From: [Flexibacter] sp. ATCC 35208
Lineage (GTDB): Bacteria; Bacteroidota; Bacteroidia; Chitinophagales; Chitinophagaceae
Assembly: GCF_001975825.1 (NCBI RefSeq)
Contig: NZ_MTKN01000027.1
Coordinates: forward strand, 1-64,000
Length of the DNA: 64,000 nt
Direction: 5' to 3'
Shown: in pieces, positions 1 through 64,000 of the stretch
Position numbering within the stretch: position 1 is the first letter of the stretch
How the letters are laid out: each line of letters opens with the position of its first letter
The notes under the pieces: generated by a model
Seen by the model: only the letters and a program-made list of their open reading frames with translations
Database searches by the model: none
What the model was told of the DNA's origin: nothing
Position numbers and translations under genes: made by a program

Positions 1-27
1 TCCCTCACTTATAATTGCGGCCTTTTT

Positions 28-780
28 TTATCGTGCGAGATAACCGCCATCCACCGGATAATAAGATCCGGTCACGAATGAAGCGGCCGGGCTGCTCAGG
101 AACAGCACCAGTTCCGCAACTTCTTCAGGTTGACCTAACCGGCCTACAGGGTGTAAAGCTGCCAGCTGATCGATTGCTTCCTGTGTCATGTTTTTGCCTA
201 AAAGCGGCGTATGAATGAAAGCTGGGCCTACAGCATTGACACGAATGTTTTGCTGTGCATACTCGATCGCTGCATTCTGTGTCAGACCTACTACTCCATG
301 TTTAGCGGCTACATAAGCAGACGACTGGGCAAAGCCTACAGCGCCCAGAATAGAAGCTATGTTCACGATTACGCCACCACCATTTTCCAGCATTGCCTGA
401 ATTTGCGATCGCATACCATAAAATACCCCATTCAGGTTCACACCAATCACTTTTTCCCATTCTGCAATGTCATACTCGCCTACCGGAGCGGGTTTGCCAC
501 CAATTCCGGCATTGTTGCAGGCAATGTCCAGCTTGCCATAATGAGATTTGATCTGTTTAATCAGATCGTTCCACTGTTCCGCATTTCCTGCGTCTGCTTT
601 AATAAAGATGGCATCTCCGCCATTTTTTTTGATGGTATCCACTACTTCATTTCCACCCTTTTCATTTAAATCCGAAACGACGACCTTAGCTCCTTCCCTG
701 GCATAAACGATCGCGATTGCTTCGCCAATGCCTGATCCTGCGCCTGTTACAAGCGCAACTTTGTTGTTCAGTGCTCCCAT
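28..780 (-). CDS. SDR family NAD(P)-dependent oxidoreductase
   Basis: This is a classical short-chain dehydrogenase/reductase of 250 residues, the usual family length. The Rossmann cofactor motif TGAGSGIG is at residues 12-19 and NNAG at 89-92. The catalytic tetrad is N115, S143, Y156 and K160 (YVAAK). The C-terminal PVDGGY is typical of the family. Asp37 after the second beta strand suggests NAD(H) preference over NADP(H). The substrate cannot be read from the sequence; glucose-dehydrogenase-like and 3-oxoacyl-ACP-reductase-like members look alike. It stands alone on the minus strand at the window edge, and a run of A/T follows its stop codon. The family is certain, the substrate unknown. 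Confidence 0.9.
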
Positions 781-1132
781 AAAATATAATTTTTGAAGAA
801 TACGTGTTGTGACAACAAATTTAAGGCCCGGATGTTGAAGTAATATTGAAGTTGGGAAAGATTTAACATCGGGATTGGCAGGGCCCGGTGTTTCTATACA
901 AAACGTTAAACTAATTCTCCACGAAACTCTCAGCTATCGTACAATTAAACTATTTTTCATAAGTTTGCATAGAACGGTTTGCTTTCACATGAAAAAAGCC
1001 ATCCCGGCTTTAGCCAGAGCCCAGGGTACAAAAATTAAAAATGGTCTCCTTTAGCACTTTTGCATTTGTGAATGCGCAAAGCACAAACTTACCTTTCAAG
1101 CAAGACTACATTAGTATTTTTTAAATTGTGAT
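781..1132. other. Intergenic region with weak promoter candidates and a tiny ORF
   Basis: This gap separates the divergent SDR gene and the DUF4290-murA pair. On the plus strand TAAGTTTG at 960-967 matches the Bacteroidota -7 box, but I see no -33 partner. A near match, CACTTTTG, lies at 1055-1062. Between them is a 21-codon ORF (989-1054, MKKAIPALARAQGTKIKNGL..) that starts about 20 nt after the first box and spans a small hairpin (AAAGCC, 5-nt loop, GGCTTT, 995-1011). It might be a leader peptide or chance. No RNA gene is visible. Confidence 0.4.
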
Positions 1133-1855
1133 ATGGAATACAATACCACCCGTAACCATTTGATTATGAAGGAGTATGGACGTAACATCCAAAAGATGAT
1201 AGAGTACGTTCTGAACATACAAGACCCAGATCACCGCCAGGCCAATGCAATGGCGCTTATCGAGCTTATGGGCACGCTCAACCCTCACCTCCGCAATGTT
1301 GAAGACTTCCGGCATAAGTTATGGGATCACCTGTTTCTTATCTCCGATTTCAGATTAGAAGTAGAATCACCTTACCCCATTCCTACGCGCGAAACCCTGA
1401 AAGCAAGACCAGAAAGACTGCCTTACCCTAAAAAGTATCCCCGCAATCGTCACTTTGGTAAAAATCTGGAGATGGTCATTGATAAGGCCATCGCCGAAGA
1501 CAATCAGGAAAAGAAGGATGGGTTTACACAATGTATTGGTAACTACATGAAACTGGCCTATAGCAACTGGCATAAGGAAAGTGTCCATGACGATGCTATC
1601 AAAGCGGAGCTCACTGGTATCACTAACGGTCAGCTGGAGTTTCACCCAGGTTTCAATACTGCGGCACATGCGAGTGCAGTCATCGCTGCAACGAGTCCGA
1701 ACTTTAATACTAATGCTGAATTTGTTCGTACTTCCAGCAATAATGCAGGCAGTAGTAACAAGAAACGCAATTTCTCGCAGCAGAATAACTTCAAAGGCGG
1801 AAAAACTAAAAACAACAACAATAAGAACCAAAAATATAAAAACAGGAACAAGTGA
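1133..1855 (+). CDS. DUF4290 domain-containing protein
   Basis: This 240-residue protein belongs to DUF4290, a Bacteroidota family that commonly sits directly before murA. Residues 1 to about 190 form the conserved part, likely helical, with no signal peptide or membrane segment. The last 40 residues are low complexity, rich in Asn, Lys and Gln, and strongly basic, which suggests a disordered, perhaps nucleic-acid- or membrane-binding tail. Its TGA overlaps the GTG start of murA as GTGA, so the two are almost certainly translationally coupled. Function is unknown; a role around cell-wall precursor synthesis is inferred only from the neighbour. Confidence 0.85.
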   Translation: MEYNTTRNHLIMKEYGRNIQKMIEYVLNIQDPDHRQANAMALIELMGTLNPHLRNVEDFRHKLWDHLFLISDFRLEVESPYPIPTRETLKARPERLPYPKKYPRNRHFGKNLEMVIDKAIAEDNQEKKDGFTQCIGNYMKLAYSNWHKESVHDDAIKAELTGITNGQLEFHPGFNTAAHASAVIAATSPNFNTNAEFVRTSSNNAGSSNKKRNFSQQNNFKGGKTKNNNNKNQKYKNRNK

Positions 1856-3165
1856 GTAGTGCTTTTGAAGTAAGAGGTGGCAACCGACTGAAGGGGGAAA
1901 TTGTGCCCCAGGGTGCCAAAAACGAAGCTTTACAGATTGTCAGTGCTGTTTTACTAACTCCCGAAAAGGTGACTATCAGCAATATCCCGGACATCCTGGA
2001 TGTAAACCTGCTGATCGAGTTGTTGGGTGATATGGGGGTGAAAATTAACAGGATTAGCCGTGACACCTGCGAATTTCAGGCTGATCAGATCAACCTTCCT
2101 TATCTGGAAAGTGCGGAATTCAAAAAGAAATCAGGACGACTGAGAGGTTCTGTCATGATAGCTGGTCCATTACTGGCCCGCTTTGGCAAAGCCTATATCC
2201 CTAAACCCGGAGGTGATAAAATAGGTCGCCGCCGTCTCGATACCCATATTATTGGGTTCGAAAAACTGGGTGCTCAGTTCGTATATGATAATGATGATAA
2301 TTATTTCAGACTTGAAGCTGGCGATAGTGGCCTGAAAGGTACATACATGCTCCTGGACGAGCCTTCAGTAACAGGTACAGCCAATATCGTAATGGCAGCT
2401 GTGATGGCAAATGGTACAACCACCATCTATAATGCTGCCTGCGAACCTTACCTGCAACAGCTATCAAAAATGCTGAACAGCATGGGTGCTAAGATCAGTG
2501 GAGTAGGATCTAACCTCCTTACCATCGAAGGGGTCACTTCTCTCAAAGGCTGCAGCCATCGTATGCTGCCTGATATGATTGAGATCGGTTCCTTCATTGG
2601 TCTGGCAGCAATGACCCAAAGCGAAATCACGATCAAAGGTGCCGGTGTGCAGCACCTGGGTATTATTCCTGAAAAGTTCCGTCAACTGGGTATTCAGCTG
2701 GAGATCCAGGGTGATGATATCTATATTCCTGCACAGGACAAATATGAAATCCAGACTTTCCTGGATGGATCTATCCTCACTATCTCTGACCACCCATGGC
2801 CAGGCTTTACGCCAGACCTGCTGAGTATCGTACTCGTGGTTGCCACACAGGCATCAGGGAGTGTGATGATCCATCAGAAGATGTTTGAAAGCCGTTTGTT
2901 CTTTGTGGACAAGCTGATCGATATGGGTGCACAGATCGTACTTTGTGATCCTCACCGTGCAGTGGTGATAGGCCTGGGCCGTCAGCATAAACTGAGAGGT
3001 ATTACCATGTCATCACCTGATATCAGGGCGGGTGTATCTCTGCTTATAGCTGCACTAAGTGCAGAAGGTAAGAGTACTATCCAGAATATTGAGCAGATCG
3101 ATCGCGGATATCAGTACATCGATGAGCGCCTGCGTAAGCTGGGGGCAGATATCAAGAGAGTATAA
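1852..3165 (+). CDS. murA: UDP-N-acetylglucosamine 1-carboxyvinyltransferase MurA (Asp active-site type)
   Basis: MurA transfers enolpyruvate from PEP to UDP-GlcNAc, the first committed step of peptidoglycan synthesis, in the cytoplasm. It has 437 residues, the family length, with K23 in GAKNEAL (the E. coli K22 equivalent). The active-site loop reads PGGDKIGRRRLDTH, so the position of E. coli Cys115 is Asp122. Asp at this position is known to support catalysis and to prevent covalent fosfomycin attack, as in Mycobacterium and Chlamydia. The start is a GTG that overlaps the DUF4290 stop by 4 nt. A strong hairpin follows the gene. Confidence 0.97.
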   Translation: MSSAFEVRGGNRLKGEIVPQGAKNEALQIVSAVLLTPEKVTISNIPDILDVNLLIELLGDMGVKINRISRDTCEFQADQINLPYLESAEFKKKSGRLRGSVMIAGPLLARFGKAYIPKPGGDKIGRRRLDTHIIGFEKLGAQFVYDNDDNYFRLEAGDSGLKGTYMLLDEPSVTGTANIVMAAVMANGTTTIYNAACEPYLQQLSKMLNSMGAKISGVGSNLLTIEGVTSLKGCSHRMLPDMIEIGSFIGLAAMTQSEITIKGAGVQHLGIIPEKFRQLGIQLEIQGDDIYIPAQDKYEIQTFLDGSILTISDHPWPGFTPDLLSIVLVVATQASGSVMIHQKMFESRLFFVDKLIDMGAQIVLCDPHRAVVIGLGRQHKLRGITMSSPDIRAGVSLLIAALSAEGKSTIQNIEQIDRGYQYIDERLRKLGADIKRV

Positions 3166-3193
3166 GTACAATTAGCTGTACGCAGAATATTTA

Positions 3194-3238
3194 TAAGCCA
3201 TAAGCTTCAAGAGACCAACTCCTGCTGCTTATGGCTTA
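3194..3238 (+). terminator. Hairpin terminator after murA
   Basis: A perfect 12-bp stem (TAAGCCATAAGC with GCTTATGGCTTA) encloses a 21-nt loop and is followed by AATTTTAA. It sits between murA and gmk. The T-run is short, so readthrough into gmk is possible. Confidence 0.65.
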
Positions 3239-3260
3239 ATTTTAATCAGGAAACTATATT

Positions 3261-3824
3261 ATGGCTAATAAGATCATTATTATCACCGCCCCTTCCGGAG
3301 CAGGAAAAACCACCATCGTTAAGCAACTGTTATCAGAGATGCCGCAGCTGGCATTTTCCATTTCTGCAACTACACGTATAGCGAGAGAGCAGGAAGTGAA
3401 TGGAAAAGATTATTATTTCCTGACACAGGAAGATTTTCATGATAAGATAGAGGCACATGCATTTGCCGAGTATGAAATGGTGTATGCCGGTAAGTATTAC
3501 GGCACATTGAAGTCAGAGCTGGAACGCATCTGGCACAATGGGCAGACTCCAATGGTAGACATTGATGTAAAGGGAGCCCTGAGTATCAAGGAACATTACC
3601 AGGAAGCAGCGTTGACTATCTTTATTCAACCCCCTACACTCGATGCCCTCCGGGTTCGCCTGAGTGAGCGTGGTACAGAAACCCAGGCTTCGCTGGAGGA
3701 AAGATTAGGTAAAGCCCGTTATGAGCTTTCTTTCTCGCATCAGTTTGATGAAATTGTGATCAATGATAAATTGCCGATCGCTTATGCAGAAGTAAAAGCG
3801 CTGGTAGAGGCCTTTTTAAAATAA
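3261..3824 (+). CDS. gmk: Guanylate kinase
   Basis: Guanylate kinase phosphorylates GMP to GDP with ATP in purine nucleotide metabolism. The protein has 187 residues. The P-loop APSGAGKTT is at residues 10-18, followed by SATTR and the GMP-binding region with EYEMVYAGKYYGT. VDIDVKGA and the lid segment RGTETQASLEERL are also family signatures. It is separated from murA by a hairpin and is followed after about 80 nt by the CNNM-type gene. Confidence 0.97.
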   Translation: MANKIIIITAPSGAGKTTIVKQLLSEMPQLAFSISATTRIAREQEVNGKDYYFLTQEDFHDKIEAHAFAEYEMVYAGKYYGTLKSELERIWHNGQTPMVDIDVKGALSIKEHYQEAALTIFIQPPTLDALRVRLSERGTETQASLEERLGKARYELSFSHQFDEIVINDKLPIAYAEVKALVEAFLK

Positions 3825-3893
3825 TTGTATTGTTGGGGGCCGCAAGGCCCCTTTCCCAAATTATCTGCATACTATTTGCAGTCAGGAATTCTT

Positions 3894-3901
3894 TATTTTT
3901 G
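3894..3901 (+). promoter_or_regulatory. -7 promoter box TATTTTTG just before the CNNM gene
   Basis: TATTTTTG matches TAnnTTTG exactly and ends 6 nt before the chosen ATG at 3908, so the transcript would be leaderless or nearly so. A TTTG lies at 3875-3878, but only 15 nt away, short for the usual 19-21 nt. Confidence 0.45.
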
Positions 3902-3907
3902 TTACAT

Positions 3908-5176
3908 ATGGATACTTATACACTCCCGATACTGGCATTCCTGGTATTGCTGGCAGGTTTCTTCGCAGGGCTGGAAACAGCCTTCGCCAATGTGAATAAA
4001 CTTAGCATTGAGCTCAAGAAGAAACAAGGCCGCGCTACCGGAAAGATCCTTGCCAGTTTTAATGATAACCCCTCCCGTTTCCTGGCTACCAGCCTGCTGG
4101 GCCTTACGATTACGATCGTTATCTATGGCATTCTGTTCGCCGGATTCTTTCAGCCCCTTTGGAACAAAGTGCTCTCCCCACAGGAAAGTACCAGCTATCA
4201 GCCCCTGTTACTATTAATGGAAGTGCTCCTGGCGACCCTGATATTACTTACATTCGGTTTCTTCCTGCCTCGTGCTATATTCCGCTCCCGGCCGGAAGGA
4301 CTGCTCAGTTTCTTTGCCCTGCCTATATCAGTGATTTCAAAACCACTGTTTGTAGTAGGTAGTCTGCTCGTATCAGTATCTGAATGGATACTGAAATATC
4401 TTTTTAACGTCAGAATTATAGAAACCGCTACCTCTTTCCCTCGTGTAGATGTGGAACATTTTATACGCCAGTCGCAACAACATGTGACCGAAAACCAGGA
4501 GCTGAATACCGAGTTGTTCGAAAATGCCCTGTCTCTCGCACATGTCAAGATCCGTGGTTGTCTCATTCCCCGCAAGGAAATAGAGGCCCTGGAAATAAAT
4601 AGTCCTATTGCACAGGCACAGCGCAAGTTTATGGACACCAAGCTGTCTAAGGTCATCATTTACGAAAACACCATCGATAATATACTCGGTTATATTCACC
4701 AGTTGGATATGTTCAAAGGCCCTGCTGATATACAGGCCATCCTGCACCCGATCCTGGCTGTACCTGAGACGATGAGTGCCATCGACCTGTTGGGCAAGTT
4801 CAATAAAGAGCGCAAAAGCATTGCCTGGGTAGTAGATGAATTTGGAGGTACCGCTGGTATTGTGACCATCGAAGATGTACTCGAGGAAATATTCGGGGAA
4901 ATCAAGGATGAACACGATGAGGAAGAGTTTGTAGACAAACAGATTGCAGAAAAAGAATACATTTTCTCCGGTCGTCTGGAACTCGACTATCTCAACGAAA
5001 AATATGGATTTGATTTTCCTGAAGATGAAAGTGAGACCCTGTCAGGTTATATCATTAATCATCACGAGACAATTCCGCGTCAAAAAGAACGCATTATTAT
5101 CAACGATTATGAGTTCGAAATAATTAATGTAACTGAGACACGCATCGAAATGATTAAGATGAAGGTACTCGGTTAA
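3908..5176 (+). CDS. CNNM/CorC (HlyC)-type membrane protein with CBS pair
   Basis: This is a 422-residue member of the CNNM/CorC family (DUF21 - CBS pair - CorC_HlyC), linked to Mg2+ or other cation efflux and often annotated as hemolysin. The first 170 or so residues are hydrophobic, with about four membrane segments and the ETAFANVNKLSIE signature. The CBS pair spans about 200-325 and contains DEFGGTAGIVTIEDVLEEIFGEI. The CorC domain ends the protein. GldE of gliding Bacteroidota has the same architecture, so a motility link is possible but not shown. An in-frame ATG at 3830 exists, but that extension is not hydrophobic and lies upstream of the promoter box, so I start at 3908. Confidence 0.85.
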   Translation: MDTYTLPILAFLVLLAGFFAGLETAFANVNKLSIELKKKQGRATGKILASFNDNPSRFLATSLLGLTITIVIYGILFAGFFQPLWNKVLSPQESTSYQPLLLLMEVLLATLILLTFGFFLPRAIFRSRPEGLLSFFALPISVISKPLFVVGSLLVSVSEWILKYLFNVRIIETATSFPRVDVEHFIRQSQQHVTENQELNTELFENALSLAHVKIRGCLIPRKEIEALEINSPIAQAQRKFMDTKLSKVIIYENTIDNILGYIHQLDMFKGPADIQAILHPILAVPETMSAIDLLGKFNKERKSIAWVVDEFGGTAGIVTIEDVLEEIFGEIKDEHDEEEFVDKQIAEKEYIFSGRLELDYLNEKYGFDFPEDESETLSGYIINHHETIPRQKERIIINDYEFEIINVTETRIEMIKMKVLG

Positions 5177-5311
5177 GTATAGAGGATCATATACTTATCC
5201 ACATTTGGATAAAATGACGGCTTTTTTTGAAAAGAACTTCATTTTTAGTTGCTTATTTGTCAGGTATTTAGGAGAACTTACTAGTTTTTTATAAAAGAAA
5301 AGAAATCAGGT

Positions 5312-5344
5312 ATTGATATTGTGATATTTTTTTTAATATATTTG
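5312..5344 (+). promoter_or_regulatory. Promoter, -33 ATTG / -7 TATATTTG
   Basis: ATTG at 5312-5315, a 21-nt spacer, then TATATTTG at 5337-5344 followed by CA. This fits the Bacteroidota housekeeping promoter. It points into the intergenic region. Confidence 0.6.
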
Positions 5345-5485
5345 CATAGTCATTAAGCATCTGACCTGCTAAAACGATTTAAAAAAAGTAGTAGGGAATT
5401 AACACGAATTTTATACATTTGCTACAGATGATGTAACACAATGATTTGATTTTTGTTAAAAGGATGTAAAAAAAATTGTTACAAC

Positions 5486-5517
5486 ATTGATAATAACATA
5501 ATTCTTTACTATTTTTG
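5486..5517 (+). promoter_or_regulatory. Promoter, -33 ATTG / -7 TATTTTTG
   Basis: ATTG at 5486-5489, a 20-nt spacer and TATTTTTG at 5510-5517 give a near-consensus promoter. The next protein gene begins 370 nt later, and a terminator-like hairpin intervenes, so it probably drives a short RNA. Confidence 0.6.
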
Positions 5518-5523
5518 TAATAG

Positions 5524-5690
5524 AAATTTAAAAGTGACCAGAAACACGGACTATTTTGAAAGCTTGCCATCAATCGAATAGGAAGTGACACTGGAAACTA
5601 AAGACATTCTCGAATTCAACTTTTTTGGGGTTAACAAACAATGGATGAAAGGCCGGCTCTTGATTCTTCTCGGGCTGGCTCTCTTTTTTT
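5524..5690 (+). ncRNA. Candidate small RNA before tatC
   Basis: The segment runs from the start site predicted by the promoter at 5486-5517 to a hairpin with a T7 tail. The hairpin has a 9-bp stem (GGCCGGCTC at 5651-5659 with GGGCTGGCT at 5672-5680, including G-U pairs), a 12-nt loop and T's at 5684-5690. The product would be about 165 nt. I do not recognise it as 6S RNA, tmRNA, SRP RNA or RNase P RNA. The alternative is a long attenuated leader of tatC, though tatC has its own -7 box after the hairpin. This is inference from signals only. Confidence 0.4.
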
Positions 5691-5838
5691 AAGTACTTTT
5701 TCCTCTTGTACTGCTAAATCGTTAACCTAATATCAACTTCCCTGCCAGACTATACCTTATTAATTATCACTTATCCACTCCTGCATTTAAATCACATTAA
5801 AACCATCTGTATTACTCTGTTTTCTTCCAGGCAACAGC

Positions 5839-5846
5839 TATATTTG
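5839..5846 (+). promoter_or_regulatory. -7 box TATATTTG before tatC
   Basis: An exact TAnnTTTG match lies 42 nt before the tatC ATG. No clear TTTG is seen at -33. Confidence 0.5.
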
Positions 5847-5888
5847 TGCTCCTTAGGAAATAATGTTTAACTCAGCCTGATAACAGAT

Positions 5889-6746
5889 ATGTTAAAGAAA
5901 CTTTTTGCAAATAACAATGAGAAAGCGGAGATGACTTTCTTTGACCACCTGGATGAACTAAGAGGGCATCTGTTCCGCGCTGCTGTAGCAATTGTGGTGT
6001 GTGGTATCATCGGTTGGGTATATACAAATGAAATACTGGATAGAATTGTTTTTGGGCCTACCAATAAAGATTTTCCTTCCTATATCGCACTGTGTAAAAT
6101 TAGCCACGCAACCGGGCTGGGAGATAAGCTCTGTATTACCCCGGTGGATATAGTATTTCAGAACCATATCCTGACGGGGCAGATCATGCTCCAGTTCAAG
6201 CTGGCGTTTATTGTCGGCCTGGTATTAGGCTTCCCTTATATCTTCTGGGAATTCTGGCGCTTTGTAAAACCGGCGCTTAAAGAAAGAGAAGTGAAAGGAG
6301 CAAAAGGTATTATCTTCTGGGTATCCTTCCAGTTCTTCTTAGGGATCTGCTTCAGTTATTTCCTGATGGCGCCTTTTACGATTAACTTCCTGGCTGGCTA
6401 TACCGTAACGACCAAAGCTGTCAATCAGTTTTTCATAGATGACTACTTCGATTTGATGACCCAGATCGTAATTGGTATGGGTGTATTATTTGAATTGCCT
6501 GTACTCATCTTCTTCCTTACCAAGATCGGGTTGATTACACCTACTTTCCTGCGCACCTACCGTCGTCACGCTATCGTGGTAATACTGGTACTGGCAGCGG
6601 TGATCACTCCTCCTGACGTAATTGACCAGCTGATCGTATTTACACCTTTATATTTGCTGTATGAAATCAGTATCTATATATCTGTTAGAGCACTGAAAGG
6701 TATGGACGATAAAGAAAAAGAACCGGAAATAGAAGAGTGGTCCTGA
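5889..6746 (+). CDS. tatC: Sec-independent protein translocase TatC
   Basis: TatC is the signal-peptide-recognising core of the twin-arginine translocase in the inner membrane. The protein has 285 residues and six predicted membrane segments. The N-terminal FFDHLDELRGHLFRA motif is at about residues 17-31, FPYIFWEFWRFVKPAL follows the second segment, and ITPPDVIDQ precedes the last one. The C-terminal tail is acidic. A loop of about 45 residues lies between segments 1 and 2. No tatA/tatB is adjacent. rpiB follows 36 nt later with no terminator between. The Rieske protein encoded at 18101-18535 is a plausible local substrate. Confidence 0.96.
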   Translation: MLKKLFANNNEKAEMTFFDHLDELRGHLFRAAVAIVVCGIIGWVYTNEILDRIVFGPTNKDFPSYIALCKISHATGLGDKLCITPVDIVFQNHILTGQIMLQFKLAFIVGLVLGFPYIFWEFWRFVKPALKEREVKGAKGIIFWVSFQFFLGICFSYFLMAPFTINFLAGYTVTTKAVNQFFIDDYFDLMTQIVIGMGVLFELPVLIFFLTKIGLITPTFLRTYRRHAIVVILVLAAVITPPDVIDQLIVFTPLYLLYEISIYISVRALKGMDDKEKEPEIEEWS

Positions 6747-6782
6747 TAAAGCGTAACGGTTTCACTGTTTAAAAGTTTTTTT

Positions 6783-7244
6783 ATGTCACAACAAACAACA
6801 TTCAATTTGTCATTGCCAATAGCCATCGGCTCTGATCACGCTGGCTTCGACTACAAGGAAGAAATTATTTCATACCTGGAAGCAAAAGGTTTACAGGTAA
6901 AGGATGTCGGTGCATTCTCGAGTGAATCAGCCGATTATCCCGACTTCGCTCATCCCGTAGCGACACTGGTAGAAAGAGAGCAGGCAGCGTTTGGTATACT
7001 TGTGTGTGGTAGTGGTAATGGCGTAGCAATTACAGCTAATAAGCACCAGGGTATTCGTGCAGCGATCTGTTGGGGCGAAGAACTGTCCCGCCTGTCCCGC
7101 TGTCATAACAATGCAAATGTGTTGTGCGTACCTGCCCGCTTTGTAGATGATGCAGTGGCAAAACAAATGGTAGACGTATTCATTAACACCCCATTTGAAG
7201 GTGGCAGACATGAAACCAGAGTTAGAAAAATCGCCTGCTTATAA
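6783..7244 (+). CDS. rpiB: Ribose-5-phosphate isomerase B
   Basis: RpiB interconverts ribose-5-phosphate and ribulose-5-phosphate in the pentose phosphate pathway. The protein has 153 residues. Signatures are IAIGSDHAGFDYKEEI near the N-terminus, the LVCGSGNGVAITANKHQGIRAA segment carrying the catalytic Cys and the anion hole, and HNNANVLCVPARF. It is probably cotranscribed with tatC and ends at a very strong hairpin. Confidence 0.95.
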   Translation: MSQQTTFNLSLPIAIGSDHAGFDYKEEIISYLEAKGLQVKDVGAFSSESADYPDFAHPVATLVEREQAAFGILVCGSGNGVAITANKHQGIRAAICWGEELSRLSRCHNNANVLCVPARFVDDAVAKQMVDVFINTPFEGGRHETRVRKIACL

Positions 7245-7260
7245 CAGGTGCTTGATGAAT

Positions 7261-7302
7261 AAAAGAAAGGCGCTGTTGCATATGCAACAGCGCCTTTCTT
7301 TT
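7261..7302. terminator. 42-bp perfect palindrome, bidirectional terminator
   Basis: The whole 42 bp is a perfect palindrome centred on GCATATGC. It has A-rich left and T-rich right flanks, giving an intrinsic terminator in both directions. It lies 16 nt after the rpiB stop. Confidence 0.85.
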
Positions 7303-7852
7303 ATTGCAATCGAAGGCAGAAAGTAATACCCCAAAAACGCAAATAACAACCTCATTCTGAGCATATAATTATTTTGGCAATAATAAATTGTTTTGTTAAA
7401 TTGTGTTAAGAGTCAGTCACTTGAGTGTCATTTTATATTAGAATCCAATCTGTACATAGCGTGCTTTAGTAAATACCTACGACTACTCCATACTATCGAG
7501 AACAAGCATTGTCACGTCCGGTATTTAACATCGCACAAGGAATTATTTTTAGACAAGAGTATTGCAAACCAAAACCCCCATAATTAGTCACCAGTAAAAT
7601 TTTACCACCATGGAAACACCTGCTACTATTATTGTACGCCGGCGCCTAACCACTATTATTCGTCGTAATAGCGCAACGACATCATTTGTGAATTGCGGGG
7701 ATACATGATCTGAATAAAATGTGATGCAACCCCATCCGGATTTAGAGTAAGCAGCGATATTCACTTTATCCCATACTGGTAATATGTGTTTCCCTTCAAT
7801 CCGGTTTATCAGCTGAAACAACATTTTTTTCAGATGCTTAAACTTCACAAAT
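7303..7852. other. Intergenic region before the ECF sigma factor gene
   Basis: I see no recognisable gene in these 550 nt. ORFs of up to about 64 codons exist but have no family resemblance. A 32-codon ORF at 7610-7708 (METPATIIVRRRLTTIIRRN..) is basic and could be a short peptide gene, but has no ribosome-binding or promoter support. The stretch before 7853 may hold the sigma factor's own promoter. Confidence 0.4.
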
Positions 7853-8353
7853 ATGTCTTCGACAGAATTTAACGCACTTTTACTCGGAAATGCCGATTTC
7901 CTGAGACCGTATGCTGTTACCCTCACTAAGGATTCCGAATCAGCAAAAGACCTTTACCAGGAAACACTTTTCCGCGCACTCGCCAATCGCGATAAATACC
8001 TTGCAGGTACCAATATCCGCGCCTGGCTCTACACTATCATGCGCAATATCTTTATCAACAATTATCGTCGTGGCAACAGACAGTTTCGTCTGCTTGACAA
8101 TTCCGCAGGTGAGTTCCTCATGCATCAGCAGATTCCTACCATTGGTAATGCTGCCGAAACAAACCTGCGTATCAAGGATGTTCACTCAGCAGTGTACAAT
8201 CTGCCTGTAATATTCAAACAACCATTCATGCTTTACTTCGAAGGTTATAAGTATTATGAAATTGCAGCCATGCTCAATGAACCATTGGGTACCGTGAAAA
8301 GCCGCATCCACTTTGCCAGAAAAATGCTGAAGTCAAGGATCGTACGCTTCTAA
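7853..8353 (+). CDS. ECF-type RNA polymerase sigma factor
   Basis: This 166-residue protein has the two-domain layout of extracytoplasmic-function sigma factors. Region 2 covers about residues 10-80 with DLYQETLFRALANRDKY and the -10-binding NIRAWLYTIMRNIFINNYRR. Region 4 covers about 110-166 with GYKYYEIAAMLNEPLGTVKSRIHFARKML, a helix-turn-helix. No anti-sigma gene is adjacent: the next substantial gene is the helicase, 226 nt downstream. In Bacteroidota, sigma factors of this short type often act without a linked FecR. The regulon is unknown. Confidence 0.9.
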   Translation: MSSTEFNALLLGNADFLRPYAVTLTKDSESAKDLYQETLFRALANRDKYLAGTNIRAWLYTIMRNIFINNYRRGNRQFRLLDNSAGEFLMHQQIPTIGNAAETNLRIKDVHSAVYNLPVIFKQPFMLYFEGYKYYEIAAMLNEPLGTVKSRIHFARKMLKSRIVRF

Positions 8354-8365
8354 TCTTTTTATTAC

Positions 8366-8452
8366 ATGAAATTGGGACAATTCGTTATCGCAGATTTTAC
8401 CATCTGCGTGGGCATTATTTCTCTTTACCTTAACAAATTAAAAATACCCTAA
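8366..8452 (+). CDS. Possible 28-residue hydrophobic peptide after the sigma factor gene
   Basis: An ATG 12 nt after the sigma factor stop opens a 28-codon frame with a hydrophobic centre (residues 6-21, FVIADFTICVGIISLY) and a basic end (NKLKIP). The position suggests cotranscription with the sigma gene and the peptide could span the membrane. It is too short for any family assignment and may be chance. Confidence 0.25.
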   Translation: MKLGQFVIADFTICVGIISLYLNKLKIP

Positions 8453-8579
8453 AACCTGCATCCCGCACCGCTTTCCACATTCAGCGATGGGTACATGAAT
8501 TTAATTCGTATTTTTACGGCTTCCCTTTAAATTTTTACCCATCAGTTCCTGATGGTAATGTGGATTTTTAATATACATA

Positions 8580-10934
8580 ATGAAGGCAAATTACTTAGAC
8601 GAACTGAATGAGCGGCAGCGCGAAGCAGTTGAGCATATCAAAGGCCCGCTGATGATCGTAGCGGGTGCTGGTTCCGGTAAGACGAAAGTACTTACCACCC
8701 GTATCGCCCACCTGCTCCACAATGGTGTAGATGCTTTTAATATTCTCTCACTGACCTTTACCAACAAGGCAGCTAAAGAGATGAAGGAACGTGTGGAAAA
8801 AATTCTCGGCGGTACCGAAGCCAGGAACCTCTACATCGGTACCTTCCACTCCGTATTTGCCCGTTTGTTAAGGGCCGAAGCACATCGCCTCGGTTACCCC
8901 AACGACTTTACTATTTATGATGCTGACGATGCGAAAAGCGTACTGAAAACAATCATAAACGAGCAAAATCTGGACGATAAACATTATAAACCTAATATGG
9001 TCTATAACCGCATATCCTCCGCCAAAAATAACCTCGTAGGCCCTGAAGAATACCAGCACGATTACGCCATCCAGCAGGAAGATATGAGGGCCAACCGCCC
9101 CATGACCGGCAAGCTGTATGAAATGTATGCCAAACGCTGCTTCAAAAACGGCGCAATGGACTTCGATGACCTGCTCTTCAAAATGTACCAACTCCTGAAG
9201 AACTTCCCCGAAGTACTGCACAAATACCAGCACAAATTCAAATATATCATGATCGATGAGTACCAGGATACCAACCCTGCTCAGTACGAAATCATCAAAC
9301 TGCTGGGCGCTGCACATGAAAATATCTGTGTGGTGGGAGACGATGCACAAAGTATCTACTCCTTCCGTGGTGCTACCATCCAGAACATCCTCCAGTTCGA
9401 GAAGGATTACAATGATGCCAGGGTGGTAAAACTGGAACAGAACTATCGTAGTACCAAATCCATTCTCCAGGTTGCCAACGATGTGATCGCTAACAACAAA
9501 GGACAGATCGAAAAGAACCTGTGGACAGACAATCCAAATGGTGAAAAGATAAAACTGGTGCGCACCATGACCGACAATGAAGAAGGCAAATTCGTAGCCG
9601 AAACCATTGCCGAACAAAAACTGCGCAACCACTACGCAAACAGGGATTTTGCTATCCTGTACCGTACCAATGCACAAAGCCGTGCATTTGAAGAAAACCT
9701 GCGCCGCAAAGCTGTACCGTACCGTATCTATGGTGGTATCTCATTCTATCAGCGTAAGGAAATCAAAGACTTCGTGGCTTACCTGCGCATCGTGATGAAC
9801 CCATCCGATGAAGAAAGCCTGAAACGCATCATCAACTACCCGATCCGCGGAATTGGTAAAACCACTGTCGAAAAAGTAGTGATCTTCGCCAACGACCACA
9901 ATATCACCTTCTGGAACGTGCTGGAAAGAGCGCAGGAATTCGGATTTAAAGGAGGTACACTGGAAGCTATTGAGAACTTCGTGACTATGATCCGTAGTTT
10001 CCAGGCTATGCAGGGTAAACACAATGCTTACGACATCGCCGTACAGGTGGGTAAGTCTACTAACATCGTCAAAGAACTCTTCAACGATAAAACGACCGAA
10101 GGTCTCGCCCGCTACGAGAACATCCAGGAGCTCCTGAACTCTGTGAAGGAGTTTACCGAAACACCTACTGAAGATGGTGAGCTGCTGGAAAAATCACTGG
10201 GTACCTATCTGCAGCAAATCACCCTGCTCACCGATGCTGACAAAGGCAACGACGAAGACAGTGATGTGGTGAAACTCATGACGATCCATGCTGCAAAAGG
10301 CCTGGAATTCCCGGTAGTATTCAGCGTAGGTCTGGAAGAAAACCTTTTCCCAAGTTCCCTCTCTATCAATTCAAGAGAAGAGCTGGAAGAAGAACGCCGT
10401 CTTTTCTATGTGGTGATCACCCGTGCGAAGGCAAGATTGTTTCTCACTTATGCAAACAGCCGTTACCGCTTCGGTCAGCTGGTCAATAATGAATCCAGCC
10501 GTTTCCTCGAGGAAATGCCTGAGCAATACATTGACCGCAGCTATGCAGGTGGTGGTGCTGTAGGTACCAGAAGCCCGATCAACAGTGGTGGTGGCCTATG
10601 GGGCAATGGCGGTGGTAGCAACATGTTCGACCGTATGCAGAAGAAAACACCAGGTAGCCAGTCTTCCCAGCCTGTTGCCGGTCCACGCCCTGCACCTAAA
10701 CCCGTTGCCAACGGTGCTGCCAGCACCCATGTGCCTACTGCCGGTTTTACGCCGGACGATCCGGCTACTATGGAAGCTGGTATGGATGTGGAACACCAGA
10801 AATTCGGTTTTGGTACCATCCTCAATATGGAGGGAGCACCTAACAATCGTATTGCAACCGTTGTATTCCCTAAGGGCGGCGGGGAGAAAAAGATTATGCT
10901 GAACTATGCACGATTGATGATCGTAAAGAAATAA
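8580..10934 (+). CDS. pcrA: UvrD/PcrA-family DNA helicase
   Basis: This is a superfamily 1A 3'-5' DNA helicase of 784 residues, acting in repair and in clearing the replication fork. The Walker A motif AGAGSGKT is at residues 28-35. Walker B/DEYQDTN, motif III GDDAQSIYSFRGA, motif IV QNYRST, and motif V LMTIHAAKGLEFPVVF with VVITRAK follow in order. A Gly/Pro-rich linker (about 665-725) leads to a C-terminal Tudor-like domain (GMDVEHQKFGFGTI) as in PcrA, which binds RNA polymerase. Its TAA overlaps the recX ATG by 1 nt. Confidence 0.95.
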   Translation: MKANYLDELNERQREAVEHIKGPLMIVAGAGSGKTKVLTTRIAHLLHNGVDAFNILSLTFTNKAAKEMKERVEKILGGTEARNLYIGTFHSVFARLLRAEAHRLGYPNDFTIYDADDAKSVLKTIINEQNLDDKHYKPNMVYNRISSAKNNLVGPEEYQHDYAIQQEDMRANRPMTGKLYEMYAKRCFKNGAMDFDDLLFKMYQLLKNFPEVLHKYQHKFKYIMIDEYQDTNPAQYEIIKLLGAAHENICVVGDDAQSIYSFRGATIQNILQFEKDYNDARVVKLEQNYRSTKSILQVANDVIANNKGQIEKNLWTDNPNGEKIKLVRTMTDNEEGKFVAETIAEQKLRNHYANRDFAILYRTNAQSRAFEENLRRKAVPYRIYGGISFYQRKEIKDFVAYLRIVMNPSDEESLKRIINYPIRGIGKTTVEKVVIFANDHNITFWNVLERAQEFGFKGGTLEAIENFVTMIRSFQAMQGKHNAYDIAVQVGKSTNIVKELFNDKTTEGLARYENIQELLNSVKEFTETPTEDGELLEKSLGTYLQQITLLTDADKGNDEDSDVVKLMTIHAAKGLEFPVVFSVGLEENLFPSSLSINSREELEEERRLFYVVITRAKARLFLTYANSRYRFGQLVNNESSRFLEEMPEQYIDRSYAGGGAVGTRSPINSGGGLWGNGGGSNMFDRMQKKTPGSQSSQPVAGPRPAPKPVANGAASTHVPTAGFTPDDPATMEAGMDVEHQKFGFGTILNMEGAPNNRIATVVFPKGGGEKKIMLNYARLMIVKK

Positions 10935-11395
10935 TGCAGACTGCTATTCTCTTAAAATTACGTCATTACTGTGCCTATCAGGAACGCAGCCACAGCGAGG
11001 TGAAAACAAAATGCCTTGAGCTGGGGCTGCGTGGTGATGAGATCGAGGAAGCTATTGCAGCGCTGATTGCTGACAACTTCCTGAACGAAGAGCGATTTGC
11101 CCGTGCCTATGCCGGTGGTAAATTCCGCTCACAGAAGTGGGGACGCAAAAAGATCCTGGCAGGCCTCAGGCAACACCAGGTATCTGCTTACTGCATCAAA
11201 AAAGGCATGGAAGAGATTGATGATGAGGATTATATGGATGTGCTGCAATCGCTGGTGGAGAAGAAATATGCGTCTCTGGAAGGAGAACAATACCTGAAAA
11301 GACAGTACAAGACGACCCAATACCTGTTACAAAAAGGGTTCGAACCCGAGCTGGTAAGTGAAACCCTTAGACAAATTGCAAAAGATGGGCTATAA
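10934..11395 (+). CDS. recX: Regulatory protein RecX
   Basis: RecX modulates RecA filaments. The protein has 153 residues and the three-helix repeats typical of the family: LRHYCAYQERSHSEVKTKCLELG near the N-terminus, IADNFLNEERFARAYAGGKFRSQKWGRKKILAGLRQH in the middle and YLLQKGFEPELVSETLR at the end. It starts within the helicase stop codon (TAATG), so the two are translationally coupled; both are DNA-repair genes. recA is not in the window. Confidence 0.93.
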   Translation: MQTAILLKLRHYCAYQERSHSEVKTKCLELGLRGDEIEEAIAALIADNFLNEERFARAYAGGKFRSQKWGRKKILAGLRQHQVSAYCIKKGMEEIDDEDYMDVLQSLVEKKYASLEGEQYLKRQYKTTQYLLQKGFEPELVSETLRQIAKDGL

Positions 11396-11453
11396 TTTTA
11401 AAAGTTTTTAGCCGAAGTCATCGTAATTTTATGCAATTAGAAACCGATAATTT

Positions 11454-12248
11454 ATGTCAGATCTGAAAGTAACACTTATACAGACCAAATTGCATTGGGA
11501 AGACATTGATGCTAACCTGAACATGTTCAATGAAAAAATTGATAGCATCAAGGAAAGAACCGAAGTAGTAATCCTTCCTGAAATGTTCAGCACAGGTTTC
11601 AGCATGCAGTCTGAAAAGCTGGCAGAAAAGATGGATGGCAAGGCAGTGCAGTGGATGGCTAAAAAAGCAGCAGAGAAAAACATCATTATCGGCGGAAGCC
11701 TGATCATCGAAGAAGATGGAGAATATTACAACCGCTTCATCTGGATGCAGCCAAACGGCGTAGCCGGTGTTTACGACAAACGTCACCGCTTTGCCTATGC
11801 CGGTGAAGATAAACACTACTCAGCTGGCGATACCCGCCTGATCGCTTCCGTAAAAGGGTGGAAAATATGCCTTAACATCTGTTACGACCTGCGTTTCCCC
11901 GTATGGCAGCGTAACCAGATCAATAGTGACACCAACGCGCCTGCATACGACCTCCTCATCAACGTAGCTAACTGGCCTGAGCGCCGTAGCACCGCCTGGA
12001 AAACACTGATTCAGGCACGTGCCATCGAAAACCAGGTATATGCAATTGGTGTGAACAGGGTAGGAGACGATGGTAATGGCATCTACCACAGTGGCGACAC
12101 CAGCCTCATTGACCCACTGGGTGAAATATTATACAGAAAGAGTCACGACGAAGATATTTTTAGTACTACACTTGAGCGTGCCAAACTGGACGACATAAGG
12201 GAGAAAATTCCTTTCCTCAGGGATGCTGATAAATTTCAGTTGTTTTAA
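11454..12248 (+). CDS. Nitrilase-family amidohydrolase, omega-amidase-like
   Basis: This is a 264-residue carbon-nitrogen hydrolase. The catalytic triad is visible as E43 (LPEMFSTGF), K109 (YDKRHRF) and C143 (CLNICYDLRFP). These contexts match the YafV/Nit2 omega-amidases, which hydrolyse 2-oxoglutaramate or 2-oxosuccinamate from transamination of Gln and Asn; the related deaminated-glutathione amidase is an alternative. Its stop overlaps the next ATG (TAATG), so it is coupled to the VOC gene. Confidence 0.88.
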   Translation: MSDLKVTLIQTKLHWEDIDANLNMFNEKIDSIKERTEVVILPEMFSTGFSMQSEKLAEKMDGKAVQWMAKKAAEKNIIIGGSLIIEEDGEYYNRFIWMQPNGVAGVYDKRHRFAYAGEDKHYSAGDTRLIASVKGWKICLNICYDLRFPVWQRNQINSDTNAPAYDLLINVANWPERRSTAWKTLIQARAIENQVYAIGVNRVGDDGNGIYHSGDTSLIDPLGEILYRKSHDEDIFSTTLERAKLDDIREKIPFLRDADKFQLF

Positions 12249-12631
12249 TGTTACAAGCTATTCATCATATTGCAGTGATCTGCTCAGACTATGAGCGGAG
12301 TAAGCAATTCTATACGGAAATACTCGGATTGGAAATAATCCGTGAAGTATACCGGCTGGAACGAAAATCGTACAAGCTGGATCTTGCATTGAATGGGCAG
12401 TATGTGATCGAACTATTTTCATTTCCTGATCCCCCGCCCCGGTCATCCCAGCCGGAGGCGAACGGTCTGCGTCACCTGGCATTTGCAGTGTCGGATATCG
12501 ACAAGGCCGTGGCTCACCTGAAGACCCACGATGTAATCACAGAGCCTGTTCGTATTGACCCCCATACCGAAAAGAGGTTTACATTCTTTACCGATCCGGA
12601 TGGGTTACCACTGGAGCTATATGAACAGTGA
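12248..12631 (+). CDS. VOC-family (glyoxalase-like) protein, YaeR type
   Basis: This 127-residue vicinal-oxygen-chelate protein has two beta-alpha-beta-beta-beta modules. Likely metal ligands are in HHIAVICSDYERSKQFYTEILGLE (H6/H7), RHLAFAVSDI in the second module, and the final LELYEQ. It resembles the small uncharacterised YaeR/SMU1112c group rather than true GloA. It is coupled to the upstream amidase through a 1-nt overlap. The substrate is not predictable. Confidence 0.85.
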   Translation: MLQAIHHIAVICSDYERSKQFYTEILGLEIIREVYRLERKSYKLDLALNGQYVIELFSFPDPPPRSSQPEANGLRHLAFAVSDIDKAVAHLKTHDVITEPVRIDPHTEKRFTFFTDPDGLPLELYEQ

Positions 12632-12657
12632 GCCCGGCGGATCATAAAACATAACCC

Positions 12658-13767
12658 ATGCTGAATGCGTATAGCAATTGCAGGATATTCACTGGCGACA
12701 ACTGGCTCGAAGACCATGTAGTACTTTCGGAAAACGGTAGGATCACTGATATTGTATCCCAAAAAGCAATTCCCGCCCACGCTACAATCCATGACCTGAA
12801 CGGTGCTGACCTGGTACCCGCATTCATTGACTTACAGATTTACGGTGGCAATGGTCGTTATTTCCCTGTCTTACCGGATGTGGAATCTATCAAAGCGACG
12901 TATGAATATTGCAAAGCTGGTGGTGCAGCTTACTTTATGATCACCATTCCTACACAATCACCTGAAATTATTCTACAATCTATCTCTGCTGTAAAGGAAT
13001 ATTGGGAACAGGGAGGAGAAGGATGCTTAGGCCTACACCTGGAAGGTCCTTATATCAGCCCCGAGAAGAATGGAGCACACCTACCGAAATACATCAAAGC
13101 ACCTACTTCAGAAGATATAGACTGGATATTAACACATGGCGCCGGTATCGTAAAAATGATGACAGTGGCGCCTGAGCGTTGGGACCCTGCACTCATCAAC
13201 CGCCTGCAGGAAGCAGGAGTGCTGGTATCTGCAGGTCATAGCAATGGTACCTACCAACAGCTTTACCAGTCATTTGACAATGGTATTACTACCTGTACAC
13301 ATCTCTTCAATGCCATGTCTCAACTGCAAAGCAGGGCACCCGGTATGGTGGGGGCTATCTATGATCATCCGCATGTACATGCGAGTGTGGTAGCCGATGG
13401 TATACATGTAGACTTCAATACTATCCGCATCAGCAAGAAGATCATGGGCAACCGTCTGTTCCTGATCACCGACGCTGTAGCAGGTAGTCATGGAGAGGAC
13501 TATGGATTTCATTGGAATACCGAAAGTGGTCGTTATGAAGATGCGAATGGCACCTTATCCGGTTCTGCACTCACCATGCTGGAAGCTGTACAGAACTGTA
13601 TTGCACAGGTAGGTATTGCACCTCAGGAAGCTTTGCGAATGGCGGCAGCTTATCCTGCGGTAGTAGCAGGACTCTCTATGGAGCTGGGCCGCATCGCCCC
13701 TGGATTCCGCACAGCCATGCTGGTACTGGATGAAAGGTGGGCCTTACAGCAACTTATCTTATCTTAG
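12658..13767 (+). CDS. nagA: N-acetylglucosamine-6-phosphate deacetylase
   Basis: NagA removes the acetyl group from GlcNAc-6-P in aminosugar and cell-wall recycling. The protein has 369 residues. The usual HxH of the amidohydrolase superfamily is replaced by Q60-I-Y62 in FIDLQIYGGNG, as in single-metal NagAs such as that of E. coli. The metal ligand E129 is in HLEGPY, with further His in AGHSNG and THLFNAMS, and the catalytic Asp in LITDAVAG. nagB is not nearby. Confidence 0.94.
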   Translation: MLNAYSNCRIFTGDNWLEDHVVLSENGRITDIVSQKAIPAHATIHDLNGADLVPAFIDLQIYGGNGRYFPVLPDVESIKATYEYCKAGGAAYFMITIPTQSPEIILQSISAVKEYWEQGGEGCLGLHLEGPYISPEKNGAHLPKYIKAPTSEDIDWILTHGAGIVKMMTVAPERWDPALINRLQEAGVLVSAGHSNGTYQQLYQSFDNGITTCTHLFNAMSQLQSRAPGMVGAIYDHPHVHASVVADGIHVDFNTIRISKKIMGNRLFLITDAVAGSHGEDYGFHWNTESGRYEDANGTLSGSALTMLEAVQNCIAQVGIAPQEALRMAAAYPAVVAGLSMELGRIAPGFRTAMLVLDERWALQQLILS

Positions 13768-13787
13768 CGGCTTTAACCAGTTAATTC

Positions 13788-15470
13788 ATGGGCATTCTAC
13801 GCTACTTTACCAAGAATCAATATAAGAACCTTTTCCTGTTGGTCTGGTTCCTGCTTTGCTTGATACAGGCAGGTTATACAGAACTGATGGATGATGAAGC
13901 TTATTATTGGGTGTATGCCCATCACCTGAGCTGGGGGTACTTCGACCACCCGCCGATGGTCGCAGTGTTGATCAAACTGGGTTATGGCCTTTTTCACAAT
14001 GAATTTGGTGTACGAATCGGCATGGTGATCCTGAACCTGGGGACCATTATCGTTACTGATAAACTTATTCCCCGCAAGGATAACCGCCTCTTTTACCTTT
14101 TGTTGCTGGTAATGGGCGCTATGCAGCTGGGTGGTATGCTGGCTGTGCCTGATGTGCCGTTGATCTTCTTTGCAGCATTATACTTTTACATCTACAGAGC
14201 GTTCCTCGAACAGCAAAGCTGGAGAAATACTTTCCTGCTGGCATTGAGTATGGCGCTGATGTTTTATAGCAAATACCATGGGGTATTGCTGGTAGGATTT
14301 ACTGTGCTCTCTAACCTGAATCTCCTGCGGGTATTCAAGTTTTATATAGCTGTAGCCATCACTACGATCTTATTCTTTCCGCATTTATACTGGCAATACA
14401 CACATAATTTTCCTTCCCTGCAGTATCACCTGATAGAAAGGAATGCCTCCGTTTATCAGCTGAATTTTACGATAGAATACATCCTTGGGCAGATCCTGTT
14501 ATTTGGTCCGCTGGCAGGTTGGTTAGTGTTGTATTATGCTTTTGTATGTCCCATCCAGAGTGCTTTTGAAAGAGCGTTGAAGTTCTGTACAATCGGGGTG
14601 CTGGTGTTCTTCCTGTTCAGTACATTCAAGGGCAGGGTAGAGGCTAACTGGACAGTAATGTTGTTTACACCAGTGATGGTGTTGGCGCATCAGTCAGTAA
14701 GAAGAAAGAGATCTATTCGTCGTTCACTGAAAGTGATTCAATACCTGGCGCCTGTTACATTGGTACTTGTATTCGTTGCCCGTGTATACCTGATATGGGA
14801 CTTCATGCCTGGTGTAAATATCCGTCCTGAAATACATCATAACAGGGAGTGGGCAAAGGCCTTGCAGGAACATGCCGGTGGCCGTCCGATCGTATTTTTG
14901 AATAGTTACCAGCAGCCTTCCAAATACATGTTTTATAGTGACAATGGTTTGGGGTATAGTATCAATAGCCGGTACAACCGCCGTAGTCAGTATAACTATT
15001 GGGAAACGGAAAAGCAGCTGTGGGGTAAACAGGTAGAAATTACCTACTCAACGGAGCTTATTCCGGTGACGGATAGTTTCAATACCTCAAAAGGATTGGT
15101 GAAATTCCATTTACAGGATCCTTATTATTCCTATTCGCTGATCCAGTTTAAAGCAGCTATGCAACAGGTGAAAGTAAAGCCAGGTGCAACTATGGGATTC
15201 CTGTTGCAGGTGGATAATGGGTATCATGAAGCTGTACCTGTAGATACAGCGAATGAAGCGGTAGTAGGGTATGCTTTTACGCAAAAAGATTTAGAAATAC
15301 CTGCGGTAAAAACAGTGCTGACAATCAGTAAAGCAATAGAACGAAGAATAGTGAGAATAGAGGTACAAATGCCTGATAAACCAGGTACGTACCAGTTGAA
15401 ATTCTGTGTATTTGCGGGCGTATTACCGCCCACACATAATAGCCAGGCAGTCAAAGTTATCGTCCAATAA
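13788..15470 (+). CDS. ArnT/PMT-type membrane glycosyltransferase
   Basis: This 560-residue protein has about 9-11 membrane segments in its first 350 residues and a soluble C-terminal part. The first periplasmic loop carries DDEAYYWVYAHHLSWGYFDHPP, the acidic metal-binding loop typical of GT-C enzymes of the ArnT/PMT_2 (GT83) superfamily, which move a sugar from a polyprenyl phosphate donor to a periplasmic acceptor. The acceptor is unknown; lipid A, a lipoglycan or protein are all possible. It follows nagA by 20 nt and is probably in the same transcript. Confidence 0.87.
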   Translation: MGILRYFTKNQYKNLFLLVWFLLCLIQAGYTELMDDEAYYWVYAHHLSWGYFDHPPMVAVLIKLGYGLFHNEFGVRIGMVILNLGTIIVTDKLIPRKDNRLFYLLLLVMGAMQLGGMLAVPDVPLIFFAALYFYIYRAFLEQQSWRNTFLLALSMALMFYSKYHGVLLVGFTVLSNLNLLRVFKFYIAVAITTILFFPHLYWQYTHNFPSLQYHLIERNASVYQLNFTIEYILGQILLFGPLAGWLVLYYAFVCPIQSAFERALKFCTIGVLVFFLFSTFKGRVEANWTVMLFTPVMVLAHQSVRRKRSIRRSLKVIQYLAPVTLVLVFVARVYLIWDFMPGVNIRPEIHHNREWAKALQEHAGGRPIVFLNSYQQPSKYMFYSDNGLGYSINSRYNRRSQYNYWETEKQLWGKQVEITYSTELIPVTDSFNTSKGLVKFHLQDPYYSYSLIQFKAAMQQVKVKPGATMGFLLQVDNGYHEAVPVDTANEAVVGYAFTQKDLEIPAVKTVLTISKAIERRIVRIEVQMPDKPGTYQLKFCVFAGVLPPTHNSQAVKVIVQ

Positions 15471-15502
15471 AACCCAATGCACTGTCATTAAAATGGCAGT
15501 CA

Positions 15503-15539
15503 CCAAAAGGGCGGTCAGCTTCGCTGACCGCCCTTTTGG
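15503..15539. terminator. 17-bp hairpin with TTC loop after the glycosyltransferase gene
   Basis: CCAAAAGGGCGGTCAGC pairs perfectly with GCTGACCGCCCTTTTGG around a 3-nt loop. On the minus strand the tip reads GCGAAGC. It is likely a terminator for the plus-strand gene, and forms a pair with the next hairpin 4 nt away. Confidence 0.75.
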
Positions 15540-15543
15540 CTTT

Positions 15544-15582
15544 CTAATATTTTCCGGCTGCGAAGCAGCCGGAAAATATTAG
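15544..15582. terminator. 18-bp hairpin with GAA loop at the end of the DHOR gene
   Basis: CTAATATTTTCCGGCTGC pairs perfectly with its complement around GAA, giving a GCGAAGC tip on the plus strand. It includes the stop codon of the minus-strand di-haem gene (15579-15581). It lies between convergent genes. Confidence 0.65.
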
Positions 15583-16958
15583 AGTGATTTTAAAAATGAT
15601 ATCACCTGTCCCCGTTCCCCCGCCGTCAACTCAGTAAACTTCCCCTTCACCTTCGCCGCCTCCCCATCATGCCACAACACAGCCTCTTCCAACGTCCTCG
15701 CCCTTCCATCATGCAAATAAAACGGCGTCCCATTCGTCTTCTCAAATAACCCCACACCCCATAGCGCCGGCGTTTTCCACTCACTACCACCCGCTCTGAA
15801 ATCCGGTCTGCCATCCGCCAGTCCATCACCCATATCATGCAATAACAGATCTGTATAAGGATGTATACGCTGATTACTTAAATACGGATACCGCACATCC
15901 ACCCCAGTTTGAATCGTTGGAATATGACAATTGGAACACCCCACCTGTGCAAACAACTTTTCACCCGCCATGATATCTGTATTGGTTGTATTCCTCCTGG
16001 CCGGCACCGCCAGAGACAACAAATAAAACTCCACTGAATTCAGCAACGAATCCGCCAGCTCCGGATCATCATTCAGGTTATCCATCTGTGGTTGTCCAAA
16101 CGTACTTTCCTGTGGAAAGATCCTGTTCGTAATCCCCATATCCTGCTGATACGCTGCCGCTGCTTGTGTAAGGATCGTAGCGGTATTCGCCTTCATCCCA
16201 AACCGACCTAACATCATTTTTTGTTGCGAAGAATCATATACATAATTAGGTCTTCCACTTATACCATCTCCATTTGCATCATTTTCATCTGCAAAAGATA
16301 GGATCGTCGATTCAGGAATGTTGACCAGCAATCCCAACCCAAAGAAAGGCGGCGCCATACGTGGCGACACCATCAGGTCCACAGGTAGTGAAGTATAAGG
16401 ATTGACGAAAGTATAAGTGGGTTTACGTAGCGTAGTAACTGTACCATCGGGATATGTAAACACCTGCTCAGTATAGGTGATCTTCACAGAAGCTTCTGCT
16501 GTCTTCCCGAACACTGCCAGATCCTGCAATTGTAAACCAAATCCCGGCACCGCCAGCGGCCCTCCATGTGCATCCGTACCAGGAATACTCAACCGCATCA
16601 GCATCGAGGATGTCACTGTACCTGTGGTAGGACTTCCCTTTCCATCGTTATGGTGACAGCTACGACAACTCACATTGTTGAAGATAGGCCCTAAACCACT
16701 ATTGATAGTAGCCGGTGCTGTTACGAATGTCTGGTCTACGCTGTTATCGCCCAGGTCGTGTACATGCTGGTCATAGCTGCTCAGGCCAGGTATGACGTTG
16801 CCAAAAGCTTTGCTGGTCGCATCAAATACGGTAGCAGCGCCTCCGCTCAATCGCGGGTCATATTCCTCATCGCTGAAGGGAGCCGGTTTGGTACACATCA
16901 TCAGCAATGAAGGGCTGGCTAATAAAGCTGCTGCTAAATAGATCTTCCTTATCCGCAT
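15579..16958 (-). CDS. Di-haem oxidoreductase (DHOR/DUF1111) lipoprotein
   Basis: This 459-residue protein belongs to the DHOR (thiol oxidoreductase, PF06537) family, related to di-haem cytochrome c peroxidases. Two haem-c motifs are visible: C98-R-S-C101-H102 and C341-S-N-C344-H345. From the chosen start the N-terminus is a lipoprotein signal with the lipobox ending at C22 (SLLMMC), so it should be anchored in the periplasm or outer membrane. An ATG 36 nt earlier (16994) would give an odd hydrophobic extension. In known gene pairs DHOR accompanies imelysin (IrpA/IrpB of cyanobacteria) in iron uptake. It is the last gene of a four-gene operon. Confidence 0.87.
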   Translation of the reverse strand: MRIRKIYLAAALLASPSLLMMCTKPAPFSDEEYDPRLSGGAATVFDATSKAFGNVIPGLSSYDQHVHDLGDNSVDQTFVTAPATINSGLGPIFNNVSCRSCHHNDGKGSPTTGTVTSSMLMRLSIPGTDAHGGPLAVPGFGLQLQDLAVFGKTAEASVKITYTEQVFTYPDGTVTTLRKPTYTFVNPYTSLPVDLMVSPRMAPPFFGLGLLVNIPESTILSFADENDANGDGISGRPNYVYDSSQQKMMLGRFGMKANTATILTQAAAAYQQDMGITNRIFPQESTFGQPQMDNLNDDPELADSLLNSVEFYLLSLAVPARRNTTNTDIMAGEKLFAQVGCSNCHIPTIQTGVDVRYPYLSNQRIHPYTDLLLHDMGDGLADGRPDFRAGGSEWKTPALWGVGLFEKTNGTPFYLHDGRARTLEEAVLWHDGEAAKVKGKFTELTAGERGQVISFLKSL

Positions 16959-17014
16959 TGAAAAGTATATTAAAAAAGTAGCCGGCCTTCGCAAGAAGTG
17001 CCGGCTGGTTCAAA

Positions 17015-18091
17015 TCAATCTTTGATATTAGTGAGGATGAAATTCTCAAGATCGTCTTCAATGGAGCCTTTCAGCGTTACCAGGTTACTCATGGTGGTTG
17101 CGCATAAGCCTCTTTGGCTAATGATCGCTTTTTCATAAGGCATGGTGATAGCATCAAAAGAACCGATGGCTGCCTGGAACTGTTGCTGTATCTTATTGTC
17201 CAGGCTCAGGTTTTTAGCTGCTACCAGCGCATGGAGACTTTTACCATTGCTACCCAGAAAGGTTCCCATATATACGTCATAAGCACCCACAATATTGTTC
17301 TTGAAGTCAGTCGTTGAGTTACCGCTGAATGGTGATTCTACAATATTCGGATCCTGTGCATCATAAGGCTCCTTCATTTTAGACTCACCTACTTCTCCGC
17401 AGATGTCTGCCAAAGCCACTGCCATAGCGGTAAAAAGGCTTTGCTTGGTTGGGAATGGCTGCGCACCTATACCTGCATCCATTACTTTTGCAGAGTAATT
17501 ACCACCCGAAGTGATCCAGCTGTCACGCAGTTTAGTACAGGTATTTTTCAGGTCTATAGTCAAACTGGTAATGTATTTCTTTTCACGGGCAGTCAGGTCA
17601 GTGGCAGCGCGATTACCATCGGTACCCCACAGAATATATTCAATCGGGTGGTAACCTCTCAGAGAGAGTGTAGCCAGCCCTTCGATGTCAGCTATTTCCA
17701 GTGCATTGGAGCTATTGAGCAGAGAGTCCATTTGTACATAGTCAACCGGCCATGTATCCATATTTGGATCATAGTTATCATCTTCAACAGGGCCGAACAG
17801 GTAGCCTTCGCATTGTTCCCAGGTCTTACGCATATCTTTCCAGGCTGTCTTTGCAGCAGTCAGATTCGCTTCGGTAGGTGAGGAGTTGAGGGCAGTTACT
17901 ACATTGTTGAAAGTAGTAGCTTTAGCCAGGAGGTCTTCATAGCCTGGAATAGCCGTTTTGTTTACAAAGTTTACAATCACCGAATCTTCCAGGGCAGCAA
18001 AATCACTAGTAGAAGTATCGTTGTCGCTGTTTTTGCTACAGGACAGGATAGTAAAGACTCCTACAGTGAATAGTAATACAAGTTTTTTCAT
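17015..18091 (-). CDS. Imelysin-family (peptidase M75/IrpA-like) lipoprotein
   Basis: This 358-residue protein starts with a lipoprotein signal (lipobox ending at C18, TILSC). The family signature GxHxxE is present as G146-Y-H-P-I-E151 in RGYHPIEYILWG. Imelysins are two-bundle helical periplasmic proteins linked to iron acquisition (ICMP, IrpA, EfeO/AlgP7 relatives), and peptidase activity is doubtful. It lies 9 nt downstream of the Rieske gene and is followed after 56 nt by the di-haem gene, so the products probably act together. Confidence 0.9.
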   Translation of the reverse strand: MKKLVLLFTVGVFTILSCSKNSDNDTSTSDFAALEDSVIVNFVNKTAIPGYEDLLAKATTFNNVVTALNSSPTEANLTAAKTAWKDMRKTWEQCEGYLFGPVEDDNYDPNMDTWPVDYVQMDSLLNSSNALEIADIEGLATLSLRGYHPIEYILWGTDGNRAATDLTAREKKYITSLTIDLKNTCTKLRDSWITSGGNYSAKVMDAGIGAQPFPTKQSLFTAMAVALADICGEVGESKMKEPYDAQDPNIVESPFSGNSTTDFKNNIVGAYDVYMGTFLGSNGKSLHALVAAKNLSLDNKIQQQFQAAIGSFDAITMPYEKAIISQRGLCATTMSNLVTLKGSIEDDLENFILTNIKD

Positions 18092-18100
18092 GATGTTTGG

Positions 18101-18535
18101 TTATATATATATGATCAAATTGGTAGCCGTGGTTTCCGTTTGCAGCGTAGGAAGTGGTTTTTCAGCAGGGCCTTTTTTGACCTTACCGGTTTTATCATAC
18201 TGGCTGCCATGGAGGCTGCACAGGTAGCCGTTGCCTGTAGGTACGAGCGGATTGTGCTGATGTGTACAGCGTAGTAGTAAAGCCTGATATGTATTGTCAG
18301 GGCTCTTTTGTACGGCTATTTCGTATTCGTAGTTTTTGGGGCTGATGATTTGTGCATTGCCTGCATCAAAGAGAGTCAGGGGCACAGTGACCTTACGGTC
18401 GTCAACAGTAGTTTTAAACCCTTTCTGTGTGGTGCCGCAGGCAGCCAGAAAGTCAGCTATAGAAAAAGATACAGCGCCCAGTACACAGATTTTGCAGGTA
18501 TCTTTCAGAAAAGTTCTTCTGCCATTGTTTTCCAT
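18101..18535 (-). CDS. Rieske [2Fe-2S] lipoprotein
   Basis: This 144-residue protein has a twin-arginine signal (R6-R7 in GRRTFLKD), a hydrophobic stretch and a lipobox ending at C33 (DFLAAC). The Rieske ligands are C90-T-H92 and C106-S-L-H109, enough for one [2Fe-2S] cluster. It is short for a cytochrome bc1 subunit, and no cytochrome b gene is nearby. Its place between a barrel gene and imelysin/DHOR suggests that it passes electrons to or from the di-haem protein. The Tat signal implies export of the folded, cluster-loaded protein. Confidence 0.88.
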   Translation of the reverse strand: MENNGRRTFLKDTCKICVLGAVSFSIADFLAACGTTQKGFKTTVDDRKVTVPLTLFDAGNAQIISPKNYEYEIAVQKSPDNTYQALLLRCTHQHNPLVPTGNGYLCSLHGSQYDKTGKVKKGPAEKPLPTLQTETTATNLIIYI

Positions 18536-18547
18536 AAATCACGATTG

Positions 18548-19807
18548 TCAGAATGAGTAACCGATACCAATATTCAGGAGAGAGTTATTGACCTTGTAAG
18601 GAACCCGTGCAGGGCTTGGATTGATGACCAGTGCTGGGTTTTCAGCGCCGGTATGCAACAATCTCACATCTGCCTTGATCGCTATGTTGGGTATGGGCAG
18701 GTAGCTGAAACCGGCAATAATATGTTGCTGTTTCAGTTTACCATCGTAGATACCGTTCGACGGGATGGACGAATTGAGGTCAAGTATTTCATACCTGCCA
18801 AATACGTTCAGCTGTTGCTCCTTGTACTTCACAGATTTTTCCAGCAGGTTATAGGCCAGTTCGCCATAAGCACCGTACATCACCTTGGCCACGTTGTTGG
18901 CGTATGCCCTGTTTACATCAGCTGCATTGGGGAAGGAAATGATTGTACCAATTGCTTTGGCAGAGAATCCATTGCTGCTGTACATAATATCTGCTTCGCC
19001 CAGGTAGATGGGGAGGCTGAAGGTACCATGACTAAGTTTCAGACTATCCGACTTACGGGCATTGAGGCCATTGGTACCACCGGCATAACCGGATACCTGG
19101 AAGCGGAAGTTCTGCCAGTAGTATTGCAGACTGGCGGTGACAGCGAGGTTATTGGCATAAGCGCCACTCCCTTCTGCCTTGCCATCTACCACACCCGAAC
19201 CGTGAGAGAAGGTGGCGTCGTTCAGGCCATTGACCACTGCCAGTGTATAGTTGAGCGGTATACGGCGTGCCCTCCCGTAAAAGCCGATACCCAGTTCCCG
19301 CCAGGTAGCGGGGATCACGAGTTGCTCAACCATCGGTCTTTCTACACCATTGAAATTGACAGGGAGGTGGTTTTCGTTCAGGATACCGATGCGCGGCACG
19401 AACAAGCCAGCTACGATGTACTGGCGGGGATTGAGGCTAAATTTAAGGTAGGCCTGTTCCATCGAAATTTCACCGGCAAAGCCGTTGTCTACGGCATTGG
19501 GTTGAACTTTCGCATTTTCCAGTTCCATTTCGCTAAAGAAGGCGATTCTGGAATTAAACTGGTGTCCTACAAATAATACGACCCTTTCAAGCGTGGCGCG
19601 GGCCATTTGTTCATTCATATCACGCTGGTAGAACGCTGAGCCATAGCCGGAAATGACAGTTCTGCTGGAAGATGTACCTGCAGTCAGAGAATCTTCTCCG
19701 GTATTAAGGACTAATTTCTGCGCCGGCGTGATTTGTTGAGAGAAAATTGGTTGAAAGGAGATTACGATGCTGCCTAGTGTTAGGATCAGCGCATGCTTCA
19801 GTATCAT
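18548..19807 (-). CDS. Outer-membrane beta-barrel porin-like protein
   Basis: This 419-residue protein has a signal peptide (cleavage probably after about residue 23, SFQPIFSQQ). It has alternating amphipathic strands throughout and an aromatic C-terminus (GIGYSF), all typical of outer-membrane barrels. The body resembles phosphate-selective OprO/OprP-like porins in general layout, with no TonB plug. It is the first gene of the operon with the Rieske, imelysin and DHOR genes, 12 nt before the Rieske gene. Iron passage is inferred from the neighbours only. Confidence 0.8.
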   Translation of the reverse strand: MILKHALILTLGSIVISFQPIFSQQITPAQKLVLNTGEDSLTAGTSSSRTVISGYGSAFYQRDMNEQMARATLERVVLFVGHQFNSRIAFFSEMELENAKVQPNAVDNGFAGEISMEQAYLKFSLNPRQYIVAGLFVPRIGILNENHLPVNFNGVERPMVEQLVIPATWRELGIGFYGRARRIPLNYTLAVVNGLNDATFSHGSGVVDGKAEGSGAYANNLAVTASLQYYWQNFRFQVSGYAGGTNGLNARKSDSLKLSHGTFSLPIYLGEADIMYSSNGFSAKAIGTIISFPNAADVNRAYANNVAKVMYGAYGELAYNLLEKSVKYKEQQLNVFGRYEILDLNSSIPSNGIYDGKLKQQHIIAGFSYLPIPNIAIKADVRLLHTGAENPALVINPSPARVPYKVNNSLLNIGIGYSF

Positions 19808-19906
19808 GGAGTTGTTTTACAGAGAGACAAATGTCTACTGAAAAACAACGGGTTACATTACGCAAGACGGAAAATTAATGATCCAAAACGGAAATATTTG
19901 TTATCA

Positions 19907-19935
19907 AAAAAGCGCTTCGGAGAGAAGCGCTTTTT
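19907..19935 (-). terminator. Terminator of thiL
   Basis: A 12-bp stem (AAAAAGCGCTTC with GAAGCGCTTTTT) with a 5-nt loop ends in a T-run on the minus strand, just after thiL and before the porin operon. Confidence 0.85.
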
Positions 19936-19955
19936 AAAATCAATGCTTTAGTGTT

Positions 19956-20990
19956 TTATTGCTTGAACGCATTCCATCCCTGCGCTACCAACTTAAACTT
20001 ATTTCCACCTTTCGTAAGGATGTGTGCTCCTTCGCTGATATCTGCCATATACCCGATCACACTGATTTCTTCGGACAATACGATCTTATCATAGTCTTCC
20101 TGCTTCATGGTAAACAGCAGCTCATAGTCTTCGCCACCACTCAATGCACATGCGGTTGGATCCATCCCAAACTTCAGCGCCATTTCCTTACTCTCCTGTG
20201 CAATCGGGATCTTCTCTTCGTACAGCACCACGCCCAGGTTAGACTGCTTACAGATATGCAGGATTTCAGAGCTCAGCCCATCACTTACATCCATCATAGC
20301 TGTAGGCTTGATGTCGTTCTTCTCCAGCCACTCGACGATATTCTTTCTTGCTTCTGGTTTCAGCTGACGGCCTATGATATAGGTCTGGTCTTCCAGGTCG
20401 GGCTGCAACTGCGGACTTTCCAGGTAGATCTTCTTCTCTCTTTCCAGCAGGGTGAGACCCAGGAATGCAGCACCCAGATCGCCGGATACGCATAGCAGGT
20501 CGCCTTTTTGGGCAGTGGAGCGCCTCACAAACTGGTCAGGTGCTACCTCACCAATAGCTGTTACGCTGATGATAAACCCTTTCTGAGAGTTGGAAGTATC
20601 ACCTCCAATCAGGTCCACACCATATTTCTCACAGGCGGCATATACACCTTCGTAAAACTCATTCAGTGCTTCCACCGAAAAACGATTATTGAAGGCAATG
20701 CTCACCGTAATATGGGTAGGCGTTGCATTCATGGCATATATGTCGGAGAGGTTCACCGTTACAGACTTGTATCCCAGGTGCTTGAGCGGGGTATACATCA
20801 GGTCAAAGTGAATACCTTCCACCAGCATGTCGGTAGATACCACTGTCTGACGGCCAAAGTGATCTATCACGGCAGCATCGTCACCCACACCCAGTACAGT
20901 ACTGGCCTGCTGGATTTCAATATTTTTAGTCAGGAGATCGATCAGGCCAAATTCGCCTAACGAGTTTATCTCGGTTCTTTCTTCACTCAT
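19956..20990 (-). CDS. thiL: Thiamine-monophosphate kinase
   Basis: ThiL phosphorylates thiamine monophosphate to the diphosphate coenzyme. The protein has 344 residues of the PurM-like fold: GDDAAVIDHFGRQTVVSTDMLVEGIHFDL near the N-terminus with the Mg/ATP acidic residues, NLSDIYAMNATPTH, GGDTSNS, and MMDVSDGLSSEI plus LSGGEDYELLFT at the C-terminal half. It starts 8 nt after the stop of the inositol-monophosphatase-like gene, so the two form an operon. Other thi genes are not in the window. Confidence 0.95.
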   Translation of the reverse strand: MSEERTEINSLGEFGLIDLLTKNIEIQQASTVLGVGDDAAVIDHFGRQTVVSTDMLVEGIHFDLMYTPLKHLGYKSVTVNLSDIYAMNATPTHITVSIAFNNRFSVEALNEFYEGVYAACEKYGVDLIGGDTSNSQKGFIISVTAIGEVAPDQFVRRSTAQKGDLLCVSGDLGAAFLGLTLLEREKKIYLESPQLQPDLEDQTYIIGRQLKPEARKNIVEWLEKNDIKPTAMMDVSDGLSSEILHICKQSNLGVVLYEEKIPIAQESKEMALKFGMDPTACALSGGEDYELLFTMKQEDYDKIVLSEEISVIGYMADISEGAHILTKGGNKFKLVAQGWNAFKQ

Positions 20991-20998
20991 TGTTTTGT

Positions 20999-21772
20999 TC
21001 AGAATTTTCCATTAACGACATCTACCAGTTGCTGATGAATATTGCCATTGGTGGCAATCAGCGTGCGCTGGTAAGGTGAGTATCTATTGCCTTTAAAATC
21101 GGTTACTTTACCACCTGCTTCTTCCACGATAAGGAAGCCGGCAGCAGCATCCCAGGCATTCAGTGTATGCTCATAATAGCCGTCAAAGCGACCGTCAGCT
21201 ACCCAGCACAGGTCAATCGCGGCAGAGCCGAGGCGGCGCACTGCCTGTCCTCTCTTTACGAAGTAAGCAAAAATATCTACCGGATCATTTTCACCACCTT
21301 CCCACTGGTAAGGGAAACCCGTTGCCATGCAGGCACTACCCAGATCTGTCTTCGCAGATACGTGAATAGGCTTGTCGTTCCGCGTAGCCCCTTTCCCTTT
21401 TTCTGCAAAGTAGAATTCATTCAGGAAGGGATTGTACACAGCTCCCAGTACCATTTCTCCATCTACCTCCACCCCAATGCTTACGCAGCAGATAGGAATA
21501 CCATGAGCAAAGTTCACTGTACCATCCAGTGGATCAATAATCCATTTGGTGTTAGAGGTGGTTACCAGTTCACCCGACTCCTCACTGAGGATAAAATGGT
21601 CAGGGTAAGTATCCTGGATGACCTTGAAGATGGCAGTTTCTGCCCCTTTATCCGCTTCCGTTACCAGGTCATTGATGGTACTTTTGCTGCTGATCTGAAA
21701 AGCCCCGTTGAAATAATGCTGTAAAACTTGTCCGCCAGCCTGTGTTGCCTTGAGAAGGGTTTCTTTTAACAT
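20999..21772 (-). CDS. Inositol monophosphatase family protein
   Basis: This 257-residue Mg2+-dependent phosphatase carries the family motifs: EADKGAE, EESGE, WIIDPLDGTVNFAHGIP, and the C-terminal LNAWDAAAGFLIVEEAGG. Substrates in this family include inositol-1-phosphate, fructose bisphosphate and 3'-phosphoadenosine 5'-phosphate, and the motif pattern is closest to SuhB-type enzymes. I start at 21772 (MLKETLLKATQ) because homologues begin there and a -7 box ends 4 nt before it; an upstream in-frame ATG at 21844 would run through that promoter. Confidence 0.9.
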   Translation of the reverse strand: MLKETLLKATQAGGQVLQHYFNGAFQISSKSTINDLVTEADKGAETAIFKVIQDTYPDHFILSEESGELVTTSNTKWIIDPLDGTVNFAHGIPICCVSIGVEVDGEMVLGAVYNPFLNEFYFAEKGKGATRNDKPIHVSAKTDLGSACMATGFPYQWEGGENDPVDIFAYFVKRGQAVRRLGSAAIDLCWVADGRFDGYYEHTLNAWDAAAGFLIVEEAGGKVTDFKGNRYSPYQRTLIATNGNIHQQLVDVVNGKF

Positions 21773-21776
21773 AGGG

Positions 21777-21784
21777 CAAAGGTA
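21777..21784 (-). promoter_or_regulatory. -7 box TACCTTTG directly before the inositol-phosphatase start
   Basis: On the minus strand an exact TAnnTTTG is followed by CCCT and then the ATG, so the mRNA should start at or within a few nt of the start codon. It decides the start choice of the gene. Confidence 0.6.
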
Positions 21785-21931
21785 CGTTTCAATTTTTTTA
21801 CTGCCCATATCGTTTTTAGTAATATGTTTGTATAGGATTGCCAAGAGGGGACAAAAATTGGTAGTTGAATGTTCAGGCTGCTAACGGCCGGTCTGATAAA
21901 ATTGAGTCTCCACCCAATCCGAAATTCGCCG

Positions 21932-21939
21932 TATTTTTG
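21932..21939 (+). promoter_or_regulatory. -7 box TATTTTTG before the GH3-like gene
   Basis: An exact TAnnTTTG match followed by CAG lies 25 nt before the ATG. No -33 TTTG is seen at the usual distance. Confidence 0.45.
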
Positions 21940-21964
21940 CAGTTTATAAAGAAGAAGGTAATTA

Positions 21965-23503
21965 ATGGCCATTTTAGGTAATCTTATATCCAGGTCACTG
22001 CGCATCAGGAAGAAGTTCACATTCAAGTTAGGTACGCCACGCCAGTATCAGTTACAGGTATTGTACAGGCTACTTACGAAAGCTAAGGATACGCAGTTCG
22101 GTCAGCATTACAACTTCCAGGACATACTCAATAGCCCGAATATCATCGCTAATTATCGTTCCACTGTACCCGTACACAACTATAACAAGATGCATGCGGA
22201 TTGGTGGTATAAGTGTCTGGAAGGAGAGGCTAATGTAAGCTGGCCTGAGAAGATTAAATATTTCGCCCTCAGTTCGGGAACTTCCGAATCTGCGAGCAAG
22301 CACATACCTGTTACCCGCGATATGCTGCGTAACGTGAAGAAGGTGGGTGTTAAGCAGCTGTATTCTATGGCTAACTTCGACATTCCTCCTAAATCGTTCT
22401 CCAAAGGGATCCTCATGCTGGGTGGTACGACTGCCCTGTACGAAAAAGGGGATTACTATGAAGGAGATATGAGTGGTATTCAGGCAAAGAATATCCCCCG
22501 TTGGTTCAGACGTTTCTACAAACCAGGCGGGAACATTTCCAAAAAACCAAACTGGGAACAGCGTATCAAGCTTATTGTGCGCAAGGCGCCACAGTGGGAT
22601 GTAGGTACGGTATGTGGGGTGCCTGCCTGGGTACAGATTGTACTGGCAGAGATCATCAAGTACCACGGGGTAAAGAACATCCATGAGATCTGGCCAAACC
22701 TGGCTGTGTACATCCATGGAGGCGTTAGCTTCGAGCCTTACCGTGACAGTTTCCAGAAACTGCTGGGTAAACCAATCAATTTCATTGAAACATATATGGC
22801 TTCGGAAGGCTCCTTCGGCTTCCAGGCCCGTCCGAATGTAAGGGGCATTAAACTGGTCCTGAATGCGGGCATCTTCTACGAATTCATTCCATTTACAGAA
22901 GAGAACTTTACCAGCGATGGCGAAGTAAAACCAAATCCTAAGTCTTACATGATCCATGAGGTGGTGGAAGATGTGGAGTATGCGGTGATGCTGTCGACCT
23001 GTGCCGGTGCATGGCGCTACCTGATTGGTGACGTTGTGAAGTTTACTTCCGTAAAAGAACATGAAATCATCATTGTAGGTCGTACCAAGCAGTTCCTGAG
23101 CCTCTGTGGCGAACACATGAGTATCGATAACATGAACAATGCGATCGATGCCGTGCAGAAGAAGCTGGGTATAACTGTCAATGAATTTACCGTAGCAGGT
23201 TTCCCACATGAGAACCTGTTTGCTCACCGCTGGTTTATCGGTACGGACGATGTGAATGTAGACAGTAACCGTGTCCGTGAGATCATTGACCAGACCCTGA
23301 GCGAGGTAAATGACGATTATGCAGTAGAACGTACCTCTGCACTGAAGGAGATCTTTGTTGAAATCCTGCCAAAAGATGTGTTCATCGACTACCTGCGCGT
23401 AAAGGGTAAGGAAGGTGCAATGAACAAGTTCCCACGTGTGATGAAAGGTGATAAATTGAAAGATTGGGAGAACTTTCTGGCATCCAGGCTGAAGTCAGTG
23501 TAA
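21965..23503 (+). CDS. GH3 auxin-responsive-promoter family protein
   Basis: This 512-residue protein is a bacterial member of the GH3 family, a branch of the ANL adenylating enzymes. The phosphate-binding loop YFALSSGTSESASKHIPVT is at about residues 99-117, and EVVEDVEYAVMLSTCAGAWRYLIGDVVKF and GRTKQFLSLCGEHMS follow as in plant acyl-amido synthetases. Plant GH3s join amino acids to auxin or jasmonate; the bacterial substrate is unknown. It is common in Bacteroidota. It has its own promoter and a terminator after it, so it is monocistronic. Confidence 0.9.
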   Translation: MAILGNLISRSLRIRKKFTFKLGTPRQYQLQVLYRLLTKAKDTQFGQHYNFQDILNSPNIIANYRSTVPVHNYNKMHADWWYKCLEGEANVSWPEKIKYFALSSGTSESASKHIPVTRDMLRNVKKVGVKQLYSMANFDIPPKSFSKGILMLGGTTALYEKGDYYEGDMSGIQAKNIPRWFRRFYKPGGNISKKPNWEQRIKLIVRKAPQWDVGTVCGVPAWVQIVLAEIIKYHGVKNIHEIWPNLAVYIHGGVSFEPYRDSFQKLLGKPINFIETYMASEGSFGFQARPNVRGIKLVLNAGIFYEFIPFTEENFTSDGEVKPNPKSYMIHEVVEDVEYAVMLSTCAGAWRYLIGDVVKFTSVKEHEIIIVGRTKQFLSLCGEHMSIDNMNNAIDAVQKKLGITVNEFTVAGFPHENLFAHRWFIGTDDVNVDSNRVREIIDQTLSEVNDDYAVERTSALKEIFVEILPKDVFIDYLRVKGKEGAMNKFPRVMKGDKLKDWENFLASRLKSV

Positions 23504-23531
23504 GATAATTAACGAATTATAAAGTTAAAAG

Positions 23532-23575
23532 AGGGGTAACTTCATCAACAAAGGGAAGAGTTACCCCTTATTTTT
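23532..23575 (+). terminator. Terminator of the GH3-like gene
   Basis: A 10-bp stem (AGGGGTAACT with AGTTACCCCT) and 17-nt loop are followed by TATTTTT. Confidence 0.8.
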
Positions 23576-23595
23576 AGATAGGAATTTTGTAGCGC

Positions 23596-24246
23596 ATGAC
23601 ATCTGCTTTCTTATCAGCGGTCTTCTCCGGAGTGGCACTTGGACTGGTTTTATCCGTATCTGTCGGCCCCGTCATCTTCGCGATAATAAAATATAGTGTA
23701 AATAACGGCTTCAAGGCTGGGATCAGTTTTGCGCTGGGTGTATCATTCAGTGATATATTTTATGTGCTGCTGGGGAATCTGGCCACAGCGTTTTTTCTGG
23801 ATCTGAAGGAATATAATAAACCTATTGGTATTGTTGGTGGGAGTTTACTGATTTGTATGGGGCTATATGGCCTTCTGTTCAAAAAGGTGAAGATCAGTAC
23901 CGGCGATGAAAAGCCGGAGATGTTCCGGACCCATGATTATTTAAAGATCTGGCTGGCAGGATTCCTGATGAATTCCCTGAATCCCGGTGTAATACTATTC
24001 TGGTTGGGTATCTGTGTTTCGAATAGTCCGCACACGACGGGGCATAAGATTATTACTTACGGAGTATGCCTGGTATGGGTGTTATCTACAGATATATTGA
24101 AGGTATTTGTGGCGGATAAGATCAGGCATAAGCTGACCCTGACGAATGTAAAGTGGTTGAATAAGATATCCGGGGCGAGTATGATTGTGTTTGGAGTGCT
24201 GTTGTTGTATCAAATGGTATTTAATGTAAGTGCCCTGGGCCATTAA
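23596..24246 (+). CDS. LysE-family amino-acid exporter
   Basis: This 216-residue inner-membrane protein has about six membrane segments. The N-terminal GVALGLVLSVSVGPVIFAIIKYSVNNGFKAGISFALGVSFSDI is the LysE/RhtB signature, and WLAGFLMNSLNPGVILFW lies in the middle. Family members export amino acids or related compounds; the substrate is unknown. The gene lies between two terminators and is probably transcribed alone. Confidence 0.9.
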   Translation: MTSAFLSAVFSGVALGLVLSVSVGPVIFAIIKYSVNNGFKAGISFALGVSFSDIFYVLLGNLATAFFLDLKEYNKPIGIVGGSLLICMGLYGLLFKKVKISTGDEKPEMFRTHDYLKIWLAGFLMNSLNPGVILFWLGICVSNSPHTTGHKIITYGVCLVWVLSTDILKVFVADKIRHKLTLTNVKWLNKISGASMIVFGVLLLYQMVFNVSALGH

Positions 24247-24281
24247 TAATCGAATTTAGAGCCTTGCCACAGGCGCTCTGC

Positions 24282-24320
24282 GAAAAACGCGCTTTTACCG
24301 AAGGTAAAAGCACGTTTTTC
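24282..24320. repeat. 18-bp hairpin with GAA loop after the LysE gene
   Basis: GAAAAACGCGCTTTTACC pairs with GGTAAAAGCACGTTTTTC around GAA with one C-A mismatch. With the flanking 24259-24281 segment it resembles a sequence at 26065-26096. Confidence 0.6.
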
Positions 24321-24330
24321 ATTATAAAAC

Positions 24331-24363
24331 AAAAAGCATCCCCTTGCGGAAGATGCTTTTTTT
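24331..24363. terminator. Bidirectional terminator between LysE and korB genes
   Basis: A 10-bp stem (AAAAAGCATC with GATGCTTTTT) has T's on both strands and sits between convergent genes. Confidence 0.85.
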
Positions 24364-24386
24364 ATTTATTGGTGGATTAAAAGCGC

Positions 24387-25421
24387 TTATTTAATTGTCC
24401 ATGTTTCCTTACCAGCCAGCAACTTATCCAAATCCCCAGGACCTCTCTTGCTAAATGCATCCTCTACCTGGAAATTTAATTGCTCCTCATAAGTAGGACG
24501 GAACCCTTGATAAAACACGCCGAATGGACGTGGGAAATGTCCTTCAATACGCGGATCGTCGAACATACGGGTCAATATCTGTGCCTTATAGAAATCATGC
24601 TCATCATGGATCCACAGGTCATCTGCACTATACTCAGCACCCAGCTCAACTACCACAGGTTTCAATCCATCCAGACGGATACCCTTGTTCTTCTGTGCAC
24701 CAAATACCAACGGCTGTCCCTGCTCTACAAAGATGGCCTGCTCAGCCTTGCTTGACTTCTCCGTAAACACTTCAAAAGCGCCATCATTAAAGATGTTACA
24801 GTTCTGATAGATCTCGAGGAAAGAAGCACCTTTATGCGCATGGCTGCGTTTCAGCATTTCCTGCAGGTGTTTAGGATCGCGGTCCATACTTCTGGCAATG
24901 AAAGACGCATCAGCACCCAGCGCCAGCGCCATTGGGTTGAACGGATGGTCAATACTGCCATAAGGTGTAGACTTCGTCACCTTGCTGGTTTCAGAAGTAG
25001 GGGAGTACTGTCCTTTGGTCAGACCATAGATCTGGTTGTTGAACAGCATTACATTGACATCAAAGTTACGGCGCAGCAGGTGAATCGTGTGGTTACCACC
25101 GATGGACAAACCATCACCATCACCAGTCACAATCCACACACTCAGCTCAGGACGCACGGCTTTAAGACCAGATGCGATCGCAGTAGCACGGCCATGGATG
25201 GAGTGCATGCCGTAGGTATTCATATAGTATGGAAAACGGGATGAACAGCCAATACCGGAAACGATCACGATGTTCTCTTTCGGTATGCCCAATCCAGGCA
25301 TAATGGTCTGCACCTGTTTCAATATAGAATAATCTCCGCAACCCGGGCACCAGCGTACTTCCTGGTCCGTTGCAAAATCCTTCGCCGTTAACGCCTGCGG
25401 AGCTATAGTTGCTGTTGACAT
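24387..25421 (-). CDS. korB: 2-oxoacid:ferredoxin oxidoreductase, beta subunit
   Basis: This 344-residue protein is the thiamine-diphosphate-binding beta subunit of a 2-oxoglutarate- or pyruvate-type ferredoxin oxidoreductase. Motifs are WCPGCGDYSILKQVQ near residue 24, IGCSSRFPYYMNTYGMHSIHGRA, and the TPP/Mg motif GDGDGLSIGGNHTIH with NNQIYGLTKGQYSPTS. The alpha subunit, usually adjacent, is not present on either side, so it must be encoded elsewhere. The symbol is by similarity to KorB; substrate choice is not proven. It has its own promoter with a palindrome. Confidence 0.88.
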   Translation of the reverse strand: MSTATIAPQALTAKDFATDQEVRWCPGCGDYSILKQVQTIMPGLGIPKENIVIVSGIGCSSRFPYYMNTYGMHSIHGRATAIASGLKAVRPELSVWIVTGDGDGLSIGGNHTIHLLRRNFDVNVMLFNNQIYGLTKGQYSPTSETSKVTKSTPYGSIDHPFNPMALALGADASFIARSMDRDPKHLQEMLKRSHAHKGASFLEIYQNCNIFNDGAFEVFTEKSSKAEQAIFVEQGQPLVFGAQKNKGIRLDGLKPVVVELGAEYSADDLWIHDEHDFYKAQILTRMFDDPRIEGHFPRPFGVFYQGFRPTYEEQLNFQVEDAFSKRGPGDLDKLLAGKETWTIK

Positions 25422-25458
25422 TGTTGTATTGTTAATAGAAAAAGTTATAATTGGTTGG

Positions 25459-25498
25459 CAAAGTTACGAATTGTATCCCGATAGGGATTGCGCAATCC
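25459..25498 (-). promoter_or_regulatory. korB promoter with 14-bp palindrome
   Basis: On the minus strand TAACTTTG (25459-25466) is an exact -7 box 37 nt before the korB ATG. The perfect palindrome GGATTGCGCAATCC covers 25485-25498, overlapping the expected -33 position, where a repressor or activator could bind. No transcription factor is assigned. Confidence 0.45.
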
Positions 25499-25527
25499 GG
25501 AATACTTATATAGGGAACTGACCACAA

Positions 25528-25878
25528 TCAGCTTTCCTGTGCCAACAAAGCTTCCCAATATTCAGCCGCTCTTCTTGTATGTGGTATTACGATGGTACCC
25601 CCAACTATATTAGCTACTGCAAAAATTTCGTACATCTCTTCAGTGGTGATTCCCTGCTCGTGGCATTTGCCCAAATGGTATTTGATGCAGTCGTCGCAAC
25701 GTAATACCATAGACGAAACCAACCCCAGCATTTCTTTCACTTTTGTACTAAGGGCACCTTCCATATAAGTGTTGGTGTCCAGGTTGAATAACCGGTTGAT
25801 CACTTTGTTTTGTTTACCCAGAATGACCTCATTCATCTTTTCCCGGTAATCGTTAAATGCTTTTATCTCGTCTGCCAT
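25528..25878 (-). CDS. Carboxymuconolactone decarboxylase/AhpD-like protein
   Basis: This 116-residue all-helical protein has the AhpD-like redox motif C-D-D-C followed by H (RCDDCIKYHLGKC) in the second half, plus a GxxVIPH segment. Such proteins reduce peroxides or act on lactones; with CxxC plus His an alkylhydroperoxidase-like activity is the better guess. It lies 106 nt upstream of korB on the same strand, but korB has its own promoter. A link with an oxygen-sensitive ferredoxin oxidoreductase is inferred from position only. Confidence 0.85.
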   Translation of the reverse strand: MADEIKAFNDYREKMNEVILGKQNKVINRLFNLDTNTYMEGALSTKVKEMLGLVSSMVLRCDDCIKYHLGKCHEQGITTEEMYEIFAVANIVGGTIVIPHTRRAAEYWEALLAQES

Positions 25879-25917
25879 TTTGTTGTATTTGTCACAATAA
25901 AGCTATGAAACGATTCC

Positions 25918-25925
25918 CAAATATA
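25918..25925 (-). promoter_or_regulatory. -7 box TATATTTG before the AhpD-like gene
   Basis: An exact TAnnTTTG lies 39 nt before the ATG. A small inverted repeat (TCTAC, 7 nt, GTAGA) at 25932-25948 lies just upstream and could be an operator. Confidence 0.45.
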
Positions 25926-26269
25926 AATCAATCTACTTAACGGGTAGACTATAGGTTTGGGAGTGCAAAAGCATGATTTATTAAGTGGTTGATAATTAGC
26001 TAATTGTGGGCTTTGTCATAACTGCGGGTTATAGGTCATAACTATTAGTAATCATTTAGCCCTCAAAGCCTGCCGCAGGCGCCCCGCAAAAACACTTCCG
26101 TCGAAGTCGAAACCAATTTTTTCGCCTTCTTAACAGTGGCGTAACATTAGAATATTTCCTTTGCACCACTATTCAACCACATGTTTTGAACTAAATGCTC
26201 ACCTGCAGGTCTGGGGAACCTGCTTCTATTCAACTATGCGAAAAACCCCCACACATTAATTCAACCTTT
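25926..26269. other. Intergenic region between the AhpD-like and TonB receptor genes
   Basis: No gene is seen. It holds the inverted repeat at 25932-25948 and a GC-rich segment at 26065-26096 that resembles 24259-24293. TTCCTTTG at 26156-26163 is one base from a -7 box and would give a roughly 105-nt leader for the receptor gene. Confidence 0.4.
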
Positions 26270-29083
26270 ATGCGGAAGTTAATTTTCACAATGCTCTTCT
26301 CGTGGCTCAGCGTCATTTGTCTGGGTCAGACTACCGGCTTGTTAACCGGTAGTATCGTCGACAAAAATCAGGCTTTGTCCCTCCCGGGAGCCACCCTGAA
26401 ACTGAAACCTGGTAATCATTACACAGTATCCAACCAGCAGGGTAAATTCGAATTTCTCGGCGTTCCGGTTGGTACCTACACACTCGAAGTTACTTACATT
26501 GGCTACCAATCTTACACACAGGAAGTATCCGTGGCTGCAGGCAAAACCACTGAGTTGAAACTGCAACTCGAAGCCGGTGGAATAGCCGGAAAAGAGGTAT
26601 TGGTTGTGGGTGACCGTCTGCGCGGTCAGGCAAAAGCCCTGAACCAGCAGAAAAACAATCCAAACGTCACCAATATCGTGTCTGCTGACCAGATTGGCCG
26701 TTTCCCGGATGCGAACATCGGCGATGCGATGAAGCGTATCCCAGGTATAACCATGCAGAACGACCAGGGGGAAGCCCGTAACATCATTATCCGGGGTCTG
26801 GCTCCTGAGCTGAACTCAGTAACTATGAACGGCGACAGGATCCCTTCTGCCGAAGGTGATAACCGCCGTGTACAGATGGACCTCATTCCTTCTGACATGG
26901 TGCAAACTATCGAAGTAAACAAAACCCTCACCCCTGATATGGATGCAGATGCAATCGGTGGTTCTGTGAACCTCGTGACCCGCGCAGCACCCAATGGCTT
27001 GCGTGTATCTGCAACCCTCTCCGGTGGTGTGAATCCTATCCGTAACAAACCATTGTACACCGGTGGTCTGGTATTGGGTAACCGCTTCTTCAACAACAAA
27101 CTGGGTGCAGTTGTAAGTGCTTCTTACAATAACAACGACTACGGCTCCGACGATGTGGAAGCTACCTGGAAAAAAGATGACGCAGGACATGTATACACCG
27201 AAGAAATGGAGGTGCGTACTTACAATGTACAGCGCATCCGTCGTAGCTTATCCGCTGCACTTGACTATAAGATCAATCCTAAAAATACCATCTACCTCAA
27301 TGCGATGTACAACTGGCGCGATGATCGTGAAAACCGTTACCGCCTGAGGTATAGCGATATCGAACCTGAGTATGCCGATGATGGCAGCATCAGTAGTTAT
27401 ACCGGTCAGGTACGTCGTGAAACCAAAGGTGGTATCAACAATGATAGAAATAAAGGTAGAAGACTGGAAGACCAGCGTGTTCAGAACTACTCTGTGCGTG
27501 GTGAACACCTGCTGGGTAGTAAGGTCGACCTGGACTGGGCAGTGAGCTATTCATCTGCCAGCGAAGATCGTCCGAACGAACGTTATATGGAGTTCCGTGT
27601 GAAAGATGCACCAGTATCTCTGGATCTTTCTAACACCCGTTTTCCATTGGTAACAACGACCGTAACTGATGAAGATCTGAACTTCAATTCCCTGTCGGAG
27701 AATCATGATTATACCCGCGAGAATGAGTTGGGCCTGAAATTGAATCTGCGTTTTCCATTCAGCATTCTGCCTGATCAGAAAGGTCGTTTGCGTGTAGGTG
27801 GAAGAATGCGCATCAAGGATAAGAAACGTGAGAATAACTACTTCGATTATGAGCCAGTAACAGAGTATGGTTCACTGGCAACTATGCCGCTGGTAAGCTA
27901 TACAGGTGCAGGTTATCAGCCGGGTTCCAAATATAGCCGTGGTTCATTTGTATCTAAAGAATATTTAGGTAGTCTGAACCTGAATGATGCAAGTAAGTTC
28001 ACAGGTGAAGATAATCCTGCGGAGTATCTGTCAGCGAACTACAAAGCAAATGAAACCATCACTGCTGGTTATGTTCGCTGGGATCAGGACTTTACATCCA
28101 AACTCTCAATGATTGCGGGTGTACGTCTGGAAAATACCGCTATCGACTATGAAGGTAACGTAGTAGAAGATGAAGAAGATCTGACTGGTCAGCGTAATGT
28201 AAAGAACAGTTATTTGAATGTATTGCCGGGTGTAACTTTCCGGTATAATGTAAATAATGATTTAGTACTGCGTGCAGCAGCGACTACTTCAATCGCGCGT
28301 CCTAACTACTATGATATCGCCCCTTATGTAAGCAGTGTGGCAGATGATGCTGCGATCAGTGCGGGCAATCCCGATCTGAAAGCTGCGTATGCATGGAACT
28401 TTGATATCATGGCAGAGCAGTATTTTAAATCAGTAGGTATCCTGTCTGGTGGCGTGTTCTATAAGAGTATCAACGACTTCATTTATACATTCAAAGATGC
28501 GTCTTATTCTGCTGCAGATTTCACGGCTGATTATGGTAGCACTGCTACAAACCCGATTCCTGATGGTGAGAACTGGACGTACAAACAAGCGCGTAATGGT
28601 GATAATGTAAAGGTGTATGGATTTGAAGTAGCGTTACAGCGCCAGCTGGATTTTCTGCCCGGATTTGCAAAAGGTTTTGGTGTGTATGTGAACTATACTT
28701 ACACAAAATCTACAGCGAGTGGTGTGTATAATTCTGATGGTGAAAAGCGTACTGGTGTTACCTTACCGGGTACAGCACCACATATGTTTAATGCTTCCAT
28801 TTCATTCGAAAATAAGCGCTTTACCGCAAGAGTTTCTGGTAACTATACAGCGGCTTACCTGGATGCATTGGGTGGTAGTGATTTTGATGATAGCTATTAT
28901 GACAAGCAGTTCTTTTTAGATGCAAATGCGTCTTACAAATTTGCAAAGAACTGGCGCTTTTTTGCGGAGGCGAATAACCTGACTAATCAGCCATTAAGGT
29001 ATTATCAGGGAATTTCTTCAAGAACAATGCAGGCGGAGTATTATAGGCCGAGATATAACTTCGGTGTGAAGTTTGACTTATAA
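26270..29083 (+). CDS. TonB-dependent receptor
   Basis: This 937-residue outer-membrane receptor takes up a large substrate using TonB energy. From the chosen start it has a signal peptide (MRKLIFTMLFSWLSVICLG), a carboxypeptidase-regulatory-like domain (about 25-105), a plug domain (about 130-240, with RFPDANIGDAMKRIPGI and IRGLAPELNSVTMNGDRIPS) and a 22-strand-type barrel ending in FGVKFDL. An ATG 75 nt earlier adds a non-signal tail and is rejected. No SusD gene follows, so it is not a classical SusCD pair. The substrate is unknown. Confidence 0.9.
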   Translation: MRKLIFTMLFSWLSVICLGQTTGLLTGSIVDKNQALSLPGATLKLKPGNHYTVSNQQGKFEFLGVPVGTYTLEVTYIGYQSYTQEVSVAAGKTTELKLQLEAGGIAGKEVLVVGDRLRGQAKALNQQKNNPNVTNIVSADQIGRFPDANIGDAMKRIPGITMQNDQGEARNIIIRGLAPELNSVTMNGDRIPSAEGDNRRVQMDLIPSDMVQTIEVNKTLTPDMDADAIGGSVNLVTRAAPNGLRVSATLSGGVNPIRNKPLYTGGLVLGNRFFNNKLGAVVSASYNNNDYGSDDVEATWKKDDAGHVYTEEMEVRTYNVQRIRRSLSAALDYKINPKNTIYLNAMYNWRDDRENRYRLRYSDIEPEYADDGSISSYTGQVRRETKGGINNDRNKGRRLEDQRVQNYSVRGEHLLGSKVDLDWAVSYSSASEDRPNERYMEFRVKDAPVSLDLSNTRFPLVTTTVTDEDLNFNSLSENHDYTRENELGLKLNLRFPFSILPDQKGRLRVGGRMRIKDKKRENNYFDYEPVTEYGSLATMPLVSYTGAGYQPGSKYSRGSFVSKEYLGSLNLNDASKFTGEDNPAEYLSANYKANETITAGYVRWDQDFTSKLSMIAGVRLENTAIDYEGNVVEDEEDLTGQRNVKNSYLNVLPGVTFRYNVNNDLVLRAAATTSIARPNYYDIAPYVSSVADDAAISAGNPDLKAAYAWNFDIMAEQYFKSVGILSGGVFYKSINDFIYTFKDASYSAADFTADYGSTATNPIPDGENWTYKQARNGDNVKVYGFEVALQRQLDFLPGFAKGFGVYVNYTYTKSTASGVYNSDGEKRTGVTLPGTAPHMFNASISFENKRFTARVSGNYTAAYLDALGGSDFDDSYYDKQFFLDANASYKFAKNWRFFAEANNLTNQPLRYYQGISSRTMQAEYYRPRYNFGVKFDL

Positions 29084-29105
29084 AAGAGCAAACGCTCATT
29101 TAAAT

Positions 29106-29140
29106 AAAAAGGGGTTATCGTATTACGATAACCCCTTTTT
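29106..29140. terminator. Bidirectional terminator between convergent TonB receptors
   Basis: A perfect 15-bp stem (AAAAAGGGGTTATCG and complement) with loop TATTA has T-runs on both strands. Confidence 0.9.
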
Positions 29141-29160
29141 ACAATTATGCAAGTGTTATG

Positions 29161-31584
29161 TTAAAACTTGAATGCAACTGTACCAGTGAAGCTTCTGGAC
29201 TTCTGAGGATTCATGGAAGAATAACCAATCCAGTAGTGTTTGTCAGTCAGGTTATCTACTTTCGCGCCGAACCTGAATTTAGGTGTATCGTAAGAAAGTG
29301 CAGCATTCAGTACTGTATATGCTGGAAGTACAAAAACCCCCGTAGTTCTGCTGTTTACAATCTTCACATCGCTGGCGTAGTTACCACCTGCACCAAAGCT
29401 CAGACCTTTCAGTTTACCATTTGAAATACGGTAGTTCAACCACAGGTTAGCAGAGGTTGGAGAAGACGCTGTACCTGGACGAAGACCATTTACATCATCG
29501 CTTGTATTAATGTAATAAGAATCGTTATAGCTATAACCCGCTACTACGCTGAAGCCCTGGAATGGATTAGCAATAATGCTTACTTCTACACCTTTGCTCT
29601 TCTGGCTACCATTCTGAACATAGAAATTAGGATGTTCAGCATCAGAACGTAAAACGTCTTTTACTTTGATATCATAGTAGCTAATAGTACCGGTCAGTTT
29701 ACCATCAAACATATCCATCTTCACACCACCTTCCCATTGATTAGCCTGTTCTGGCTTGGAAATAGTGGTCTCAGTTTCACTTACGTAGATCAGTGAATTC
29801 GTGTTGGTAAAGCCATTCTGGTAGTTGCCAAATAAGGACAGACGATCCTTAACAACCTGGTAAACGATACCAAATTTAGGAGACAATGCAGTCTGATTAT
29901 ATCCACCGGATGTAGTACCAGTAGCAGGGCTATAATTTCCTTTGAAATCATAGTAGTCGATACGTAAACCTGCTTGTACCATCAGTTGATCTGTAATGTT
30001 GAACACATCAGATGCATATGCACTGTAAACGTATTTTTTGTAGATGTATGGATATTCTACAGAACTCCCCAATGACTTGTAAACATCGTTCATGTTTGTA
30101 GCATTGAAATCACGGTAGTTTGATACAGTTCCATAAGTAGGTACCTGATCATATTCAGCACTCTTGAACATCTGGTTGGAGTTCAGGTAGAAGAAGTCGA
30201 TCCCACCTACAAAGCGGTTTCTGAATTTACCAATTTTGAAATCACCGATGAAGTTGTGTTGAATTTCAGTGATGCTTTGTTTACTGTTTTCAGTAGACTG
30301 ATCCTGACGGGAGATAGAATCACCTGGCAGCAGGTAGAAGTAAGGACCAAAACCGTCAGAATAACTGTTGGTCATAGATACAACTGTCTGTGTGTTCCAC
30401 TGGTCAGATACCTTATAATTCATGCTACCAAAAAAGTTTGCATTGCGGCTGGTAGCAGTCAGATCTTCGTTGATGAATGCACGGTTGTAATCTATTTTCA
30501 GTTTATCAGCTCTCTGTGCCGTCAGATCAGCGGTAGTTAACCACCATGGCATAAAGAAGAATGTATTACCGTTACCTTCTCCACTCATGAATTCTGCTTC
30601 GAGTGATATATTTAATCTGTCGTTGATTTTGTAAGAAAGGCTTGGTGCAAATGCAAATGTTTTGCTATGACCCACATCCATCCAGCTGTCCTGTGTAGTA
30701 TAAGCGGTATTGATACGTAGCAGTATATTCTTCGCAGAATCCAGTGGCGTATTTACATCCGCCATGATGCGGTTGTAATTATAGCTACCACCTGCTACTG
30801 CTACCTCGCCACCAAAATGGTCATAAGGTCTTTTAGTAACACGGTTGATCAAACCACCGTAAGAAGTCAGCTGAGCACCGAACAGTGTGGCGTTAGGGCC
30901 TTTGATTACCTCGATGCTTTCAATATTGCTCGCGTCGATTACAGAAGAAACGTTACCTGCCACACCATTGCGCAATTGGCTCTGGATGGTAAAACCACGT
31001 GAGTTGTAGTACGCTCCACCATCACCACTACGGTTGGTAGCTTCCCACATCTTAGTAATACCAGGTGCATTTCTCATCGCATCATCCACAGTATATACCT
31101 GTTGCTGTGCCAGCAGATCCTTGGTAATCACTGAATATACTGTTGGATTCTCAACATTCGCTAATGGTAATTTAGACACATAATTACTTGAACGTCTTAC
31201 CAATTTAGCCTGATTACCCGTAATTACTATTTCAGAAAGTTGTTTACTGGATACTTCCAGCTGGAACTTCACGGATGCAGTTTTACCAGCTTCTACAGTC
31301 ACATCTTCTGTCTTATTCGCAAAACCTGTAAAAGAAATCGCCACCTGATAGTTACCAGCAGGCACATTTTTAAACACAAACGTACCTGCACCATCAGAAA
31401 CCGTCATAAAACTGGTACCCTGTAAGATTACAGACACATCCGCAGCTGGTTTACCATCAGATGTTACGATCTTACCTTTAATTCCTCCATTATTGTCTTC
31501 TAAAGTAGTAGCAGTAGCGGTATAGAAGAAGGAAACAATCATGCTCAGAACAAGCATGAAGGACTTAATAGTCATCCTTACCAT
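29161..31584 (-). CDS. TonB-dependent siderophore-type receptor
   Basis: This 807-residue outer-membrane receptor has a signal peptide, a carboxypeptidase-regulatory-like domain (about 37-115) and a plug with VITKDLLAQQQVYTVDDAMRNAPGI and YNSRGF, the pattern of FhuE/FhuA-type ferric siderophore receptors. A barrel follows, ending in FTGTVAFKF. Ferric siderophore uptake is the most likely role. Start choice is between 31584 (MVRMTIKSF..) and 31575; the ATG at 31620 adds a non-signal leader. No ECF/FecR pair or ABC importer is adjacent. Confidence 0.88.
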   Translation of the reverse strand: MVRMTIKSFMLVLSMIVSFFYTATATTLEDNNGGIKGKIVTSDGKPAADVSVILQGTSFMTVSDGAGTFVFKNVPAGNYQVAISFTGFANKTEDVTVEAGKTASVKFQLEVSSKQLSEIVITGNQAKLVRRSSNYVSKLPLANVENPTVYSVITKDLLAQQQVYTVDDAMRNAPGITKMWEATNRSGDGGAYYNSRGFTIQSQLRNGVAGNVSSVIDASNIESIEVIKGPNATLFGAQLTSYGGLINRVTKRPYDHFGGEVAVAGGSYNYNRIMADVNTPLDSAKNILLRINTAYTTQDSWMDVGHSKTFAFAPSLSYKINDRLNISLEAEFMSGEGNGNTFFFMPWWLTTADLTAQRADKLKIDYNRAFINEDLTATSRNANFFGSMNYKVSDQWNTQTVVSMTNSYSDGFGPYFYLLPGDSISRQDQSTENSKQSITEIQHNFIGDFKIGKFRNRFVGGIDFFYLNSNQMFKSAEYDQVPTYGTVSNYRDFNATNMNDVYKSLGSSVEYPYIYKKYVYSAYASDVFNITDQLMVQAGLRIDYYDFKGNYSPATGTTSGGYNQTALSPKFGIVYQVVKDRLSLFGNYQNGFTNTNSLIYVSETETTISKPEQANQWEGGVKMDMFDGKLTGTISYYDIKVKDVLRSDAEHPNFYVQNGSQKSKGVEVSIIANPFQGFSVVAGYSYNDSYYINTSDDVNGLRPGTASSPTSANLWLNYRISNGKLKGLSFGAGGNYASDVKIVNSRTTGVFVLPAYTVLNAALSYDTPKFRFGAKVDNLTDKHYWIGYSSMNPQKSRSFTGTVAFKF

Positions 31585-31771
31585 AAACTTTTTGTTATTT
31601 TTTGCGCAGCAAAATTGCAATATAGTAACCTGTTTATCGTGTCGATTCAGGAAAATCGTTTACGCAAAAGGGAAAATTTATGACGGAACCATTCTTTTTT
31701 ACCGAAAAAGCATCGCAATTGTACGGAGGAACTTCTTCTTTTGTGCTTGTTTTTACTGATCAGAGCCTGTT

Positions 31772-33580
31772 TTATTGATCGGAGCCCGGACTTTCTTCAT
31801 TCGTACCAGACACTGCTGCCTGCTCAGTCACCTTTCTGGTCACCTGATCCTGCTCAGCTTCCCGCAGGAAATCTTTGATCCCCGCTATGATCCTATCCAC
31901 CATCTTCTGTCTGAAACTCTCGTCCAGCACATTCATTTCATCTTCAGGGTTGCTTAAGAACAAGGTCTCGATCAGGGCATCCGGAAACTCAGTCGGGTTA
32001 TTAAGAATAAAATTGAAGTCACCATTATTGCCAAAGTCAGACAAGCCTAAACCTAGCAACTGGGCGTGGATCGACCTGTTAAAAGGTTCGCAGAAGGGGT
32101 ATTTATAATAATTAGCCGTACCATGTACATCCACCGGGTTCACAGATGAGTTCAGGTGAATACTAATGAGTAGATCGGGGTTCATTTGCCTGTAATACGA
32201 TAGTCTGTCTTCATTAGGAACGAACTGGTCTGTAGTACGGGTCATAAGTACTTTTGCTCCTTCCTTTTCCAGTGCTGTTTTCAGCAACATAGATATCATT
32301 AGGGTCAGCTGCTTTTCATAATACCCGGCGGCACCCAGTGCTCCTACGTTTGTACCACCATGACCCGGATCCAAACCAAATGTCAGGTTTTTCAGCTGGA
32401 AACTGGCCGGTGGGTGCTTTACAGCTATTACGAGGCGGGTACTGTCATAATAGACCTTATAGCCCCATGGTTGTTTATGTTTCAGCGATATATTCACTCT
32501 GAGTACATCCGAGCCGATCTGTTCCCATTTGATACCTTTTACTTCCTGCATAGAATCAGACCCCGGCGTAAAGTCTGGTTCCAGGTTCGCCCCATGAATA
32601 TCCAGTGTTATTTTCCCCGGATCTACCTGCTGGGTGCTGAGGTAGGGGAGTCGTTCAGATAATCCTACAGCGATGTAGTCGTATTTAGCATCACTCCATG
32701 TACGGGTTGCCTCCACGATATTGAGCGGTGTTGGCTCACTCAAACTAACAGTATCCAATAATAACTCAGGAATGAACGCGGTTTGCTGATTGCTGAGTTT
32801 TACTTTATAATAGTTGCCTTGCTTACCGGTGATGCGGAGCAATACATCCGAATCCAGGTAGCCAATTTTGAGGGGCCCAAGGCGATCTCCTTCCGGTGCA
32901 ATTGTGAGGTAGGTATTTCTATCAATCGTTCTGCCAGCAAGCAGTTGATCACGTTGGTAAGTGAGTTTGTTACTACTTTGTAAGACAGTGGTATTGCCAT
33001 CTTTATTCTTCAGGAATACGGCAATCTTGTTATCTAACAGAGAGTCTGCTTCCTGTATCACATAAAAACCTTCGTAGAAGCCTTCAGCACCGTACCTGGA
33101 AGAAGGTAATTCACGCAAGGGTGTTTCATGCATCCAGTAAGCTTTACAACCCGGATAGCCTTTGATCCTTACACGGATGGTATCACCGGGAGAGAGTGTG
33201 CTATTCCCTTTTGGAAATACTTTGATATCATCTATTCTGAATACGCTGGTCGCTTTGACCGGCGGTAATGTTGTATAGTAGTAGTTGTAAGTGCGGGATA
33301 CCTTTTTACCGGTAGTATCCGTAGTGGTTAGTGTAAATGAAGTCCTGCCGGGCTTGATGATCCGCTTTAAAGCAAATACACCGGTGGGATATACGTGTAT
33401 GGTATCATCATTCAGTGTTACTTTACAACTTACACAGGTGCGACCTGACATATATTGCTTAGAACTACTGGTATTGATTTCAGTCTTTACAGGCTGCACC
33501 ATTTTAAGGAAGGCTTGTTCCTGCGCTTTTACTCCAGTAAAGGCTATCTGTATCAGTATGATGAATGCTAGTACTCTCAT
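31772..33580 (-). CDS. N-acetylmuramoyl-L-alanine amidase (Amidase_3) with long N-terminal region
   Basis: This 602-residue secreted protein cuts the bond between MurNAc and L-Ala in peptidoglycan. A signal peptide (MRVLAFIILIQIAFTGVKAQ) starts it. Roughly 360 residues of beta-rich, SH3- and AMIN-like sequence precede the catalytic domain. Zn ligands are in LDPGHGG, YYEKQL and SIHLNSS, and the catalytic Glu in ALIETLFLSNPEDE. The upstream ATG at 33637 overlaps the terminator of the neighbour and is rejected. The N-terminal half may bind glycan or a partner. Confidence 0.9.
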   Translation of the reverse strand: MRVLAFIILIQIAFTGVKAQEQAFLKMVQPVKTEINTSSSKQYMSGRTCVSCKVTLNDDTIHVYPTGVFALKRIIKPGRTSFTLTTTDTTGKKVSRTYNYYYTTLPPVKATSVFRIDDIKVFPKGNSTLSPGDTIRVRIKGYPGCKAYWMHETPLRELPSSRYGAEGFYEGFYVIQEADSLLDNKIAVFLKNKDGNTTVLQSSNKLTYQRDQLLAGRTIDRNTYLTIAPEGDRLGPLKIGYLDSDVLLRITGKQGNYYKVKLSNQQTAFIPELLLDTVSLSEPTPLNIVEATRTWSDAKYDYIAVGLSERLPYLSTQQVDPGKITLDIHGANLEPDFTPGSDSMQEVKGIKWEQIGSDVLRVNISLKHKQPWGYKVYYDSTRLVIAVKHPPASFQLKNLTFGLDPGHGGTNVGALGAAGYYEKQLTLMISMLLKTALEKEGAKVLMTRTTDQFVPNEDRLSYYRQMNPDLLISIHLNSSVNPVDVHGTANYYKYPFCEPFNRSIHAQLLGLGLSDFGNNGDFNFILNNPTEFPDALIETLFLSNPEDEMNVLDESFRQKMVDRIIAGIKDFLREAEQDQVTRKVTEQAAVSGTNEESPGSDQ

Positions 33581-33606
33581 GATTGTCCGGCGCAAATAAA
33601 CAAAAA

Positions 33607-33639
33607 AAATGCCATCCGCCTCTTCGCGGGATGGCATTT
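33607..33639 (-). terminator. Terminator downstream of the acyl-CoA dehydrogenase gene
   Basis: AAATGCCATCC pairs with GGATGGCATTT (11 bp) and is followed by a T-run on the minus strand. It is the second of two hairpins in series after the gene. Confidence 0.8.
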
Positions 33640-33651
33640 ACTTAATTAAAT

Positions 33652-33685
33652 CCCAAAGGAGCTACCGATAGGCAGCTCCTTTGGG
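33652..33685 (-). repeat. 12-bp hairpin directly after the acyl-CoA dehydrogenase gene
   Basis: CCCAAAGGAGCT pairs perfectly with AGCTCCTTTGGG around a 10-nt loop. It lies 10 nt after the stop and just before the T-run terminator, and may protect the 3' end of the mRNA. Confidence 0.6.
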
Positions 33686-33695
33686 AAGGTTATTT

Positions 33696-35486
33696 TTACA
33701 AGCTATATTTATTCTCCGCCAGCAGTTTATCTGCAATTCTCCTCCTCGCATCTTTCGTATTCACCGGCGCAGCTTTTGTAAACCGCTTAATACCTAACAA
33801 CATCATACGCTGTTCATCGCCTTCAGCAAAAGAATTAATCGCATCTTTCCCATACTTATTAATACGATCAGCAGTATCATACAGGTATGTCTTCACGATA
33901 TCAGCCTGCAATGCATTTGCAGCTTCTCCCTCTATCTCAATTCGCTTGAGCAGGCGCAGCAAAGCACTTTCCGCAAGGAACGTTTCTATTGCCATATCTG
34001 CAATATTCATGAGTATTTCCTGTTCGCTTTCCAGCTTTGTCATCAGCTTTTGTGCAGCCGCACCAGCTACCAGCAGGATCGCTTTTTTCAGGTTCACGAT
34101 CTGCTTTTTCTCAGCACTATATGGTGTTTCATCATCACTGCCAAAATCAGGAATACTCATCAGCTCCTTCATCACATTCATCGCGGGGTTCATCAGGTCC
34201 AGCCTTCCTTTCATAGCACGCTTTAGCGTCATATCCAGTGTAAGCAGACGATTGATTTCGTTCGTGCCTTCAAAGATGCGGTTGATACGACTATCGCGAT
34301 ATGCTTTGGATATCACATATTCATCACTGAAACCATTCCCACCATGGATCTGTACCCCTTCGTCCACTACATAGTCGAGTGCTTCTGAACCACCTACTTT
34401 CAGGATGGCGCATTCCACTGCATATTCTTCCGCGGCACCCAGCAGGGCTTCATTGAATGGCTTACCGGCTGCTATCAGTTCTTTTTCTTTCTCGTCTATG
34501 AGCTGTGCAGTCCGATACAGGGCTGATTCATTCACCCATATACGGATTGCCATTTCTGCTAACTTATGTTTGATGGCTCCGAAGTTACCAATGGATTGTT
34601 TGAATTGCTCGCGTGTGTTCGCGTATTCAATGGAAATGGAGGCTGTTTTCTTGGCAGCTCCCAATGCTGCTGCACACAGTTTGAGACGGCCGATATTCAG
34701 GATATTGAAGGCAATGAGATGTCCTTTGCCAATCTCGCCCAGTACATTTTCCACAGGAACCTGTGCATCCTGGAAGTAGATCTGGCGGGTAGAAGAACCT
34801 TTGATTCCCATCTTGTGCTCTTCAGCACCCAGCGTGAATCCGGGAGTATCTTTATCCACAATAAAGGCGGTGAATTTATCGCCATCTATTTTAGCAAATA
34901 CAGTGAATACATCTGCAAAACCGGAGTTGGTGATCCAGCACTTCTGGCCATTCAGTAAATAGAATTTACCATCGGCAGAGAGTTTGGCGGTAGTCTTCGC
35001 ACTGAGTGCATCGGAACCGGAATTGGGTTCTGTCAGTGCATATGCACCTTTCATCTGGCCGGAGCCAAGAAAAGGAATGTATTTTTGTTTCTGGGCTTCT
35101 GTACCGAAGTACAGAATGGGGAGGGAGCCTATACCCGTATGGGCCGCCATGGCTACAGAAAAGGAGTGACCCGCACCCAGGGCTTCATTGATGAGCGTCG
35201 CTGTGATGAAGTCTTTGCCTAACCCTCCGTATTCCTCAGGGAAGGCAGCGCCCAGCAATCCCTGCTCGCCTGCTTTTTCCAGTAAGGAAGGCATAAGCCC
35301 TTCTTCCAGTTTATCGATCCGGTCCAGCACAGGTGTGACTTCCTTTGCCACAAACTGTTCGGCCATCTCTTTAATCATTTTTTGTTCTTCGTTGAAATCT
35401 TCGGGAGTAAACACTTCATGTACAGGGCTTTCTTTGATCAGGAACTCAGCGCCCTTCAACGTGGACTTATCAACAGTTGCTTCCAT
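33696..35486 (-). CDS. Acyl-CoA dehydrogenase
   Basis: This FAD-dependent acyl-CoA dehydrogenase has 596 residues, longer than the usual 380-400, with the VLCAD/ACAD9-like C-terminal extension. Motifs are AYALTEPNSGSDALSAKTTA, KCWITNSGFADVFTVFA, and QIHGGNGFSDEYVISKAYRDSRINRIFEGTNEINR, which carries the FAD and catalytic region. About 160 residues of helical extension follow. It catalyses the first step of fatty-acid beta-oxidation. No thiolase or hydratase genes are adjacent. Two hairpins close the transcript. Confidence 0.93.
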   Translation of the reverse strand: MEATVDKSTLKGAEFLIKESPVHEVFTPEDFNEEQKMIKEMAEQFVAKEVTPVLDRIDKLEEGLMPSLLEKAGEQGLLGAAFPEEYGGLGKDFITATLINEALGAGHSFSVAMAAHTGIGSLPILYFGTEAQKQKYIPFLGSGQMKGAYALTEPNSGSDALSAKTTAKLSADGKFYLLNGQKCWITNSGFADVFTVFAKIDGDKFTAFIVDKDTPGFTLGAEEHKMGIKGSSTRQIYFQDAQVPVENVLGEIGKGHLIAFNILNIGRLKLCAAALGAAKKTASISIEYANTREQFKQSIGNFGAIKHKLAEMAIRIWVNESALYRTAQLIDEKEKELIAAGKPFNEALLGAAEEYAVECAILKVGGSEALDYVVDEGVQIHGGNGFSDEYVISKAYRDSRINRIFEGTNEINRLLTLDMTLKRAMKGRLDLMNPAMNVMKELMSIPDFGSDDETPYSAEKKQIVNLKKAILLVAGAAAQKLMTKLESEQEILMNIADMAIETFLAESALLRLLKRIEIEGEAANALQADIVKTYLYDTADRINKYGKDAINSFAEGDEQRMMLLGIKRFTKAAPVNTKDARRRIADKLLAENKYSL

Positions 35487-35624
35487 TGTGATAAAGTTTT
35501 GTCAGTTAATTTGAGTTACCATTCAATTTACTTTTTTTACCTCACATAGCAATTTTAAATCGTGAAAATTGAAGGGCAATGGCCTGTAGGCGGCCTGAAT
35601 AGGAAACGTTAAAATTGAAACTGG

Positions 35625-35632
35625 TACATTTG
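35625..35632 (+). promoter_or_regulatory. -7 box TACATTTG directly before the hydrolase start
   Basis: An exact TAnnTTTG is followed by CGAA and the ATG at 35637, the same 4-nt spacing as at 21772. The upstream AAAATTGAAAC is also shared between the two promoters. A leaderless mRNA is likely. Confidence 0.6.
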
Positions 35633-35636
35633 CGAA

Positions 35637-36437
35637 ATGCAGTCATTCTACCTTCCATATGAAAACAGCCGCATCCATGGAGTCATCGCCGGCAAAGGCG
35701 ACGATCTTCTTGTGTGCCTGCACGGTTTCGGCGAAAGTACACTGCCTTTTTCCCGGCTGGTTCCCGCTCTTGGCGATGCCTTCACTATCGTGGCACTCGA
35801 CCTGCCCCTTCATGGCAAAACCGTGTGGCAGGAAAACCGCCCTTTTGAAAAAGAAGACCTTCATGCGATCATCGACCTGCTCCTGAAAATGCAAAAGAAA
35901 ACCGTCTTCTCCCTGTTGGGATACAGCATGGGTGGCCGTCTCGCCCTTTGCATCACAGAAAAGATGGCCCCACAGATCAGGGAACTGATCCTGCTGGCAG
36001 CCGATGGTCTCAGGGATAATCCCTGGCACCACTTTGTGACGCAAACCCGCATCGGTCACCGGCTCTTTAAACACATCACCTATCACCCGGGATTTTATTT
36101 CTGGCTACTCAATACCGGCAACAAGCTGAGACTCATCAACAACAGCCTGCATCGCTTTGCAAACAACAGTATGAATACCCTCGAAAAGCGGGAACTGGTC
36201 TTCAATGTATGGACCATCATGGCCCATATGATGCCCAACCGGAAACTTATCAAACAACTGCTGGCCCAATATCGCATCCATACCCTGCTCATATTTGGCA
36301 AGTACGACAGGGTGATTCCATCGGTATTGGGTATACGGTTTATGGACGGTACTTTCCCCTGCGAAACACTGGTACTTGACAAAGGTCATCAGCTACTCAC
36401 AGAAGACCTGGGTGAAATAATATTGGATAAGATTTAA
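35637..36437 (+). CDS. Alpha/beta-fold hydrolase
   Basis: This 266-residue cytoplasmic hydrolase has the oxyanion-hole HGFGE at residues 29-33 and the nucleophile S97 in GYSMGGR. An Asp lies in FGKYDRVIPS and the catalytic His in DKGHQLLTED near the end. No signal peptide. The pattern resembles MenH/BioH-like esterases, but the substrate is not predictable. It is followed after 8 nt by a glycosyltransferase gene and then a permease gene with a 3-nt gap, so all three are probably cotranscribed. Confidence 0.88.
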   Translation: MQSFYLPYENSRIHGVIAGKGDDLLVCLHGFGESTLPFSRLVPALGDAFTIVALDLPLHGKTVWQENRPFEKEDLHAIIDLLLKMQKKTVFSLLGYSMGGRLALCITEKMAPQIRELILLAADGLRDNPWHHFVTQTRIGHRLFKHITYHPGFYFWLLNTGNKLRLINNSLHRFANNSMNTLEKRELVFNVWTIMAHMMPNRKLIKQLLAQYRIHTLLIFGKYDRVIPSVLGIRFMDGTFPCETLVLDKGHQLLTEDLGEIILDKI

Positions 36438-36445
36438 ATTCGCGT

Positions 36446-37588
36446 ATGTATTTTTTTCTAACTGTCTTATTCCTGCTGGGAGGATTGTATGGCATATTGA
36501 TGATACGATATGGACTTGGCTGGAAGGCATTACCACCCTATACACCCACCGCCCCCATCAGCGGTGGTACCAAAGTGACCGTTATTATTCCTGCCCGCGA
36601 TGAAGAGGATAACCTGCCACCCTTACTGGCAGCACTTCATGCCCAGGATTACCCGGCACACCTGTTTGAAGTCATTGTCATCGACGACTTTTCTACAGAC
36701 CGTACTCCCAATGTCGTAAAAGAATTTCCCGCAGCCAATATCAAACTGCTGCAACTAAGCCAGTACCTCAGCGCTACGGAAAGACTGAATTCCTATAAAA
36801 AGAAGGCTATCGAACTGGCGATAGAACAAGCTACCGGTGACCTGATCATGACCACAGACGCTGATTGCGTGATGGGGCCACTATGGGTTAGTACGATGGT
36901 CAGATTCTATGAACAATACCAGCCTAAATTCATCGCCGCCCCGGTGAGCTTCTATAAAGAAACTAACTTCTTCAAGATCCTGCAGTCGCTGGACTTCATG
37001 ACCATGCAGGGGATTACGGGGGCATTAGCCCGATTGAAAGACGGTACCATGTGTAATGGGGCCAACCTTGCTTATGAAAGAAAGGTATTCTATGAAGTCG
37101 ATGCTTTCAAAGGGATCGATAACATTGCCTCAGGAGATGATATGTTGCTGATGTTCAAGGTATTTAAGGCTTATCCAGATGGCGTGAAATACCTGAAAAG
37201 CCAGGATGCAATCGTGGAGACGTTACCAGTCGATACCTTCCGGGCTTTTATGAATCAGCGTATCCGCTGGTCATCCAAAGCAGATAAGTATGACGATAAG
37301 CGGCTCACCTGGGTGCTGGCGCTGGTCTACTTCTGGAATGTGGTATTGTTGTTTGGTGGGTTGTTCTGCATTTTTGCCCCCGGTGCTTTGCCATATTTCC
37401 TGATAGCGATGGTGTACAAGGTGGTGCTGGAGTTCTTCTTTCTGATCCCTGTATCTCAATTCTTCCGGAAAAAAGGCTTGCTTGGCTGGTTTATACCCGG
37501 ACAGTTATTTCATATTCCATATATTGTAGTGGCGGGGTGGCTTGGTAAGTTTGGTTCTTACCAGTGGAAAGGCCGAAAAGTAAAATAA
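36446..37588 (+). CDS. Family 2 membrane glycosyltransferase
   Basis: This 380-residue processive-type GT2 has an N-terminal membrane segment, a GT-A domain from about residue 45, and about three membrane segments at the C-terminus. VTVIIPARDEEDNLPPLLAAL, IVIDDFSTDRT, TTDADC and the product-binding QRIRW motif (QxxRW) are visible. Such enzymes use a nucleotide sugar to glycosylate a lipid or extend a polysaccharide. The acceptor is unknown. Confidence 0.9.
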   Translation: MYFFLTVLFLLGGLYGILMIRYGLGWKALPPYTPTAPISGGTKVTVIIPARDEEDNLPPLLAALHAQDYPAHLFEVIVIDDFSTDRTPNVVKEFPAANIKLLQLSQYLSATERLNSYKKKAIELAIEQATGDLIMTTDADCVMGPLWVSTMVRFYEQYQPKFIAAPVSFYKETNFFKILQSLDFMTMQGITGALARLKDGTMCNGANLAYERKVFYEVDAFKGIDNIASGDDMLLMFKVFKAYPDGVKYLKSQDAIVETLPVDTFRAFMNQRIRWSSKADKYDDKRLTWVLALVYFWNVVLLFGGLFCIFAPGALPYFLIAMVYKVVLEFFFLIPVSQFFRKKGLLGWFIPGQLFHIPYIVVAGWLGKFGSYQWKGRKVK

Positions 37589-37591
37589 ATT

Positions 37592-38671
37592 ATGGCGGAA
37601 CTCAATATACGATCATCTTTCCGGCAGCAGGCCTGGGCCAGGCTGCGACGGAATAAGGGGGCAGTAGCAGGTATGTTGCTGATCGCCATCGCTGTCATAG
37701 TCAGCGTCATTGCCTATTGGGTAGCACCGGATGGCACGCCGATGGCAAACAGGATGATCGTAGAGATAGGAGGGCAGCATCCCGGTTTCAGGATTGACTT
37801 ACTGGCATTGCCCAAACAGCAACCAGTAGAAAAAGTAGGTTTCCTGGAAAGGTTGATGGATGGACAGGCAGAAGATGTAACCTGGGTGCCTGTGACCAGC
37901 TACCGTTCTGCAGGAGATAGCGTCATTGTGCAGCGCTATATAGATGAAGATACGTCTATGAGGGAAAGCTACCCGGCGAAAAGGACTTACATCAGACACT
38001 ACAAAGCCTGGCTGGGCACGGACAAGTTTGGAAGGGATATCCTGAGCCGCCTGCTGGTAGGTACGAGGGTAAGCCTGAGTGTAGGGTTTATAGCGGTGAT
38101 AATTTCGCTTACTATTGGAATTCTCTTAGGGGCAGTAGCCGGATATTTCCGTGGAGTAACGGATGAGGTTGTGATGTGGCTGGTGAATGTGATCTGGTCA
38201 GTACCTACATTATTACTCGTATTTGCCATTACCCTGGCCCTGGGCAAAGGTTTCTGGCAGGTATTTATTGCGGTAGGCCTCACAATGTGGGTAAATGTAG
38301 CCCGCATTATCAGGGGGCAGGTGATGTCGCTGAGAGAACTGACCTTTATCGAGGCTACCCGTGCACTGGGCTTTGGGCATACCCGTACAATTGTAAAGCA
38401 TATTTTACCTAATATATTAGGACCTGTGATGGTGGTTGCTGCCGGTAATTTTGCCACGGCAATCGTGGTAGAGGCGGGGCTGAGTTTCCTGGGGGTAGGC
38501 GTACAGCCGCCACAACCCTCTTGGGGCCTGATGATCAAAGAAAACTACAATTTCATCATTACCCACAATCCTTTGCTGGCCCTGGCACCGGGAGTGGCAA
38601 TTATGCTGATGGTACTGGCATTTAACCTGTTAGGAAACGGTTTGAGGGATGCGATGGATGTACGGCAGTAA
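37592..38671 (+). CDS. ABC transporter permease, DppC/OppC type
   Basis: This 359-residue inner-membrane permease belongs to the peptide/nickel ABC importer class. It has the N-terminal RLRRNKGAVAGMLLI segment, then GTDKFGRDILSRLLVGTRVSL and the EAA-type coupling motif EATRALGFGHTRTIVKHILPN. Between the first membrane segment and GTDKFGRD lie about 100 extracytoplasmic residues, longer than in typical DppC. No binding protein, ATPase or DppB gene is adjacent, so partners must be elsewhere. Confidence 0.9.
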   Translation: MAELNIRSSFRQQAWARLRRNKGAVAGMLLIAIAVIVSVIAYWVAPDGTPMANRMIVEIGGQHPGFRIDLLALPKQQPVEKVGFLERLMDGQAEDVTWVPVTSYRSAGDSVIVQRYIDEDTSMRESYPAKRTYIRHYKAWLGTDKFGRDILSRLLVGTRVSLSVGFIAVIISLTIGILLGAVAGYFRGVTDEVVMWLVNVIWSVPTLLLVFAITLALGKGFWQVFIAVGLTMWVNVARIIRGQVMSLRELTFIEATRALGFGHTRTIVKHILPNILGPVMVVAAGNFATAIVVEAGLSFLGVGVQPPQPSWGLMIKENYNFIITHNPLLALAPGVAIMLMVLAFNLLGNGLRDAMDVRQ

Positions 38672-38730
38672 TTCCCTTGTTTCGTATTATAAAAACTACT
38701 AATTTTACTTTATCCATTATCCGTACTTTT

Positions 38731-39153
38731 ATGCCTTTGAAATCATATCTTTTACCTATTCTGGCCCTGTTTGCACTGACCTTTTCTTCCTGTAAAAAGA
38801 AAGACGGCACCACTACGGTGAAGCCTGCTGAAGAAGGACTGAAGGTGACTCTCGCAAATGTAACAGAGGCTTCTTATACCGCAGCAGCCGGTACAACCTA
38901 TACTTTTCAGGCACAGGTTACTTCCAAATTGCCAGCCAGTGGGGTGACCATTACAGTCACAGCCGTAACTGACCCGGGTGGTATCAACATTCCGCAGAAT
39001 GCAGTAGCACCGAGTTCCAGTGGCGCCATTGAGATCACACTGATCGGATTAGAGCCATTACGCACCGTACTGGTGACGGTGGTGATTACTTCAGTCGATA
39101 ATCCCGACAATACAATTTCCAAGACCTTCTGGATTACTAATAAGTCTGAATAG
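38731..39153 (+). CDS. Small beta-rich lipoprotein of unknown function
   Basis: This 140-residue protein has a lipoprotein signal (MPLKSYLLPILALFALTFSSC) with acylated Cys at residue 21, then KKKDG. The rest is rich in Thr/Val/Ile with beta-strand periodicity, like one Ig-like or BACON-like domain. I do not recognise the family. An upstream ATG at 38677 adds a leader that is not part of the signal and is rejected. It is probably surface- or periplasm-anchored. Confidence 0.7.
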   Translation: MPLKSYLLPILALFALTFSSCKKKDGTTTVKPAEEGLKVTLANVTEASYTAAAGTTYTFQAQVTSKLPASGVTITVTAVTDPGGINIPQNAVAPSSSGAIEITLIGLEPLRTVLVTVVITSVDNPDNTISKTFWITNKSE

Positions 39154-39217
39154 TTTGGCGAAAGCATAGCCATAGTCATAATGTAGCTATACTATAGCTA
39201 TGGTACAACTTCGTTTC

Positions 39218-39310
39218 CAATAGATCACTATAAGGTCACCAATAGATCACCAAAAGGGCACCTCATTATCCCTGGGATATTGAAGTGCCCTTTTGGTGCC
39301 CTTATAGTGA
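39218..39310. repeat. Nested palindrome with embedded direct repeat
   Basis: The outer arms TCACTATAAGG (39225-39235) and CCTTATAGTGA (39300-39310) enclose inner arms ACCAAAAGGGCAC (39249-39261) and GTGCCCTTTTGGT (39285-39297). The left side also holds a 12-bp direct repeat CCAATAGATCAC at 39218-39229 and 39239-39250. It lies between two plus-strand genes. It could fold as a long RNA stem ending transcription, but has no T-run. Confidence 0.65.
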
Positions 39311-39374
39311 CGTATTTGTAACGGCGTTATGACGGATCTCTACCCTACTTCTACCCTGCTTATTACAAAAGCTG

Positions 39375-39382
39375 TAGCTTTG
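39375..39382 (+). promoter_or_regulatory. -7 box TAGCTTTG before the GT4-type gene
   Basis: An exact TAnnTTTG followed by CA lies 26 nt before the ATG. Confidence 0.5.
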
Positions 39383-39408
39383 CACCCATCAGAACAAGCA
39401 GCTTAACT

Positions 39409-40512
39409 ATGCGTATAGGAGTGAATGCCGCCGGCCTGGCTGGAGATAGGCCGGCAGATACAGGAAATATCAGCACAGCACTTTTAAAGGAATTATGCCG
39501 TTTGCACCCGGAGCACCAGTTTATCTTCTTCGTAGACGGTCCGGGTTTATCTCTGAGCGAATTCACTGATAATGTGCAACTTGTGGAAGTGCCTCTCAAA
39601 GGCCGTAAGGCATTTCAACTGTACTGGTGGAGAGAATGGCAGCTTCCGGCAGCTATCAAAAAGCAGCAGCTGGACCTTTACCTGGGTATAGATGGTCAAT
39701 TGCCCCTGCGCAGCAAGGTACCTGCCCGCTTATTAGTTACAGATACGGGTTTTCTGCATGGCGTAACAGGTATGTCTAAGGATCTGCAGCGATATCTGCG
39801 CAGAAATACCGTGAAATATATACAGGCGGCACAGAAAGTACTTGTAGTTTCTCCCGTAGTACAGGAAGATTTATTAACTTATGCCCCTTCTGTAGCAGAA
39901 AAGCTGGTTTTACTGCCTCCGGGTATGGATAGCAGCTATCGTCCTGTGGAATGGGAGGAAAGAGAGCAGATTAAAAAGGCATTTTCAGATGGGGTGGAGT
40001 ATTTTGTAGCAGTAGGCAGTATGCATCCCCGGAATAATATCCTTCCTTTGCTGAAGGCATTTTCCGCGCTGAAACGCCGTTTACGTTCCAATATGAAACT
40101 GATCCTCGCCGGCGCTCCCACCAATGCCGGTGCAGAAATCATCGAAAATATGGCCACCTACAAGTTCAGAAACGACGTCATCTGGCTCAAAGATGCCGAT
40201 CAGGAGACCTTGTCCCGCATAGTAGCCGGCGCTTATACCCTGGTATATACCAGTCGGTTCGAGGGCCTGGCGTTACCTATTTATGCAGCCCTCAGGAGCG
40301 AAGTACCTGTGGTGGCCATAGAAGGAGCTGCGGCCAGGGTGGCAGGAGCCGAAGGTGTGCTGTATACAGACCCTGATAGCCTGGACGATCTGGCAGAAAA
40401 AATGTCTGTATTATACAAAGACGAGGTGTTGCGCAGCAGGATGCTGGAACGCGGCAAGCAGGTGCCCCTGCCCGGAAGCTGGATAGAAGCGGCTTCCCTG
40501 ATATTAAAATAA
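39409..40512 (+). CDS. Family 4-type (GT-B) glycosyltransferase
   Basis: This 367-residue GT-B glycosyltransferase has the C-terminal nucleotide-sugar region with FVAVGSMHPRNNILPLLKAF, WLKDADQETLSRIVAGAYTLVYTSRFEGLALPIYAALRSEVPVVAIEGAAARVAGAEGVLY, the E-x7-E-like motif region. The N-terminal half is variable and probably binds the acceptor. It is likely involved in LPS, capsule or exopolysaccharide. It has its own promoter and no glycan cluster around it. Confidence 0.88.
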   Translation: MRIGVNAAGLAGDRPADTGNISTALLKELCRLHPEHQFIFFVDGPGLSLSEFTDNVQLVEVPLKGRKAFQLYWWREWQLPAAIKKQQLDLYLGIDGQLPLRSKVPARLLVTDTGFLHGVTGMSKDLQRYLRRNTVKYIQAAQKVLVVSPVVQEDLLTYAPSVAEKLVLLPPGMDSSYRPVEWEEREQIKKAFSDGVEYFVAVGSMHPRNNILPLLKAFSALKRRLRSNMKLILAGAPTNAGAEIIENMATYKFRNDVIWLKDADQETLSRIVAGAYTLVYTSRFEGLALPIYAALRSEVPVVAIEGAAARVAGAEGVLYTDPDSLDDLAEKMSVLYKDEVLRSRMLERGKQVPLPGSWIEAASLILK

Positions 40513-40561
40513 TAAAATAAGTATCATAAATCTGGACATCAGCACATTCGCAGGTTATTAG

Positions 40562-40569
40562 TAAATTTG
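40562..40569 (+). promoter_or_regulatory. -7 box TAAATTTG before gldC
   Basis: An exact TAnnTTTG followed by CG lies 29 nt before the gldC ATG. Confidence 0.5.
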
Positions 40570-40598
40570 CGTTTTTAAAATATCGGAACTATTTTTTT

Positions 40599-40946
40599 AT
40601 GGCAAAGACATCTACCATACAAATCCAGGTTGAACTGGACAATGACAGGATACCTGAGAAGATTGAATGGAGGGCGACAGATAGCACTCAGGCAGACCGT
40701 TTCCAGCAGGCGAAGGCGATGATGATTGCTTTCTGGGATGGGGCTGACAAGACCGCGCTGCGTATAGACTTGTGGACAAAGCAGATGATGGTGGATGAAA
40801 TGGCTGATTTCTTCTTTCAGACGATGATGACCATGGCAGATACTTATCAGCGTGCTACTCCTTACAAGGATCAGGCAGACGAACTGAGAACTTTTGCCCG
40901 TGAATTCTACAAGAAGTTCGAAGAAAAGCAAAAGGCAGAACAGTAA
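40599..40946 (+). CDS. gldC: Gliding motility protein GldC
   Basis: This 115-residue protein matches GldC, a small Bacteroidota protein named from Flavobacterium gliding genetics. IQVELDNDRIPEKIEWRATDS at the start, AKAMMIAFWDGADKTALRIDLWTKQMMVDEM and DFFFQTMMTMADTYQRAT in the middle are characteristic. It has no signal peptide. gldB, next to gldC in Flavobacterium, is not here. yqeY follows after 27 nt and cvpA 52 nt later. The molecular role is not known. Confidence 0.9.
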   Translation: MAKTSTIQIQVELDNDRIPEKIEWRATDSTQADRFQQAKAMMIAFWDGADKTALRIDLWTKQMMVDEMADFFFQTMMTMADTYQRATPYKDQADELRTFAREFYKKFEEKQKAEQ

Positions 40947-40973
40947 TAATCCAAGTTTTCAAAACAACCATAT

Positions 40974-41426
40974 ATGTCTCTGGAACTAAACATTAACGCA
41001 GCTATCAAGACAGCTATGCTTGCGAAAGCAGAAGCAGATTTGCGTGCGCTGCGTGCTATTAAGGCCGCTATCCTGCATGCCAAGACTGCAGAGGGCTTTA
41101 GCGGAGAGCTGAGCGAAACAGACGAAACAAAGCTGTTACAGAAGTTAGCCAAACAAAGAAAAGATTCGCTGGATATATTCCGTCAGCAAAACAGGGAAGA
41201 CCTCGCCGCAAAGGAAGAGGAAGAACTGGTTGTGATCGAGAAGTACCTGCCAAAGCAGATGGACGAAGCTGAACTGAAAGCAACTATTCAGGCTATTATC
41301 ACCGAGACAGGGGCGAGTTCTCCTGCTGATATGGGTAAGGTAATGGGCGTGGCTACCAAGCAGTTAGCTGGTAAAGCTGATGGCAAAGCCATTTCCGCAT
41401 TAGTAAAAGAGTTATTGGCAAAATAA
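40974..41426 (+). CDS. GatB/YqeY domain-containing protein
   Basis: This 150-residue protein is a stand-alone YqeY-type protein, similar to the C-terminal tRNA-binding domain of GatB. Signatures are LRAIKAAILHAKTAEG, LQKLAKQRKDSLDIFRQQNREDLAAKEEEELVVIEKYLPKQM and GKVMGVATKQLAGKADGKAISALVKELL. The family may bind tRNA, but its role is not established. It is probably cotranscribed with gldC and cvpA. Confidence 0.92.
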   Translation: MSLELNINAAIKTAMLAKAEADLRALRAIKAAILHAKTAEGFSGELSETDETKLLQKLAKQRKDSLDIFRQQNREDLAAKEEEELVVIEKYLPKQMDEAELKATIQAIITETGASSPADMGKVMGVATKQLAGKADGKAISALVKELLAK

Positions 41427-41478
41427 CTGGGGACTTTTAATTCTTTTTCCCCGATCTCCTATCTTCCTATAGAAATAT

Positions 41479-42024
41479 ATGGGTATAGACATTGTATTCG
41501 CCATCATCCTTGTAATTGCTATTTATAAGGGATATAGCCGTGGTCTGATCATAGCGGTATTCTCATTTATAGCAGTCACATTGGGGCTTGCAGCAGCATT
41601 GAAGTTGACCACCGTGGCCGTATTGTACGCCCAATCACATTGGGATATGCATACACGTTGGTTACCAGTCATTTGCTTCATCGCCCTGTTCCTGGGAGTA
41701 ATATTTTTAGTCCGTCTTGGGGCCACTCTGCTGCAAAAGCTGGTAGAAGTGGCTATGATGGGCTGGCTAAACAAATTAGGCGGGATTTTACTATATAGTG
41801 CTATCTTTATCATGGTCTACAGTGTCCTTTTATGGATAGCCAATCAGTTATATTGGTTAAGCCCGGAAATCAAAATACAATCTGTTGTATATCCGTACAT
41901 TGAGCATCTCGGGCCGGCGGTCATGAATGGCGTTGGCAAACTAATACCCATCTTTAAGGATATGTTTGCCAGTCTGCAATCATTTTTTGACAATGCAGCC
42001 AGGGAGATACAGAGCAAACAATAG
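41479..42024 (+). CDS. CvpA family membrane protein
   Basis: This 181-residue protein has about four membrane segments and the CvpA/colicin V production pattern: DIVFAIILVIAIYKGYSRGLIIAVFSFIAVTLGLAAAL at the start and a third segment with KLGGILLYSAIFIMVYSVLLW. CvpA affects envelope homeostasis in proteobacteria; the mechanism is unknown. It is the third gene of the gldC-yqeY-cvpA group. Confidence 0.88.
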   Translation: MGIDIVFAIILVIAIYKGYSRGLIIAVFSFIAVTLGLAAALKLTTVAVLYAQSHWDMHTRWLPVICFIALFLGVIFLVRLGATLLQKLVEVAMMGWLNKLGGILLYSAIFIMVYSVLLWIANQLYWLSPEIKIQSVVYPYIEHLGPAVMNGVGKLIPIFKDMFASLQSFFDNAAREIQSKQ

Positions 42025-42129
42025 AGGGTCATGGACATAGGTTAAATGATCTATATCCCTCGCTTCAAAGATTATTTGAATTAATAAAAAGAATTATTTT
42101 AGCGCAAAATTGACTTTCAAGCTTTGGCA

Positions 42130-42897
42130 ATGGATTACGAAATCAAAACACAGGGAAAGTTTAAGTTTGTTGAAGAAGGGGAGGGTGAACCGCTGGTATT
42201 ATTGCACGGGCTATTTGGTGCACTGAGTAATTTTGGTGGGCTGATCGAATACTTCCGCCACTACAACAAAGTAGTGGTACCGCTTTTGCCTTTGTTTGAT
42301 CTGAATATTCTGGATACATCTGTAGCTGGCCTGGCCAAGTACGTTCATAAGTTTATTGAAACGATGGAGTATTCCAATGTACACCTGCTGGGTAACTCCC
42401 TGGGTGGACACGTTGGGTTGGTATACCTGCTGAAACATCCTGAAGCTCCGATCAAATCCCTCACACTGACTGGTAGTTCCGGTCTGTTTGAAAACGGGAT
42501 GGGCGAAACTTATCCTAAAAGAGGAGACTACGAATATATCCGCAAGAAAACAGAACTTACCTTCTACGATCCTGCAATGGCTACCAAAGAGCTGGTGGAC
42601 GAAGTATTTGACATTACGACCAACCGTCTTAAGGTGATCAAGATCATCACGCTGGCTAAGTCGGCTATACGCCATAACCTGGGTGAAGAACTTCGTGAAA
42701 TCAAGCTCCCAACCTTGCTGGTATGGGGATTGAACGATACCGTGACTCCGCCAATGGTAGGTGAGGAGTTCCACAAACTGATTCCTAACTCAGAACTGCA
42801 CTTCGTTGATAAATGCGGTCATGCCCCTATGATGGAGCAGCCGGATGAATTCAATCAGATCCTGCATCCTTTTCTGCAAAAACTGGGAAGTAAATAA
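42130..42897 (+). CDS. Alpha/beta-fold hydrolase
   Basis: This 255-residue hydrolase has HGLFGALSNF (oxyanion hole) near residue 29, the nucleophile Ser in GNSLGGHVGL, Asp in VWGLNDTVTPP and His in DKCGHAPMMEQP, so the triad is complete. I start at ATG 42130 rather than the in-frame TTG at 42124. It resembles meta-cleavage-product or carboxylesterase-like hydrolases, and the substrate is unknown. A strong terminator follows. Confidence 0.88.
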   Translation: MDYEIKTQGKFKFVEEGEGEPLVLLHGLFGALSNFGGLIEYFRHYNKVVVPLLPLFDLNILDTSVAGLAKYVHKFIETMEYSNVHLLGNSLGGHVGLVYLLKHPEAPIKSLTLTGSSGLFENGMGETYPKRGDYEYIRKKTELTFYDPAMATKELVDEVFDITTNRLKVIKIITLAKSAIRHNLGEELREIKLPTLLVWGLNDTVTPPMVGEEFHKLIPNSELHFVDKCGHAPMMEQPDEFNQILHPFLQKLGSK

Positions 42898-42921
42898 AAC
42901 CTACTACTCACATCATTATAT

Positions 42922-42959
42922 TGAAGCTGATTCAACAGGATCAGCTTCATTTTTTTTTA
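42922..42959 (+). terminator. Terminator after the hydrolase gene
   Basis: A perfect 10-bp stem (TGAAGCTGAT with ATCAGCTTCA) with an 8-nt loop is followed by T10. Confidence 0.92.
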
Positions 42960-43123
42960 TCACTCATCCACTACCATCCCATCGCGCTGTATGTAACAAA
43001 CCACGCGCATTTAGCGTTACGTATATAAGCATAGCTGCATGCTTTATTCATAAATCCCCTCGTCCGGTACGAGGACGTTAGCGATTCTTTTCCTATTATT
43101 GTATCACAATAGCGCAATTAATA

Positions 43124-43786
43124 ATGCTGGCACGTGATCTCATATCGACAGTTATACCAATCCTCCATCCTCTTGACCCAGGGTCCAGAGCGTTGCGTCT
43201 GATGAATGAATACCATCTTTCCCAACTGCCCCTGGTATTGGAAAATAAGTACCTGGCGCTGGTGGAAGAAGATGATATCCTTGATCTGGAAGATACTGAG
43301 GTATCACTCGAGAATATGGAATACAATGGTCCGAAGCCCGGCGTATTGGAGAGTGCCCACTTTTATGAGGCGCTAAAGGTCTTTTATGACCTGAAATTGT
43401 CTGTACTACCTGTCATCAGCCGGGAAAATGAGTACCTTGGCGTACTTACGAAAGATAATCTACTGGCGGTACTGGCACAGTACAACGGTGTAAAGGAACC
43501 GGGAGGTATCATTGCACTGGATATTGACCCCCGCGATTACAGCCTTAGTGAGATCGCGAGAATAGCAGAATCGAATGATATCACATTGCTCAGTGTGAAT
43601 ACCATTACCAGTCCGGCTACTGGCAGACTGGAAGTACTGTTAAAGACCAACCGTCAGGAGCTACAGGGGCTGGTGGCTACGTTTGAGCGGTTCAACTACA
43701 CTATTAAATACACAATCACCGAAGAGCAGGAGGAAGATATGCTCCGAAAAAATTACGATTTGCTGATGAATTATATCAGCATGTAA
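43124..43786 (+). CDS. CBS-pair protein with C-terminal ACT-like domain
   Basis: This 220-residue soluble protein has two CBS motifs in residues 1 to about 125 (MNEYHLSQLPLV and LKLSVLPVISRENEYLGVLTKDNLLAVL). The second half (about 130-220) looks like an ACT-like domain. Such proteins sense adenine nucleotides or other ligands. It commonly precedes nadK and porG in Bacteroidota, and here it lies 18 nt before nadK. The target is unknown. Confidence 0.85.
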   Translation: MLARDLISTVIPILHPLDPGSRALRLMNEYHLSQLPLVLENKYLALVEEDDILDLEDTEVSLENMEYNGPKPGVLESAHFYEALKVFYDLKLSVLPVISRENEYLGVLTKDNLLAVLAQYNGVKEPGGIIALDIDPRDYSLSEIARIAESNDITLLSVNTITSPATGRLEVLLKTNRQELQGLVATFERFNYTIKYTITEEQEEDMLRKNYDLLMNYISM

Positions 43787-43804
43787 TCGTCCTCCAGATT
43801 AGTT

Positions 43805-44695
43805 ATGCAGATTGCAATATATAGCCGTGGATTTGTAAGAGAAGACCTGCCTATCATCCAGTTGTTGCTGAATGAGCTGGCAAGAGAGGAGATTGATGTG
43901 ATCATTTACGAAGCTTTCTTTAAGGGCTTACAGCCACATATCACTTATACAAAAGAGCCAGCGACTTTTGCCTGTGCAGCAGATCTGCATGGCAGGGCGG
44001 ATATTCTTGTGAGCCTCGGTGGGGATGGTACCCTGCTGGATACGGTTTGTTATGTACGGGATAAGAATATTCCGGTGCTGGGAATCAATTTTGGAAGGTT
44101 AGGTTTTTTGGCGAGTATAGGGAAGGATGCGATTTATGCAGCAGTTCAGGCGTTAAAGCAACGTACGTATGTGGTGGATAAGAGAACGCTGATACATCTG
44201 GATAGTAATGTACCTTCTCTGTTTGGAGAGGTGCCTTATGGCCTGAATGACTTTACTATACATAAGAAAGATACGTCTGCAATGGTGAAAATCCATACTT
44301 ACCTGAACGGTGAGTTTTTGAATACTTATTGGGCAGATGGGTTGATAGTAGCTACGCCTACAGGATCTACAGGGTATTCACTTAGTTGTGGTGGGCCAGT
44401 AGTGTTTCCGGAGGCAGGGAGTTTTGTGATTACGCCGGTGGCGCCGCATAACCTGAATGTGAGGCCGATTATAGTACCGGATGATAATGTGATCAGTTTT
44501 GAAGTGGAGGGGAGGAGTGATCAGTTCCTTTGTACCCTTGATTCGAGAATGGAGACGATTGATAATACGGTACAGCTGGCTATAAAGAAAGAGTCGTTTA
44601 AGTTGAGCCTGCTGAGGCTGGATGATAGTAATTTCTTACATACGTTAAGACATAAGTTACTTTGGGGCATTGATGCAAGAAATACCTTAAAATAG
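43805..44695 (+). CDS. nadK: NAD kinase
   Basis: NAD kinase makes NADP from NAD and ATP. The protein has 296 residues. The GGDGTLLDTV motif is near residue 77, followed by NFGRLGFLA, NDFTIHKKDTSAM and the glycine-rich TPTGSTGYSLSCGGP. It follows the CBS protein by 18 nt in the same operon and ends at two hairpins. Confidence 0.96.
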   Translation: MQIAIYSRGFVREDLPIIQLLLNELAREEIDVIIYEAFFKGLQPHITYTKEPATFACAADLHGRADILVSLGGDGTLLDTVCYVRDKNIPVLGINFGRLGFLASIGKDAIYAAVQALKQRTYVVDKRTLIHLDSNVPSLFGEVPYGLNDFTIHKKDTSAMVKIHTYLNGEFLNTYWADGLIVATPTGSTGYSLSCGGPVVFPEAGSFVITPVAPHNLNVRPIIVPDDNVISFEVEGRSDQFLCTLDSRMETIDNTVQLAIKKESFKLSLLRLDDSNFLHTLRHKLLWGIDARNTLK

Positions 44696-44702
44696 TTGAA
44701 GA

Positions 44703-44737
44703 GAATGGGGAGGTTGCTAAAGGTAACCTCCCCATTC
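44703..44737 (+). terminator. Hairpin after nadK
   Basis: GAATGGGGAGGTT pairs perfectly with AACCTCCCCATTC (13 bp, 9-nt loop), 8 nt after the nadK stop. It has no T-run. Confidence 0.6.
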
Positions 44738-44749
44738 CCTTCGGAAAGT

Positions 44750-44790
44750 CGATTTTTTTGATTTTGCATACGGTAAAATCAAAAAAATCG
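44750..44790. repeat. 16-bp AT-rich hairpin after nadK
   Basis: CGATTTTTTTGATTTT pairs perfectly with its complement around a 9-nt loop, 13 nt after the first hairpin. The T7 tract inside could complete termination after the first stem. Confidence 0.6.
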
Positions 44791-44858
44791 GGAGCAACAA
44801 CTGCTTACTGTAGTAATCCGGCTACATATTTGCAAACTACCACATTAGGATTTTTTAT

Positions 44859-44866
44859 TACATTTG
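44859..44866 (+). promoter_or_regulatory. -7 box TACATTTG before porG
   Basis: An exact TAnnTTTG lies 71 nt before the porG ATG. A TTTG at 44829-44832 is 26 nt away, longer than usual. Confidence 0.4.
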
Positions 44867-44937
44867 TTCACTTGTTATAATACCAAAAGCAGGATAATCG
44901 CGTTTAAAGGAATTATCGCGTTTAAGCAAACCGATTT

Positions 44938-45801
44938 ATGGGCAAACCTTTTTTTTACAAACGTATCATCACGTCCACCCTTATAGCAGTAGGATCCCTA
45001 TTCCTGACGCCTGCTTTTGCGCAGAACGAGCTGTCTTATACCGGTGAACTGGGCTTTTCCATAGGAGCTGCCCATTATTTTGGGGATCTCAATACCAATG
45101 GACGTCTCAACGCCCCCAAACCTGCTATCGGTATCTTTTACCGCAAGTACATGAATGACTACGTAGGCGTACGCTTCCACGGTCGTTATATGATGCTGGG
45201 TTATTCTGATACTTATAACAACAACGATTTTCAAAAACGCCGTAACCTCAGTTTCAATACCAATGTATTCGAACTGGGTGTGCAGGGCGATTTTAACTTC
45301 TTCCGTTTTGAACCTGGGTCCAGCTATTACCGCTTTACGCCATACTTCACGGGAGGAGCCTCTTTATTCTACTTCAATCCATACGCTTTCCTGAATAACA
45401 GGAAGTACTACCTCCAGCCACTCCGTACAGAAGGGCAGGGGAGCGCCATGTACCCTGACAGGAAACCATATAGCCTCGTATCTAGCGCCTGGTTGCTGGG
45501 AGGTGGTTTTAAATACAACCTGTCGAAAAAGGTGAACCTTGGGTTGGAAGTATTATACCGCTTTACCAACACCGACTACCTGGATGATGTGAGCACCACC
45601 TACGCAGGTACCGCTTTATTCCCTGCAGATGCCAACGGTAATTCCACCCCGGCGTACCTCCTTCAGGACCGTAGTTACGCCACCGGAGACAGAATTGGGA
45701 TAGCTGGCAGGCAGCGTGGTAACAGCCGTGACAAAGATCAGTTCGTTACCGCTGAACTGACTATTAGCATCCTGTTTACGTCTTATAGATGTAAATTCTG
45801 A
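44938..45801 (+). CDS. porG: PorG-like outer-membrane protein (DUF6089)
   Basis: This 287-residue barrel protein has a signal peptide (cleavage after AFAQ, about residue 29). The DUF6089 pattern includes ELGFSIGAAHYFGDLN at the mature N-terminus, VGVRFHGRYMMLGYSDTY and a C-terminal barrel strand with a Cys. PorG of Porphyromonas is a type IX secretion component that binds the PorK/N ring. The order nadK-porG-uppS-bamA is conserved in the phylum, supporting the call. Confidence 0.82.
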   Translation: MGKPFFYKRIITSTLIAVGSLFLTPAFAQNELSYTGELGFSIGAAHYFGDLNTNGRLNAPKPAIGIFYRKYMNDYVGVRFHGRYMMLGYSDTYNNNDFQKRRNLSFNTNVFELGVQGDFNFFRFEPGSSYYRFTPYFTGGASLFYFNPYAFLNNRKYYLQPLRTEGQGSAMYPDRKPYSLVSSAWLLGGGFKYNLSKKVNLGLEVLYRFTNTDYLDDVSTTYAGTALFPADANGNSTPAYLLQDRSYATGDRIGIAGRQRGNSRDKDQFVTAELTISILFTSYRCKF

Positions 45802-45944
45802 TTTCGCAGGCAAAGTTTGTCTATCTGTAGTCCTTTCTGGCCATTTGGCCTATTACTTCTACTTTCAATAAGCGTTTTTTCGAGTCAAACAGCCAACAGC
45901 AAAGGATTTCGCTGTTAAAAATCCGTTAAAACCCCACCCCCCCC

Positions 45945-45982
45945 TTTGCCGGGAAAGGCATATATCTATTTTTGTATCTTTG
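45945..45982 (+). promoter_or_regulatory. Tandem promoter of the uppS-bamA operon
   Basis: TTTG at 45945-45948, an 18-nt spacer and TATTTTTG (45967-45974), immediately followed by a second exact box TATCTTTG (45975-45982). A run of eight C's (45937-45944) abuts the -33 box. The ATG is 51 nt after the second box. Confidence 0.6.
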
Positions 45983-46032
45983 CACACCTTAATAAAATCT
46001 GTATCGATATATATAATACGCCGGAGATACTC

Positions 46033-46794
46033 ATGAGTTTGAAGGACAAATTAGACTTACAACGGTTGCCACGACATATTGCTGTCATTATGGACGGTAA
46101 TGGCCGTTGGGCTAAGGAGCGCGGTCAGGACAGGTTGTTTGGCCATTATGAGGGAGTGGAAAGTGTGCGTAATATTGCCGAAGCCTGCGCCGAACTGGGA
46201 ATTGGTTACCTTACCCTTTATGCCTTTTCTACCGAGAATTGGGACCGACCCGTTTATGAAGTAAACGGGATCATGGAGCTATTGGTCAATACGATCCGTA
46301 GTGAAGTGAGCACGCTCATCAAAAATAACATCCGGTTACATGTAATCGGAGACATGAACATGTTGCCCGGAAACTGTAAAATGGAGATGGAGGAGGCCAT
46401 AAGCCTTACCAGTCAATGTACAGGACTCAACCTGATAATGGCCCTCAGTTATAGTGCCCGTTGGGAAATCCTAAATGCTGCCAAAAAAATTGCGCAGGAT
46501 GTAAAAGATGGAAAACTCGAACCCGAGGCCATCACTCCTGACAAGTGGCAGCAGTACCTCTGTACTGCCGACCTGCCCGATCCGGAACTAATGATCCGGA
46601 CCAGCGGAGAATGCAGAATCAGTAACTTCCTGCTTTATCAGCTGGCCTACGCGGAACTGTATTTTACAGACACCCGTTGGCCTGACTTCCGCAAAGAACA
46701 TCTTTACGAAGCTATCTTAAACTTTCAGAACAGAGAACGACGCTTTGGCAAAACAAGCGATCAAATACAGCAGAATGAACAAATTATTTCCTAA
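46033..46794 (+). CDS. uppS: Undecaprenyl diphosphate synthase (isoprenyl transferase)
   Basis: UppS condenses isopentenyl diphosphate units onto farnesyl diphosphate to give the lipid carrier for peptidoglycan and LPS. From the chosen start it has 253 residues, the family length. HIAVIMDGNGRWAKERG carries the catalytic Asp, YAFSTENW follows, and IRTSGECRISNFLLYQLAYAELYF is the C-terminal signature. An upstream in-frame ATG (45946) would run through the promoter and is rejected. It overlaps the bamA start by 20 nt. Confidence 0.96.
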   Translation: MSLKDKLDLQRLPRHIAVIMDGNGRWAKERGQDRLFGHYEGVESVRNIAEACAELGIGYLTLYAFSTENWDRPVYEVNGIMELLVNTIRSEVSTLIKNNIRLHVIGDMNMLPGNCKMEMEEAISLTSQCTGLNLIMALSYSARWEILNAAKKIAQDVKDGKLEPEAITPDKWQQYLCTADLPDPELMIRTSGECRISNFLLYQLAYAELYFTDTRWPDFRKEHLYEAILNFQNRERRFGKTSDQIQQNEQIIS

Positions 46795-49507
46795 GAGCCT
46801 ACTGGCCATAGTATTATGTTGCAGTGCCGGCATTCGTGTATCCGCCCAGGAGAGAGATACCATCCCTGCAGCAGAACAACCAGTGGGATTGAACTTACCA
46901 TTGGGAAATTCACAACCTCAGCAATACGAGATAGCTGACATCGTGGTGTCAGGAACCCAGTATCTTGATAAGTCCCTGCTGATCTCCCTCTCCGGATTGA
47001 ACGTAGGTGACAAAGTCGTTTACCCCGGCGGCGACCAGTTTGCGAAAGCAATCCAGGCCCTGTGGGGACAAAGACTGTTTGCCAACGTCGCTATTTATGT
47101 AAATAAAATTCAAGATGGTCAGATCTGGCTGGAAATTGAACTGCAGGAACGACCACGTCTGAACAAGTTTCTCTTCAAAGGAGTTAAAAAATCCGAACAG
47201 GAAGAAATCATCAAGAAAACCGGCATGCGTAAAGGCCAGGTGGTAACCGAAAGCATGGAACAAAATGCTGTGGGCATCATCAGGAAATACTATAGCGAAA
47301 AAGGTTTCCGCAACGCCGAAGTATCTGTCAATGAACAAACCGATAGCTCACAATCCAATGCTACCAACGTACAGTTTATCGTAGCAAAAGGTAATAAAGC
47401 CAAGGTCGACAACATATACATCGTTGGGAACCAGAACATTTCAGATTCGAAACTGAAAAAGAAAATGAAGGGTACCAAAGAAAGGAGCCGCCTCACCATC
47501 TATCCGGATTATGAGCCAGTATGGCCTGATTCGGCTGATAACCGTGGCGACTACTGGTCTACCTTCGGATATCTCCAGCCTTCCCGTACACTGGAAGAAC
47601 TGGATCCTTATTTCCGCTTCAAGCTGTTCTCCTCTGCTAAGTTCAACGAAAACAAGTACACTGAAGATAAAGAGAAAGTGATCTCTTTCTATAACACCCA
47701 GGGTTACCGCGATGCGGTGCTGCTGAGGGATACAACTTACAAATCCCTGAACGGTGGTGTGAATGTGAGCATGGAAGTGATGGAAGGTAAGAAGTACTAC
47801 TTCGGTAAAATCACCTGGAAAGGGAATACCCGCTATACTGACTCTCTGCTGGCAAAAGTATTGGGTATCAAAGAAGGTGACACGTACAACCAGGAAATGC
47901 TGCAGAAACGCCTGCTGTCTTCCGAAGGTGGTGACGTAGGTGGTCTGTACATGGACTACGGTTACCTGTTCTTCCACGCTGATCCGGTAGAAGTAGGTAT
48001 TCATGGTGATACCATCGACTACGAAATCCGGATCTCCGAAGGTCCTCAGGCTACGATTAAGGAAGTACGTATCGCAGGTAATGAAAAAACCAACGAACAT
48101 GTGATCCGTCGTGAGCTGCGTACACTGCCTGGTGAGAAATTCAGCCGTACTGACCTGATTCGTTCTAACCGTGAAATTGCGAATCTTGGTTTCTTCAACC
48201 CTGAAAAGATCGGTATGAACCCGGTGCCTAATATTCAGGACGGAACTGTGGACATCGATTATACAGTAGAAGAAAAAGCAAACGACCAGCTGGAACTGTC
48301 AGCAGGTTGGGGTGGTTATATTGGTCTGACCGGTACACTGGGTGTGACCTTCAATAACTTCTCCCTGCGCAATATCTTCAACAAACAAACATGGGATCCA
48401 TTACCAAGCGGCGACGGTCAGAAATTATCTGTTCGTGTCTCCTCAAACGGTAAAGCATATCGTTCTTACAACTTCTCTTTCACTGAGCCATGGCTGGGTG
48501 GTAAAAAGAGAAACCAGTTCTCAGTAAGCTTCTATAACAGCTACCAGAACCCGAACGCATATTCTTCTTATATATATGGTTCTACCCTGTCAAACAATGC
48601 TTACTTCAAGGTAATGGGTGCTTCTATCTCCCTCGGTAAGCAGCTGAAATGGCCTGATGACTATTTCACCCTTATCTACGCGGTGAACTATCAGCGCTAC
48701 AGCCTGAAGAACTATAACTATTTTAATATTGCAGGTTATTCCAACGGTATCTCTAACAACATCAACCTGAAACTGACTTTGGCCCGTTCATCAGTTGACC
48801 AGCAGATCTTCCCAAGATCTGGTTCCAACTTTATGTTTAGCGGTCAGTTTACACCTCCTTACTCTATGTTCAGCCCGGATAAGGATTTTAAACTGCAGTC
48901 CATCAAAGATCAGTTCAGCTTTATCGAATATCAGAAATACCGATTCAATGCTGAGTGGTACGTACCATTGAGCAAGCCAATGGGTAGCGACAACAAGATG
49001 TTCGTAATGAAGATTGCTGCTAAATTTGGTTATATCAGCCGTTATAACAACAGAACGACCCTGTCTCCATTCGGTCGCTTCGAGTTGGGTGGTGATGGTC
49101 TGAGTAACTTTGCGATCTATGACCGTGATATCGTATCCCAGAGAGGTTACCCCGTATACTATTCATCAGATCCAAGAAGCAATTCCGAAAGCAGCCAGCC
49201 TTCTGGTTACGAAGGTTTCACGATCTTCAACAAGTATATCATGGAGCTGCGTTATCCTTTCAGCCTGAACCCAAGTTCTACGATCTTTGGTCTGGCATTC
49301 CTGGAAGCAGCCAACGGTTACAGGGATGTACAGGAATACAATCCATTCAAACTCCGCCGTTCAGCAGGTCTTGGCATGCGTTTCTACCTGCCTATGTTTG
49401 GTCTGCTTGGATTTGACTACGGTGTCGGCTTTGACCGTATCACATCCGGCAATGGTCTGAAAGATGCGACCAAGTTCACCTTCATGCTGGGCTTCGAACC
49501 AGAATAA
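46775..49507 (+). CDS. bamA: Outer-membrane protein assembly factor BamA
   Basis: BamA inserts beta-barrel proteins into the outer membrane. The protein has 910 residues, longer than the 800 or so of proteobacteria. It has a signal peptide (MNKLFPKSLLAIVLCCSAGIR..), several POTRA domains up to about residue 500 (for example IRISEGPQATIKEVRIAGNEKTNEHVIRRELRT) and an Omp85 barrel with WGGYIGLTGTLG. The C-terminus ends in FMLGFEPE instead of the usual terminal aromatic. The start at 46775 gives a proper signal, whereas 46745 does not. It is coupled to uppS and followed by two Skp genes. Confidence 0.95.
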   Translation: MNKLFPKSLLAIVLCCSAGIRVSAQERDTIPAAEQPVGLNLPLGNSQPQQYEIADIVVSGTQYLDKSLLISLSGLNVGDKVVYPGGDQFAKAIQALWGQRLFANVAIYVNKIQDGQIWLEIELQERPRLNKFLFKGVKKSEQEEIIKKTGMRKGQVVTESMEQNAVGIIRKYYSEKGFRNAEVSVNEQTDSSQSNATNVQFIVAKGNKAKVDNIYIVGNQNISDSKLKKKMKGTKERSRLTIYPDYEPVWPDSADNRGDYWSTFGYLQPSRTLEELDPYFRFKLFSSAKFNENKYTEDKEKVISFYNTQGYRDAVLLRDTTYKSLNGGVNVSMEVMEGKKYYFGKITWKGNTRYTDSLLAKVLGIKEGDTYNQEMLQKRLLSSEGGDVGGLYMDYGYLFFHADPVEVGIHGDTIDYEIRISEGPQATIKEVRIAGNEKTNEHVIRRELRTLPGEKFSRTDLIRSNREIANLGFFNPEKIGMNPVPNIQDGTVDIDYTVEEKANDQLELSAGWGGYIGLTGTLGVTFNNFSLRNIFNKQTWDPLPSGDGQKLSVRVSSNGKAYRSYNFSFTEPWLGGKKRNQFSVSFYNSYQNPNAYSSYIYGSTLSNNAYFKVMGASISLGKQLKWPDDYFTLIYAVNYQRYSLKNYNYFNIAGYSNGISNNINLKLTLARSSVDQQIFPRSGSNFMFSGQFTPPYSMFSPDKDFKLQSIKDQFSFIEYQKYRFNAEWYVPLSKPMGSDNKMFVMKIAAKFGYISRYNNRTTLSPFGRFELGGDGLSNFAIYDRDIVSQRGYPVYYSSDPRSNSESSQPSGYEGFTIFNKYIMELRYPFSLNPSSTIFGLAFLEAANGYRDVQEYNPFKLRRSAGLGMRFYLPMFGLLGFDYGVGFDRITSGNGLKDATKFTFMLGFEPE

Positions 49508-49648
49508 TGGGGGAACTGGCAGAATGGAGCTCTCCTGACGGAGGGCTTTCATACTATCAGGGTTAGGTGTGACGTTTGAATAAATTTTAAATTATATATT
49601 GCAAATCCGAAATCCCGGGGGTGCCTATAGTTTAAATCAATAAACACT

Positions 49649-50167
49649 ATGAAGAAACTAAGCCTCATGATCGCCCTGGTGCTGGGAACTGCCCTGATGG
49701 CAAGTGCACAGCGCTATTGCGTGATCGATACCAAATATATTCTGGACAATATCCCTGAATATAAAGAAGCTCAGAGTAAGCTGGATGCTGTGGCTGAGCA
49801 ATGGCAAAAGGAGATCGACGCTAAATTCCTGGAAGTAGATAAGATGTACAAATCTTATCAGGCAGAGCAGGTGATGCTTACAGACGAACTAAAGCACAAG
49901 CGTGAGGAAGAGATTGTAGCGAGAGAAAAAGAGGCAAAGGATTTGCAGAAGAAACGTTTTGGTTACGAAGGGGACCTATTCAAAAAGAGAGAGGAACTGG
50001 TAAAACCTATACAGGACAGAATTTATAATGCCGTACAAAAACTAGCCGCCCAGCGCATGTACGACTTTGTGCTGGATAAGGCCGGAGGTGTAACCGTGAT
50101 TTTCTCTGATCCTAAGTTGGATAAAAGTGATGACATTCTAAATACCCTTGGTGTAAAGAAGCAGTAA
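49649..50167 (+). CDS. OmpH/Skp family periplasmic chaperone (first copy)
   Basis: This 172-residue protein has a signal peptide (cleavage after ASAQ, residue 20) and a long helical, charged middle (about 45-120) that should form the Skp tentacles. It carries RYCVIDTKYILDNIPEYKEAQSKL at the mature start and a C-terminal hydrophobic strand segment. Skp holds unfolded outer-membrane proteins for BamA, directly upstream. The second copy follows after 101 nt. Confidence 0.92.
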   Translation: MKKLSLMIALVLGTALMASAQRYCVIDTKYILDNIPEYKEAQSKLDAVAEQWQKEIDAKFLEVDKMYKSYQAEQVMLTDELKHKREEEIVAREKEAKDLQKKRFGYEGDLFKKREELVKPIQDRIYNAVQKLAAQRMYDFVLDKAGGVTVIFSDPKLDKSDDILNTLGVKKQ

Positions 50168-50268
50168 CAAGACATCCAACAGAAAGGTGATTTAGGAATT
50201 ATTAACCTTTTGTACCAATTTTTAACCTTAGTTTAGTATTCAAAATTTTTTTAAACACAGACAACATC

Positions 50269-50778
50269 ATGAAGAAGTATGTAATTATTGCTTTCGTGGC
50301 AGTATCCGGATTGTTCAGCGTGAAGACAATGGCACAGTCCAAAGTGGCTCACATTAATGCACAGGCCCTGATTGAGGCAATGCCGGAAGCCCAGACGGCA
50401 ATGAAATCACTGCAAGCTTATGCAGAAGAACTGGATAAGGATGGTAAAGGACTGATTGATGATTATCAGAAGAAGATGAAAGAGTTTAATGACGGTGTAG
50501 ATAAAATGAGCGACAACGTTAAAGAAATCAAAGGTAAAGAACTCCAGACTGCTCAGAAAAACATCCAGGACTACCAGGATGCAGCTCAGAACAAAATCGA
50601 AGCTAAACGTCAGGAACTGCTGAAACCAATCTATGACAAGGCTCGTAAAGCAATTGAAGACACAGCGAAAGAAAAAGGTTACGGTTATGTAATCGACAAC
50701 TCTCAGAGCATTCTGCTGGTAGCTCCAGCTGGTGATGACCTGTCTGCAGCTGTAAAAACTAAGCTGGGTATCAAATAA
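50269..50778 (+). CDS. OmpH/Skp family periplasmic chaperone (second copy)
   Basis: This 169-residue protein has a signal peptide (cleavage after TMAQ, about residue 22), then KVAHINAQALIEAMPEAQTAMKSL, a coiled charged middle and YGYVIDNSQSILLVAP near the end. It shares layout but is clearly diverged from the first copy, so the pair is an old duplication typical of Bacteroidota. A strong terminator follows. Confidence 0.92.
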   Translation: MKKYVIIAFVAVSGLFSVKTMAQSKVAHINAQALIEAMPEAQTAMKSLQAYAEELDKDGKGLIDDYQKKMKEFNDGVDKMSDNVKEIKGKELQTAQKNIQDYQDAAQNKIEAKRQELLKPIYDKARKAIEDTAKEKGYGYVIDNSQSILLVAPAGDDLSAAVKTKLGIK

Positions 50779-50805
50779 TCTGACACTTAGAACTAATTAT
50801 AATAG

Positions 50806-50833
50806 CCCCGGGACCAGTTCCCGGGGTATTTTT
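50806..50833 (+). terminator. Terminator of the uppS-bamA-skp operon
   Basis: CCCCGGGA pairs with TCCCGGGG (8 bp, 5-nt loop) and is followed by TATTTTTTT. Confidence 0.92.
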
Positions 50834-50865
50834 TTAAAAATCCTTTATTATCTCATAAAATTCTT

Positions 50866-50873
50866 TACCTTTG
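50866..50873 (+). promoter_or_regulatory. -7 box TACCTTTG before rpmH
   Basis: An exact TAnnTTTG followed by CC lies 76 nt before the rpmH ATG. TTTA at 50844-50847 is a weak -33. Confidence 0.55.
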
Positions 50874-50949
50874 CCTTCCGTTTTAAAAACACGGGTTCCG
50901 CAAAACGGGAAAGTGTTTAGTATAGTACAGGTAAAAACAAAATATTAAA

Positions 50950-51105
50950 ATGAAACGTACTTTTCAACCGCATAACAGACGCAGAAAGAGCGTTCATGGT
51001 TTTAGAAAGAGAATGGAAACTGCTAACGGCCGTAAAGTATTAGCTTCCCGCAGAGCTAAAGGACGTAAGAAATTAACTGTTTCTGACGAGCGTAAGCTGA
51101 AATAA
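50950..51105 (+). CDS. rpmH: 50S ribosomal protein L34
   Basis: The 51-residue product is [18 protein letters not shown] followed by [24 protein letters not shown], an unmistakable L34, with a short Bacteroidota-type C-terminal tail. It is a structural protein of the large subunit. rnpA follows, the near-universal bacterial order, with its coding frame open about 90 nt later. Confidence 0.97.
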
Positions 51106-51209
51106 TATCAGCTTTAACTGCATAAGCCTTTGGGCATAACTGCAGCTTTTAAGGCTGGTTCCTGATCGAACAGAATGTTATTGCTTTTGATAGATAAATC
51201 GGACTTGCC

Positions 51210-51611
51210 ATAAAAACTTATTCTTTTACAAAAGAAGAAAGGTTAAAAAGCAGAAAAATCATTGAAACGCTTTTTCGGGAAGGAAAAGCGTTTTCTGTTT
51301 TTCCATACCGCGTAGTATATATGCCGGTAGATACTCCCATTGCCCCATACCCCGTTCAGGCCGGTTTTACCGTCTCTACAAAACGTTTTCCGCATGCTGT
51401 GGACCGTAACAGAGTAAAACGCCTGACCCGGGAAGCTTATCGCCTGCAAAAAGGTGAACTGTATGAACAGCTACGGGCACAACAGCCCAACGGTCAGCTG
51501 GCCGTATTCTTCATCTATACAGATAAGAAAATAGCTCCCTTTACTACCCTCCAACACAAAATTTCCCTAATTTTAAAGAAACTGGCGAAGGAAGCGCTGG
51601 CTGTATCATGA
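51210..51611 (+). CDS. rnpA: Ribonuclease P protein component, apparent ATA start
   Basis: RnpA is the protein subunit of RNase P, which matures tRNA 5' ends. The RNR motif is present as [13 protein letters not shown], and [14 protein letters not shown] precedes it. The conserved N-terminal helix and strand ([20 protein letters not shown], then [17 protein letters not shown]) are encoded upstream of the first in-frame ATG at 51321. After the in-frame TAA at 51195 there is no ATG, GTG or TTG before 51321. I therefore propose initiation at ATA 51210 (133 residues); ATC at 51198 is the alternative. Starting at 51321 would remove about 37 conserved residues. A sequencing error is possible. It overlaps yidD as ATGA. 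Confidence 0.85.
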
Positions 51612-51835
51612 AGATCTTCAGCTTGTTGACTTATCCGTTTATTTGGGTAATCAGGATTTACCAATGGGGCATTTCACCGTTGCTGGGCAATAAGTGCAGG
51701 TATACACCCACCTGCTCACAATACGGCGTAGAAGCTCTGAAAAAACATGGCCTTATAAAAGGCGGTTACCTCACCGTAAAAAGGATCTTGTCCTGCCATC
51801 CATGGGGTGGACACGGCCATGATCCGGTACCCTGA
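51608..51835 (+). CDS. yidD: Membrane protein insertion efficiency factor YidD
   Basis: This 75-residue protein has the YidD signature: [31 protein letters not shown] and [12 protein letters not shown]. It is thought to help YidC insert inner-membrane proteins. It starts inside the rnpA stop (ATGA). yidC does not follow, unlike in many phyla. Confidence 0.95.
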
Positions 51836-52026
51836 ATGGCAGGTGTGGCAGCACCGTGAAATAAACCTGAGCATTTTATGCAGGGCATAACAGGAAAATG
51901 TTCCCTGCATATAATCTATATAGCCGCCAGGCAATCGTCTGGCTATCACGTATTTTAACTTTTCAAATACGTAAAGAACTTGTAGCTTACAATTGCTTAT
52001 AAATTAGCTCACATTAACTTTTACCT

Positions 52027-53694
52027 ATGCGTGCATTTTTTCAAAGAAAGAGGAGGATTGTAGTGATATTGGTATTGCTTATCATAGGTGCTACCGGTAT
52101 AAAAGCTTACAGTGATAAAGACAAATACTTTGAGATCGCTAAGAATCTGGACATCTTCGCAGCTTTCTACCGGGAGCTGAATACCTATTATGTAGACGAC
52201 CTGCCCCCGGAAAAACTGATGCATAAAGGCATAGACGCCATCCTGGAAGAAACCGATCCATATACAGACTTCATCCCTGAAGAAAACCTGGATGAACTCA
52301 AATTCATGGCCACCGGTAAATACGGTGGTGTAGGTATCTCAGTCATTACCGACAGCATCCGTACCGTAGTGACTGATATCTACGAAGGTAGTCCGATGGA
52401 CAAAGCCGGTGTGAAAACCGGTGACCTGATCCTGTCCCTGGATGGAAAATCTACCCAGGATATGGACCAGGACGACATCAGCCATATGCTGAAAGGCGTA
52501 CCCGGCACTACCTTGAAAATGGTGATTAAAAACCCTTCCACAGGCGTAGAAACGGCCAAAATCATCACCCGCGAAGAGATCAATGTAAAGCCTGTGAGCT
52601 ATTCCGGTATAGTAGGTAATGATATCGGGTATATCCGCATGACACAGTTTACTGAAAATAGCGGCGATGCTGTATCCGACGCCTTTACCCTGCTGAAAAA
52701 GGACCATCCGACTTTGAAAGGCGTGATCCTGGACCTGCGTGGTAACCCCGGTGGCTTGCTGGACGAAGCTGTACTCGTGGCGAACATCTTTGTAGATAAG
52801 AACAAGGTGATTGTAAGCACAAAAGGAAAGGTAAAGAACTGGGACCGCGACTATAAAACAGAAGGCAACGCAATCGACGCCAGGATCCCACTGGCTGTTT
52901 TGACAAACCGCTCCTCTGCTTCCGCTTCAGAAATCGTAGCAGGTGCTATGCAGGATCTGGATCGTGGAGTGATCATCGGTCAGCGCTCTTTTGGTAAAGG
53001 GTTGGTACAAACTACCCGCCCGCTGCCCTACAATGCAAAACTGAAAGTTACAACTGCCAAATATTATACACCCAGTGGCCGCTGTATTCAGGCGATTGAC
53101 TACTCCCACCGTAATGATGATGGAGAAGTAGAATCTGTGCCGGACAGCCTGCGTAAATCATTCAATACCGCTGATGGCCGTAAGGTACGTGATGGGGGAG
53201 GAATAGAGCCTGATGATGCAGTAGATCCAACGCTGCTCAGCCAGGTAACAGTGACCCTGCTGCGCAGACAATACATCTTTGACTATGCTACACAGTATTA
53301 CTATTCACATCCTAAGATTGCAGCAGCAGGTACCTTCGCCCTGAATGAAGATGACTTTACCGACTTTATGCATTACCTGGATGGCAGGAATTATAGTTAT
53401 AAAACCCGTTCGGAAGAAGCACTGGAAAACTTCCAGGCTACTGCCCGTAAAGAGAAATATTACGATGCCGTGTCTAAGGAATTCGACGCCCTGCAGGCTA
53501 AGATGAAGCACGACAAAAAGCAGGATCTGCTGAAGAATAAAACAGAGATCAAACACCTGCTGGAAGAAGAGATATCTAACCGCTATTATATGCAGAAGGG
53601 TAGAATCGCACAGTCACTCGCAACAGATAATGAAGTGACTGAGGCGGTGAAAGTGCTGCATGATTCCCAGCGGTATCAGCAATTGCTGCATTGA
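52027..53694 (+). CDS. S41 family C-terminal processing peptidase (CtpA-like)
   Basis: This 555-residue protease has an N-terminal membrane anchor (residues 10-25) and a PDZ domain (about 95-180, GKYGGVGISV, SPMDKAGVKTGDLILSLDG). The tail-specific protease domain has GYIRMTQF, VILDLRGNPGGLL, the nucleophile Ser near 299 in NRSSASASEI and the general base K324 in RSFGKGLVQ. A C-terminal helical extension follows. It cleaves periplasmic proteins near their C-termini. It stands alone. A DUF1080 gene follows 65 nt later. Confidence 0.93.
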   Translation: MRAFFQRKRRIVVILVLLIIGATGIKAYSDKDKYFEIAKNLDIFAAFYRELNTYYVDDLPPEKLMHKGIDAILEETDPYTDFIPEENLDELKFMATGKYGGVGISVITDSIRTVVTDIYEGSPMDKAGVKTGDLILSLDGKSTQDMDQDDISHMLKGVPGTTLKMVIKNPSTGVETAKIITREEINVKPVSYSGIVGNDIGYIRMTQFTENSGDAVSDAFTLLKKDHPTLKGVILDLRGNPGGLLDEAVLVANIFVDKNKVIVSTKGKVKNWDRDYKTEGNAIDARIPLAVLTNRSSASASEIVAGAMQDLDRGVIIGQRSFGKGLVQTTRPLPYNAKLKVTTAKYYTPSGRCIQAIDYSHRNDDGEVESVPDSLRKSFNTADGRKVRDGGGIEPDDAVDPTLLSQVTVTLLRRQYIFDYATQYYYSHPKIAAAGTFALNEDDFTDFMHYLDGRNYSYKTRSEEALENFQATARKEKYYDAVSKEFDALQAKMKHDKKQDLLKNKTEIKHLLEEEISNRYYMQKGRIAQSLATDNEVTEAVKVLHDSQRYQQLLH

Positions 53695-53759
53695 TAATTT
53701 TTAATCGCTTTTGTCTTTAGCAATAGCGATTTTTCTTTATGCCATATAGCTTTCATTTT

Positions 53760-54533
53760 ATGAAGAAACTCATCCTACCTTTCATTATCATCATTCTGCT
53801 GGCATGTAATAATACCAATAGCAGCAGCCAACATGATTCAGTAACTGTGATCAGAAAAGATACCACGACTGAATATTTTGATACAACGGCAATGAATATG
53901 CTGAGTGAAACAGAACGGGTGGAAGGATGGCAGTTATTGTTCAATGGAAAAGATCTGAGTGGCTGGCATCTTTATCAGCACAAGACAGGAGGTGCATGGT
54001 CCGCAGATAGCGGTATGTTGCATTGCATGGGAGATAAAGATTTCAAAGCGAACCGTGCAGATCTGACTTCTGACAGTACATATGAAAACTTTGAATTGTT
54101 TTTGGAATGGAAGATTGCACCGCAGGGTAATAGTGGGATCATCTATTTAGCATCAGAAGAATATCCGGCTCCTTTTATGAGCGGACCAGAGTATCAGCTG
54201 ATCGATGCGAACAACTTTCCTGAGAAGCTGGAAGACTGGCAGCTAACGGGGTGTAATTATGCGATGAGTGCGCCATTGGTGAATGCAACGCGGCCGGCAG
54301 GTGTGTGGAACCATGCCCGGATTGTGGTGTATCATGGGCATGTGGAGCATTGGCTGAATGGGCAGAAGACAGCAGATTATGTAATTGGGTCAAAGGAGTG
54401 GAAGGCAGAAAAGGAGAAAGGAAAGTGGAAGGATGCTAAAGGGTATGGTGCTACGAAAAATGGATTTATCGATTTGCAGGATCACGGAAGTGAGATCTGG
54501 TTTAAGAATATTAAAATAAAACGGCTATTATAG
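53760..54533 (+). CDS. DUF1080 (3-keto-disaccharide hydrolase-type) lipoprotein
   Basis: This 257-residue protein has a lipoprotein signal ending in ILLAC (C16), a short Asn/Ser linker and one DUF1080 domain (about 60-257) with a concanavalin-like beta sandwich. Signatures are GWQLLFNGKDLSGWHLY, FELFLEWKIAPQGNSGIIYLASE, GPEYQLIDA and GFIDLQDHGSEIWFKNIKIK. Relatives hydrolyse 3-keto-glycosides. The start at 53760 gives the signal peptide; the ATG at 53739 does not. Three palindromes follow. Confidence 0.9.
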   Translation: MKKLILPFIIIILLACNNTNSSSQHDSVTVIRKDTTTEYFDTTAMNMLSETERVEGWQLLFNGKDLSGWHLYQHKTGGAWSADSGMLHCMGDKDFKANRADLTSDSTYENFELFLEWKIAPQGNSGIIYLASEEYPAPFMSGPEYQLIDANNFPEKLEDWQLTGCNYAMSAPLVNATRPAGVWNHARIVVYHGHVEHWLNGQKTADYVIGSKEWKAEKEKGKWKDAKGYGATKNGFIDLQDHGSEIWFKNIKIKRLL

Positions 54534-54562
54534 AAGGCTGCTTAGCTGCCTTCTATAATAGC
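54524..54562. repeat. 15-bp hairpin at the end of the DUF1080 gene
   Basis: GCTATTATAGAAGGC pairs perfectly with its complement around TGCTTAGCT. It contains the stop codon of the DUF1080 gene and is the first of three hairpins in series. Confidence 0.75.
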
Positions 54563-54565
54563 TGT

Positions 54566-54608
54566 CTATCGTTATCGTAGGCAACTAAGCTGCCTACGAT
54601 AACGATAG
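54566..54608. repeat. 18-bp hairpin, second in the series
   Basis: CTATCGTTATCGTAGGCA pairs perfectly with its complement around ACTAAGC. Its core (AGGCAACTAAGCTGCC) resembles the core of the first hairpin (AGGCTGCTTAGCTGCC), but the outer stems differ. Confidence 0.75.
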
Positions 54609-54614
54609 AATCTC

Positions 54615-54655
54615 AAAAAGGAATGGCCATTGCTTCGCAATGGCCATTCCTTTTT
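54615..54655. terminator. 19-bp bidirectional terminator, third in the series
   Basis: AAAAAGGAATGGCCATTGC pairs perfectly with its complement around TTC and has A5/T5 flanks. It separates the convergent DUF1080 and sodA genes. Confidence 0.9.
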
Positions 54656-54692
54656 GACTATTTCAAAATTTCAAAATATTAAAATTTCAAAA

Positions 54693-55298
54693 TTAAAGCG
54701 CGGCTTCGTAATGTTTGCTAACTGCATCCCAGTTTACAACATTCCAGAACGCCTTCAGATAATCAGGACGACGGTTCTGATATTTCAGGTAGTAAGCATG
54801 TTCCCATACATCCACACCTAAGATTGGTGTACCTTTTACTTCAGCTACATCCATCAGTGGATTATCCTGGTTAGGTGTAGAAGAAATCTCCAGTTTGCCA
54901 CCTTTTACCAGCAACCAGGCCCAACCGGAACCAAAACGGGTAGCACCGGCAGCATTGAATTTTTCTTTGAATTCTTCGAAAGAACCGAAAGTGCTCTTGA
55001 TCGCATCAGCCAGTTTGCCAGTAGGCTCACCACCTGCATTAGGACCAAGAATAGTCCAGAAGAAGCTGTGGTTCCAGTGACCACCGCCATTGTTTCTGAT
55101 AGCTGGGCTCAGTGTACCAGCGATAGCAACCAGTTCTTCCAGGGATTTATTTTCATTTTCAGTACCGGCAATTGCTTTGTTCAGGTTATCAACATATGCC
55201 TGATGGTGCTTACCATGGTGAATTTCCATTGTCTGCTTATCAATATTTGGTTCCAGGGCGTCGGTAGCGTACGGTAAGCTCGGAAGTGTAAATGCCAT
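54693..55298 (-). CDS. sodA: Superoxide dismutase, Mn-type
   Basis: SOD converts superoxide to oxygen and peroxide. The protein has 201 residues and no signal peptide. Metal ligands are H27, H77 ([11 protein letters not shown]), D163 and H167 ([13 protein letters not shown]). Q144 in TPNQDNPL is at the position typical of Mn enzymes, though cambialistic use of Fe cannot be excluded. It is transcribed alone from a near-perfect promoter. Confidence 0.95.
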
Positions 55299-55348
55299 AA
55301 CTTATGTTTTTTTATTGCGTTAAAAAATAAGAGTGTATCAATTGGTAC

Positions 55349-55380
55349 CAAATTTACTGCCTAATAAGGTAAATATCAAA
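55349..55380 (-). promoter_or_regulatory. sodA promoter, TTTG-N20-TAAATTTG
   Basis: On the minus strand TTTG (55377-55380), exactly 20 nt, then TAAATTTG (55349-55356) is the clearest full match to the Bacteroidota consensus in the window. The start codon is 50 nt downstream. Confidence 0.85.
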
Positions 55381-55390
55381 ACGCACAGGC

Positions 55391-55471
55391 GAATTGGGCA
55401 CCCTGATGGAAGCGGTCGTTAACTCCTTCCGCTGTAGTTATCAACAAAACATAGGTATTACTGCCCAATTC
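55391..55471. promoter_or_regulatory. Long inverted repeat between sodA and the PAS-LuxR gene
   Basis: GAATTGGGCA (55391-55400) and TGCCCAATTC (55462-55471) are perfect complements 61 nt apart. An inner pair AGCGG/CCGCT lies between them. The left arm starts 10 nt upstream of the sodA -33 box. It could be two operator half-sites or an RNA stem. Confidence 0.45.
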
Positions 55472-55599
55472 ACGTACCAAAAGGGTTGGATATATGCTTT
55501 TTTATTTTATATTTACGTTAAGTGTTATAACAACTTTAGTACGGCATTCCGGTTACGTTTACACGTAGAGGTTACTGTTGTTCGTATAAAACTAAAAGT

Positions 55600-56304
55600 A
55601 TGTTGACAGACTCGGACATGGGCCAAAATTACTCCCTCAACGCCTTACAAAAGGAAAATGAACTATTGAAGACACGGATCAAGTGGCTCGAAACCTTATT
55701 GGACCATGTACCCGCTATGTTATACACTCATCAGAATGATATTAAGACTGTCAACTGGTGTAACCGCTATATGGAAGATGTGACGGGGTATACACTGGAA
55801 GAGATGAGTGGGATGGGGCTTGATTTTTTCAAAGCGATCATGCACCCGGAGGACTTTGATCTGGCGGTTATTGCCCAGCAATCATTTCAGGAAAACAAAA
55901 GTGTATTTGGCGGAGTGTTACGATTTCGTAAACGGGATACGGAGCACTGGTGCTGGCTCGTAGGATTGGCGATGCCATTTACAAGGGATGAAAATGGCAA
56001 GGTAAAAGATGTGATTTGCGCCTTTCTGGATCTGACACTGGCAATGGATACAAACGATCAGCTGGCCGAAGCGATGAGAGAGGTGCTACGCAGGCATAAC
56101 GACGATCTGCTGGCCAAACTCACAGCAAGAGAAAAGGAAATCCTCAAACTGGCCGTCGGGGGCCTGAACAATAAAGAAATAGCCGACACCCTCAACCTGA
56201 GCCGACATACGGTTGAAACCCACCGGAAAAATATCCGGTTAAAACTTAAAGTTAGGAATACTACTGAATTAGTAGCCCTGGCAAGAAAGGTTGGGTATCA
56301 GTAA
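55600..56304 (+). CDS. PAS domain LuxR-type transcriptional regulator
   Basis: This 234-residue protein has an N-terminal coil (about 10-30), one PAS domain (about 30-145, YMEDVTGYTLEEMSGMGLDFFKAIMHPEDF) and a C-terminal LuxR helix-turn-helix (about 168-230, LTAREKEILKLAVGGLNNKEIADTLNLSRHTVETHRKNIRLKL). No receiver or kinase domain is present, so the PAS domain probably senses the signal directly. An in-frame ATG at 55618 is an alternative start. It is divergent from sodA. Confidence 0.9.
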   Translation: MLTDSDMGQNYSLNALQKENELLKTRIKWLETLLDHVPAMLYTHQNDIKTVNWCNRYMEDVTGYTLEEMSGMGLDFFKAIMHPEDFDLAVIAQQSFQENKSVFGGVLRFRKRDTEHWCWLVGLAMPFTRDENGKVKDVICAFLDLTLAMDTNDQLAEAMREVLRRHNDDLLAKLTAREKEILKLAVGGLNNKEIADTLNLSRHTVETHRKNIRLKLKVRNTTELVALARKVGYQ

Positions 56305-56378
56305 TTTAAGTAAATTTCCTGCAATTTGCCTGCGCTTGTTTTGCAAAAAAATACCCAACCTTGGGTATTTGCATAACA

Positions 56379-56426
56379 ATCAAACTCCATTAATTTAGTA
56401 ACCTATTAACCAAAGGAGAGTTTGAT
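56379..56426 (+). promoter_or_regulatory. Stem-loop in the leader of the small J-like gene
   Basis: ATCAAACTC pairs perfectly with GAGTTTGAT around a 30-nt loop that ends with AAAGGA. It lies 60 nt before the ATG of the 69-residue protein. A separate 10-bp hairpin (AAATACCCAA/TTGGGTATTT, 56349-56370) upstream may terminate the LuxR gene. Confidence 0.45.
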
Positions 56427-56485
56427 ACGTTAGGAAAGACATTTTTTAAAAAAGGAAAAAGATAGTTAGTAATACCCCTATTGCT

Positions 56486-56695
56486 ATGATCACCGAGGAA
56501 AGCGCATTAAAAGTTTTGCAGCTGGACGGTTCTGCAACTGCAGAAGAGATAGTTGCCCGCTATGAGTCATTGAAAGATCAATATAAAAAGATCAAAAATG
56601 AAACTGACGATCTAAAGACATTGCTGGCGTACCAGCTTAAGCAGATAGAACTAGACGACGTCTATATTTATTTCAGAAAGAAACAAAGGATTTAA
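56486..56695 (+). CDS. Small helical protein, possibly J-domain-like
   Basis: This 69-residue acidic protein is predicted to be all helix. Its first half, ESALKVLQLDGSATAEEIVARYESLKDQYKKIK, is laid out like helices I and II of a DnaJ J-domain, but there is no HPD motif, so it would not stimulate DnaK. The rest is a charged helix. I do not recognise a family. A conserved-looking stem-loop precedes it. It may be a small adaptor. Confidence 0.6.
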   Translation: MITEESALKVLQLDGSATAEEIVARYESLKDQYKKIKNETDDLKTLLAYQLKQIELDDVYIYFRKKQRI

Positions 56696-56945
56696 CCTGA
56701 AGCTATTACCCTTTCATTCGTTGTAATTTAGCTCGGCTTTCATCCATTGTTTGTCGCTGTTTTTGATGTGACACACAATCAAGATAACCCACAGCATGCC
56801 TTTCTAATCTTTCAGCTCGTATTATTTCCCAAATTAATAGCATCGCGCACACTGATGCCTCTGGCATCGGTATGCGCGTATTTGTATGTCGGCAATGAGC
56901 ATATTGTCGACTTTTATTATATATTTACTGCTAAATCTCCTATAT

Positions 56946-57866
56946 ATGGGTACAATCGCTATTATTTTAATTGTTTTAGCCCTGTTGGTGGTATTCTCAA
57001 GTTTTGTGACCATACAGCAAGGTACTATTGGGGTGACTACGATCTTTGGAAAGTATAACCGTATTTTGTTCCCCGGACTTAATTTCAAAGTGCCCCTTGT
57101 TGAAAAAGTATTCAAACGTGTTTCCATTCAGAATCGCTCGGTAGAGCTGGAATTCCAGGCCATTACTGTTGACCAGGCAAATGTTTACTTCAAAGCTATG
57201 TTGCTGTATTCCGTATGGAATCAGGAGGAAAATACCATCAAAAATGTGGCTTTTAAGTTCCTGGACGAGCGTAGTTTTATGCAGGCGCTGGTACGTACCA
57301 TTGAGGGTTCTATCCGCGGATTTGTGGCTACTAAAAGGCAATCAGAGGTATTGGGATTGCGTCGTGATATCACAGAACATGTGAAAGAACAGATTGACCT
57401 GACACTGGAAGGATGGGGATATCACCTGCAGGATCTGCAGATGAATGATATCACTTTTGATGATGCGATTATGAAATCTATGGCGCAGGTAGTGGCGTCT
57501 AATAACCTGAAAGCTGCGGCTGAAAATGAGGGGCAGGCATTGCTGATCACCAAGACGAAAGCTGCGGAAGCTGAGGGTAATGCGATCAAGATTGCAGCGG
57601 AAGCTGAACGTCAGGCAGCACAGCTGCGTGGTATGGGTGTGGCGCTGTTCCGTGAAGAGGTGGCAAAAGGTATGTCTATGGCGGCGAAGGAAATGCAGCA
57701 GGCGAATTTGGATACGTCTGTGATCTTGTTCTCTATGTGGACGGAGGCGATCAAGCACTTCTCTGAGAATTCGAAGGGTAATGTGATCTTCCTGGATGGG
57801 TCTTCTGAAGGGATGGAGCAGACAATGAAGCAGTTGATGGCGTTGAATAAACTCCAGGTAAAATAA
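56946..57866 (+). CDS. SPFH/band-7 (stomatin-like) protein
   Basis: This 306-residue protein has one N-terminal membrane segment (MGTIAIILIVLALLVVF) and an SPFH domain (about 20-190, IQQGTIGVTTIFGKYNRILFPGLNFKVPLVEKV). A coiled, Ala/Glu-rich C-terminal helix follows (AAENEGQALLITKTKAAEAEGNAIKIAAEAERQAAQLRG). Such proteins form membrane rings that organise proteases or microdomains. The ATG at 56886 adds a second hydrophobic stretch and is less likely. No NfeD gene is adjacent. Confidence 0.88.
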   Translation: MGTIAIILIVLALLVVFSSFVTIQQGTIGVTTIFGKYNRILFPGLNFKVPLVEKVFKRVSIQNRSVELEFQAITVDQANVYFKAMLLYSVWNQEENTIKNVAFKFLDERSFMQALVRTIEGSIRGFVATKRQSEVLGLRRDITEHVKEQIDLTLEGWGYHLQDLQMNDITFDDAIMKSMAQVVASNNLKAAAENEGQALLITKTKAAEAEGNAIKIAAEAERQAAQLRGMGVALFREEVAKGMSMAAKEMQQANLDTSVILFSMWTEAIKHFSENSKGNVIFLDGSSEGMEQTMKQLMALNKLQVK

Positions 57867-57873
57867 CCAATAG

Positions 57874-57912
57874 TCTGGGATGAAGTCTCGCGTAGCGAGA
57901 CTTCATCCCAGA
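57874..57912. terminator. 18-bp hairpin with GTA loop after the SPFH gene
   Basis: TCTGGGATGAAGTCTCGC pairs perfectly with its complement around GTA, so the tip reads GCGTAGC. It lies between convergent genes. Confidence 0.75.
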
Positions 57913-57913
57913 A

Positions 57914-57959
57914 GCGAAAAGCAAAGGGCGCTCATACATGGGCGCCCTTCGCTTTTCGC
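57914..57959. terminator. 18-bp hairpin before tadA end
   Basis: GCGAAAAGCAAAGGGCGC pairs with GCGCCCTTCGCTTTTCGC with one mismatch around a 10-nt loop. On the plus strand CTTTTAATTTTT follows. It closes the SPFH transcript and perhaps tadA from the other side. Confidence 0.75.
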
Positions 57960-57969
57960 CTTTTAATTT

Positions 57970-58407
57970 TTATCTTCTTTGTGCAAAGAATGTCTTTACT
58001 AATTGCAGGCTTTCTGCCTCGCCGGGCCCTTGTTCAACCTTTGTCTTGGGATGAAAAGGATTCGCCTCTCCGGTAGATTTTCTGTAACTGTTCTTTTCAT
58101 CTTTTGCTGCATATACAATGCGGCCGATCTTACTCCAATACAGCGCCCCCGCGCACATCAGACAGGGTTCCAGCGTTACATAAAGTGTAGCTTCCATCAG
58201 GTATTTGCTACCTAAAAAATTGAAAGCCGCAGTCAGCGCCAGCATTTCTGCATGTGCAGTACAGTCATTCAGTTTCTCCACCTGGTTGCTGCCACGCCCA
58301 ATGATCTTATCATTGAGAACGACAATAGCCCCCACAGGTACTTCTCCTTCATCAAAGGCTTTGCGGGCCTCACGCATAGCCTGCTGCATATAAAACTCAT
58401 CCGTCAT
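57970..58407 (-). CDS. tadA: tRNA-specific adenosine deaminase
   Basis: TadA converts A34 to inosine in tRNA-Arg(ACG). The protein has 145 residues. The zinc deaminase motif is H52-A-E54 and P81-C-L-M-C85 (PCLMCAGAL), with GEVPVGAIVV upstream. Its ATG overlaps the ligA stop (ATGA), so the two are coupled. Confidence 0.93.
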   Translation of the reverse strand: MTDEFYMQQAMREARKAFDEGEVPVGAIVVLNDKIIGRGSNQVEKLNDCTAHAEMLALTAAFNFLGSKYLMEATLYVTLEPCLMCAGALYWSKIGRIVYAAKDEKNSYRKSTGEANPFHPKTKVEQGPGEAESLQLVKTFFAQRR

Positions 58408-60521
58408 CCCTGCTGCTGATTTATCAGGTTTAAAAATTCATCCTCACTCAGGATGTGTATTGTATTGATCTTTTTCGCTTTTTCCAGTTTACTGCCTGCA
58501 TCGTCACCTACCACAAGGTAATTCAGCTTGCTGGATACCCCACTCAGGATCTTACCACCCTGCTGTTCTACCATGGCTTCTGCATCACTACGTTTCAGCT
58601 TATTGAGCGTACCGGTAAAGAGGAATGTTTGTCCGTCGAATGTACCACCCACCGGATGATCTGAACGGGTGCTTTTCAGGTTCAGCCCTAATTCTTCCAG
58701 GTGTTTCAGCATATCCAGGTTTTCCGGCGTAGCGAAGAACTGTTTGATACTGCCAGCTACTTTTGGTCCTATATCTTCCAGCGCAAGCAATTGTTCTTCT
58801 GTCCAGTCTTTGAAATCCGGCAGGTAACTGATGGCATTTGCCAGTGTCTTGGCGGTGGTTTCGCCCACATAGCGGATACCCAAACCAAAGATCAGGCGGT
58901 GCAAAGGCTGGGTCTTGGAGGCTTCGATCGCTGTTTGCAGGTTAGTGAGTGATTTCTTTCCAAATCCTTCCAGTTGTTCCAGTTTGCTAAAGTCGATGGT
59001 ATAGATACCCGGAATATCGCGCATCAGCTCCAGCCCGTAAAACTTACGGACATTGCTTTCCCCAAAACTCTTGATGTCCATCGCATCTTTGCTTACGAAG
59101 TGGATCATTCTTTCTACCACCTGCGCTTCGCAGTTAATATTGATACAACGCCATACGCTTTCACCTTCCGGTTTGAAAAGTGGCTCTTTACATACCGGGC
59201 ATTCTTTAGGGAATACAATTTCCTTTTCAGAACCATCCCGCAGGTCAGCGACTGACTTTACGATATAAGGGATCACATCGCCGGCTCTTTCCACCAGGAC
59301 GGTATCACCAAGTTTCAAATCCTTTTCACGGATTACATCTTCATTAAATAATGAAATGGAACCAACTGTAACACCACCAATGGGTACAGGATCGATCTTG
59401 GCCACAGGGGTAATAGAACCGGTACGACCTACCTGGAATTCCACATCCCTCAGTTTGCTGGTGGCCTGGCGGGCTTTGAACTTGTACGCCATGGCCCAGC
59501 GGGGGTGGTGGGTAGTCATACCCAGTTTATCCTGCAGTTCGTAATCATTTACTTTTATTACCATTCCATCTATTTCATATGGAAGGTTATCCCTTTCATT
59601 TTCGAAAGCCAGCACATAATCGATCACTGCCTGAATGCCTTTTACAACCTTTTTCTCCTTAGCGGGAGAGCGAAAGCCCAGTTGGGTCAGCATATCCAGG
59701 GTATTGCTATGGGTTTGGATCTCCTTTGGTTCAGTCTGCCCGTCTTCCATAGTATGATAGCTCATGTGGTAAAGGAAGGCTTCCAGGCCCCGTTTCGCCA
59801 CTTCCTTCGGGTCTACCATGCGGAGGGAACCTGAGGCGGCATTACGGGGATTGGCCAGTGGCGGCAGGTTTTCGGCAACACGCTGGTCATTAAAGGCTTT
59901 GAAAGTGCTCTTATTAATTAATACCTCGCCACGGATTTCGATGGTATGGATACCAAATTTCGAAAAGTTGGCCGTGAGGGGGATAGAGCGGATCTGGCGG
60001 ATATTGGTGGTAATATCATCGCCTGCCACACCGTCGCCCCGGGTAGCGCCCCGGGTCAGGCGATCGTTTTCATATATTAATGATATACTGGCACCATCGA
60101 ATTTGGGCTCTATGCAATATTCTATATCGGTGAGGCCGCTGATTTCCCGGGCTTTGCGGTCCCAGTCCAACAGGTCATCGGCATTGTAAGAGTTTTCCAG
60201 GCTCAGCATGGGTACCAGGTGCTGTACCGTCGGAAAGGCTTTGTTAAGCCCCAGGGCTACGCGCTGGGTGGGGGAGTCCGGGCTTATAAGGTCCGGATGA
60301 GCCGTTTCCAGCTGTTTCAACCATGCAAAGAGCTGATCATATTCAAAATCGCTCAGCACAGGATCGCTCTGTACATAATAGCGCCAGTCATTGTAGAGTA
60401 TGACACGACGGAGGTTTTCCAAAGTTTCATCAATGGAGGAGGGGCTTTCTTTTTTTTGCAATTGAGCTAACAGTTGCTTCGCTAATTGCGCTAAAGTGAT
60501 TTCTATTTCTTTCGTATACAT
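58404..60521 (-). CDS. ligA: NAD-dependent DNA ligase
   Basis: LigA seals nicks in replication and repair. The protein has 705 residues, slightly longer than usual because of about 30 extra at the N-terminus. The adenylated lysine is K140 in KFDG. The Ia domain with DWRYYVQSDPVLSDFEYD comes first, then the OB fold, a Cys4 zinc finger (CPVCKEPLFKP..CININC), helix-hairpin-helix repeats and a C-terminal BRCT domain (GGTFDGQTFLFTGTLNKLKRSDAEAMVEQQGGK). tadA is coupled downstream. Confidence 0.96.
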   Translation of the reverse strand: MYTKEIEITLAQLAKQLLAQLQKKESPSSIDETLENLRRVILYNDWRYYVQSDPVLSDFEYDQLFAWLKQLETAHPDLISPDSPTQRVALGLNKAFPTVQHLVPMLSLENSYNADDLLDWDRKAREISGLTDIEYCIEPKFDGASISLIYENDRLTRGATRGDGVAGDDITTNIRQIRSIPLTANFSKFGIHTIEIRGEVLINKSTFKAFNDQRVAENLPPLANPRNAASGSLRMVDPKEVAKRGLEAFLYHMSYHTMEDGQTEPKEIQTHSNTLDMLTQLGFRSPAKEKKVVKGIQAVIDYVLAFENERDNLPYEIDGMVIKVNDYELQDKLGMTTHHPRWAMAYKFKARQATSKLRDVEFQVGRTGSITPVAKIDPVPIGGVTVGSISLFNEDVIREKDLKLGDTVLVERAGDVIPYIVKSVADLRDGSEKEIVFPKECPVCKEPLFKPEGESVWRCININCEAQVVERMIHFVSKDAMDIKSFGESNVRKFYGLELMRDIPGIYTIDFSKLEQLEGFGKKSLTNLQTAIEASKTQPLHRLIFGLGIRYVGETTAKTLANAISYLPDFKDWTEEQLLALEDIGPKVAGSIKQFFATPENLDMLKHLEELGLNLKSTRSDHPVGGTFDGQTFLFTGTLNKLKRSDAEAMVEQQGGKILSGVSSKLNYLVVGDDAGSKLEKAKKINTIHILSEDEFLNLINQQQG

Positions 60522-60836
60522 ATATTTTTACTATCGGCGTGTAAATTTAAAATACTTTCTGAACTATTTCTAAAATGGCAAATTTCCTTTACTGTATTAG
60601 GTTTTAGTGTGTTTTGGCACTATCTGCACCTATTAATTTTAAGAAAAAGATGAGCAAAAAGTTTTTTATTAACAAAAAATTAATTAAGATTGTGTAACGA
60701 AACGAAAGCAACTGAAAGACGGATACAAAAATTGTAGATTGATAAGGAACAAGTGAAAGGTTGAATGTTTACCAGGCCTATGCGCTCCTTAAAGAAATCT
60801 ATCAACGAAGTGAAAAACGACCAAAATTAGTTTAAA

Positions 60837-60990
60837 GCCATTTATAAATTTCACGTAAGCCTTTATAAATTCCAAGAGTTTGTCTTTGTAAATTCCACAA
60901 GGCCTTTATAAATTCCAGCCTTTATGAATTCCACGAAAGCTATTAAAGCTATTATGTAGATTCCACGTACAATATTTAATAATTCCACGT
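60837..60990. repeat. Array of about seven degenerate direct repeats
   Basis: The unit is close to GCCTTTATAAATTCCACG. Copies begin at about 60837, 60859, 60882, 60902, 60918, 60948 and 60970, with the first five closest to each other and the last two keeping mainly ATTCCACGT. Spacing is 16-30 nt, so the units are not phased. Reading frames are not preserved across units, which argues against coding. I know of no named element with this unit. Confidence 0.7.
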
Positions 60991-61033
60991 CAATGAAATC
61001 TGGCAAGTGTGTATTGCTGATTTTGTGTGATAC

Positions 61034-61072
61034 TTCCCCTGCATAAAAGGATTTATGCAGGGGAATTTTTTT
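61034..61072 (+). terminator. Strong plus-strand terminator after the repeat array
   Basis: TTCCCCTGCATAAA pairs perfectly with its complement (14 bp) around AGGA and is followed by T7 on the plus strand. There is no annotated plus-strand gene before it for over 3 kb, so it probably ends an unannotated RNA. Confidence 0.85.
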
Positions 61073-61192
61073 AGTGGAAAGGGGCAAGAGGGAAGAGAAA
61101 TAAAAGAGGAATTTTAAATTGCATATAAAGACGCATCTTTCCTCCTTAAAAAACAACCCCTTGCATCTTTTGCCGAAGGCAAATACAAATAA

Positions 61193-64000
61193 TTACATAT
61201 TTCTTCTATACTGCCCACCCACTTCATACAAAGCATGCGTGATCTGTCCCAGTGAGCAATACTTCACCGTCTCCATCAACTCAGAAAAAATATTCCCATT
61301 CTCAATAACCACCTCTTGTAATTTTTTCAATGCTTCAACACTTTCCGATGCATGCCGCTGATGAAAAGCCTCCAACGTATGTATCTGAAAATCCTTCTCC
61401 TCTTTCGTACTCCTGATCACCTCCGAAGGAATGATCGTAGGCGATCCCTTTGCATTCAAAAATGTATTGACCCCAATAATCGGATATGCGCCACTATGCT
61501 TCAACGATTCATAATGCAAACTCTCTTCCTGTATCTTATTCCGCTGATACATCCGCTCCATCGCTCCCAATACCCCGCCTCTCTCTGTAATCCTGTTGAA
61601 CTCCGCCATCACTGCCTCTTCCACCAGGTCTGTCAACTCTTCAATGAAGAAAGACCCCTGTATGGGATTCTCATTTTTGGCAGTCCCTAATTCTCTGTTG
61701 ATGATCAGTTGTATCGCCATTGCTCTTCGCACACTCTCTTCAGTAGGCGTAGTAATTGCTTCATCGTATGCATTTGTATGCAGTGAATTACAATTATCAT
61801 AAATCGCGTATAACGCCTGCAGGGTAGTGCGGATATCATTGAAATCTATTTCCTGCGCATGCAGGCTCCGTCCAGACGTTTGTATATGATACTTCAGTTT
61901 TTGTGAACGATCATTTCCCTTATACTTGTATTTAATGGCCTTGGCCCAGATGCGCCTTGCCACACGCCCGATCACCGCATACTCCGGATCCATTCCATTA
62001 CTAAAGAAGAACGAAAGGTTCGGTGCAAAATCGTTGATCTTCATACCCCTGCTCAGGTAATACTCCACATATGTAAACCCATTCGCGAGCGTAAACGCCA
62101 GCTGTGTGATGGGATTCGCACCAGCCTCCGCGATATGATAACCAGATATACTCACAGCATAAAAATTCCTCACCTTTTCCTCTATGAAATACTGCTGTAC
62201 ATCGCCCATCAACTTCAACGCAAACTCAGTAGAGAAGATACAGGTATTCTGTGCCTGGTCTTCTTTGAGTATATCTGCCTGCACGGTGCCTCTCACAGCA
62301 CTCATCGCCTTTGCTTTTATATTGGCATATACATCGGCAGGCAATACCTTGTCGCCGGAAATACCCAGTAGTTTTAATCCCAATCCATTATTCCCTTCCG
62401 GCAGTTCGCCGGCATACTTTGGTCCGTTCTTCAGATCTTCGTGAATGCCTTGTTTCGCCATATACTTTTCACACTCCTGATCAATCGCCGCATTCATAAA
62501 AAACGCCAGCAGGATGGGAGCGGGGCCATTTATAGTCATAGATACAGACGTCATGGGGTCGCACAGGTCAAAGCCGCTATAAAGTTTCTTCGCATCATCC
62601 ACTGTTGCTATGCTCACACCTGAATTTCCCACCTTGCCATAAATATCCGGTCTGAAACCCGGATCTTCCCCATACAATGTGACACTGTCAAATGCGGTAC
62701 TCAGGCGCCTTGCCGGCTGACCTGCAGATACATAATGGAACCTTTTATTCGTACGTTCCGGTCCTCCTTCTCCTGCAAACATGCGGGTAGGATCTTCACC
62801 TTCTCTCTTCATCGGAAATACACCTGCAGCATAAGGGAATGCCCCCGGTATATTTTCAGTGAGTAACCAGCGCAGCTGATCGCCCCAATCCTTGTAAGTA
62901 GGCAGACTGATTCTGGGAATGCGTAAACCGGCAAGACTTTCTGTAAAGAGTGGGAGGTTGATTGTCTTCTCTCTTACCGTGAATGAATAGTGATCTCCCT
63001 TATATTGTTGTTGTAAAGCAGGCCATTCTTCCAATAACTGACTACAATCAGGATGTAGTTCTTTTTTCAACTGATCTGCGATGTTTTGCAATTGTTGTTG
63101 TAAGTGCGGTTGTTTGAGCAAACCGATACTACCATTCAGCTGGTACAGTTTAGTGGCAATCGTACATTGTTCTTTTACCCAGTTGTCATATTCTTCCAGC
63201 GAAGTCACAATTTCTGCAAGGTAGCGTGCCCGTGAAGGAGGGATGATCTGTGTGCGTGTTGTAGGAGAATGACCGTCATCTTTAGTAGCAGGTAATTTCA
63301 ATGCCGTCAACAGTTTTTGAAACAACTGGTTGATACCTGCATCATTGAACTGTGACGCGATCGTACCCACGATAGGCAAATCACTATCCGCTGCGTTCCA
63401 CAGCTGGTGTGCTCTTTTGTATTGCCGCTTTACATCCTGCAAAGCATCGAGTGCACCGGCTTTATCGAATTTATTGATCGCAATCACATCCGCATAATCC
63501 AGCATGTTAATCTTTTCAAGCTGGCTGGCGGCACCGTATTCAGGTGTCATTACATAGAGCGATACATCGCAGTGATCGATAATAGCCGTATCACTCTGTC
63601 CGATACCAGAAGTTTCAAGAATAATGAGGTCAAAACGGGCCAGACGGCAGATGTCTATTGCTTCCTGTATATGCGCACTGATGGCCTTATCGCTATCGCG
63701 GGTGGCCAGGGAGCGCATATAGGCCCTGGGGTGATGTATGGCATTCATGCGGATACGATCTCCCAGCAAGGCGCCACCCGTCTTCTTTTTAGAAGGATCT
63801 ACTGATATAACAGCAATGGTTTTGTCTGTAAATGCGTGTAGAAAACGACGTACCAGTTCGTCGGTCACACTACTTTTGCCTGCACCGCCAGTACCTGTTA
63901 TACCCAGTACCATACTGCCTTTTACAGGTTTTGGCAGTGACAACTGATCACTTTCGGCAGCAGTGATCGCTGCAGCAATAAGGTGATTGTTTTGCTCCGG
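61193..64000 (-). CDS. icmF: Fused isobutyryl/methylmalonyl-CoA mutase-type protein (IcmF), 5' end off window
   Basis: The frame stays open to the right edge, so at least the N-terminal B12-binding part is missing. What is visible starts with a MeaB-like chaperone GTPase ([13 protein letters not shown]-loop, [27 protein letters not shown]), then a linker. The large adenosylcobalamin-dependent mutase domain follows ([61 protein letters not shown]). It ends in [14 protein letters not shown]. This fusion is the IcmF layout. Isobutyryl-CoA/n-butyryl-CoA or a related pair is the likely substrate. Confidence 0.9.

Follow-up and report, generated by a model that had tools for sequence, protein, structure and literature searches.

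In the window, a 64,000-nucleotide stretch of [Flexibacter] sp. ATCC 35208, a minus-strand quartet of genes encodes a 16-strand porin (419 aa), a Rieske lipoprotein (144 aa), an imelysin (358 aa) and a di-haem DHOR protein (459 aa), separated by 12, 9 and 56 nt. The ORF coordinates agree with the original prediction, which had described four minus-strand genes with these gaps, and its family assignments are borne out by Pfam matches for DHOR, imelysin and Rieske and by an AlphaFold2 model for the barrel; the ligand and haem motifs that it named (CTH...CSLH, GYHPIE and two CxxCH) are all present. For DHOR an ATG start was taken, giving 15579-16958 (the mechanical ORF list extends to a TTG at 16994), and lipoprotein and Tat signals were called by eye and motif. 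The genes and the hairpins near DHOR are:

18548..19807, minus strand: outer-membrane porin (POR), predicted to form a barrel of 16 strands; carries glutamates E93/E95/E97 and E117 (ORF, model and Foldseek, 77 homologues)
18101..18535, minus strand: Rieske [2Fe-2S] protein (ORF, Pfam, NCBIfam, conservation)
17015..18091, minus strand: imelysin (M75), probable lipoprotein (ORF, Pfam, solved relatives)
16980..17006, minus strand: hairpin followed by a T run in the imelysin-DHOR gap, possible internal terminator or attenuator
15579..16958, minus strand: DHOR di-haem protein, probable lipoprotein (ORF, Pfam, conservation)
15503..15584, no strand assigned: two tandem hairpins 3' of DHOR, terminator-like in the plus-strand scan, folded on the minus strand

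The hairpin in the 56-nt gap, which the original prediction had overlooked, has a folding energy of -18.9 kcal/mol (z -5.3) and is followed by ACTTTTTT. It resembles an intrinsic terminator; co-transcription of all four genes in the source strain is therefore uncertain, and the hairpin argues against simple co-transcription there. By a crude criterion, 3 of the 54 named four-gene loci, C. silvisoli included, have a comparable structure between imelysin and DHOR; across four-gene loci this gap has a median of 59 nt and measures 120 nt or less in 41 of 45 cases.

The porin sequence gave no Pfam match over the cut-off, and a profile search of the PDB returned no match up to E 1. Its AlphaFold2 model (mean pLDDT 80, 16 strands) resembles solved porins in Foldseek, with E down to 1.7e-13, and shares its fold with the 16-stranded OprP/OprO porins (TM-score 0.58-0.59); whereas those, to go by the title of entry 2o4v, carry an arginine ladder, POR has conserved glutamates, of which E95 and E117 are invariant in 77/77 homologues and E93 and E97 are retained in 76/77. 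These glutamates would face the lumen and select cations. Identity as a TonB-dependent receptor was rejected, there being no Pfam TonB match and 16 strands. In PioABC and the porin-cytochrome conduits a porin, a c-type cytochrome and an Fe-S protein occur together, and a porin, a c-type haem protein and an Fe-S protein are also combined here. The quartet differs in supplying no more than two haems and a barrel of 16 strands, which makes a haem wire inside the barrel unlikely; such a conduit was discarded solely on the size of the barrel.

The Rieske protein (Pfam E 1.6e-10) has an RR-type signal that contains a CxxC, plus a later lipobox-like Cys; the NCBIfam Tat model scored 11.7 bits, under its 16.7-bit cut-off. 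Its closest solved sequence relatives are bc1/b6f Rieske proteins (5cxm, 2zt9), and its ligand motif CTH...CSLHGS is bc1/b6f-like, but the two disulfide cysteines of those proteins are missing, as they are in 30/30 four-gene Rieskes examined, all of which retain the HGS serine. A search of the source genome for cytochrome b with PF00033, the only model tried, gave 0 matches (8 of 14 control genomes match). Viral contigs scanned for the Rieske protein yielded no relative.

The imelysin (PF09375, E 2.2e-56; best solved relatives 3n8u and 4ecg) is the only one encoded in the source genome and carries GYHPIE (GxHxxE) near its middle, not the permuted form. DHOR (PF06537, E 1.7e-103; a putative peroxidase in the annotation) has its two CxxCH sites, CRSCH and CSNCH, and the putative lipoprotein Cys22 invariant in 17 sequences. 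Its AlphaFold2 model (pLDDT 69) is too weak to place ligands, and Foldseek returned nothing at E 0.001 or better (best E 0.03), so no mechanism was drawn from it; the faint matches include di-haem cytochrome c peroxidases. The IrpA/IrpB label of the original prediction can be traced only in part: IrpA with a di-haem DUF1111 partner is described by Xu et al. 2011, and the name 'IrpB' was not found in the papers searched. In the same study, thermofluor gave no specific ferric or haem binding for two imelysins; EfeM, an M75 relative, held iron in vitro according to excerpts of PMC9174327. Like the Fur-regulated PA4370-PA4373 imelysin/DUF1111 operons (PMC3143127, in part), the quartet places an imelysin beside a di-haem DUF1111/DHOR protein with a tie, here predicted, to iron limitation; compared with what that excerpt describes, it has a single imelysin and adds a Rieske protein and a porin in fixed order. 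It likewise shares with the ferrous EfeUOB/M system, as covered in the excerpts of PMC9174327, an M75 protein and a haem enzyme for iron, but by Pfam none of the four genes encodes an EfeU permease, a cupredoxin domain or a DyP peroxidase. Identity with EfeUOB was rejected on the absence of both the EfeU permease and the EfeB DyP.

The original prediction had looked to co-occurrence of the four families in other genomes, and the same four genes, in the same order and on the same strand, were found at 54 of the 80 named loci identified via the Rieske protein; the four-gene unit is a conserved set in soil Bacteroidota. At 4 loci whose flanks were both covered, porin and Rieske occurred as a pair without imelysin or DHOR. 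Across 296 sampled genomes of the phylum, DHOR lies beside imelysin, Rieske or both at 52 of 55 places (secondary short stretches dropped); since 47 of the listed Rieske matches and 29 imelysin matches were typed, the three places with neither may be overcounted. Rieske-linked DHOR lacked a nearby imelysin at 29 of 33 places in this sample, and imelysin is thus not obligatory for Rieske-linked DHOR.

The form without imelysin, DHOR-Rieske-porin, constitutes a sister module. The 47 DHOR entries with Rieske and without imelysin represent 45 loci; L137 proved to be a damaged four-gene locus, so 44 were used, several being close relatives (L181 and L182 share an identical DHOR). A gene for FeoB, Nramp, a ZnuA-family protein or DtxR lies within 5 kb at 13 of these 44, most of them Pfam-confirmed, and at five loci the module continues from genes for DtxR and FeoB. 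None of these genes, nor CusA, was found near DHOR at 67 four-gene loci (60 distinct DHOR proteins, seven fetched twice), of which just 11 offered the full 5 kb on both sides, versus 37 of the 44 sister loci. The trees omit six type-2 near-relatives, entries shorter than 250 aa and four-gene loci beyond the chosen 30.

Evidence for iron control comes from the promoter regions of the operon and of a siderophore receptor in the window:

19857..19874, minus strand: promoter motif TTTTCCGTCTTGCGTAAT, one mismatch to TTTTCC-N6-CGTAAA, candidate iron-starvation box
19879..19894, minus strand: partial copy of the same motif, 21 nt upstream
29161..31584, minus strand: TonB-dependent siderophore receptor within the window (TIGR01783 over cut-off), predicted to be co-regulated
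31659..31676, minus strand: exact TTTTCC-N6-CGTAAA site 5' of this receptor

An initial Chitinophaga pattern, TTTCCGN5CGTAA, was derived from four-gene promoters before the genome scan; it matched the source genome 9 times against 4 for the reversed control, and its C110, C326 and C330 sites precede siderophore receptors. Once near-misses had been seen, it was relaxed to TTTTCCN6CGTAAA. The source genome holds 12 exact copies of the relaxed motif, three of them inside ORFs, and five precede siderophore receptors (0.009 expected, Poisson P 4e-13), that is, 5 of at least nine TIGR01783 receptors, a lower bound because 82 of 204 first-look candidates were scored; the other four lack an exact copy. 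Pairwise identity among the five motif-bearing receptors is 26-48% (three of them entered the comparison as fragments), and to visual inspection their promoters match at the motif alone. Sites with up to one mismatch are not enriched in the genome (28 versus 28 for the reversed-pattern control), and their placement alone is unusual.

Among four-gene promoters, counted with porin starts guessed from protein length and probably wrong for a few loci (e.g. L120, L159, L169), a Fur-box-like palindrome with at most one mismatch occurs in 17 of 56 (0.02 expected), in Mucilaginibacter and allies, and the relaxed motif with at most one mismatch occurs in 19 of the 39 without it (0.15 expected). The palindrome follows the frame of the box that PMC5609570 reports among its results; the R in ATTTRGA was fixed after the Mucilaginibacter sites had been seen, and the published A adds one mismatch there. 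The window promoter differs from the Riemerella-type Fur box by 6 mismatches, and a Fur-type palindrome was found at one place in the source genome, fewer than in the reversed control, so the window is not claimed under that box. TTTTCC-N6-CGTAAA is a candidate iron-starvation box of Chitinophagaceae, and from the motifs in common with siderophore receptors, iron regulation of the operon is predicted. Excerpts of PMC9478572 report a decrease, in a Bizionia iron-regulator mutant, for a Rieske gene and for a 'cytochrome c' gene that has the adjacent locus tag; these genes (BZARG_RS03000/RS03005) may be the Rieske and DHOR of the sister module.

Because the operon and siderophore receptors appear to share a control signal, the operon probably aids iron intake through a redox change at the outer membrane, and we put the probability that the quartet is an iron-starvation-induced outer-membrane redox iron-uptake module at roughly 60%. 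The porin would be a cation channel with a conserved glutamate row, and imelysin, judging from its family, would bind iron outside the inner membrane. DHOR and Rieske would form a redox pair altering the oxidation state of iron, most likely from Fe(III) to Fe(II), with Rieske as the electron donor of DHOR, and Fe(II) would then enter via a separate inner-membrane transporter such as FeoB. The proposed direction of electron flow is tentative, the Rieske protein being bc1/b6f-like yet without the disulfide. The link to iron in the original prediction is backed by the promoter motifs and the neighbours of the sister module, and, as it had noted, Pfam finds no TonB, ABC or bc1 component among the four genes; its term 'self-contained' is not supported, since none of the four products crosses the inner membrane and the sister module continues from DtxR/FeoB.

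Electrons could also run in the oxidative direction, with DHOR as a peroxidase or oxidase turning Fe(II) to Fe(III) for imelysin, as proposed for EfeB/EfeO, and Rieske resetting DHOR. The peroxidase annotation and the faint cytochrome c peroxidase matches of the weak DHOR model point this way, as does the finding, in excerpts of PMC9174327, that EfeM retained about as much ferric iron with either form supplied; however, FeoB, which the sister module follows at five loci, is a ferrous transporter, and the four genes include no Ftr1/EfeU-type permease, and we consider this direction rather unlikely. The annotation would also suit a protective module, in which DHOR with Rieske as donor removes outer-membrane peroxide while iron enters otherwise and is not acted on. 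Although co-regulation with iron uptake would then be explained, the conserved porin glutamates and the imelysin would not, and this role appears improbable.

A haem oxygenase gene (Pfam) lies between imelysin and DHOR at L061 and L067, related porin-imelysin-DHOR loci without Rieske, which would fit a unit that obtains iron from haem, but in four-gene loci the imelysin-DHOR gap is mostly too short for such a gene and the two imelysins in the excerpt of Xu et al. did not bind haem; a haem route is very improbable. That Rieske is a respiratory bc1 subunit in an incidental gene order is hardly credible despite its b6f/bc1 relatives: with no cytochrome b found in the genome by PF00033 it is probably not such a subunit, the gene order is conserved and the disulfide cysteines are consistently absent. 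Membership in a bc1 complex was rejected on the PF00033 and cysteine results.

The proposed uptake module is of a known kind, the imelysin/DHOR iron cluster, to which Rieske and a porin are added here in fixed order; in the available portions of open-licence papers we found no description of the porin/Rieske/imelysin/DHOR combination. More tentatively, the quartet may be a TonB-independent ferric-reductase route at the outer membrane in which the Rieske/di-haem pair reduces Fe(III) outside the inner membrane and a porin lined with glutamates hands Fe(II) on to FeoB-type transporters, the imelysin and FeoB-linked forms being two branches of one Bacteroidota family of redox iron importers. Accounts of how iron crosses the outer membrane usually name two routes, the TonB-driven import of ferric complexes and the passive entry of ferrous iron via general porins. 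If the module acts as proposed, a redox pair with its own cation porin would add a third. The association with imelysin and Rieske offers a lead to the function of the poorly understood DHOR family, and the shared motif is a candidate iron-starvation box for the Chitinophagaceae.

Analysis of ORFs and Pfam families bore out the four genes of the original prediction and their spacing (12, 9 and 56 nt). The features to which we refer are as follows:

15503-15584: two long hairpins in tandem between converging genes, with 17 and 20 pairs counted
15579-16958, minus strand: di-haem protein (DHOR)
17015-18091, minus strand: imelysin
18101-18535, minus strand: Rieske protein
18485-18520: signal region of the Rieske protein, where a CxxC pair of cysteines directly follows the RR motif
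18548-19807, minus strand: porin
19857-19874, minus strand: TTTTCC-N6-CGTAAA with one mismatch
31659-31676: exact TTTTCC-N6-CGTAAA before the siderophore receptor at 29161-31584, some 9 kb from the porin gene

The expected co-occurrence of the four families in other genomes was likewise found. A Rieske-alignment scan of one genome per species, built on one peptide pattern that distant forms escape, matched 122 stretches, and 54 of the best 80 carried all four genes in the same order on one strand; the rest of these 80 comprised 15 DHOR-Rieske-porin loci, seven porin-Rieske loci (three of them cut short), three lone Rieske genes near a contig end and one damaged set. Imelysin was present in 16 of 60 same-family genomes, and neighbourhood comparison placed it in a porin-Rieske-imelysin-DHOR unit in 11 of the 16 (G000, G001, G007, G011, G013, G014, G018, G026, G028, G043 and G044, where G043 is counted although a contig end cuts its DHOR); the imelysin of G006, G031, G042, G050 and G056 was found without a porin, Rieske or DHOR of the operon type beside it. 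The phylum sample contributed two further four-gene genomes, G181 and G269. The operon is not an artefact, and our literature search found no description of it. The genome is Chitinophaga-like; among named relatives, Chitinophaga silvisoli comes closest (97% identity for Rieske, 92% for DHOR). The imelysin-DHOR gap holds a strong hairpin followed by a T run, also present in C. silvisoli; since a terminator-like structure was detected at just 3 of the 54 named loci with all four genes, it looks like a local feature rather than a general split of the operon.

Comparison of DHOR, Rieske and imelysin places across 296 genomes of the phylum yielded 55 DHOR places, of which 29 adjoin Rieske only, 19 imelysin only, four both and three neither, so that both partnerships are common and the operon is the rare case that combines them. 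A quick tree built from 88 DHOR proteins sets the four-gene form on one side of a supported branch (SH-aLRT 98), and likewise the Rieske-porin form (SH-aLRT 100). Four porin-Rieske-only loci mix with four-gene rows in the porin and Rieske trees, requiring at least three changes, a pattern consistent with imelysin and DHOR having been lost more than once. Two operons (L061 and L067) consist of porin, imelysin and DHOR without Rieske, and Pfam identified a haem oxygenase gene between their imelysin and DHOR (L061:8929-9525, L067:10403-11032). At locus L193, DHOR has neither imelysin nor Rieske beside it and a CusA-like pump gene lies nearby.

In the sister branch (Rieske, no imelysin), 13 of 44 loci have a FeoB, DtxR, Nramp or ZnuA-family gene within 5 kb of DHOR: DtxR in all 13, FeoB in six, Nramp and ZnuA in one each. 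Twelve of the 13 DtxR assignments were confirmed by Pfam, as were Nramp, ZnuA and the FeoB of L199 and of L216. A CusA-like pump lies within the same distance at 13 of the 44, two of which also belong to the former set. At L199, L200, L201, L213 and L219, DtxR and FeoB lie upstream of DHOR and Rieske on the same strand, the FeoB-DHOR spacing ranging from overlap to 186 nt by choice of start codon; porin comes next in four of the five; none was found in L201, whose sequence stops shortly afterwards. L216 combines FeoB with DHOR-Rieske-porin, a divergent DtxR gene and a ZnuA-family gene downstream, and a divergent DtxR gene adjoins DHOR in several other sister loci. None of these five families was seen in the 67 four-gene loci or the 18 imelysin-only ones, a weak contrast because a full 5 kb to either side of DHOR is available in only 11 of the 67.

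Two motifs mark the four-gene promoters. ATTTRGA-N5-TCTAAAT, with at most one mismatch, lies upstream of porin in 17 of 56 (0.02 expected) and is absent from the other 39, the window's included. It has the frame of ATTTAGAATTATTCTAAAT, which a Riemerella study gives in its results as the predicted Fur box; the abstract of that study has the classical GATAATGATAATCATTATC instead, and its gel shifts showed Fur binding to four promoter fragments (PMC5609570). TTTTCC-N6-CGTAAA, at the same stringency, occurs in 19 of the 39 promoters lacking the Fur-like box (0.15 expected) and in none of the 17 having it. In the window's genome the exact box precedes five of the nine receptors, a lower bound, that exceed the cut-off of the siderophore receptor model TIGR01783. 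The receptor at 29161-31584 is one of these five. Of seven further exact copies, one (C17) precedes a receptor below that cut-off, one (C1) a TonB receptor that scores best, again below cut-off, against the B12-type family, and one (C293) an ECF sigma gene adjoining FecR; three (C13, C221 and C364) lie within ORFs and the last (C212) is at the edge of a contig. A one-mismatch site lies ahead of a PepSY_TM gene. The number of sites in this genome equals that of the reversed-pattern control, and only their placement is informative. Two TTTCC blocks 19-22 nt apart occur in 11 of the 56 promoters, including the window's, and, judged by eye, in several receptor promoters. We read the operon as belonging to a predicted iron-starvation regulon, and the TTTTCC-N6-CGTAAA box, often accompanied by a second block about 21 nt off, looks like a signal for iron starvation in Chitinophagaceae that has not been described before.

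The barrel protein matches no Pfam family over cut-off and is modelled as a 16-stranded porin. Among 77 porins from all branches E95 and E117 are invariant, and E93 and E97 have one exception each (D and A, respectively). E93, E95 and E97 alternate along one predicted strand (88-101) and should therefore point the same way, presumably into the lumen. In each of the 30 four-gene Rieskes examined, CxxC follows an RR-type motif, which is puzzling because a cleaved signal would discard both cysteines; all 30 also lack both disulfide cysteines and retain the HGS serine, and 12 of 38 sister-branch Rieskes have the disulfide pair. A PF00033 search found no cytochrome b in the window's genome, so the Rieske protein is probably a stand-alone carrier. 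A Bizionia study that assigns a Rieske gene to complex III may have caught the sister module in an iron-regulator mutant (PMC9478572).

The analysis shows the unit and its conservation, the common promoter motif, the conserved acidic residues of the porin and, for the sister branch, linkage to FeoB and DtxR. Iron would be the substrate, entering as Fe(II) through the porin and bound by imelysin, with DHOR and Rieske as a putative redox pair. The annotation of DHOR as a peroxidase favours oxidation, and the linkage of the sister branch to FeoB favours reduction, which we infer to be the direction. As a new form of the imelysin/DHOR iron cluster, the four-gene operon has a clear sister branch, and its regulon can be tested.
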